The translations under genes were made by a program, and so were the position numbers. The notes beneath the pieces were generated by a model. That model did not search any database, was not told the DNA's origin, and saw only the letters and a program-made list of their open reading frames with translations. From positions 1 to 34,096 of the forward strand of contig ONRP01000026.1 of assembly GCA_900320245.1 (NCBI GenBank): a stretch of 34,096 nt of DNA, written 5' to 3'. Below, in pieces: positions 1 through 34,096 of the stretch (its first letter is position 1; each line of letters starts with the position of its first letter). The stretch is from an uncultured Prevotellaceae bacterium. Its GTDB lineage: Bacteria; Bacteroidota; Bacteroidia; Bacteroidales; Muribaculaceae.

Positions 1-50
1 CGAAGCCGGGAAGCCTTCTATTATATAATGTGTAGAGTAACAGCGCGGGA

Positions 51-2210
51 TTAATCCTCGTCCTGCTTGTTCTCCTCGTACTCCTTGAGCAACTGAGCCT
101 GCACGTCGGCGGGCACGAGTTCGTAACTCGAGAACTTCATACTGAACGAAGCGCGGCCACCCGAGATGGAACTCAGGGAGGTGCTGTAACTCGACATCTC
201 CTTCAGGGGGATGCGGGCCTTTACGCGCTCCAGACCGTTGGCGCTCGACATATCCATCATGATGCCGCGGCGGCCCTGCAGGTCGCTCTGTACACCACCC
301 ATGCAGTCGGCGGGCAACAGGATTTCGACGTCATAGACGGGCTCCAACACCTTGGGGTTGGCGTCGCGGAAGGCGGTCGAGAAGGCGTTACGGGCTGCCA
401 GACGGAACGAGATTTCGTTACTGTCTACCGGGTGCATCTTACCATCGTAGATGCATACGCGCACGTCGCGGGCATAACTACCGGTCAACGGACCCTGCTC
501 CATGCGGTCCATGATACCCTTCACGATAGCGGGGATGAAGCGGGCATCGATGGCACCACCGACGATACAGTTATACACAACAAGCATACCGCCCCATTCC
601 ATGGGAATCTCCTGCTTGTCCTTGATGTTCATCTTGTACTCCTGGTTGCCGAACTTGTAGGTGTCAGGCTCGGGCATACCCTCGCGGTAGGGCTCCACGA
701 TCAGGTGAACCTCACCGAACTGGCCGCTACCACCCGACTGCTTCTTGTGACGATAGTCGGCACGGGCAGCCTTGGTGATGGTCTCGCGATAGGGGATGCG
801 GGGCTCCTGATACTCGATCTGGATCTTGTCGTTGTTCTCGATGTTCCACTTGAGCGTGCGCAGGTGGAATTCGCCCTGGCCCGATACGATGGTCTGGCGC
901 AACTCCTTGCTCTGCTCGATCAGCAGCGTGGGATCCTCCTCGTGCATGCGGTTGAGCACGGCACCCAGTTTCTCGGTCTCGCTCTCGTTCAGGGCGCGGA
1001 TGGCGCGCTGGAACTTGGGAGCGGGATAGGCAATAAAGTCAAACATGTGCTCGCAGCCCTTCTCGTTCAGGGTGTTGCCGCAGCGCACGTCTTTCAGTTT
1101 CACGGCTGCGCCGATGTCACCGGCGTGCAACTCGTCGATCGGGGTCTTGTTCTGGCCACAAACCACGTTGATCTGGGCAAGACGCTCCTTGCTGCCGCGG
1201 TTCATGTTGGTCAGGTCGGCACCGGCCTTGAGCGTGCCGCTCATTACCTTGAAGTAGGAAACCTCACCGATGTGGCTCTCTACCGAGGTCTTGAAGAAGA
1301 AGATGCTAACGGGACCGTTCTCGTCATACTTCACCTCATCACCGTTGGTGTTCTTGGGAGCGGGCATCTCGGTCACGTCGGGAACGATGGTGCTCATGAT
1401 CTCAAGCATGCGGTCGGTGCCGATGTTCTTCTCGGCGCTAACCAGTACCACGGGGAAGATGCTGCGGTCTACCATACCCAGGCGGATACCCTTGATGGCC
1501 TCCTCGTCGCTCAGCGTCATCTCGTCAAGGAACTTCATCATCAGTTCCTCATCGTTCTCGGCTGCCATCTCGAGCAGGGCCATGCGGTACTCCTCAGCCT
1601 TGTCGGCGTGGGCGCCGTCAATGTCGCTGGCGGTAGCCTTGCCACCGTCCTTGGGCCAGGTGTACTGCTTCATGGCCAGCACGTCTACCACGCTGTCAAA
1701 GCCGGGACCTGCGTTCACGGGGAACTGCAGGGCAACGACCTTGTTGCCGTAGGTCTCGCGCAACTGGTTGTATACGTTGTCAAAGTCGCACTTCTCGTCC
1801 TCGAGGCGGTTGATGACGAACATCAGCGGCTTGCCGATGCGCTCAACGGTGCGGAAGTTGTTCTGGGTACCTACATCTACGCCATTGCGGCCGTCAACGA
1901 CCAGGGCTGCGGTGTCGGTAACACTCAGTGCCGATACTGCGCCACCTACAAAGTCGTCACTGCCCGGGCAGTCAAAGAAGTTGAGTTTCTTGCCGTCTTT
2001 CTCAGCATAGAAAACGGTCGATGATACGGAGTAGCCGTACTCTTTCTCAACGGGGGTGTTGTCGCTCACGGTGTTACCGCCGTCGACGGTGCCCCTGCGG
2101 CTGATCGTGCCGCCCTCAAGGAGGATCGACTCGGTGAGAGTGGTCTTGCCAGCGCCTTTGCCACCGACGAGAGAGATGTTCTTGATCTCGTTTGTTTTGT
2201 AAACCTTCAT
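51..2210 (-). CDS. fusA2: EF-G paralogue (EF-G2/FusA2 type translation factor)
   Basis: A 719-residue protein with the full EF-G layout: N-terminal G domain, domain II near residues 300-390, and domains III-V to the C-terminus. It should act in ribosomal translocation. The P-loop is intact (G16 to T23, GGKGAGKT). The switch II motif, DTPGH in ordinary EF-G, reads DCPGS (residues 80-84), so the catalytic histidine is a serine. The NKxD base-recognition motif reads NRLE (134-137). These changes match the Bacteroides EF-G2 group; from memory, B. thetaiotaomicron EF-G2 supports translation without GTP hydrolysis and is needed for gut colonisation. The canonical fusA is not in this window. The gene is divergent from hemW and appears to be transcribed alone. 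It is clearly an EF-G paralogue; loss of GTPase activity is inferred from the residues. Confidence 0.9.
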   Translation of the reverse strand: MKVYKTNEIKNISLVGGKGAGKTTLTESILLEGGTISRRGTVDGGNTVSDNTPVEKEYGYSVSSTVFYAEKDGKKLNFFDCPGSDDFVGGAVSALSVTDTAALVVDGRNGVDVGTQNNFRTVERIGKPLMFVINRLEDEKCDFDNVYNQLRETYGNKVVALQFPVNAGPGFDSVVDVLAMKQYTWPKDGGKATASDIDGAHADKAEEYRMALLEMAAENDEELMMKFLDEMTLSDEEAIKGIRLGMVDRSIFPVVLVSAEKNIGTDRMLEIMSTIVPDVTEMPAPKNTNGDEVKYDENGPVSIFFFKTSVESHIGEVSYFKVMSGTLKAGADLTNMNRGSKERLAQINVVCGQNKTPIDELHAGDIGAAVKLKDVRCGNTLNEKGCEHMFDFIAYPAPKFQRAIRALNESETEKLGAVLNRMHEEDPTLLIEQSKELRQTIVSGQGEFHLRTLKWNIENNDKIQIEYQEPRIPYRETITKAARADYRHKKQSGGSGQFGEVHLIVEPYREGMPEPDTYKFGNQEYKMNIKDKQEIPMEWGGMLVVYNCIVGGAIDARFIPAIVKGIMDRMEQGPLTGSYARDVRVCIYDGKMHPVDSNEISFRLAARNAFSTAFRDANPKVLEPVYDVEILLPADCMGGVQSDLQGRRGIMMDMSSANGLERVKARIPLKEMSSYSTSLSSISGGRASFSMKFSSYELVPADVQAQLLKEYEENKQDED

Positions 2211-2275
2211 TAGTGATTTTGTTGTTAAATGGTTGTTATTTAGTGGATTGATATTTTAGTCTGCTAAACAGCCTG

Positions 2276-2308
2276 CAAAATTACTAATTTTTTGCCGTTT
2301 TTCCCAAC
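2276..2308 (-). promoter_or_regulatory. Bacteroidetes-type promoter of the EF-G2 gene
   Basis: On the minus strand the -7 element TAATTTTG lies at 2283-2276, and a weak -33 element (GTTG) lies 21 bases upstream at 2308-2305. This predicts a leader of about 60 bases before the ATG at 2210. The match to TAnnTTTG is exact; the -33 match is partial. Confidence 0.6.
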
Positions 2309-2432
2309 ATTATTAAAAAGAAATTTTCAACATATTGCTAAAATGCTGTGCAAGGGCGCTTCTTCGGGCCTTTTTAGGGGTTGGAGAGGGCCTTTTGCAG
2401 GGCATGTTGCGCCGGGGTAGGGGAAATTTGTG

Positions 2433-2440
2433 TATCTTTG
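2433..2440 (+). promoter_or_regulatory. -7 promoter element of hemW
   Basis: TATCTTTG is an exact TAnnTTTG element. It ends only seven bases before the hemW ATG at 2448, so the transcript should be leaderless or nearly so. The best upstream TTG (2407-2409) is spaced slightly too far for a good -33 box. The element also rules out an in-frame start at 2430, which would lie upstream of the transcription start. Confidence 0.65.
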
Positions 2441-2447
2441 CGTCATC

Positions 2448-3584
2448 ATGGCTGGAGTGTATGTACATATCCCATTCTGTGCCCGTCGTTGCTCCTACTG
2501 CGACTTCTTCTCGACGTTGCAACTGGCCGAGGCGGGCGGCGATTATGTCGAGGCGGTCATCGCCGAGGCGGCGATGCGTCGCGGTGAGTTGCGCGGTGAG
2601 CCCGTGACAACACTCTATCTGGGCGGCGGCACGCCGTCGTTGCTGCCCTCGCCGCTGTTGTCAAGGCTTGTCGTCGGCTTGAAAGAGGCGATAGACTTGT
2701 CGGGACTTGTAGAGTTCACCGTCGAGGCCAATCCCGACGATGTGACAGCGCACTGGTGTGCCGCTCTGTCACAACTGGGCGTGAACCGCGTGAGCATGGG
2801 CGTGCAGTCGTTCGAGGACGATATCCTGCGCCTCATCGGCCGACGGCACACGGCGCGGCAGGCGGTCGAGGCGGTGGGGCACCTGCGTGGGTTCGGCATC
2901 ACCAATGTCAGCATCGATCTCATCTTCGGACTGCCAGGGCAGACCGTGACCTCTTGGACCGAATCGGTTCGACAGGCTATTGACTTGGCCCCCAGCCACA
3001 TTTCGGCCTATGGCCTCACCTACGAGGAGGGTACGCGCCTGTGGCATCAGCGCGAGCGCGGCGAGGTCACCGAGGTGTCCGAACAGCAGTGCCTGGAGAT
3101 GTACCGCATTCTCATCGAGGAGTTGCAGTCCGCCGGCTATGAGCATTATGAAATCTCCAATTTCGCCCTGCCGGGATACCGTTCGCACCACAATTCCTCC
3201 TATTGGAACGATACGCCCTATCTGGGGCTCGGTGCGGCTGCCCACAGTTATGACGGCACCGTCAGGCGTGCCAACGTGTGTGACCTGCGGCAGTATATCG
3301 ACAGCATCCGTGGTGGAGTACCGGCCTATGTCGAGGAGCAAATGACCTGGCAGGAGCGCTATGACGAGCGTGTGATGCTGGGACTGAGGACCAGCGAGGG
3401 CGTCGATGCCGGCCGCCTGCGTCAAGACTTCGGCGACGAGGCTTGGCAACACTTTACACGTGAGGCTCGCCGTCACCTCCAGGCCGGCAACCTGCGTGTG
3501 GCCGGGGACGGCAACTACGTGCTGTCACGTGACGGTATCATGCTCAGCGACAGCATCATCCGCGACCTCATGTGGGATGAGTAG
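2448..3584 (+). CDS. hemW: HemW-like radical SAM protein
   Basis: A 378-residue radical SAM protein of the HemN/HemW family. The [4Fe-4S] cluster motif CxxxCxxC is formed by C11, C15 and C18 and is followed by D-F, as in HemW; true coproporphyrinogen dehydrogenase HemN has a fourth cysteine there. The GGGTPS motif follows near residue 57, and a HemN-type C-terminal domain occupies the last third. HemW proteins are often misnamed coproporphyrinogen III oxidase but are thought to bind or deliver haem. The start at 2448 is chosen because the -7 promoter element lies just upstream and because HemW proteins begin with this short VYVHIPFC segment. The gene converges on the AlkD-like gene, with only 20 bases between stops. 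Confidence 0.88.
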   Translation: MAGVYVHIPFCARRCSYCDFFSTLQLAEAGGDYVEAVIAEAAMRRGELRGEPVTTLYLGGGTPSLLPSPLLSRLVVGLKEAIDLSGLVEFTVEANPDDVTAHWCAALSQLGVNRVSMGVQSFEDDILRLIGRRHTARQAVEAVGHLRGFGITNVSIDLIFGLPGQTVTSWTESVRQAIDLAPSHISAYGLTYEEGTRLWHQRERGEVTEVSEQQCLEMYRILIEELQSAGYEHYEISNFALPGYRSHHNSSYWNDTPYLGLGAAAHSYDGTVRRANVCDLRQYIDSIRGGVPAYVEEQMTWQERYDERVMLGLRTSEGVDAGRLRQDFGDEAWQHFTREARRHLQAGNLRVAGDGNYVLSRDGIMLSDSIIRDLMWDE

Positions 3585-3604
3585 AAAGACTTTAAAACTG
3601 GTGT

Positions 3605-4180
3605 CTATCGGCAGTCCAGTTCTTCCAGAATATCATTAAGCAATCCGGTTAGGGACTGTTGGCTTTGGGCGGCTTCGTGCTCGACGATGGCACGCAGCGA
3701 GGCGCTGGGCTGCACCTTGCCTGTGAGCAGCAGATTGAGCAGCAGACGGTAGCCCGTGTACTTGATCAATGGTTTGTCATCGGCGATGAGTTGGCGGAAC
3801 AGCGCGTCGCTGCCGTCGATGTGCCGTAACAACTTGTGGCACAGGTTGTCGGCAACCTCAACGGTCTCGACGCTGCTGCACCACTGCAGAGCCTCATGAG
3901 CAGTCATCAGCGGGGCAGGGTAGAGCATGGGCGCTGCCAGGCGGCATTCGCGGGAATGGGTGTCGTTCCACAACTCTTGGGAGACGGCGGCGCGGGTGTT
4001 CTCGTCCAAGCCCTCAGCGATGCGGCGTGCAATGGCTGTCATATCAACCAGCAGGCATCCCATAATCATGGTGTGCGGGTCGCCGGCCTTGCGCAGTTTG
4101 TCGGCCACAATGCCGTTGCGGAAGGCAAAAAACTCCTTCCGTATCCCTTTGATGTTCTCTTGTACTATATTCGTGTCCAT
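3605..4180 (-). CDS. AlkD-like HEAT-repeat protein (DNA alkylation repair family)
   Basis: A protein of about 191 residues made almost wholly of predicted helices. It contains a stretch of the form LW....SRE.RLAAPML, typical of HEAT-repeat DNA glycosylases of the AlkC/AlkD superfamily. AlkD-type enzymes excise cationic alkylated bases without flipping them, but this assignment rests on motif resemblance, so catalysis is not established. The start at ATG 4180 is preferred over an in-frame ATG at 4237: the extra 19 residues are basic and low in family character, and a purine-rich GGAAAGG lies before 4180. It follows uvrA on the same strand with an 84-base gap, and no consensus promoter was found there, so the two repair genes may be co-transcribed. 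Confidence 0.6.
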   Translation of the reverse strand: MDTNIVQENIKGIRKEFFAFRNGIVADKLRKAGDPHTMIMGCLLVDMTAIARRIAEGLDENTRAAVSQELWNDTHSRECRLAAPMLYPAPLMTAHEALQWCSSVETVEVADNLCHKLLRHIDGSDALFRQLIADDKPLIKYTGYRLLLNLLLTGKVQPSASLRAIVEHEAAQSQQSLTGLLNDILEELDCR

Positions 4181-4222
4181 CGATAAAAAACCTTTCCGTC
4201 TTCGCTTGAATTCGTAATAATT

Positions 4223-4267
4223 GAATGCGGATGCCAATTAGTTAAATTCGCGAAATTCGTAGTTTTA
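4223..4267. repeat. Degenerate direct repeat, copy A (3' side of uvrA)
   Basis: This 45-base stretch, starting gaatgcgga and containing ATTCGCGNAATTCG and GTTTTA, matches 7235-7279 at about 34 of 45 positions in the same orientation. It overlaps the uvrA stop codon. The core is itself iterated (AAATTCGCG then AAATTCGTA). Confidence 0.5.
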
Positions 4268-7069
4268 TGAAGAGAGTTTCTCGGCCAGGAAGCGTCCGGT
4301 GTAACTCTCCTTGCAGCGCACCACCTCTTCGGGCGTGCCTTCGACTACGATGTTGCCGCCCTTCTCGCCGCCCTCGGGCCCCAGGTCGATGATGTGGTCG
4401 GCACACTTGATGACCTCCAGGTTGTGCTCGATGATGACCACCGTGTGCCCGTTGCCGATGAGTTGGTCAAACGAGCGCATCAGCGTGTTGATGTCATGCA
4501 GGTGCAGTCCCGTTGTTGGCTCGTCAAAGATGAACATCGTGTTGCCCTGGCGCTCGCCGCTCAGGTAGTAGGCGAGTTTCACGCGCTGGTTCTCGCCGCC
4601 CGACAGTGTTGACGACGACTGCCCCAGTTTGATATAGCCCAGACCCACATCCTGCAACGGTTTGAGCCGTCGCACAATCTTGTGCTCGTTATAGGTGTTG
4701 GACTCGTTGAAGAACTCGATGGCCTGGTTCACCGTCATGTCCAGCACGTCGCTGATGGTCTTGTCGCGGAAGGTCACGTCCAGCGCGTTGCGGCTGAAGC
4801 GTTTGCCGTGGCAGGCCTCGCACGTCAACGTGATGTCGGCCATGAACTGCATCTCGATGGTGATGGTGCCCTCGCCCTTGCACTCCTCGCAGCGCCCGCC
4901 GGGGGAGTTGAACGAGAAGAAACTGGCGTTATAGCCCATCTGCTTGGACAACTGCTGCTGGGCGAACAACTGGCGTATCTCGTCAAAGGCCTTCAGATAG
5001 GTCGCGGCATTGCTGCGCGTGCTCTTGCCGATGGGCCCCTGGTCGATGAATTCCACGGCCTGCAGGCGGCTCAGGTCGCCGGCGATGCCGCTGTGGCTGC
5101 CGGGCACCTCGGCCGTCTGGTCATAGTTGCGGGCCAGGGCGGGGTAGAGGATCTTGCCCACCAACGTCGATTTGCCCGAGCCGCTCACGCCGGTAACGAC
5201 GGTCATCACGCCCAGCGGGAACTTGACGTTGATGTTCTTGAGGTTGTTCTGTGTGGCGCCTTTGACCTCGATGTATTGGCTCCACTTGCGGCGTCGCTTG
5301 GGCAAGGGAATGGACAACGCACCGGTGAGGTATTTGGCGGTGTAACTCTCGGTGGCCTCGGCCAACTTGTCGACGGGTCCCTGATAGGTGATACGTCCGC
5401 CGTTGCGGCCTGCCTCGGGACCCACGTCAATCAGGTAGTCGGCACTGCGGATGATGTCCTCGTCGTGCTCGACCACCACCACGGTGTTGCCCATCTGCTG
5501 CAGCATGCGTAGCACATGGATCAGCCGGTGGGTGTCGCGCGGATGCAGGCCGATGGATGGCTCGTCGAGGATGTACACCGAGCCCACGAGCGAACTGCCC
5601 AGGGCGGTTGCCAGGTTGATGCGTTGGCTCTCGCCGCCCGACAGCGTCGACGACAGGCGGTCCAGCGTCAGGTAGCCCACACCCACGTCACACAGGTACT
5701 CAAGACGGCTGTTGACCTCGGTGAGCAGACGCTTGGCAATCTGGGCGTCGGTATCGTCGAGTTTGAGGTCCTGGAACCATTGCCTCAGGTCCTTGACCGG
5801 CATGCGCACCATCTCGCTGATGGTGATGCCGCCCACCTTCACGTAGCCCGCCTGCGGTTTCAGCCGCGTGCCGTGGCAGTCGGGACACACCGTCTTGCCG
5901 CGGTAGCGCGACAGCAGCACGCGGAACTGGATGGCGTAGGACTTGCTCTTGACCCACTCAAAGAAGCCGTCGATGCCGCTCCACCGGCCGTCGCCCGAGC
6001 CGTGCCACAGCAGGTCGCGCTGCTGTGGTGTCAGTTCGTGGTAGGGCTTGTGGATGGGGAAATCGTATTGTGAGGCCACATGCATGAACTCGCGCTTCCA
6101 CTCGCTCATCACCTGGCCGCGCCAGCACATCACCGCGTCGTCATACACCGAACGGCTACGGTCGGGAATGACCAGGCTCTCGTCGATGCCGATGACCGAG
6201 CCGAAGCCCTCGCACGTGGGACATGCGCCAAGCGGGTTGTTGAAGTTGAACATCAGGTCGCTGGGTTCGTCAAAGGTCATTCCGTCCAGTTCGAACCGCT
6301 TGGAGAAGCGGTGCTCGACCATCGTCCCGTCCTGTTGCCACACCATCACGATGCACTCGTCCTTGCCCTCATAGAAGGCGGTCTGCAACGAGTCCAGCAG
6401 GCGCATCTCGTCGTCGCGGTTGTGCGTCACCGCCATGCGGTCGATGAGCAGGCGGTAGTCGCTCGCTTTGGGTTCGTTGTCGGCCTCCATGACCTGGGCG
6501 ATGTCCACAAAGCGGCCGTCACGAGTCACCAGGCGCGAGTAGCCCCCCTTGACCAGGATGTCGAGTTGGGTGCGCACGTCGCGGCCTTCGGGCACATGCA
6601 GTTCGGTCATCAGGGCCAGGCGGGTGCCGTCAGGATAACTGTTGATGCAGTCGATGACGTCGCCCGAGGTGTGCTTTTTCACCATTTCGCCCGAGATGGG
6701 CGAGAAGGTCTTGCCCACGCGGGCAAACAGCAGCCTCAGGTAGTCGTAGATCTCGGTGCTCGTGCCCACCGTGCTGCGGGAGTTGCGCGTCACCGTGCGC
6801 TGCTCGACGGCGATGGCCGGCGGCAGACCGCGGATGAAGTCGCAGTCGGGCTTGGTCATGCGCCCCATGAACTGGCGCGCATAGGACGACAGACTCTCCA
6901 CGTAGCGGCGTTGCCCCTCGGCATACAGCGTGTCGAAGGCCAGCGACGACTTGCCGCTGCCCGACAGGCCCGTCACCACGACAAACTTGCCGCGCGGTAT
7001 CGCCACGTCAACGTCCTTCAGGTTGTTGACGCGGGCACCCTTGATGATGATGTCTCCTCTGGTAGCCAT
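4265..7069 (-). CDS. uvrA: Excinuclease ABC subunit A
   Basis: A 934-residue UvrA, the damage-recognition ATPase of nucleotide excision repair. It acts as a dimer with UvrB at DNA lesions. Both ABC modules are visible: Walker A GLSGSGKS at residues 34-41 and GVSGSGKS in the second half, with signature motifs LSGGESQR and LSGGENQR. The zinc-binding cysteine pairs are present (CPTC and CPDC in the first module, CEEC and CEAC in the second). The ATG at 7069 is chosen because the protein then begins [17 protein letters not shown], the normal family N-terminus, and a perfect promoter sits about 20 bases upstream. A longer reading frame to 7246 runs through that promoter and is cysteine-rich with no family match. 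The AlkD-like gene lies downstream. Confidence 0.97.
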
Positions 7070-7088
7070 TATTGAAAATTCGAGCCCG

Positions 7089-7120
7089 CAAAGGTACACA
7101 TTTTTCGTGAGAAAACCAAA
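7089..7120 (-). promoter_or_regulatory. Promoter of uvrA
   Basis: On the minus strand, TTTG (7120-7117) and TACCTTTG (7096-7089) are separated by 20 bases, an exact match to the Bacteroidetes housekeeping promoter. The predicted leader is about 14 bases. No SOS-type operator was recognised around it. Confidence 0.85.
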
Positions 7121-7234
7121 CTCCGAATTCTCTGTAAACACTCTTAGCCGTTCGTGCTGAGAAAAGGGAAAGCAGGAAATACAACAAATTCCAAAGCATC
7201 CACATCCCTTTTTATAGTCAGCTCTTACTTTGTG

Positions 7235-7279
7235 GAATGCGGACACTAGCCAGTTTGATTCGCGTAATTCGGGGTTTTA
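7235..7279. repeat. Degenerate direct repeat, copy B (5' side of uvrA)
   Basis: Partner of the repeat at 4223-4267, in the same orientation, with about three quarters identity over 45 bases. The rest of the 330-base divergent spacer between uvrA and the BspA-like gene holds the two promoters listed here; nothing else was recognised in it. Confidence 0.5.
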
Positions 7280-7322
7280 AAAGGATTGCTGTACCCCGAT
7301 TTGAGGATTTTGTGGTTTTTTA

Positions 7323-7353
7323 TTTGTTTTATGGTAAATTGTTACTAAATTTG
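7323..7353 (+). promoter_or_regulatory. Promoter of the BspA-like gene
   Basis: TTTG (7323-7326), a 19-base spacer and TAAATTTG (7346-7353) match the Bacteroidetes consensus exactly. The leader before the ATG at 7400 would be about 40 bases. Confidence 0.8.
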
Positions 7354-7399
7354 CCAGAAATCTAACCAACTGGACATTTAACCCAAACTTTTAACTGAT

Positions 7400-8962
7400 A
7401 TGAAAAAATTATTATTACTTAAACTGTTTGCCCTTGTGGCAGCCATGATGTGCGCCCTCGGCGCCAGCGCTGTCGAGGCCTATGCCTGCTACACGTCATC
7501 GAACACGACGTTGACGTTCTATTACGATAACCAGCGCAACAACCGCACGGGCAAGACCTACGACCTAAACACAGGCAACTATGTACCAGGGTGGATCACC
7601 GACATCTCCACTGGACCCGAAGTGACCAAAGTGGTCTTTGACTCCTCGTTCGCAGGTGCCCGCCCGACGACCACCTTCAGTTGGTTTTATTACACGATGG
7701 AACTTGAATCCATCACGGGCATGAGTTACCTGAACACCAGTGAGGTGACCAATATGGATTGGATGTTTACGAGTTGTAGAAAACTTACGAGCCTTGATTT
7801 GAGCAGTTTCAACACGTCCAATGTGACCAACATGTCTGGCATGTTCTTTGACTGCAGCAATCTGCGGACCATCTATGTGAGCGGTGGCTGGACCACGGCG
7901 GCTGTGACGAACTCCACAAATATGTTCTATAACTGCTCGAGCCTGGTGGGCGGCCAGGGCACGCCCTTTGATGCCAACCATACGGACAAGGCCTATGCTC
8001 ACATCGACGGCGGCCCCAGCAACCCGGGCTACTTCATGCCCCCCGAGGCCTATGCCTGCTACACGCCGTCGGATGGGACGCTGACCTTCTGCTACGACGG
8101 CCAGCGCGCTTCCCGCCCGGGCACGACCTACGACCTGAACACGGGAAGCAACGTCCCCGGTTGGATGATCGACGGCACCAATGCCAATGTGACCAAGGTG
8201 GTCTTTTACTCGTCGTTTGCCAATACCCGCCCGACGAGCACCCGCGCTTGGTTTTACGGAATGGAGAACCTTCAATCCATCACGGGCATGGAATACCTAA
8301 ATACATCTGAGGTGACAGAAATGAGTAACATGTTCTGCAGTTGTGGTTTGACAAGCATTGACTTGAGCCATTTCAACACCGAGAATGTGATATCAATGTA
8401 CGCTATGTTCTATTGGTGCCAGGGTTTAACGAGACTTGACTTGAGTAGTTTCAACACTGCTAAAGTTCAAAATATGCAACGAATGTTCCGTAGCAGTACC
8501 ATTACGAGCCTGGACCTAAGTTCCTTCAACACGTCAAGTGTGACAAACATGGCTGAGATGTTCACTTGGTGCAGTGACTTGACGACCGTATATGTCGGTG
8601 GCGGATGGGATACTGGTGCAGTAACTTCATCAAGCGATATGTTCGTTTTCTGCACTTCGCTAGTGGGTGGCATGGGCACGATCTATGATGCCAACCATAC
8701 GGACAAGGCCTATGCTCACATCGACGGCGGCCCCAGCAACCCGGGCTACTTCACCGCCAAGAACACTGGCATGCGTGGCGATGTGAATGGCGACCATGAT
8801 GTCAATATCAATGATGTGACGACATTGATCGATGTGGTGCTTGGAAAGGATGTCGAGTACAATGCCTCTGCTGCCGATTGCAACACTGCTTCGGGTGACG
8901 GTACCGTCGACATCAACGATGTGACCGAACTCATCGCCCGTGTTCTCACAGGCACTTGGTGA
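7400..8962 (+). CDS. Secreted BspA/DUF285 repeat protein with dockerin-like C-terminus
   Basis: A 520-residue predicted surface or secreted protein. A signal peptide (positive MKK, hydrophobic core, cleavage after ASA near residue 24) is followed by two tandem halves. Each half opens with AYACYT and closes with a block ending NPGYF. Both halves carry DUF285/BspA leucine-rich units of the form LTSLDLSSFNTSNVTNM..MF..C. The C-terminus (about 458-520) has two Ca-binding, dockerin-like segments (GDVNGDHDVNINDV and GDGTVDINDV). BspA-type proteins are linked to adhesion or host-protein binding; the ligand here is unknown. The two halves share an identical 67-base DNA segment (7970-8036 and 8687-8753), which points to recent duplication or gene conversion. 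It has its own promoter and appears monocistronic. Confidence 0.85.
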   Translation: MKKLLLLKLFALVAAMMCALGASAVEAYACYTSSNTTLTFYYDNQRNNRTGKTYDLNTGNYVPGWITDISTGPEVTKVVFDSSFAGARPTTTFSWFYYTMELESITGMSYLNTSEVTNMDWMFTSCRKLTSLDLSSFNTSNVTNMSGMFFDCSNLRTIYVSGGWTTAAVTNSTNMFYNCSSLVGGQGTPFDANHTDKAYAHIDGGPSNPGYFMPPEAYACYTPSDGTLTFCYDGQRASRPGTTYDLNTGSNVPGWMIDGTNANVTKVVFYSSFANTRPTSTRAWFYGMENLQSITGMEYLNTSEVTEMSNMFCSCGLTSIDLSHFNTENVISMYAMFYWCQGLTRLDLSSFNTAKVQNMQRMFRSSTITSLDLSSFNTSSVTNMAEMFTWCSDLTTVYVGGGWDTGAVTSSSDMFVFCTSLVGGMGTIYDANHTDKAYAHIDGGPSNPGYFTAKNTGMRGDVNGDHDVNINDVTTLIDVVLGKDVEYNASAADCNTASGDGTVDINDVTELIARVLTGTW

Positions 8963-8999
8963 GTTGGGAATTAGAAGTTAGCATCCGCACTCCTTTTAC

Positions 9000-9026
9000 C
9001 TCACGCTAAGACGCAAAGGCGCAAAG
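9000..9026 (-). repeat. Octamer-type intergenic repeat, inverted copy
   Basis: Read on the minus strand this is CTTTGCGCCTTTGCGTCTTA followed by GCGTGAG. It belongs to the same family as the plus-strand copies at 9151-9335 and the copies at 32415-32511. The unit is an octamer, CTTAGCGT or CTTTGCGT, repeated two or three times and closed by GAG. Confidence 0.65.
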
Positions 9027-9083
9027 TTTTTATGATTGCTCGCAAGAACTCGCAAACAATCGGCATCTGCACCCTTGGGGCTT

Positions 9084-9131
9084 AAAGACAACTTTTACAA
9101 CTCTTTAAATGAGTTTGTCCTTCTTGTCTTT
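9084..9131 (+). terminator. Possible terminator hairpin after the BspA-like gene
   Basis: AAAGACAA (9084-9091) pairs with TTGTCTTT (9124-9131), and an inner ACAACTC/GAGTTTGT stem has one bulge. The right arm is T-rich. It resembles the stronger hairpin at 24796-24864, which uses the same AAGACAAC/GTTGTCTT arms. The placement about 120 bases after the stop codon makes it a tentative terminator. Confidence 0.4.
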
Positions 9132-9134
9132 CTT

Positions 9135-9335
9135 GTCTTCTAAAAAAAATTAGCGGCTTAGCGTCTTAGCGTGAGAGTTTTCTGTCGGGCGAGGGCGTAT
9201 ACCCTGTGCAAGTTGTCTTCAAAAAAACTTAGCGTCTTTGCGTCTTAGCGTGAGAGTTTTCTGTCGGGCGAGGGCGTATACCCTGTGCAAGTTGTCTTCA
9301 AAAAAAACTTAGCGGCTTAGCGTCTTAGCGTGAGG
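9135..9335 (+). repeat. Tandem repeat of about 80 bases, two and a half copies
   Basis: Copies at 9135-9214 and 9215-9293, plus a partial third copy at 9294-9335. Each opens with gtcttc and an A-tract, continues with the octamer array (CTTAGCGTCTTAGCGTGAG) and ends with a segment containing the small dyad AGGGCGTATACCCT. Copies 1 and 2 are identical over nearly 60 bases. Together with the inverted octamer copy and the hairpin, this accounts for most of the 560-base spacer 8963-9522; no gene was seen in it. Confidence 0.85.
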
Positions 9336-9395
9336 AGAGAGTGTGTCGGCCTGTAGTTTTTAGTGGTGAAAACTAACATTTTTTTAGGTAAAAAT

Positions 9396-9439
9396 TTGCC
9401 CAAGTCAAAAACTGTGAGTAATTTTATTGCCCAAATCAA
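9396..9439 (+). promoter_or_regulatory. Paired direct repeats, likely enhancer-binding sites
   Basis: TTGCCCAAGTCAA (9396-9408) and TTGCCCAAATCAA (9427-9439) differ at one of 13 bases and start 31 bases apart, about three helical turns. They lie roughly 45-85 bases upstream of the predicted sigma-54 start site, where activator sites for sigma-54 enhancer-binding proteins often sit. Each contains the half-dyad TTGnnCAA. Confidence 0.6.
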
Positions 9440-9455
9440 GCCGTCTTGTGCCCTG

Positions 9456-9471
9456 TGGCATGAAAATTGCA
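9456..9471 (+). promoter_or_regulatory. Sigma-54 (RpoN) type promoter of the YtxH-holin operon
   Basis: TGGCATGAAAATTGCA matches the -24/-12 consensus TGGCACG-N4-TTGCA at all but one position, with GG and GC exactly ten bases apart. Transcription would start near 9482, giving a leader of about 40 bases before the ATG at 9523. No TAnnTTTG element was found in this spacer. A sigma-54 promoter needs an ATP-dependent activator, consistent with the paired repeats upstream. Confidence 0.75.
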
Positions 9472-9522
9472 CGCTTGAACCATAACTAAGTCTTTTATTA
9501 ATTCTTTAAATCACTGTGAGAT

Positions 9523-9723
9523 ATGAAACCTGTTAACATTGTTATGGCTGTTGTCGGCGGCGCTATCGCCGGCGCGGCAGTTGGATTGCTCTTTGCCCCC
9601 GAGAAAGGTAACGACACCCGCAAGCGCATTGCCGATGCACTGCGTGAGCAAGGCGTGAAACTCAAAGGCTCAAAACTCGATAACCTGGTGAACGACATCG
9701 CCGAGGAAATCAAGGGAGAGTGA
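9523..9723 (+). CDS. YtxH-domain small membrane protein 1
   Basis: A 66-residue protein with one N-terminal glycine/alanine-rich hydrophobic helix (about 5-24) ending in the YtxH hallmark LLFAPEKG. A charged tail follows with TRKRIADAL and a short amphipathic C-terminal helix. YtxH proteins are small membrane-anchored proteins tied to general or envelope stress in Firmicutes and Bacteroidetes; their molecular role is not known. It is the first gene of the operon, 30 bases before its paralogue. Confidence 0.82.
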   Translation: MKPVNIVMAVVGGAIAGAAVGLLFAPEKGNDTRKRIADALREQGVKLKGSKLDNLVNDIAEEIKGE

Positions 9724-9753
9724 ATTAATAACCATTAAATCAAATCAACGACA

Positions 9754-9951
9754 ATGAAAGGATTAAGTGTATTGTATGCATTCCTCGGCGGCGCTCTCGT
9801 GGGCGCAGCGGCTGCTGTACTGTTCGCTCCCGAGAAGGGCTCTGACCTGCGTGCTCGCATCAAGGAGATGCTCAAGAAGAACGGCATCGACTTCAGCGAC
9901 GACGAGGTAGAGCAACTCGTGAAGCAAATCAGCGCACAGATCGAGGACTGA
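9754..9951 (+). CDS. YtxH-domain small membrane protein 2
   Basis: A 65-residue paralogue of the preceding protein. It has the same hydrophobic GGALVGAAAAVLFAPEKG segment near residues 11-28, followed by a charged helix (DLRARIKEML) and an acidic C-terminus. The shared layout suggests tandem duplication, but the tails differ enough that they may have distinct partners. A large intergenic hairpin follows, before the holin-like gene. Confidence 0.82.
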   Translation: MKGLSVLYAFLGGALVGAAAAVLFAPEKGSDLRARIKEMLKKNGIDFSDDEVEQLVKQISAQIED

Positions 9952-9969
9952 CAAAATAGCACCCTTACT

Positions 9970-10010
9970 GACAGGCGGTGTCACTATGACATAGAATGAC
10001 CCCGCCTGTC
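9970..10010 (+). other. Intra-operon RNA hairpin
   Basis: GACAGGCGG (9970-9978) pairs perfectly with CCGCCTGTC (10002-10010), and GTCA/TGAC extends the stem past one mismatch. No T-tract follows, so it looks like an mRNA processing or stabilising element, or a partial attenuator, between the YtxH genes and the holin-like gene. A second, shorter stem sits at 10065-10084, just upstream of the next start. Confidence 0.5.
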
Positions 10011-10094
10011 AAAAGGTGTGTCCGCTCCTGTTCCCTAACCACCCAATCTCTAATCAATAACATTCAAGGCCGCTAGCGGGCTTGAAATATCATC

Positions 10095-10445
10095 ATGAAC
10101 GAGATAGACTACAAAAAACTGTTCAGCGAGGCACGCAAGTATTTCTCGCTCGAGTGGGACTACACCAAACTCACAGCGGTCGAGAAACTCGCCGTGCTGC
10201 TCTCGGCAACAGCATTCATCGCTGTGGTCATCATCATTGCAACCTATGCGCTGCACTGCCTGTTCTCGGCACTCATCAGCGTGCTGGCAACGGCTCTGGG
10301 ATGCGCATGGGGCGCATACCTGATTGCTGCGGCCATACTGATGGTGCTGCTGCTCGTGGTGTTCGCTTTCAAGAGGCAACTCATCGTGGATCCCATCGCA
10401 CGATTCGTCAGCAAACTGTTCTTAAAACCCGAAGACAATGAGTAG
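10095..10445 (+). CDS. Phage holin family (holin-X-like) membrane protein
   Basis: A 116-residue protein with a charged N-terminus (about 1-30), two long hydrophobic segments (about 33-57 and 60-91) and a basic C-terminal tail. This layout fits the Phage_holin_3_6 / holin-X family, commonly found beside YtxH genes in Bacteroidetes chromosomes. There is no prophage context here, so lysis is unlikely. An inner-membrane role in envelope stress is more plausible, by inference. Its last 8 bases overlap the next gene (ATGAGTAG), implying translational coupling. Confidence 0.7.
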   Translation: MNEIDYKKLFSEARKYFSLEWDYTKLTAVEKLAVLLSATAFIAVVIIIATYALHCLFSALISVLATALGCAWGAYLIAAAILMVLLLVVFAFKRQLIVDPIARFVSKLFLKPEDNE

Positions 10446-10761
10446 CAACACGACCACCACCAATCCCGACACCGTGCAGCAGTTGCCGGTGCTGACCAAC
10501 GATGCCCCCGAAGACTGGCGCGGAATGACGCTCGAGCAGTTGAGACGGGCTCGAGGCAAGGCCCTCGTCAGGCGAGAAGTGGGAAGGGCTGCCATGCAGT
10601 ACAGCATCGACGGCGTCAAGGACAACGTCGCCACCAACGGCGTCAGGGCGCTCATGTTCAGCCCCTCGACGGTGTCGCACCTCAAGACCGCCGACTACCT
10701 GCTCTTGGGCTTCAGGTTTGCCCGATGGCTGTTGTCGATGCGCAACCGCCGTCGCCGCTGA
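10438..10761 (+). CDS. Unknown small basic protein of the YtxH-holin operon
   Basis: A 107-residue protein of unknown function. Residues 1-25 are Ser/Thr/Asn-rich, followed by a charged helix (MTLEQLRRARGKALVRREVG) and a moderately hydrophobic stretch near 86-101. The tail is strongly basic (RNRRRR). No strong transmembrane helix is evident, but the amphipathic C-terminus could lie on the membrane. It overlaps the holin-like gene by 8 bases, which supports a linked function. It is the last gene of the operon. Confidence 0.65.
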   Translation: MSSNTTTTNPDTVQQLPVLTNDAPEDWRGMTLEQLRRARGKALVRREVGRAAMQYSIDGVKDNVATNGVRALMFSPSTVSHLKTADYLLLGFRFARWLLSMRNRRRR

Positions 10762-10824
10762 CCGCTGTCGGCCGCCCGCGGCCGTCGCTTCGGTGACCAT
10801 GAATGCGTCATCCCTGATGTCTGG

Positions 10825-10841
10825 TGCCCGCCCGGCGGGCA
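10825..10841 (+). terminator. Possible terminator hairpin of the YtxH-holin operon
   Basis: TGCCCG (10825-10830) and CGGGCA (10836-10841) form a GC-rich stem with a five-base loop, about 65 bases after the last stop of the operon. No T-run follows, so termination is uncertain. Confidence 0.3.
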
Positions 10842-10902
10842 TATCCTCTCCCCCGTGATTGACAAAAATCAGCCTAAAAATAACTTTTTTTTTGAAAAAA
10901 GG

Positions 10903-10932
10903 CTTGTATTTTTCTGAATTTGTCTATATTTG
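10903..10932 (+). promoter_or_regulatory. Promoter of the ECF sigma factor gene
   Basis: CTTG (10903-10906), an 18-base spacer and TATATTTG (10925-10932). The predicted leader is long, about 110 bases, AT-rich and without an evident structured element. Confidence 0.6.
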
Positions 10933-11048
10933 CAGCCCGGAATCTATGATTTCGGCACTTGAGAGTTAATAATTTTAATGACTATAAAACACTAAAAAAT
11001 ATCTGCCTATCGACAAACATTACTCTTATTGACCAATAGTATATAGTA

Positions 11049-11639
11049 ATGAAGATTTATAATGACAAGAGCGATGACCAGTTGATCTCGCTGTATGTCG
11101 ATGGCACAAACGAGGCCTTTGATGAACTCCTGGAGCGTCACAAAGACCGCATTTACATGTACATATACCATGCGGTAAAAAACGAAGAACTGGCCGATGA
11201 CATCTTCCAGGACACCTTCGTCAAAGCCATCACGACCATCAAGCAGGGACGCTATGTCGAAAACGGACATTTCCCCGCCTGGATTACACGCATAGCCCAC
11301 AACCTGATTATCGATTATTTCCGCCAGACCAAGACCGAGAACCTGCAGTCTACCGACGATGACGAGGTGAACATCCTCAACCGCAAGGAACTCGCCGACG
11401 GCACCGTCGAGGACAACCTGGTGGCCACCCAGATACACAACGACGTGCGCCGACTCATCCGCGCTCTGCCGGCAAGCCAGCGCGAGGTGCTCGTGATGCG
11501 CTACTACAAGAACATGAGTTTCAAGGAAATCGCCGACACCACCGGCGTGAGCATCAACACGGCCTTGGGACGCATGCGCTACGCCATCCTCAACATGCGC
11601 CGTCTGGCCGAGGAGAACAACATCGTCCTCACGATGTGA
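11049..11639 (+). CDS. ECF-family RNA polymerase sigma factor
   Basis: A 196-residue sigma-70 family factor with only regions 2 and 4, as in ECF sigmas. Region 2 spans about residues 20-95 and includes the core-binding and -10 recognition helices (ELADDIFQDTFVKA, then ITRIAHNLIIDYFR). Region 4 (about 137-190) has the helix-turn-helix SFKEIADTTGVSINTALGRM. It should direct RNA polymerase to a stress regulon. No anti-sigma gene lies beside it, so control must be at expression level or from elsewhere. It is a separate transcription unit between the YtxH-holin operon and tig. Confidence 0.9.
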   Translation: MKIYNDKSDDQLISLYVDGTNEAFDELLERHKDRIYMYIYHAVKNEELADDIFQDTFVKAITTIKQGRYVENGHFPAWITRIAHNLIIDYFRQTKTENLQSTDDDEVNILNRKELADGTVEDNLVATQIHNDVRRLIRALPASQREVLVMRYYKNMSFKEIADTTGVSINTALGRMRYAILNMRRLAEENNIVLTM

Positions 11640-11674
11640 GCGCCACACCCCAACGATAGGAATAAACGATAAGT

Positions 11675-11740
11675 ACAATAGATACAGGTTGTCCGCCAGC
11701 CGGATAATTCACTGTGTTTATTGTATTTATTGTTTTCTTT
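11675..11740 (+). terminator. Possible terminator after the ECF sigma gene
   Basis: ACAATAGATACA (11675-11686) pairs with TGTATTTATTGT (11722-11733) with one G-U wobble. An inner short stem lies in the loop, and a T-rich tail follows to 11740. Confidence 0.5.
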
Positions 11741-11760
11741 ATGTAATTTTTGGAGTGAAA

Positions 11761-11792
11761 TTTGGTGTGTCGGGCTAAAAGTAGTACCTTTG
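11761..11792 (+). promoter_or_regulatory. Promoter of tig
   Basis: TTTG (11761-11764), a 20-base spacer and TACCTTTG (11785-11792) form a perfect consensus. The leader is about 45 bases. An in-frame start at 11762 falls inside the promoter and is excluded. Confidence 0.85.
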
Positions 11793-11842
11793 CAGCCGCT
11801 TTTCAGAGAACTAAACATTTAACAGACAATACAAACCAAGTA

Positions 11843-13216
11843 ATGAACGTAAGTTTTGAACAAATTGATGCGGTGAACGGACTGCTCACCGTTGAACTCA
11901 AGAGAGACGATTTCGCAAGCGAAGTGAACAAGGAAGTGGCTGCCATGGGTCAGCGTCACCCCATCAAGGGTTTCCGTCCCGGCCATGCCCCCAAGTCGCT
12001 GCTGATGAAGTATTACGGTGCCAGTGCCACTGCCGACGTGATTGACCGCAAGGTGGGCCGTGCCGTCTATGACTACATCCGTGAGAACAAGTTGCACATC
12101 CTGGGTGAGCCCCTGCCCAACGAGGACACCAAGGTCGACATCATGAACGACGAGGAGATGACCTTCAAGTATGACCTGGGTATGGCTCCCGCCGTTGAAC
12201 TCAAACTCAACAAGCGCATCAACGTGCCCTATTACAATATCGAGGTGACCGACCAGATGGTCGACGACGCCATTGCCCACGACCGCAAGCGCCTGGGTAC
12301 CCTCGTCGACGGCGAGGTCAGCGACAAGGAGTCGATGCTGCGTGGCTCGATGATTGAACTCGATGAGGAGGGCAACGACAAGCAGGACGGCATCAAGGTG
12401 GAGCGCACCGTGATTTCGCCCCGCTACATGAGCGACGAGGACGAGGCCGCCAAGTTTGTCGGCGTCAAGGTCGGCGACACCTTCGTCTTCAATCCCCACA
12501 AGGCCAACGGCGGCAACATCGCCGAACTGGCTGCCATGCTCAACGTGGACCGCAGCGAGGCCGACGTCAAGAGCGACTTCCGCATCACCATCGAGGAGAT
12601 CAAGGTCAACCAGGAGGCCGAGATGAACGAGGAGTTCTTCAAGGGCGTCCTCGGCACCGACACCGACGTCAAGGACGAGGCCGCCTTCCGTGAGGCCGTG
12701 CGCGAGATGATTGGCCGTGCCAACGTGCCCGAGAGCAACTACCGCTTCACTGTTGACGTGCAGCGCATCCTCACCGACAAGGCCGGCGAGATGCCCCTGC
12801 CCGAGGAGTTCCTCAAGCGATTCCTCAAACTGCGCCGTGAGCAGGACGAGAAGGAGAACACCGAGATCACCGACGAGGAGGCTCAGAACATGTTCAAGTC
12901 GCTGCGCTGGCAACTCGTGAAGGACCACCTCGCCCAGGAACTCGGTATCCAGGTCGAGAAAGAGGACATCGACACCGCTGCCTTCATCTTCGCACAGCAG
13001 CAGTTGTCGCAGTATGGCATCTACAATGCCCCCGATGACCTCATCCGCCAGCAGGCCGAGCGCTACATGCAGGACGACCGCGCCCGCGAGATGATTCAGG
13101 AGCACGCCATCGACAACAAGTTCTTTGCCGCTGTCAAGGAGTCTGTCAAGGTCAACGAGAAGACCATCAGCGTCGACGACTTCCGCAAACTCTACGAGCA
13201 GGACGAGAAAAAGTAA
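11843..13216 (+). CDS. tig: Trigger factor, ribosome-associated chaperone
   Basis: A 457-residue trigger factor. The ribosome-binding N-terminal domain (about 1-110) contains the signature KGFRPGHAPKSLL. A degenerate PPIase-like middle domain follows (about 150-245), and the long helical C-terminal substrate-binding domain runs to the end. It binds nascent chains at the ribosomal exit tunnel. The start at 11843 gives the normal N-terminus MNVSFEQIDAVNGLLTVELK and fits the promoter. A strong terminator follows, but the neighbours are clpP and clpX, the common tig-clpP-clpX order, here split into two transcription units. Confidence 0.93.
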   Translation: MNVSFEQIDAVNGLLTVELKRDDFASEVNKEVAAMGQRHPIKGFRPGHAPKSLLMKYYGASATADVIDRKVGRAVYDYIRENKLHILGEPLPNEDTKVDIMNDEEMTFKYDLGMAPAVELKLNKRINVPYYNIEVTDQMVDDAIAHDRKRLGTLVDGEVSDKESMLRGSMIELDEEGNDKQDGIKVERTVISPRYMSDEDEAAKFVGVKVGDTFVFNPHKANGGNIAELAAMLNVDRSEADVKSDFRITIEEIKVNQEAEMNEEFFKGVLGTDTDVKDEAAFREAVREMIGRANVPESNYRFTVDVQRILTDKAGEMPLPEEFLKRFLKLRREQDEKENTEITDEEAQNMFKSLRWQLVKDHLAQELGIQVEKEDIDTAAFIFAQQQLSQYGIYNAPDDLIRQQAERYMQDDRAREMIQEHAIDNKFFAAVKESVKVNEKTISVDDFRKLYEQDEKK

Positions 13217-13243
13217 GCAGCATCACCTGCACATGACACCATG

Positions 13244-13287
13244 CGCGGGGGCAGGGTAGGACACTACCTTGTCCCCGCGTGCTTTTT
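13244..13287 (+). terminator. Intrinsic terminator of tig
   Basis: A 15-bp stem (13244-13258 with 13265-13279, two G-U pairs) closes a six-base loop and is followed by TTTTT at 13283-13287. Confidence 0.85.
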
Positions 13288-13401
13288 ATACATTTACAAA
13301 CTACATCCATGCACACGCGCATGACAAGTCGTCAGGTTGGCCTGGTTTTTGTAACAGCACGGTTGGTTTTATCCCCCTTTTGAAAAAAAATGCTCAACCC
13401 G

Positions 13402-13433
13402 TTTGCAGGATTGAGAAAAAAATTGTATCTTTG
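13402..13433 (+). promoter_or_regulatory. Promoter of clpP-clpX
   Basis: TTTG (13402-13405), a 20-base spacer and TATCTTTG (13426-13433) form a perfect consensus. The leader is about 35 bases and AT-rich. Confidence 0.85.
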
Positions 13434-13470
13434 AACAAAAATAAATTTTTAACCATTTCAATATAGACTT

Positions 13471-14178
13471 ATGGAAAACGATTTCAGAAAATTTGCAGTG
13501 CATCATTTGGGCATGAACGGACTGGCGCTTGACCAGTTTGCCGCCGGCGTTACCAACAACTACATTTCCCCCACCATCATGGAGGAGCGCAAACTCAACG
13601 TCACCCAACTCGACGTGTTCTCGCGTCTGATGATGGACCGCATCATCTTCCTGGGCACCCAGGTCGACGACTACACCGCCAACGTCATCCAGGCCCAGTT
13701 GCTCTATCTCGACAGTTCCGACCCCGGCAAGGACATCTCGCTCTACATCAACTCGCCCGGCGGCTCGGTATATGCCGGACTGGGTATCTATGACACGATG
13801 CAGTATATCCAGAGCGACGTTTCCACCATCTGCACCGGCATGGCCGCTTCGATGGCCGCCGTGCTGCTCGTCGCCGGACAGAAGGACAAGCGCTTTGCCT
13901 TGAAGCACAGCCGCGTGATGATTCACCAGCCCATGGGCGGCATCAGCGGTCAGGCCTCGGACATCGAGATTACTTCGCGCGAAATCCTCAAACTCAAGAA
14001 GGAACTTTACACCATCATCAGCGACCACTCGGGACAACCTTACGACAAGGTCTATGCCGACAGCGACCGCGACTACTGGATGACCGCTGCCGAGGCCAAG
14101 GACTACGGCATGATCGACAAGGTCCTCCTGCGCGAGGAGAAGCCAGCCGCCCCCGCTGCTGATACTACCGAACCCTAA
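13471..14178 (+). CDS. clpP: ATP-dependent Clp protease proteolytic subunit
   Basis: A 235-residue serine peptidase of family S14. The catalytic triad is Ser127 (in GMAAS), His152 (in IHQPMGG) and Asp201 (in DRDYWM), with the usual spacing. Compared with E. coli ClpP it has a longer N-terminus and an Ala/Pro-rich C-terminal tail (about 224-235). It forms the tetradecameric degradation chamber that docks with ClpX, whose gene starts six bases downstream, so the two are co-translated from one mRNA. Confidence 0.96.
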
Positions 14179-14184
14179 TCAATC

Positions 14185-15426
14185 ATGGCAAAAAAGAAGA
14201 ATACCGACACACTGTATTGTAGTTTCTGTGGGCGCAGCAGCATGGAGGTGGAGTTGATGTTGCCGGGAATGAACGGCTGCATCTGCAACGAATGTGCCGA
14301 GCGGGCCGTGGAACTCTCGCAAGAGTACCTCGGCAAGATGAAAGCCATGGCACTCACCGACCTTGACCTCGAGTCACTGCCCAAGCCCGCCGAAATCAAG
14401 GCCTACCTCGACCAGTATGTCATCGGGCAGGAGACGGCCAAGCGCTACCTGTCGGTCGCGGTCTATAACCACTACAAGCGACTGAACCAGCGGCATGACG
14501 ACGATATCGACATCGAGAAGAGCAATATCATCATTGTGGGACCCACAGGTACCGGCAAGACGCTGCTCGCCAAGACCATAGCACGCATGCTGAAGGTGCC
14601 CTTCGCCATTGTCGACGCCACGGTGCTCACCGAGGCCGGTTACGTGGGCGAGGACATCGAGAGCCTGTTGACCAGGCTGCTGGCAGCCTGCGACTACAAC
14701 GTCGCCGAGGCCGAACGCGGCATCGTCTTCATCGACGAGATTGACAAAATCGCGCGCAAGGGCGACAACCCGAGCATCACGCGCGACGTCAGCGGTGAGG
14801 GCGTCCAGCAGGGACTGCTCAAACTGCTCGAAGGCTCGGTGGTCAATGTGCCGCCCCAGGGAGGGCGCAAGCATCCCGAGCAGAAGATGATTGCTGTCGA
14901 CACCAAGAATATCCTGTTCATCTGCGGTGGAGCCTTCGAGGGCATCGAGCGCAAGATTGCACAGCGACTCAATACCCACGTCGTGGGATTCGGTGCTGGC
15001 AACCACGTGAGCAAGGCCGACCGCGACAAGTTGCTGCATTTCGTGGCACCGCAGGACCTGCGCAGTTACGGACTCATCCCCGAGATCATCGGCCGACTGC
15101 CCATCCTCACCAATCTGGAACCCCTCGACCGCGATGCCTTGCTGCGCATCCTCACCGAGCCCAAGAATGCCATCGTCAGGCAGTACAAGAAACTGCTCGA
15201 GATGGATGGGGTGGAACTCGTCATCGGCCCCGGAGTGCTCGAGTTTGTCGTCGACAAGTCGATAGAGTACAAACTGGGAGCACGAGGACTGAGGAGCCTC
15301 TTCGAGACCATCATGATCGATGTCATGTACCAGGCTCCGTCGATGCGCAAGAAGCGCTTTGTCCTCACCCGCGACTTCGCCGAACAGCAACTCTCGAAGT
15401 CCAATTTTGAACTTCTGGCAGAGTAA
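14185..15426 (+). CDS. clpX: ClpX, ATP-dependent unfoldase of ClpXP
   Basis: A 413-residue AAA+ unfoldase. The N-terminal zinc-binding domain uses C12, C15, C34 and C37. Walker A is GPTGTGKT at 119-126. The pore loop GYVG and Walker B IVFIDEID are present, and the sensor-2 arginine lies in GARGLRSLFE. It selects, unfolds and feeds substrates to ClpP in the cytosol. It is the second gene of the clpP-clpX operon and is followed by a strong terminator. Confidence 0.97.
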   Translation: MAKKKNTDTLYCSFCGRSSMEVELMLPGMNGCICNECAERAVELSQEYLGKMKAMALTDLDLESLPKPAEIKAYLDQYVIGQETAKRYLSVAVYNHYKRLNQRHDDDIDIEKSNIIIVGPTGTGKTLLAKTIARMLKVPFAIVDATVLTEAGYVGEDIESLLTRLLAACDYNVAEAERGIVFIDEIDKIARKGDNPSITRDVSGEGVQQGLLKLLEGSVVNVPPQGGRKHPEQKMIAVDTKNILFICGGAFEGIERKIAQRLNTHVVGFGAGNHVSKADRDKLLHFVAPQDLRSYGLIPEIIGRLPILTNLEPLDRDALLRILTEPKNAIVRQYKKLLEMDGVELVIGPGVLEFVVDKSIEYKLGARGLRSLFETIMIDVMYQAPSMRKKRFVLTRDFAEQQLSKSNFELLAE

Positions 15427-15443
15427 GACATAACGGCCTCAGG

Positions 15444-15491
15444 TTTTAGGCTCCGGTAAGACCCTCTTGCCGGAGCCTAAAATTATTTTTT
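15444..15491 (+). terminator. Intrinsic terminator of clpP-clpX
   Basis: TTTTAGGCTCCGGTAA (15444-15459) pairs with TTGCCGGAGCCTAAAA (15467-15482) through 16 bp with one G-U pair. A T-run follows at 15486-15491. Confidence 0.88.
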
Positions 15492-15499
15492 CAAAAAAA

Positions 15500-15531
15500 A
15501 TTGTGCAGTTCAGCAAATAGTACTATATTTG
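15500..15531 (+). promoter_or_regulatory. Promoter of recQ
   Basis: ATTG (15500-15503), a 20-base spacer and TATATTTG (15524-15531). The leader before the ATG at 15567 is about 30 bases. Confidence 0.75.
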
Positions 15532-15566
15532 TGAAATCATTGAAACCCTAAACCTAATTATTGAAT

Positions 15567-17744
15567 ATGGCGAAGAACAGCAAATTGGTTTCGGCATTGA
15601 AACAATACTTCGGTTTTGAGACCTTTAAGGGAAACCAGGAAGCAATCATCGAGAACCTGCTGGCCGAGCGTGACACTTTTGTGCTCATGCCCACCGGCGG
15701 CGGCAAGTCGTTGTGCTATCAGTTGCCCGCCAGGCTCATGGAAGGTACCGCAATTGTCATTTCACCCCTGATCGCATTGATGAAAAACCAGGTCGATGCC
15801 ATGCGCAGTTACAGCGAGGAAGACGGCATCGCCCACTTTATGAACTCGTCACTCACCAAGCAGGCCATCGAGGAGGTCAAGAACGACGTGCGCAGCGGGC
15901 GCACCAAACTGCTCTATGTAGCCCCCGAGTCGCTGACCAAGGAGGAGAACATCGCCTTCCTGCAGGACGTGCCCATCTCATTCTATGCTGTCGACGAGGC
16001 GCACTGTATCTCGGAGTGGGGACATGACTTCAGGCCCGAGTACCGCAACATCAGACCCATCATCAACCGCATCGGCGTCAGGCCCATCATCGCGCTGACA
16101 GCGACGGCGACGCCCAAGGTGCAGCACGATATCCAGAAGAACCTCGGGATGACCGACTCGTCGGTCTTCAAGTCCTCGTTCAACCGTCCCAACCTCTATT
16201 ATGAGGTGAGGCCCAAGAGCAAGGACGTGGATCGCGAGATCATCAAGTTCATCAAGGCCAATGAGGGCAAGTCGGGCATCATCTATTGCCTGAGCCGCAA
16301 GAAGGTGGAAGAACTTGCCGAGGTGCTCCGGCTCAACGACATCAAGGCCTTGCCCTACCATGCCGGCATGGAGAGCGCCGTGCGCAGCGCCAATCAGGAC
16401 GCCTTCCTCAGCGAGGACGTCGACGTGATTGTCGCCACCATCGCCTTCGGTATGGGCATCGACAAGCCCGACGTCAGATTCGTCATCCACTATGATATCC
16501 CCAAGAGCCTTGAGGGATATTATCAGGAGACGGGACGTGCAGGTCGCGACGGCGGCGAGGGCAAGTGCATCACCTTCTACTCGCGCAAGGACCTCGACAA
16601 ACTCGAGAAATTCATGCAGGGCAAGCCCATTGCCGAGCAGGAAATCGGCAAGCAACTGCTGCTCGAGACGCGGGACTATGCCGAGTCGTCGGTGTGCCGC
16701 AGGCGTTCGCTGCTCCACTACTTCGGTGAGTCCTACGACCAGGATAACTGTGGCAACTGCGACAACTGCCTCAAGCCCAAGAAGCGCGTCGAAGCCAGCG
16801 AGGAACTCAAGGCGGCCATCGAGACCATTCTCCTGCTGCGTGAGCGCTTCAAACCCGAGTACATCGCCCACTTCATGATGGGTGACGCCACCTCTGAAAT
16901 TCAGGGATACAAACACAACGAACTCGACATGTTCGGCTGTGCCGACGAGCGTGACGAGAAGTTCCTGCTTGCCGTCATCAGGCAGGGCGTCTTCTCGGAC
17001 TACCTCGCCAAGGATATCGAGAACTACGGCGTCATCAAGGTCACCAAGCAGGGTAAGGCCTTCCTCGACAGCCGCGAGAAGTTCTGGATTGTCGAGGATA
17101 ACGAGTACACCGAGATGCTCGACGAGGAGATGCGCGGCGGCGGCAGCGGTGCCGTCGATGCCGAGTTGTTCAGCATCCTCAAGGACCTGAGACGCAAAAT
17201 CGCCAAGCAGCACGGCTTGCCCACCTATGTCATCTTCCAGGAACCCTCGCTCGACGCGATGGCGACAACCTATCCCATTACCATCGAGGAACTGCAGAAC
17301 ATCCCCGGCGTGGGACCCGGTAAGGCCAAGCGCTATGGCAAGGAGTTCATCGAACTCATCAAGAAGTATGTCGACGAGAACGAGATAGAGCGTCCCGAGG
17401 ACATGCGTGTGCGCACCGTGGCCAACAAGAGTAAACTCAAAGTCGAAATCATCACCGCTATCGACCGTAAGGTGCCCCTCGACGCACTCGCCGAGAGCAA
17501 GGACCTTGAATTTGAAGAACTGCTCGACGAACTCGAAGCCATCGTCTACAGTGGCACCAAGATCAACGTGTCCTACTACATCGACGAGGCTATCGACACC
17601 GACATCGAGGAGGATATCTTCGAGTACTTCAAGGAGAGCGATACCGACGACATCGAGACGGCCATGCAGGAACTCGGCGATGACTACACCGAGGAGGAGA
17701 TACGCCTTGTTCGCATCAAGTTCCTCAGCGAGATGGGTAACTAA
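15567..17744 (+). CDS. recQ: RecQ family ATP-dependent DNA helicase
   Basis: A 725-residue RecQ helicase (3'-5' DNA unwinding in recombination and fork repair). Motif I is MPTGGGKSLCYQLPA near residue 35, followed by the DEAH box (AVDEAHCISEWGHDFRPEY) and motif VI QETGRAGRDG. The RecQ zinc site has four cysteines (C near 376, then CGNCDNC). An HRDC domain lies near residues 515-595, and an acidic helix-turn-helix-like extension ends the protein. The ATG at 15567 is preferred over the TTG two codons upstream. A TonB-like gene follows after 39 bases with no separate promoter seen. Confidence 0.95.
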   Translation: MAKNSKLVSALKQYFGFETFKGNQEAIIENLLAERDTFVLMPTGGGKSLCYQLPARLMEGTAIVISPLIALMKNQVDAMRSYSEEDGIAHFMNSSLTKQAIEEVKNDVRSGRTKLLYVAPESLTKEENIAFLQDVPISFYAVDEAHCISEWGHDFRPEYRNIRPIINRIGVRPIIALTATATPKVQHDIQKNLGMTDSSVFKSSFNRPNLYYEVRPKSKDVDREIIKFIKANEGKSGIIYCLSRKKVEELAEVLRLNDIKALPYHAGMESAVRSANQDAFLSEDVDVIVATIAFGMGIDKPDVRFVIHYDIPKSLEGYYQETGRAGRDGGEGKCITFYSRKDLDKLEKFMQGKPIAEQEIGKQLLLETRDYAESSVCRRRSLLHYFGESYDQDNCGNCDNCLKPKKRVEASEELKAAIETILLLRERFKPEYIAHFMMGDATSEIQGYKHNELDMFGCADERDEKFLLAVIRQGVFSDYLAKDIENYGVIKVTKQGKAFLDSREKFWIVEDNEYTEMLDEEMRGGGSGAVDAELFSILKDLRRKIAKQHGLPTYVIFQEPSLDAMATTYPITIEELQNIPGVGPGKAKRYGKEFIELIKKYVDENEIERPEDMRVRTVANKSKLKVEIITAIDRKVPLDALAESKDLEFEELLDELEAIVYSGTKINVSYYIDEAIDTDIEEDIFEYFKESDTDDIETAMQELGDDYTEEEIRLVRIKFLSEMGN

Positions 17745-17783
17745 TGCGAAATAACTGATTTTCAACACAATACATAACGCAAG

Positions 17784-18356
17784 ATGAAAAGGTTCTTATC
17801 ATTACTGCTGATGCTGACCTTGTTGGCTGGCATGGCTGCCATGGGGCAGACCAGGGCAAGGCACAAAACCTCAAAACAGTCCAAGGCCCGCACCGAGAGG
17901 CTTGACCAGAGGAAAGGCGCCAAAGTAGCCAAAGCCCCCGAGGCTGAGCGTGCCGACGTCCAGAAAACCGATGCCCCGATGCAACAGGTAATGGGTACCC
18001 TCACTGCCGATACCCCCAAGCCCAGAATCGATGGTGAAATCATCTATACCGAGGTCGACGAGATGCCCATGTTTCCTGGAGGCCTTGACGGACTGATGGA
18101 ATACCTGAGAACCAACATCGTCTATCCTCCTGTCCCTGCCGAGAATGGTGTCCAGGGTAAAGTCTTAGTCCAGTTTGTTGTCGAGAAGGACGGCAGCGTG
18201 GGGCAAGTCAAAATCCTCCGCTCGGTCGAGATCAACCTTGACTATGAGGCGATTCGCCTGTGTAAGAGCATGCCAAAGTTCGAACCGGGCAAGTTGGACG
18301 GAAAGCCTGTGCGCGTGTTGTACACGCTACCCATCAACTTCACATTGGAGGACTGA
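17784..18356 (+). CDS. TonB C-terminal domain protein
   Basis: A 190-residue envelope protein. Residues 1-22 form a signal peptide or signal anchor (MKRFLSLLLMLTLLAG..), followed by a basic low-complexity linker (about 23-60). A TonB C-terminal domain (about 95-188) carries the typical MFPGG..L..YL, VQFVVEKDGSVG and LPINF landmarks. TonB domains transmit ExbBD-derived force to outer-membrane receptors, but no exbB or exbD is present here, so its partner is unknown. It lies 39 bases after recQ and ahead of a strong terminator, so it is probably on the recQ transcript, though the functions look unrelated. Confidence 0.85.
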   Translation: MKRFLSLLLMLTLLAGMAAMGQTRARHKTSKQSKARTERLDQRKGAKVAKAPEAERADVQKTDAPMQQVMGTLTADTPKPRIDGEIIYTEVDEMPMFPGGLDGLMEYLRTNIVYPPVPAENGVQGKVLVQFVVEKDGSVGQVKILRSVEINLDYEAIRLCKSMPKFEPGKLDGKPVRVLYTLPINFTLED

Positions 18357-18429
18357 AAAACTCAATAAGAAGATACAAGGTCTCTGACCACCCGACACTT
18401 ATAGCGGTATATTGACTCCGTGTGTCAAC

Positions 18430-18464
18430 GAGAGGTGCCCTCAAAAGACACCTCTCACTTTTTT
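18430..18464 (+). terminator. Intrinsic terminator after the TonB-domain gene
   Basis: GAGAGGTG (18430-18437) pairs perfectly with CACCTCTC (18449-18456) across an 11-base loop, and TTTTTT follows at 18459-18464. Confidence 0.85.
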
Positions 18465-18526
18465 CATGTAAGCCTTGTGCTGGACCACTTTTCCTCTTGA
18501 AAAAGCCCTTTCACATAGCCGGTTCC

Positions 18527-18564
18527 AAAAAAAATGCGCACGGGATATAATTTTTCCCGTGCGC
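18527..18564 (-). terminator. Minus-strand-oriented terminator-like hairpin
   Basis: GCGCACGGGA (18536-18545) and TCCCGTGCGC (18555-18564) form a perfect 10-bp stem. The only T-run is on the minus strand (A-tract at 18527-18534), so the structure reads as an intrinsic terminator for minus-strand transcription even though genes on both sides are on the plus strand. A small dyad GTTAT..ATAAC sits just downstream. No TAnnTTTG promoter was found for the next gene. Confidence 0.5.
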
Positions 18565-18627
18565 GTGCGTTATGATATAGTATAACGGAATGAAAAAACT
18601 AAAAATATAGATCTCAAACCAACAAAG

Positions 18628-20550
18628 ATGAAAGCGAAATTTTGGATTTGCGCGTTGTTGGTAGGAACTGCGGTCCTCGCTTTAGCCAAGGAGGACCCTG
18701 TGCTTATGACCATCAACGGAAAAGACATCAAACTCTCGGAGTTTGAGTACCTCTACAACAAGAACACCCAGCAACAAGTCGAGAAGGAAACCCTCGAGCA
18801 GTATGTCGACCTCTTTGTGCTCTTCAAACTCAAGGTCGCTGATGCCGAGGCCGCCGGTATCGATACCACCGAAGCCTTCAAGAAGGAATTTGAGGTTTAT
18901 CAGCGCCAACTCATCGCCCCCTTCGCCTCTGAGGACACCACCTATCGCTGGAAATTCATCAACGAGGCCTACCAACGCTATCTCACGGTATATGATATCG
19001 ACCACATGATGCTCCCCTTGGGCGCCACTGTGCAGGATCAGCAGCGGGGCGTGATGCTGTTGGACAGCATCCGCAACTGCGTCCTGAATGGTGAATCCTG
19101 GGCCGAATTGGCTGGCCGTTTCTCGGTCGACCCCTATGTGTCACGCAACCAGGGTCACTTTGCCGGCGTCAGTTCGTGCTCGTTCCCCTATGACATCGAG
19201 AATGCAATCTACAGCACGCCTGTTGGCTCGGTGTCAAAGCCGTTCATCACTCCGTTCGGTATCCACATCGTGAGGGTTAATGAGATGCACCCCCGCAACG
19301 ATGTGCGTGCAAGCCACATCCTCAAGATATTCCCTCAAAATGCCACCGACGAGCAGAAGGCGGTGTGCAAGCATCAGATCGACTCCATTTATAATTTGTT
19401 GCTGCAGGGTGCCGATTTTGCAGAACTCGCCAAAACCGAGTCTCAAGACCCCGGCAGCGCGCAGAATGGTGGTGACCTGAGGTGGTTCAGACGTGGAATG
19501 ATGGTACAGCCCTTTGAGGACATTGCCTTCTCGCTGGCCGACGGCGCCATCAGCGAGCCTTTCGAGAGCCGATTCGGCTACCACATTATCAAGAAAGTGG
19601 CCCACGGCGCTCCCTCGTTTGCCGAGATTCGTCCCAGTCTCGAGATGGCTATCGACCGTGACGTCCGCAAGAACTTGATTAGGGAGCAACGCCTCGGTGA
19701 CCTCAAGACGAAGTTCAACTATCGCCTCAACCCCGAGGTCGACAAATTCCTGACGACGGCCTTGGCCGCAGGCTATGACTCGTCGTTTGTGGCAAAGAAC
19801 ATCATGGGCTCACAGATGACCCTGTTCACCTATGGCAACAACCAATCAAAGCCCTTGGCGGCCCTTATGCCAAAACTCAATCCCAAGGATAAAATCCTGG
19901 ATCCTGTCAAGGCTAAGGAATATGTGAATGCGATGATTGACGTTGTGGCCGACGAAGCCCTCGTCGAGTACAAGAATCTGGAATTGCTCAATACCAACGA
20001 CGAGTTGCGCAATCTGCTCAAAGAGTACCGTGACGGTATGATGCTGTTCGAGATCAGCAACCGCCGCGTGTGGAAGGCGGCCAACAATGATACCGTGGGC
20101 CTCGAACAGTACTTTGCCGCCCACCGCGACAAGTACATGAACATGTGGGACGAGCCCCACTTCAAGGGCATCATCCTCAGTGCCAAGAGCGACAGCATCC
20201 TTGACCTCGTCAAGGCCGACGTGCTCATGTTCCCCAGCGCATCGTTGCCCCAGGCCCTTCACGACAAGTATGGCTCCGACATCAACATGCAGAGCATGGT
20301 CGTTAAGCCTGGCGAGAATTCACTGGCCGATTATGTGGTCTTCAATATTGGAGATGCTCCCAAGCGCAACTATCCTGTCAGCATGATTCTCGAGGGCGGC
20401 ATCATTGATCAGCCTCAAGAGATGTCTGATGTGAGGGGCGCTGTCACCAGCGACTACCAGGATGTCCTCGAACAGCAGTGGAAAGAGGAACTCCTCAAGA
20501 AATATCCTGTCAAGATCAATAAGAAAGTGCTCAAGAAGGTGAAAAAGTAA
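18628..20550 (+). CDS. Periplasmic parvulin-type peptidylprolyl isomerase (two PPIase domains)
   Basis: A 640-residue secreted protein with a signal peptide (cleavage after LALA near residue 20), a SurA-like N-terminal helical region, and two consecutive parvulin domains. The first covers about 122-218 (DIDHMMLP to [13 protein letters not shown]), the second about 225-335 ([10 protein letters not shown] to FGYHIIKKV). A long helical C-terminal region follows. Parvulins of this type act on outer-membrane proteins crossing the periplasm. The C-terminus ends in KKVLKKVKK. It lies upstream of an M16 peptidase but is separated from it by a terminator and a promoter. Confidence 0.88.
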
Positions 20551-20576
20551 CCGCAGCACTTTTACCGGACAATATC

Positions 20577-20616
20577 GGGGGTTCATGGGCTATCGGCCTG
20601 TGAACCCTCGTTTTTT
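20577..20616 (+). terminator. Intrinsic terminator after the parvulin gene
   Basis: A 14-bp stem (20577-20590 with 20596-20609, with G-U pairs) and a five-base loop, followed by TTTTTT at 20611-20616. Confidence 0.8.
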
Positions 20617-20628
20617 GCACGTCAATCC

Positions 20629-20659
20629 TTTGTGAAAAGGGGTGATTTGGCTATTTTTG
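20629..20659 (+). promoter_or_regulatory. Promoter of the M16 peptidase gene
   Basis: TTTG (20629-20632), a 19-base spacer and TATTTTTG (20652-20659). The leader to the first ATG at 20676 would be only about 10 bases; in-frame ATGs at 20685 and 20688 would give a more usual length. Confidence 0.75.
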
Positions 20660-20675
20660 CACCATCAAAACCAAA

Positions 20676-23582
20676 ATGAATGTAATGATGAAAAGAAGTT
20701 TGCTTTCCGCGCTATTGTTCGTGTGTCTTTCGTTGGTCGCCGCCTCGCAGCCCCAGGAGGTGCAGGTGCAGCAGTTCGTGCTTGACAACGGCATGAGGGT
20801 ATGGCTCAATGTTGACCATAGCCAGCCCAAAGTCTTTGGCGCCGTGGTCGTCAACGCCGGTGCTGTCGATTGCCCCGACACGGGCATCGCCCACTATTTT
20901 GAGCACATCCTGTTCAAGGGTACCGACGAGTTGGGCACCGTGGATTATGCCGCCGAGCGCGTCTATCTGGACTCCATCTCGATGAAGTATGACGAGTTGG
21001 CGCGCACCGCCGATGACAAGCGCCGCAAGGCTATCCAGCACGACATCAACGAGTTGAACATCAAGGCTTCGCAGTATGCCATCCCCAACGAGTTCAACCG
21101 CCTGATTACCAAATACGGTGGCTCGGACTTGAATGCGGGCACTTCCTACGATTTCACCTATTACCACAACACCTTCGCGCCGCAGTTCATCGAGCAGTGG
21201 TGCGAACTCAACAGCCATCGCCTCATCCATCCCGTGTTCCGCTTGTTCCAGAGCGAGTTGGAGACGGTCTATGAGGAGAAGAACATGTACTCCGACAATC
21301 CTGCCGCGATGATGCTCGAGCAGATTTCCTCCAAGTTCCTTGATGGCACCCCCTATGCCTATCCTGTCATCGGCAGTACCGAGAACCTGAAGAATCCCAA
21401 ACTCTCGGACATGGAGGCTTTTTACAGGAAATACTATGTGGCCAGCAATATGGGACTCATCCTCGCGGGCGACATCGACCCCGAGACGCTGATGCCCCTG
21501 CTGCAGCGCACCTTCGGCCGGCTGGAGCGTGGCGTGAAGCCCGTGCGCGAGCAGATTGTGGCTCCCGCCATCGAGGGACAGCCCGTCGAGAAATTCCTCT
21601 TCCCCATGCCCATCATCGGCATGAGCGCGATGGTCTTCCGCGGCCCGACCGAGTTTGAGGCCGATGCGCCCGCCATGAAGGTGGCGCTGGCTTTGCTCAA
21701 CAACGACAACAAGACGGGTCTGCTCGACGAACTGACCAACAAGAACCGCGTCTACCTGGCGATGGCTCAGGATATGGGCCTGAACCAGACTTCGGCCCTT
21801 GCCATCATGGTGGTTCCCAAGATTCTGTGCAAGGTCAAGACGGCCGAGAACCTGTGTCTCGGGCAACTCGAGAAACTGAAAAACGGCGACTTCACCGACG
21901 AGCAGTTGACAGCCGTCAAGCGGATGATTGCCCGCGACAACGAGTTGGCCATGGAGAGTATCACCAAGCGTTCTGAACTGATGGTCGGCGCCATGTCGGC
22001 TGGCGTGACGTGGGACGAGTTCCTGCGCCTCAAGACGGGTGTCGCCGACGTTACGCGCGACGATGTCACCCGGGTGGCAAGCAAGTATTTCACCGACAAT
22101 TTCTACCGTTTCCACAAGAAGAACGGCCGCTATCCCGTCGAGCAGATCGAGAAGCCCGAGTACACGCCTGTCAGGCCGCAGCATGCTGCCGACAAGTCGG
22201 CCTTCGCCCAGCACCTTGAGCAACTGCCCGTGCACGATGTGGCCCCCAAGTTGCTCGACTTCGAGGCTGATGCCGACAAGGTGAAGATGCCCGGCGGCAA
22301 CATGCTTTATGCCGGCCCCAATCCGGTGAACGGCACCTTCAGCCTCGTGTTAAGTTTCCACAAGGGCACCAAGCAGGACAAACTGCTCGAGGCCGCTGAT
22401 TTTGTGGGCGAGTTGGGCACCGACTCGCTGGGTGTCAAGGCCTATGGCTCGGCCCTGCAGCAACTGGGCGCGAGCGTCGATATCCAAGCCTCGTCACAGT
22501 CGATGGAGATGGTTGTCAGGGGCGATGATGCCCAGTTGGAGCCCACGCTGCACCTGCTGGGACATTTCCTGAGCCACATGAAACCCGATGAGGAAAAATT
22601 TGACGATTTCAAGGATGCCGCAGGCCCCGAAGAGAAGTCGTTCTGGGAGGATAATACCGAGGTGTTCGGCGCCCTGGCCAATAAGGTCATCAAGGGGGGC
22701 CAGTCGCCTTATCTCACCCGCTTGACAAGCAAGGAACTGAAGCGCTACAAAGCCGCCGACGTGGTTGCCGCATTCCAGCGTCTGTACAACTGCCGTTGCG
22801 ACATCAGTTACAGTGGCAACGTGCAGCCGCAGCAGGTGGCCGACCTGATTGCCCGCCAATTGCCGCAACTGGTGGGCACCGAGGACAATCCCATGCAGGA
22901 AGACGTGCTCGAGACGCCGCAGGTGCCCATGGTCTATGTGTTCGATATGCCCAAGTCGCGGCAGACGCTGATAGGACTCTACAGGCCCCTCAATGACGTG
23001 AAGACCGACCGCGACAAGGCTTGCCTGGAGATGTGGGGCGAGTACTTCGGTGGTGGCATGTCGTCGGTGCTTTTCCAGGAGGTGAGGGAGTTCCGTTCGA
23101 TGGCCTATGCCTCACAGGGCGTCGCTTTCACACCCATGTTGGCCCATTCGGTCGACCCGAGCGGCTACCTGGCGATTGTAGCCACACAGGGCGACAAGTC
23201 GATGCAGGCCATCGCCCTGCTCGACTCGCTGGTCAACGATATGCCCGTCAATGCCGAGAATATCGACGTGGCGCGCCAGAGCCTGCTCAACGACATCAAC
23301 AACAGTTACCCGACCTTCCGCGGCAAGCCCCTCGTCATCTCTACGATGGAGCGCTGCGGCTACACCGCCGACCAGAACACCGCGATGGCCCAGCAGTTGC
23401 CCACAATCACCCAGGCCGACGTCGAGACCTTCTACCGTCAGCACATCCAGGGCCAGCCCTATCAACTCATGATTGTCGGCAACCTCAAGCGGCTCGACCT
23501 CAAGGCGCTGGCCCGCTACGGCACCGTCGTCAAGGTCAAGAAAGAAGACATCTACCGCACCAAGCCCGTCAAAACCAAATAA
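20676..23582 (+). CDS. M16 family zinc metallopeptidase (two-repeat, secreted)
   Basis: A 968-residue pitrilysin-type protease. A signal peptide covers residues 1-24 (MNVMMKRSLLSALLFVCL..AAS). The inverted zinc motif HxxEH is HYFEH at 73-77, and the third metal ligand is probably a Glu in ETVYEEKNMY near residue 205. A second, non-catalytic M16 repeat makes up the C-terminal half, as usual for clamshell-shaped family members that degrade peptides inside a closed chamber. The likely location is the periplasm. The start could be M1, M4 or M5. It is transcribed from its own promoter, with envelope-related neighbours. Confidence 0.9.
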   Translation: MNVMMKRSLLSALLFVCLSLVAASQPQEVQVQQFVLDNGMRVWLNVDHSQPKVFGAVVVNAGAVDCPDTGIAHYFEHILFKGTDELGTVDYAAERVYLDSISMKYDELARTADDKRRKAIQHDINELNIKASQYAIPNEFNRLITKYGGSDLNAGTSYDFTYYHNTFAPQFIEQWCELNSHRLIHPVFRLFQSELETVYEEKNMYSDNPAAMMLEQISSKFLDGTPYAYPVIGSTENLKNPKLSDMEAFYRKYYVASNMGLILAGDIDPETLMPLLQRTFGRLERGVKPVREQIVAPAIEGQPVEKFLFPMPIIGMSAMVFRGPTEFEADAPAMKVALALLNNDNKTGLLDELTNKNRVYLAMAQDMGLNQTSALAIMVVPKILCKVKTAENLCLGQLEKLKNGDFTDEQLTAVKRMIARDNELAMESITKRSELMVGAMSAGVTWDEFLRLKTGVADVTRDDVTRVASKYFTDNFYRFHKKNGRYPVEQIEKPEYTPVRPQHAADKSAFAQHLEQLPVHDVAPKLLDFEADADKVKMPGGNMLYAGPNPVNGTFSLVLSFHKGTKQDKLLEAADFVGELGTDSLGVKAYGSALQQLGASVDIQASSQSMEMVVRGDDAQLEPTLHLLGHFLSHMKPDEEKFDDFKDAAGPEEKSFWEDNTEVFGALANKVIKGGQSPYLTRLTSKELKRYKAADVVAAFQRLYNCRCDISYSGNVQPQQVADLIARQLPQLVGTEDNPMQEDVLETPQVPMVYVFDMPKSRQTLIGLYRPLNDVKTDRDKACLEMWGEYFGGGMSSVLFQEVREFRSMAYASQGVAFTPMLAHSVDPSGYLAIVATQGDKSMQAIALLDSLVNDMPVNAENIDVARQSLLNDINNSYPTFRGKPLVISTMERCGYTADQNTAMAQQLPTITQADVETFYRQHIQGQPYQLMIVGNLKRLDLKALARYGTVVKVKKEDIYRTKPVKTK

Positions 23583-23620
23583 CCCACCCGAAGGGTGAGG
23601 CTCTATTGCGGGAATTATGA

Positions 23621-23635
23621 CCGCCCTGCGGGCGG
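23621..23635 (+). other. GC-rich hairpin after the M16 gene
   Basis: CCGCCC (23621-23626) and GGGCGG (23630-23635) form a tight stem with a three-base loop. It could help end the M16 transcript, but no T-run follows. Confidence 0.35.
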
Positions 23636-23682
23636 GAAATTCTACTAATTAAAATATATATTCGAAATTATTTATGTTTTTT

Positions 23683-23721
23683 TTTGTTTGGCGCAAAAAT
23701 AGTAATATTTTTGCGCCAAAC
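23683..23721 (+). promoter_or_regulatory. Promoter embedded in a perfect 16-bp palindrome
   Basis: GTTTGGCGCAAAAAT (23686-23700) is the exact reverse complement of ATTTTTGCGCCAAAC (23707-23721). The central A/T pair makes a 16-bp stem around GTAA. The promoter elements lie inside it: TTTG at 23683-23686, a 19-base spacer, and TATTTTTG at 23706-23713. The palindrome therefore covers the promoter from the -33 box to about the start site, as expected for a dimeric repressor's operator. The leader before the ATG at 23741 is about 20 bases. Confidence 0.75.
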
Positions 23722-23740
23722 AACTATTTAATCTTTTACA

Positions 23741-24682
23741 ATGATGAAGAAGACATTACTATTTATGATGCTTGCTGTGCTAGGTTTTTCCTATGCTGTG
23801 GCACAGGAGAGTGGCCCATTGCCCATTGTTCGCGAAGGCGTGAAATGGGTAAACGAGAAGGTGATTGTCAATCATGGCGACACGACGAGGTATTACTATA
23901 ATTACGAGATATGTGGTGATGATAGTATTATGCCGTATAAAGAAGACTGGGGACCTTATAAGGCTTGTTATTATTTCACAGGCGAAAACCTTGATGTGAG
24001 CACAGACAGTTTAATAGCGAGCCTAAGAGGTGGAAAATTCTTCGCACACAGCAGTAGAAATAATGCTTATTGGAAAGTGAAGCTCCTTTTCCAGGTAGAT
24101 TATATGATGTTTTCTGAGCCGATGGGTGGCGAACTAATGTTATATGAATTCTATAATACCACTGTTGAGAACACAACAGATTGTATATTAGTGCACTATT
24201 ATCTTTTCTGTCAAGATTGTGATGGTAATCATGGAGTTTCCCCAAGAGATCCATACTTGACGTATGATAATTTCTATGAAGTTGACCCGGTTGAGGTTGA
24301 GGGCGTTTCCTGTCGCCGTTGGGTCATTATGGGTGATGAAGGCGAACCCTTGGCTTATATTGTCGAGGGCATAGGCTTTGACAGTTATGATATGGGTGAC
24401 CTGCTGACTCCGTTTACATGCCGCCCTGACCCCGAGGCAGACTATCAGGAATGGTGCGGCTTGAGTCATGTGGTGAAGGACGGCCAAATCATCTACAAGG
24501 GCATGCGCTATCGTGATGATGCAATGACTGCCATCGACGAGGTGGATGCCGACAAGGCGCGCCGCCCACTCGACCCGTGCTACTATGACCTCATGGGCCG
24601 CGCTGTGGGCTCCGAGGTACCGACTACTCCGGGCATCTACATCCACCAGGGCAAAAAAATTTGTGTAAGCCGAATGCCATGA
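23741..24682 (+). CDS. Unknown secreted protein with T9SS-like C-terminal segment
   Basis: A 313-residue protein not recognised beyond its ends. Residues 1-22 form a signal peptide (MMKKTLLFMMLAVLGFSYAVAQ). The body has many aromatic and acidic residues and several cysteines. The last 35 residues (YDLMGRAV.. to TPGIYIHQGKKICVS) resemble the end of type IX secretion sorting domains of Bacteroidetes, but are short, so export by that route is only possible. The first two thirds of the gene are clearly more AT-rich than the flanking genes, suggesting acquisition or relaxed selection. The start could be the second ATG at 23744. It has a palindromic promoter and a strong terminator, so it stands alone. 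Confidence 0.75.
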   Translation: MMKKTLLFMMLAVLGFSYAVAQESGPLPIVREGVKWVNEKVIVNHGDTTRYYYNYEICGDDSIMPYKEDWGPYKACYYFTGENLDVSTDSLIASLRGGKFFAHSSRNNAYWKVKLLFQVDYMMFSEPMGGELMLYEFYNTTVENTTDCILVHYYLFCQDCDGNHGVSPRDPYLTYDNFYEVDPVEVEGVSCRRWVIMGDEGEPLAYIVEGIGFDSYDMGDLLTPFTCRPDPEADYQEWCGLSHVVKDGQIIYKGMRYRDDAMTAIDEVDADKARRPLDPCYYDLMGRAVGSEVPTTPGIYIHQGKKICVSRMP

Positions 24683-24795
24683 CGCTTGCATCAATGGCTG
24701 AGGCGCCACCAAATTTATGAAAAATCGTCGTGAGATAAGAGTTTAAATTTTGCTCGCTTTTCTCGCAGTCTATAGGAGCCAGCGCTCTGTTGTTT

Positions 24796-24866
24796 AAAAG
24801 ACAACTATAAAAACACGAACAACAAATAAATAACAGTTGTTTTGAGTTGTTATAGTTGTCTTTTTT
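24796..24866 (+). terminator. Long terminator hairpin after the secreted protein gene
   Basis: AAAAGACAACTATAA (24796-24810) pairs perfectly with TTATAGTTGTCTTTT (24850-24864). A nested stem AACAAC (24818-24823) with GTTGTT (24836-24841) sits in the loop. A-tracts and T-tracts on the two sides would allow it to work in both directions. Confidence 0.75.
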
Positions 24867-24939
24867 ATTGACGGAAGCCCCAAATCCATTTAAATCGCCT
24901 AATCCGCCGACCAGAAAAAGGAGTGCGTCAGCCCTCTAA

Positions 24940-25136
24940 ACTGCGAGCGTAGCGAGCAGAAAAAGATAGATTTTTTTTGATTTCTCGCGAGCGGTGCGAG
25001 CGATCTCCAAAAAAACAGGAGCCTGGTATTGGCGGCAGGGGCGCATGTGGTTTTAACAAACATTTTGTCATTTGATTTTGCAAGGTCGCCATTTTTTGCG
25101 ACCTTGCCCTGCGGTGCTACGCATCCTCGGGCAAGG
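24940..25136. other. Gene-free spacer with GCGAGC repeats and overlapping hairpins
   Basis: The 24683-25252 spacer holds no credible gene. Besides the terminator it contains paired GCGAGC direct repeats (about 24941-24960 and 24986-25002). It also has two mutually exclusive stems: GCAAGGTCGC (25080-25089) with GCGACCTTGC (25098-25107), and CCTTGCCC (25102-25109) with GGGCAAGG (25129-25136). They lie upstream of the surA-like promoter, so they are not in that gene's leader unless a further promoter exists. Confidence 0.5.
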
Positions 25137-25188
25137 TAGGCTTCGCCTCAACAATGCCAATACAAAAAACATAAAAAATGTTTATTTG

Positions 25189-25220
25189 TTTGGCGTTGTG
25201 TTCGGCTTGCACTACCTTTG
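25189..25220 (+). promoter_or_regulatory. Promoter of the surA-ostA-mutL gene run
   Basis: TTTG (25189-25192), a 20-base spacer and TACCTTTG (25213-25220) form a perfect consensus. Transcription would start near 25225, downstream of an in-frame ATG at 25178, so that ATG cannot be the start. Confidence 0.85.
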
Positions 25221-25252
25221 TCAGTTTGAAAGGAACTAAAACGAAAATAGAC

Positions 25253-26608
25253 GTGAAATCGAGATTTTTTACAGCATTGGCATTTGTCATGATGGCCCTG
25301 GCTGGCATGGCACAAAACAATGTCGCTGAGGAAGTTGCATGGGTAATCGGTGACGAGCCCATCTTCAAGAGTGAGATTGAGGAACAATACCAGCAGGCCC
25401 TCTATGAGCGCGTGCCCATCGATGGTAATCCATATTGTGTCATCCCCGAGAGGATGGCGATTGACAAACTCTTCCTGGACCAGGCCCGCATCGACACCGT
25501 CGAGGTGCAGCCCAGTGCCATCTCCTCGGAGGTGGAGAACCGCATCAACCTCTTTATCGCCAACCTGGGCTCTAAGGAGAAGGTGGAGGAGTACTTCCGC
25601 ATGCCGCTGCCGCGCCTGCGCGAGAAACTCAACGAGATGTACAGCGAGCAGTACTGCATCCAGCAGGTGCAGAGCGAACTGACCAAGAATGTCAAGGCCA
25701 CGCCCGCCGACGTGCGCCGTTTCTACAACAATATCTCCAAGGACTCGCTGCCCTATATCCCCCTGCAGGTCGAGACCCAGATCATCACCATCAACCCCGT
25801 CATTCCCCAGCAGGAGATTGACGAGGTGAAGGCACGTCTGCGCGACTATGCCCAGCAGGTCAACAGCGGCGAGCGCGAGTTCTCGACGCTGGCCATCCTC
25901 TACAGCCAGGACCAGTCCACGGCCGTCTATGGCGGCGAGACCGGTTTCCAGAGCCGTTCGGTGCTGCTGCCCGAGTATGCCACGGCAGCCTTCAACCTGA
26001 ACGACAGCAAGCGCGTGTCCAACATTGTCGAGACCGACGACGGCTACCATATCATCCAACTCATCGAGAGGCGTGGCGACCGCATCAACACGCGTCACAT
26101 CCTGCTCCGTCCCAAGGTGAGCGACAAGGACCTCATCGACGCCGTCAACCGTTTGGACTCGGTGCGCAACGACATCATTGCCGGCAACAAGACCTTCGAC
26201 GAGATGGCTCTCTTTGTTTCCCAGGACAAGGATTCGCGCAACAACAACGGCCACATGCTCAACGAGAACACCCACAGCAGCCGTTTCGAGATGGCTGAAC
26301 TCCCCGCCGAGGTGGGCAAGAAAATCCGCGACATGCAGCCCGGCGACATCAGCGAGCCGTTCGTCATGATTAACCCCAAGACCCGCCGCGAGCAGGTCGC
26401 CATCGTCAAACTCGTGAAGCGCATCGATGGCCACAAGGCCGACCTTGCCGAGGACTACATGATCATCAAGGACATGTGCGAGGCTGCCGAGAAGGAGAAG
26501 ATTATCCACAAGTGGGTAGAGCAGAAGCAGAAGAGCGTCTACGTCTATATCGAGGAGGGATGGCGCAACTGTGAGTTCGAGTACGACTGGTTGAAGACAG
26601 GAAAATAA
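25253..26608 (+). CDS. SurA-like periplasmic chaperone / peptidylprolyl isomerase
   Basis: A 451-residue protein. The GTG at 25253 is chosen as start: it lies about 28 bases after the predicted transcription start and gives a clean signal peptide (MKSRFFTALAFVMMALAGMAQ). A SurA-type N-terminal domain follows (WVIGDEPIFKSEIEEQYQ..). Two parvulin-like segments follow, at about 150-265 (weak) and 280-390 (RINTRHILLRPK to QVAIVKLVKR). SurA proteins escort outer-membrane proteins through the periplasm. Next comes an OstA-like gene after 51 bases, consistent with an outer-membrane biogenesis operon. It is the second parvulin-type gene in the window and is shorter than the one at 18628. Confidence 0.88.
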   Translation: MKSRFFTALAFVMMALAGMAQNNVAEEVAWVIGDEPIFKSEIEEQYQQALYERVPIDGNPYCVIPERMAIDKLFLDQARIDTVEVQPSAISSEVENRINLFIANLGSKEKVEEYFRMPLPRLREKLNEMYSEQYCIQQVQSELTKNVKATPADVRRFYNNISKDSLPYIPLQVETQIITINPVIPQQEIDEVKARLRDYAQQVNSGEREFSTLAILYSQDQSTAVYGGETGFQSRSVLLPEYATAAFNLNDSKRVSNIVETDDGYHIIQLIERRGDRINTRHILLRPKVSDKDLIDAVNRLDSVRNDIIAGNKTFDEMALFVSQDKDSRNNNGHMLNENTHSSRFEMAELPAEVGKKIRDMQPGDISEPFVMINPKTRREQVAIVKLVKRIDGHKADLAEDYMIIKDMCEAAEKEKIIHKWVEQKQKSVYVYIEEGWRNCEFEYDWLKTGK

Positions 26609-26659
26609 CTTTCCGGCAACCGGCAGTTACTGATTTCTAGGCATTAATCCCTGATTCCC

Positions 26660-28525
26660 ATGTCAGCATCCCGCGACAAGCGCTATCAGCGCCATGACAC
26701 CACAGGCGACAGCAAGGCCTGTTGGCGCCATGTCGTTGCGGCATGCTGTGTGTTTGCACTGCTCATCTCGCCGGTCATGTGGGCGCAGTCGCCACGTGGC
26801 ACCAAGCCGCGCACTACGGTCACCAGGACCTCGACGGCCAAGCGACCCACTAATCCGCAGTCGCCGCAGGCCGCCAAGAAGGGCGCCAAGGGCCCCAAGG
26901 TGAGCCGCATCACCCCCCAGATTCCCAAGGCCAACCGCAACCAGAGCAACAAGGTATTTCTCGAGAATGCCGACATCCTCAGGGCCAACGAGGCCATCAG
27001 CCGTGACTATCAGGTGCTCAAGGGCAATGTCAGGTTCAGGCGCGGCGACATGTATATGTTCTGCGACAGTGCCTACTTCTATGCCGAGACCAGTTCGCTC
27101 GACGCCTTCGGCAACGTGCGCATGACCCAGGGCGACACGCTGTGGGTCTACAGCGACGTGCTCCACTACTACGGTGAACAGGGCGTTGCCGAACTGCGCA
27201 GCAACGTGCGTCTCGAGAACCGCAGCACCACGCTGCTCACCGATGCCCTCGACTACGAAATCAACTCCAACGTGGGCTACTACTTCGATGGCGGCACCAT
27301 CGTCGACAACCGCAACAACACCGAGTTGACCTCGCAGTACGGCCGCTACGAACTCGACACCAAGCAGGCCGAGTTCTCGCGCAACGTCCACCTGGTCAAC
27401 GACCGCTACGAGATGTTCACCGACCTGCTCGACTACAACACCCTGAGCCATATCGCTAAAATCTCGAGCCAGACGCTCATCGTGAGCGACAGCAACACCA
27501 TCAACACGACCAGCGGCTGGTACAACACCAGCGCCGACGATGCCACGCTCTATAACCGTTCGCTCATCACAGCCAAGGACGGCAAGACGCTCGAGGGCGA
27601 CACCGTCTACTACAACCGCACACGCAACTATGGTGAAGCCCGCGGCAATGTCATCATCACCGACCCGAGCAACAAGGTGATCCTTGACGGCGATTACGGC
27701 TACCACGACGACAACGTCCACTACAGTTATGTCACCAAGCGGGCCCGTGCCCGCGAGTTCTCGCAGAAGGATACAATCTACCTGCATGCCGACACGCTGT
27801 GCACGCTCATCAACCACGTCGTCAACGATTCGGTCAACGATTCGGTGAGGGTCCTCAAGGCCTTCAACCAGGTGCGCTTCTACCGCAACGACATCCAGGG
27901 TATCTGCGACTCGCTGCAGTTGAGCGAGGCCGACACCATCATCAATATGTATCGCCATGCCGTGGTCTGGAACCTGGAGAGGCAGATCTTCGGCGACGAA
28001 ATCAATATCCACCTCAACGACAGCGCTGCCGACTGGGCCACGCTGCCCACGGGCGGCTTCATGGCCGAGCACCTGGGCGAAATCTATTATGACCAGTTGA
28101 GCGGCAAGAAGATGAAGGCCTGGTTCGAGAACAAGGAACTGCGGCAACTCGACGTGGACGGTAACGTGCAGGTCATCATGTTCCCCGAGGAGAAAGACTC
28201 CACCTACAACAAGATGGTCAATGCCGAGTCCAGTTACATGCGCCTGAACCTCAAGGCCAAGCAGGAGGTGGACCGCATCGTCATGTGGCCCGAAGTCTCG
28301 GGCAAGGTTACTCCGCTGTACCTGGCCCGCAAGGCCGACCTCTACCTGCCGCAGTTCAAGTGGTATGAATTGCTGCGCCCCCAGTCGCCCGACGATATCT
28401 TTGAGTTGAGCGACGAGCAGCGGCAACTGTGGCAGTCGGTCGAGGGGGGCACCAGGCGACGTGCCGGCAGCAATGCCAATACCAGTGTTCAGGCTACAGA
28501 TACTCAAACCCTCAAAGTTGAATGA
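26660..28525 (+). CDS. OstA-like protein (LptA/LptD N-domain family)
   Basis: A 621-residue envelope protein. A hydrophobic segment (about 24-43, HVVAACCVFALLISPVMWAQ) follows an unusually long charged N-terminus, so it is a late signal or an anchor. A basic Pro/Thr/Lys linker runs to about residue 85. Repeated beta-strand units of the OstA type follow (LKGNVRFRRGDMYMFCDSA, YGEARGNVIITD). The family carries or channels lipopolysaccharide across the periplasm; the Bacteroidetes OstA-like form is less well characterised. It sits between a surA-like gene and mutL, only four bases before the mutL start. A 12-base tandem duplication (27821-27844) gives repeated NDSV. Confidence 0.82.
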   Translation: MSASRDKRYQRHDTTGDSKACWRHVVAACCVFALLISPVMWAQSPRGTKPRTTVTRTSTAKRPTNPQSPQAAKKGAKGPKVSRITPQIPKANRNQSNKVFLENADILRANEAISRDYQVLKGNVRFRRGDMYMFCDSAYFYAETSSLDAFGNVRMTQGDTLWVYSDVLHYYGEQGVAELRSNVRLENRSTTLLTDALDYEINSNVGYYFDGGTIVDNRNNTELTSQYGRYELDTKQAEFSRNVHLVNDRYEMFTDLLDYNTLSHIAKISSQTLIVSDSNTINTTSGWYNTSADDATLYNRSLITAKDGKTLEGDTVYYNRTRNYGEARGNVIITDPSNKVILDGDYGYHDDNVHYSYVTKRARAREFSQKDTIYLHADTLCTLINHVVNDSVNDSVRVLKAFNQVRFYRNDIQGICDSLQLSEADTIINMYRHAVVWNLERQIFGDEINIHLNDSAADWATLPTGGFMAEHLGEIYYDQLSGKKMKAWFENKELRQLDVDGNVQVIMFPEEKDSTYNKMVNAESSYMRLNLKAKQEVDRIVMWPEVSGKVTPLYLARKADLYLPQFKWYELLRPQSPDDIFELSDEQRQLWQSVEGGTRRRAGSNANTSVQATDTQTLKVE

Positions 28526-28529
28526 TGCC

Positions 28530-30371
28530 ATGAGTGATGTGATTAAACTGCTTCCCGATTCGGTAGCCAACCAGATTGCAGCAGGCGAGGTCATACAGCG
28601 TCCTGCCAGCGTCATCAAGGAGTTGGTCGAGAATGCCATCGACGCCCAGGCGACCCACGTCCAGATTATCCTCAAGGACTCGGGACGCACCCTCATCCAG
28701 ATCATCGACGATGGGGTGGGGATGAGCGAGACCGATGCCCGGTTGGCTTTTGAACGTCACAGCACGAGCAAGATACGCAATGCCGAGGACCTGTTCACCC
28801 TCCACACCATGGGATTCCGAGGCGAGGCATTGGCATCGATAGCCGCCATCTCGCAGGTGGAACTGCGCACGCGCAGGCACGATGCGCAACTGGGTACGCG
28901 CCTGGTCATCAATGCCTCGCATTGTGAGAGCCAGGAGCCCGACATGTGCCCCGTGGGCAGCAACTTCATGGTCAAGAACATCTTCTTCAATGTCCCTGCC
29001 CGCCGCCGTTTCCTCAAGTCCAACCAGGTGGAACTGAGCAATATCGTCAAGGAGTTCGAGAAACTGGCCCTGGTCAACTATGCAGTGGAGTTCACGCTCA
29101 TCCACAACGACAACGTGATGTACAAACTGATGAAGGGTACCTTCCGCCAGCGCATAGCGGCCCTAATGGGCAACAGCATCGACCAGCAGTTGCTCCCCGT
29201 GGACATCGACACGTCGCTGGTCAAGATACAGGGCTACGTCGGCAAACCCGAGAATGCCCGCAAGCGCAATGCCCTGCAGTTCATGTTCGTCAACGAGCGC
29301 TACATGCGGCATCCCTACTTCCACAAGGCGGTGATGTCGGCCTACGAGCAACTCATCCCCGAGGGGGAGCAGCCCAACTATTTCCTGCGCTTCAATGTGG
29401 ACCCGCAGTCCATCGACGTGAACATCCATCCCACCAAGACCGAAATCAAGTTCGAGGACGAGATGCCCATCTGGCAGATTCTCGCTGCCGGCGTCAAGGA
29501 GACGCTGGGACGCTTCAGCGAGGTGCCGTCCATCGATTTCGACACACAGGACGCACCGACCATTCCGGCCTACAGCAGCAATGTCGAGGTCCATCGTCCC
29601 GAAATAGACGTCGACACGGCCTATAACCCGTTCAAGTCCCAGGGCAGCAGTCAGCCGCGACAGCATGCGGCGTCGGTGAGCAACTGGGACGAACTGTATG
29701 CCAACTTCGAGCGCAAGAAGCGCGAGAGCACCGACGAGCAACAGGCGTCCTTGCCCTTTGAGGAAGAACCGGCGGTTGCCGATGTTTCTGTAACGGCCCC
29801 AGCGGCCAACGTGCAGACGGCCTACCTGCAACTCAAGGGGCGCTACATCCTGTCGCCCGCCAAGTCGGGACTGATGGTCATCGACCAGCACAGGGCTCAC
29901 GTGCGCATCCTCTTTGACCGTTACATCGGGCGCATCCATTCGGGCTCGATGTCTTCACAGACCATTCTCTTTCCCGAAGTGCTCCACCTGAGTCCTGCTC
30001 AGGCCGTTACCCTCGAGGGTCTGCTGCCCGAGATGGAAAAGATGGGCTTCGTTCTGTCGCGCATGAGTGGCAACGACTGGGCGGTGAACGCGATACCCGC
30101 CGGACTCGACGGGGTGGATGCCGCCGCCATGGTGCAGCAGATTATCGAGTCGGTCGAAAACGGCGGCATGCCGCTCAAGAAGCGCATCCTCGAGCACTTG
30201 GCGCTCACCGTGGCGCGCTCGGCGGCCATTCCCGCGGGCCGCACCCTCATGCAGGAGGAGATGGACCTCATCGTCGCCGACCTGTTGCGGTTGCCGGAGC
30301 CCAATTACACCCCTGACGGGAAAACCATCATCCAGATGATTCCCATCGACCACATTGCCAAAATGTTTTAA
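28530..30371 (+). CDS. mutL: DNA mismatch repair protein MutL
   Basis: A 614-residue MutL. The N-terminal GHKL ATPase is intact: E34 and N35 in ELVENAIDA, DDGVGM near 60-65 and TMGFRGEALASIAAI near 93-107. A linker (about 340-420) leads to the C-terminal dimerisation domain. The endonuclease motifs of MutH-less bacteria are degenerate. DQHA..E reads DQHRAHV (452-458), with the metal-binding Glu as Val458, and the C-terminal CPHGRP motif reads as TPDGKT. The start at 28530 (MSDVIKLLPDSVANQIAAGE) matches the family; an earlier in-frame ATG at 28461 lies inside ostA. It is four bases after the ostA stop and 11 bases before the PHP gene. Confidence 0.95.
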   Translation: MSDVIKLLPDSVANQIAAGEVIQRPASVIKELVENAIDAQATHVQIILKDSGRTLIQIIDDGVGMSETDARLAFERHSTSKIRNAEDLFTLHTMGFRGEALASIAAISQVELRTRRHDAQLGTRLVINASHCESQEPDMCPVGSNFMVKNIFFNVPARRRFLKSNQVELSNIVKEFEKLALVNYAVEFTLIHNDNVMYKLMKGTFRQRIAALMGNSIDQQLLPVDIDTSLVKIQGYVGKPENARKRNALQFMFVNERYMRHPYFHKAVMSAYEQLIPEGEQPNYFLRFNVDPQSIDVNIHPTKTEIKFEDEMPIWQILAAGVKETLGRFSEVPSIDFDTQDAPTIPAYSSNVEVHRPEIDVDTAYNPFKSQGSSQPRQHAASVSNWDELYANFERKKRESTDEQQASLPFEEEPAVADVSVTAPAANVQTAYLQLKGRYILSPAKSGLMVIDQHRAHVRILFDRYIGRIHSGSMSSQTILFPEVLHLSPAQAVTLEGLLPEMEKMGFVLSRMSGNDWAVNAIPAGLDGVDAAAMVQQIIESVENGGMPLKKRILEHLALTVARSAAIPAGRTLMQEEMDLIVADLLRLPEPNYTPDGKTIIQMIPIDHIAKMF

Positions 30372-30382
30372 CACGACCTATC

Positions 30383-31198
30383 ATGTTTGATTTCAAGCGA
30401 ATAACCCAACAAACAGACCTATATAACCTGCACACCCACTCGCAGTATTGCGACGGACATGCTCCGATGGAGGAATTTGTCACCGAGGCGATAGCCCTGG
30501 GCTTTACCCATCTGGGCTTCACGCCCCATTCGCCCATCTCGGTCGAGAGCCCTTGCAACATGAGCCGCGAACAGGTGCAGCAGTACTTCGACGAGATGGA
30601 ACGCCTGCGCAGCGCCTATGGTGACCGCATCGCGCTCTACACGGCCATGGAGATTGACTACGTGAGCGTGGGCGACGGCCCTGCCAGCGACTATTTCAGG
30701 CAGATGCCCCTGGACTACCGCATCGGCTCGGTGCATTTCATCCCCGCCATCGATAATCCCAGCGAGATGGTCGATATCGACGGCAAGTTCTCTGATTTCA
30801 AGGTGCGGATGTCCAAGCACTTCGGCGGCGACATCGAGTATGTCGTCAAGACGTTCTTCTCGCAGATGATGGCCATGGTCGACGAGGGCGGATTCGACAT
30901 CGTGGGACACATGGACAAGATCGGCTTCAATGCCAGCCAGTACCGTGACGGCATCGACGAGGAGCCCTGGTATGACAAACTGGTCATCGACCTGTTCGAG
31001 AACATCATGGACCACCACTACACCATCGAAATCAACACCAAGGCCTGGCTGCAGCGCAACCGCTTCTATCCCAACCTCAAGTACTTCGGGATGCTCAAGC
31101 GCTTCAACGCCCCAGTGGTGGTCAACAGCGACGCCCACTATCCCACGCTGCTCAACAGCGGTCGCCTGGAGGCCATTAAACTCCTCAATGTCCTGTAA
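30383..31198 (+). CDS. PHP-domain phosphatase (histidinol-phosphatase type)
   Basis: A 271-residue PHP-superfamily metal-dependent phosphoesterase, most like HisK/HisJ histidinol-phosphate phosphatases. The metal-binding motifs are in order: HTHSQYCDGH near 17-26, TPHSP near 47, AMEIDY near 88, GSVHF near 114, GHMDK near 174 and NSDAHYP near 249. No his operon is present, so a role in histidine synthesis is not certain; other phosphomonoesters are possible. It starts 11 bases after mutL and is followed by an SGNH hydrolase after 26 bases, so it is likely part of the same transcript. Confidence 0.85.
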   Translation: MFDFKRITQQTDLYNLHTHSQYCDGHAPMEEFVTEAIALGFTHLGFTPHSPISVESPCNMSREQVQQYFDEMERLRSAYGDRIALYTAMEIDYVSVGDGPASDYFRQMPLDYRIGSVHFIPAIDNPSEMVDIDGKFSDFKVRMSKHFGGDIEYVVKTFFSQMMAMVDEGGFDIVGHMDKIGFNASQYRDGIDEEPWYDKLVIDLFENIMDHHYTIEINTKAWLQRNRFYPNLKYFGMLKRFNAPVVVNSDAHYPTLLNSGRLEAIKLLNVL

Positions 31199-31224
31199 AA
31201 CATCCAATTTTCAAGATACCGACT

Positions 31225-32403
31225 ATGAAACAGATGATGAGACTTTCAGCCCTGGCGATAATGCTGGTCGCCATCTTGCCCGCGGCCTTGCGGGCCCAGG
31301 ACTTCACCGATAAGGATACCCTGCGCTATGTGGACGCCATGAACTACCGCCTGATCAACTGGGCCTTTGACCGTACGTTGGCATCGCGCATCCCGTTGAA
31401 TTTCAAGGACAGTGTGCGCCCCACGTTGTGGGACCGTGCCTACTGCACCAGTGGCAAGGGATTCCGCTTTGCCACCAACTCGACGGCCATCGCCGTGCGT
31501 TACAACCTGTTGACCAACATGCACATGATGCACATGGCCGACACCGGCATCAAGGGCACCGACCTCTACATCTGGGACGAGGATACCCACAGTTGGCAGT
31601 TCGTGAACTGCAACCGTCCGGTGCGCATCGACAACGACATCCGTCCCCGTCAGGATTCCATCCAGAGCAAGGTCTACGTCGACCGGCTCGACGGCAAGAT
31701 GCATGAGTACATGCTCTACCTGCCCCTGTACGACGGCGTGAGGTGGATTGAAATCGGCGTTGACAGCACTGCCGTGCTCACACAGCCCGTGCTCAACTCG
31801 CCCCGCGTGGGCAAGAAGTTCGTCTTCTACGGCACGAGCATCCTGCAGGGCGGCTGCGCCTGCCGGCCCGGCATGGTGGCTACGAGCATCATCCAGAGGG
31901 ACCTGGATGTGGAGTGCGTGAATCTGGGCTTCAGCGGTGAGGGCAAGATGGACTCCTGCATGGCCCGCGCGATGGCGTCTATTCCTGACGTGGCGGCCTA
32001 CATCCTGGACCCCATTCCCAACTGCACCAAGGACATGTGCGACACGCTGACCTACGGCTTTGTCAACATCCTGCGCACCCTGCGCCCCGAGGTGCCCATC
32101 TTCATGGTCGAGGGACAGATGTACAGTTATGCCAAGTACAGCGGCTTCTACAGCGAGTACCTGCCGGCAAAGAACAACGAGTACCACAAGAATTACCTGA
32201 AACTCAAGCAGGACAACCCCAACAACCTGTACTATATCACCTGCAAGGACCTCTACGGCCCCAACAACGAGGGCACCGTCGACGGCATCCACCTGACCGA
32301 CATCGGATTCTGGTGGTATGCCCAGAAAATCGAGCCCTACTTGCGTGCGGTGCTCGACGGCACCCCCATCCCGCAGGAGCCTGGCGTGGACGACCCACGT
32401 TAA
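31225..32403 (+). CDS. Secreted SGNH/GDSL hydrolase with N-terminal GxDLY domain
   Basis: A 392-residue predicted secreted esterase. A signal peptide (about 1-24, ending LRAQ) is followed by a beta-rich N-terminal domain with the GxDLY signature (GTDLYIWD, near 112). The SGNH catalytic domain has the nucleophile Ser205 in YGTSILQGG and the catalytic pair Asp353 and His356 in DGIHLTDIGF. Relatives (Pfam Lipase_GDSL_3 with GxDLY) are often acetyl- or carbohydrate-esterases, but the substrate cannot be read from sequence. It follows the PHP gene by 26 bases. A repeat element fills the space after it. Confidence 0.88.
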   Translation: MKQMMRLSALAIMLVAILPAALRAQDFTDKDTLRYVDAMNYRLINWAFDRTLASRIPLNFKDSVRPTLWDRAYCTSGKGFRFATNSTAIAVRYNLLTNMHMMHMADTGIKGTDLYIWDEDTHSWQFVNCNRPVRIDNDIRPRQDSIQSKVYVDRLDGKMHEYMLYLPLYDGVRWIEIGVDSTAVLTQPVLNSPRVGKKFVFYGTSILQGGCACRPGMVATSIIQRDLDVECVNLGFSGEGKMDSCMARAMASIPDVAAYILDPIPNCTKDMCDTLTYGFVNILRTLRPEVPIFMVEGQMYSYAKYSGFYSEYLPAKNNEYHKNYLKLKQDNPNNLYYITCKDLYGPNNEGTVDGIHLTDIGFWWYAQKIEPYLRAVLDGTPIPQEPGVDDPR

Positions 32404-32414
32404 CCTTTAACAAT

Positions 32415-32511
32415 CTCACACAAAGGCGCTAAGTCGCTAAGCATTTTAATATATAATTTTGTGTGAGAATCATGCTACCTTACTTTTAAAACTTAGCGTC
32501 TTAGCGTGAGG
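32415..32511. repeat. Inverted pair of octamer-type intergenic repeats
   Basis: A minus-oriented copy at 32415-32442 (GCTTAGCGACTTAGCGCCTT followed by TGTGTGAG on the minus strand) faces a plus-oriented copy at 32491-32511 (ACTTAGCGTCTTAGCGTGAGG). They are separated by an AT-rich stretch and could fold into an imperfect stem. The family is the same as at 9000-9335. The second copy ends 16 bases before the next start codon. Confidence 0.65.
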
Positions 32512-32526
32512 CAAAATAAGAAGAAA

Positions 32527-33180
32527 ATGAAGACCAAGAAGAGCCATTACATACAAGACCTCATCCTCGAGGGCGAACACGAGCATCAGGATTTCAAATA
32601 CCAGATCACCGATGCCCGCAAGATTGCCCGCTCCATCGCCGCCTTTGCCAACAACAGCGGTGGGCACTTGCTCATCGGTGTCAAGGACAACGGCAACATT
32701 GCCGGCGTGCGCAGCGAGGAGGAAATCTACATGATCGAGACGGCTGCACAGATGTATTGCCGCCCCGAGCAGAAGGTGGCCTTCAAGGTCTTTAACGTCA
32801 ATGGCAAGTCGGTTGTCAAGGCCGACATCGCCGAGGCCGACGAAAAACCCGTCGAAGCCCCCGACGACAACGGCAACTGGCACGTCTATTTCCGTGTCGC
32901 CGACGAGAACGTGCTCGCCAGCCGCCTGCACGAGCACATCATGAAAAACGCCACGGCAAGCGACGAGGAGCAGGAGGATAACGGTACAATCGTCTACAGC
33001 GAGCGCGAGCAGTTGTTGCTCAACTACCTGGACACCCACGGCGGCATCACCCTCGAGGGCTATATGAAATTGGCCCACATCAGCGAGGAAACCGCCATGC
33101 AGACCGTCGTCACCCTCCACGGCATGGGCCTGCTCACCGTGCAGTACCACGACGGCCAATGCCTCATCGTCGCCATATAG
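32527..33180 (+). CDS. AlbA_2 (Schlafen-type) domain protein with winged-helix tail
   Basis: A 217-residue protein. The N-terminal AlbA_2 domain (about 5-120) has the usual pattern: acidic residue then DFK (HEHQDFKYQ), KIARSIAAFANNSGGHLLIGVKDNG, and a later FRV strand. The C-terminal part (about 155-217) looks like a winged helix. AlbA_2 domains are found in putative nucleic-acid-binding or ATP-binding regulators and in some defence proteins; its function here is unknown. The ATG at 32527 is preferred, because an in-frame GTG at 32506 lies inside the repeat element. The purine-rich AATAAGAAGAAA upstream may aid initiation. Confidence 0.8.
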   Translation: MKTKKSHYIQDLILEGEHEHQDFKYQITDARKIARSIAAFANNSGGHLLIGVKDNGNIAGVRSEEEIYMIETAAQMYCRPEQKVAFKVFNVNGKSVVKADIAEADEKPVEAPDDNGNWHVYFRVADENVLASRLHEHIMKNATASDEEQEDNGTIVYSEREQLLLNYLDTHGGITLEGYMKLAHISEETAMQTVVTLHGMGLLTVQYHDGQCLIVAI

Positions 33181-33290
33181 CGAGCCTCGCTGTACTATTA
33201 AAAATTACTGCATTTGTCGATGTGACGGCACTGATCAGTTTCGTCCTCACTGGCTCCTGGTAAACGTTCTGCTGATTGAACGATAAACAC

Positions 33291-33328
33291 GAACGAGGGA
33301 GATGCATGGTTGTGCATCTCCCTCGTTC
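33291..33328. terminator. Bidirectional hairpin between convergent genes
   Basis: GAACGAGGGAGATGCA (33291-33306) and TGCATCTCCCTCGTTC (33313-33328) form a perfect 16-bp stem with a six-base loop. It lies between the 3' ends of the AlbA_2 gene and the DUF3127 gene, where a shared terminator is expected. Neither strand shows a long T-run. Confidence 0.7.
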
Positions 33329-33353
33329 ATTATCATATAGTGCCGTCTTCAGT

Positions 33354-33773
33354 TTAGAAGGGCAGATCGTCGGGGGCGCCAGGCTGGTCAAAAGGCGGCT
33401 GGTCGGCAACGGGGGCCATGCCTGCGTCGGGGGCGGGAGCAGGAGCGGGGCCTCCGGCAGCGGCAGGATAGGGAGCGGGAGCACCGGCGCCGGCAGCGGC
33501 GGGATCCACCTTCACGGCCTTGAAACCGCGGATGTCGGTGTACCAGCGGCCATTGAACTCGCGGCTCTCGATGTCATAACTCAGCGTGATGACATCACCC
33601 ACCTCAAAGACATACTGGTCGGCACGCTCGCCGAAGAAGTCAAACTTCACCTTCCTGGGGTAGGCCGAGTCGGTCGTCTCCAGCACATATTCCTGTTTCT
33701 TCCACGCATTGCCTGCCTTGGAAGTGCCGCTCTGCGGCTCCAGTTTCTGAATAATCTTACCTGTAATTTCCAT
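33354..33773 (-). CDS. DUF3127 protein with SSB-like acidic tip
   Basis: A 139-residue protein. Residues 1-90 form a compact beta-rich domain (EITGKIIQKLEPQSG, KVKFDFFGERADQY, VGDVITLSYDIESREFNGRWYTDI) that matches the DUF3127 family and has an OB-fold look. A low-complexity Ala/Pro/Gly linker (about 93-128) leads to the C-terminus DDLPF, the same kind of acidic tip that SSB uses to recruit repair and replication proteins. An ssDNA-binding or SSB-related role is therefore a reasonable inference. It lies 106 bases downstream of pepD on the same strand, and no promoter was recognised between them. Confidence 0.75.
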   Translation of the reverse strand: MEITGKIIQKLEPQSGTSKAGNAWKKQEYVLETTDSAYPRKVKFDFFGERADQYVFEVGDVITLSYDIESREFNGRWYTDIRGFKAVKVDPAAAGAGAPAPYPAAAGGPAPAPAPDAGMAPVADQPPFDQPGAPDDLPF

Positions 33774-33802
33774 TGTCTTTTATTAGTTTCTAGTCCCTGG
33801 TT

Positions 33803-33860
33803 TCTAGTCCCTAGTTTCCCGTCTCTTGTTTGCTGGTGCAACTAGAAACTAGGGACTAGA
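33803..33860. repeat. Perfect 16-bp inverted repeat built on CTAGTCCC units
   Basis: TCTAGTCCCTAGTTTC (33803-33818) is the exact reverse complement of GAAACTAGGGACTAGA (33845-33860), with a 26-base loop. A further TTTCTAGTCCC unit precedes it (33787-33797). It fills the gap between pepD and the DUF3127 gene and would form a strong hairpin on either strand. Confidence 0.75.
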
Positions 33861-33879
33861 GACTTGAAACTCAAATAAA

Positions 33880-34096
33880 TTACTTGCTCTCCTCGGCAAT
33901 GACCTTGAGGATGTTCTGAACCTGCTTCCAGGCCTTGTCAACAGCGGGGATGTGGCAGCGCTCGGCGGGCGAGTGAACGTCACGCAGCGTGGGACCGAAG
34001 GAAATCATCTCCATGTCGGGACGGGCCTTCAGGAACAGACCGCACTCCAGACCGGCGTGGATGGCACGAACCTCGGGACGTACGCCGAAGAGTTTC
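33880..34096 (-). CDS. pepD: Aminoacyl-histidine dipeptidase (PepD/M20 family), C-terminal end
   Basis: Only the last 71 codons are in the window; the gene continues past 34096. The visible residues carry landmarks of PepD-type M20 metallopeptidases: AIHAGLECGLF, where the Glu is a metal ligand, then MISFGPTLRDVHSPAER, where the His is the conserved C-terminal one. The end reads ILKVIAEESK. PepD cleaves dipeptides such as those with C-terminal histidine in the cytosol. The stop is at 33882-33880. The DUF3127 gene follows on the same strand. Confidence 0.85.
   Translation of the reverse strand, partial: KLFGVRPEVRAIHAGLECGLFLKARPDMEMISFGPTLRDVHSPAERCHIPAVDKAWKQVQNILKVIAEESK

Follow-up and report, generated by a model that had tools for sequence, protein, structure and literature searches.

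In this analysis, a four-gene operon coding for two YtxH proteins, a holin-like membrane protein and a protein of unknown function was examined, and our results suggest that it is probably driven by tandem promoters, a vegetative one (P1) and a sigma-54 stress promoter (P2), the second being fired together with a whole regulon by the lone enhancer-binding protein (EBP) of the genome. We propose that P1 (TTTG-N20-TAATTTTA, start ~9433) would give basal expression, and that P2 (start ~9482) would be fired by RpoN and a single sensor-less, lptE-linked EBP, alongside about 20 other promoters, those of dnaK, groES, clpS, a clpC/A-like gene and an rpoD-like gene among them. Protein or envelope stress would then raise the small membrane proteins together with the chaperones. 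Positions are those of the window, the whole stretch of 34,096 nucleotides analysed, and conservation refers to an alignment of 39 close loci defined below. The features are the following:

9379 to 9394, + strand: T-tract and A-tract directly upstream of P1, conserved (columns 10-24 of the 39-row alignment), which we take to be a possible UP-like element
9395 to 9398, + strand: putative -33 element TTTG of the vegetative-type promoter P1, with TTG in 39/39 loci and N20 to the -7 box, overlapping the start of repeat copy 1
9396 to 9408, + strand: repeat copy 1, TTGCCCAAGTCAA, interpreted as -33 region plus spacer of P1
9419 to 9426, + strand: putative -7 box of P1, TAATTTTA (consensus TAnnTTTG, the last base differing), predicted start ~9433
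9427 to 9439, + strand: repeat copy 2, TTGCCCAAATCAA, spanning the predicted start of P1
9456 to 9471, + strand: sigma-54 -24/-12 element of P2, TGGCATGAAAATTGCA, predicted start ~9482
9482 to 9522, + strand: 5' leader downstream of P2, highly conserved across the close clade (39-row consensus CATTACTAA.GACA...TATTAATTaTTTAATT)
9523 to 9723, + strand: ytxH1, 66 aa, one N-terminal membrane span predicted from hydropathy (PF12732, 48.8 bits, cut-off 37.5)
9754 to 9951, + strand: ytxH2, 65 aa (PF12732, 48.4 bits, cut-off 37.5)
10095 to 10445, + strand: holin-like membrane protein, 116 aa (PF07332, 23.7 bits, below the cut-off of 28.4)
10438 to 10761, + strand: fourth protein, 107 aa, overlapping the holin-like gene, with no match in the Pfam and NCBIfam searches

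Both YtxH proteins exceed the curated cut-off of their family. The third protein had been called holin-like in the earlier sequence-only reading, and it does match Phage_holin_3_6 (PF07332), although its score stays under the curated cut-off. We infer co-transcription of the four genes from their order and spacing. Here 143 bases separate ytxH2 from the holin-like match, and the distance ranges from 25 to 223 bases at 20 other family loci, a comparison made without one incomplete locus (L073); relatives of the holin-like gene occur in 105 of 119 family genomes, and a homologue of the fourth gene in 17 of 30 family loci, our own included. A terminator or second promoter inside the operon was considered and rejected, as the four terminator-like and four sigma-70-like matches, against 2.8 and 1.9 in shuffled sequences, included none that was convincing. 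The interval between ytxH2 and the holin-like gene also holds an inverted repeat, GACAGGCGG...CCGCCTGTC, with no T-run (9970-10010), which may serve in processing or attenuation. According to PMC11204068, the ten most abundant proteins of Bacteroidetes in chicken caecum include one with a YtxH domain, and basal ytxH expression would fit this abundance if the proteins are orthologous.

The element at 9456-9471, described in the sequence-only reading as near-perfect, turned out to be an exact match and the sole one in the window, with GG at -24 and GC at -12 at the proper spacing. The pattern TGGCAYRNNNNTTGCW occurs once on the two strands of the 34-kb window (mean of 0.07 over 200 shuffles) and 25 times across the 3.0-Mb genome; with up to one mismatch, 85+99 genome matches were obtained, whereas the reversed pattern gave 44+46, which means that roughly half of the one-mismatch matches are noise. 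Transcription is predicted to start near 9482 because the GC lies at 9469-9470. The leader that would follow is conserved in the 39 close loci about as strongly as the promoter itself, which exceeds the needs of an ordinary leader, and an TTATTAAC-like stretch is present also at loci with other promoters.

RpoN and an enhancer-binding protein, on both of which the sequence-only reading depended, are present, one of each. RpoN gives a single match (PF04552, 1.6e-44), and among five PF00158 matches one is strong (1.1e-65), the next being at 1.4e-9. The single true EBP has 419 aa, with the AAA domain starting at residue 19 and a Fis-type HTH at the C-terminus; a domain search for receiver or sensor domains gave no match, and the protein is thus taken as sensor-less. 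The gene directly after it is lptE, likewise in 19 of the 20 loci fetched. Across the 101 genomes of the genus, RpoN was found in 98 and the EBP (E of 1e-30 or better) in 96, with one copy in each of 95 and two in G122. One 92% complete genome of the close clade (G173) carries the exact ytxH sigma-54 element and the EBP with no match to RpoN, which counts against our model of P2; its RpoN is perhaps missing through an assembly gap.

The other exact sites of the genome precede dnaK, groES, clpS, a clpC/A-like gene, an rpoD-like gene and membrane-protein genes, and since ytxH has the same element it would join a sigma-54 proteostasis and envelope regulon. Pfam families behind exact sites comprise ClpS, Cpn10 (GroES), Bax1-I, Pmp3, NfeD, cobalamin adenosyltransferase, P-type cation ATPase, pantoate ligase, glycosyltransferase, CpsB/CapC, a sigma-70 factor with regions 1.2 to 4 (rpoD-like) and an AAA/UVR protein (clpC/A-like), DnaK (behind L038) having been identified by eye from its sequence and not by profile scan. 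By our judgement, made without a gene caller, 22 of the 25 exact sites precede a plausible gene. Of the 21 exact sites in a relative (G207), 13 stand before homologues of genes that follow our own 25 sites, ytxH included; the other eight do not. An exact sigma-54 site stands before an rpoD-like sigma factor gene both in our genome and in G207 (L058, L336). At L207 and other clpS loci the -12 TTTGC is followed about 20 bases on by TAATTTTG, so that the sigma-54 -12 element of clpS may double, as far as sequence can tell, as the -33 of a vegetative promoter. The ytxH module is therefore probably one of about 20 regulon members, with basal expression too: the induced membrane-stress module postulated in the sequence-only reading finds agreement in its stress and envelope setting, through the element shared with chaperone genes, but not as a dedicated induced unit.

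The conservation of P2 was followed through the genus, where YtxH1 is found in 86 of 101 genomes, and the upstream DNA of all 86 was read. The close clade comprises 39 loci, our own included, with YtxH1 at least 85% identical; they share ancestry and are not independent. All 39 have the sigma-54 element, 38 exactly and one (L098) with one mismatch. Among the other 47 genus loci, 14 have it at up to one mismatch and 33 lack it, and fourteen genus loci with no sigma-54 element carry TATATTTG at -57 to -60. From the 30 best family loci, 23 lie outside the genus, and the element was seen in one of the 19 readable ones (L078, one mismatch); four of the 30 had no readable ytxH1 start. In the best 80 of 185 loci, which overlap the genus genomes and so are not independent of the 86-locus count, it occurs in 24/24 close and 6/56 other loci; these 80 come from MAGs labelled Prevotellaceae, Muribaculaceae or Bacteroidales, several of them of rumen, omasum or reticulum origin. 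Since the holin-like gene is found in most family genomes and the element is scarce outside the genus, we consider the operon widespread, and control by sigma-54 seems, within this sample, mostly limited to the genus. Conservation of both the repeat pair and the -24/-12 element had been expected in the sequence-only reading; they are kept in the closest clade, which places both beyond chance, and are mostly absent beyond it.

That the -24/-12 match is a chance look-alike, with the operon expressed only vegetatively, is thus very improbable. Its absence from 33 of 47 other genus loci and, outside the genus, from 18 of the 19 loci that could be read would fit such a reading, but it recurs in every close locus and, at up to one mismatch, in 53 of 86 genus upstreams against 0.3 in shuffles (four rows, L167, L174, L176 and L179, being offset by a misplaced ytxH1 start); moreover, TGGCA and TTGC are invariant in the 39-row alignment beside a variable N4. 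We regard the predicted sigma-54 promoter at ytxH as real and conserved in the close clade.

What is the role of the repeats upstream? The two TTGCCCAARTCAA copies exist as the sequence-only reading reported them, in position and in their one mismatch: they are 12/13 identical and 31 bases apart, start to start. A pair this alike appeared in 37 of 2000 shuffles of 9301-9523, making it only mildly unusual by itself, and the window overall holds 28 equally alike pairs at 14-60 bases, where 20 shuffles gave 0.85; a repeat search of the window (seed 9) did not have the pair among its listed repeats. We read copy 1 as part of P1 because the TTG-N20 block is conserved (TTG-N20-TA.TTTT[GA] in 39/39 close loci), because 60 of 86 genus upstreams carry TTG-N20-TAnnTTT[GA] (0.9 in shuffles), because the spacing between TTG and TAnnTTTG in our genome's fetched loci and the window peaks sharply at N20 (23 cases; N18 nine, N19 seven, N12 seven, the rest at most four), and because at L160, a locus lacking the sigma-54 element, TACCTTTG comes after TTGCCCAAGTCAA at N20 and makes up a consensus vegetative promoter. 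Three counts argue against P1. Its own TTG-N20-TAnnTTTA is the single case in the fetched loci of our genome; the full TTG-N19-21-TAnnTTTG is found in only 15 of 86 genus upstreams (1.6 expected); and, while TTG and N20 of the Bacteroidota vegetative consensus are kept in 39/39, the final G is missing in 34, our own included. The -7 box itself has TA and TTTT in 39/39, its last base being A in 34 and G in five. The core CC of copy 2 is kept in 34-35 of 39 loci and replaced in five with the -7 box TAATTTTG, possibly a single event. P1, then, accounts for copy 1 and leaves copy 2 unexplained.

The sequence-only reading took both copies as activator sites. Were they binding sites of the EBP activating P2, with the match of TTG and TAATTTTA incidental, one would understand the fixed 31-base spacing (about three helical turns), the retention of both repeat cores in the close clade and the -7 box without the consensus G in 34 of 39 loci. 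However, a matrix built from the 39x2 sites and tested at other sigma-54 promoters gave high-scoring matches near expectation: 2/21 against 2.2 at our own sites (22 in the set, 21 without ytxH), 4/20 against 2.9 in G207, 8/27 against 4.6 at groES and 7/24 against 4.2 at clpS. Mean best scores were slightly above shuffles, in favour of EBP sites (4.5/3.9 own, 5.9/4.9 groES, 6.0/4.8 clpS, 5.1/4.4 G207). The pair was rejected as a regulon-wide operator. None of the listed one-mismatch copies in the genome is near a listed exact sigma-54 site, the TTG-N20-TAnnTTT[GA] pattern occurs also in loci without the sigma-54 element, and groES carries another conserved palindrome. With copy 1 serving as the P1 -33 and the pair not clearly enriched at the other promoters of the lone EBP, the activator-site claim finds no support here, and we judge binding of the EBP to both copies unlikely. 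Alternatively, the pair could be the operator of another regulator, such as a P1 repressor, with no relation to the EBP, since copy 2 covers the predicted start of P1 and copy 1 its -33 element, and since the five loci whose -7 box fits the consensus have lost copy 2; those five, however, may be a single event, no candidate regulator was identified, and this option seems decidedly doubtful. Equally speculative is a two-way switch, in which the EBP or a partner on copy 2 (the P1 start) and copy 1 (-33) would silence P1 while firing P2; if this were true, the operon would pass in a single step from housekeeping control to control by stress.

A candidate operator of the lone EBP is the groES palindrome. 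TGACA-N3-TGTCA, with two mismatches allowed, is present in 27/27 groES loci. In 19 of them its TGACA lies at -36 or -37, and in the other eight at -25, about one helical turn away. These upstreams (L180-L206) show a conserved palindrome of the TGACA-N3-TGTCG type in two positions 11 bases apart. As a regulon-wide operator it was rejected and kept for groES only, given 4/21 own sites against 1.0, 7/24 clpS loci against 2.6 and 5/39 ytxH loci against 2.0. The own sites were counted without L035, L036, L041 and L043, taken as coding, of which L035 was later found to precede a gene with a site in G207 too; the clpS footprint comprises 24 loci, the 4/28 without the element being left out. The groES matrix matched 0/39 ytxH upstreams. 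TGTCA/TGACA half-sites are found in 22 of 39 ytxH upstreams (6.7 expected), about 15 within 27 bases of the -24 element, with none in our own ytxH promoter, where the search with the groES matrix and half-sites found no EBP operator.

Comparable arrangements exist in other bacteria. The enterobacterial phage-shock (Psp) response joins a sensor-less EBP of the PspF type, a sigma-54 promoter and small membrane proteins to envelope stress, and the system described here resembles it in its sensor-less EBP (AAA from residue 19 of 419), its sigma-54 promoter and its small membrane proteins. It differs in that the EBP is linked to lptE, the upstream sites are only putative and PspA (PF04012) has no match in our 90.44% complete genome; homology to Psp was rejected on this last ground. 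In E. coli, yqjCDEK and elaB code for small single-span membrane proteins with a holin-like neighbour and a link to stress, regulated by other factors, and the likeness, in the membrane proteins and the neighbour, is one of description only.

The proposed regulon is of a kind already described in Flavobacterium, and the ytxH operon is an added member. In F. psychrophilum, the sigma-54 regulon (motif SM4) includes groES-groEL, dnaK, grpE-dnaJ, htpG, clpB, lon and envelope genes; there as here, -24/-12 promoters precede chaperone and envelope genes and an EBP gene is paired with lptE, whereas three PF00158 proteins are present there and one here, and 'ytxh' and 'holin' are absent from the main text of that paper, whose Table 2A is a selection (PMC9723704). 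For Bacteroides thetaiotaomicron, PMC12316311 cites sigma-54 dependence of GrpE and GroES, which gives sigma-54 chaperone genes in a Bacteroidales; the available text of that source has no occurrence of 'ytxh' and describes no ytxH operon or tandem promoter. Our literature search, of limited coverage and not implying absence from print, yielded no paper joining YtxH with sigma-54 in Bacteroidetes, nor Bacteroid YtxH with a holin.

Our proposal would place a common, uncharacterised membrane operon of Bacteroidales in a sigma-54 proteostasis and envelope regulon, a testable hint at its function. The genus offers a simple system, in which most genomes have a single sigma-54 and a single sensor-less EBP next to lptE, with a regulon of about 20 sites, and in relatives the same operon has a promoter of the vegetative type, of the sigma-54 type or one of each; this simplicity and variety make the signal read by the EBP directly testable.

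Two observations concern the DNA around the operon. Just upstream of the promoter region, within 8999-9335, a 43-base element (TTAGCGGCTTAGCGTCTTAGCGTGAG type) occurs three times at intervals of 79-80 bases, with an inverted partner at 8999-9035, and downstream of the operon, at 11049-11639, lies a gene for an ECF-type sigma factor.
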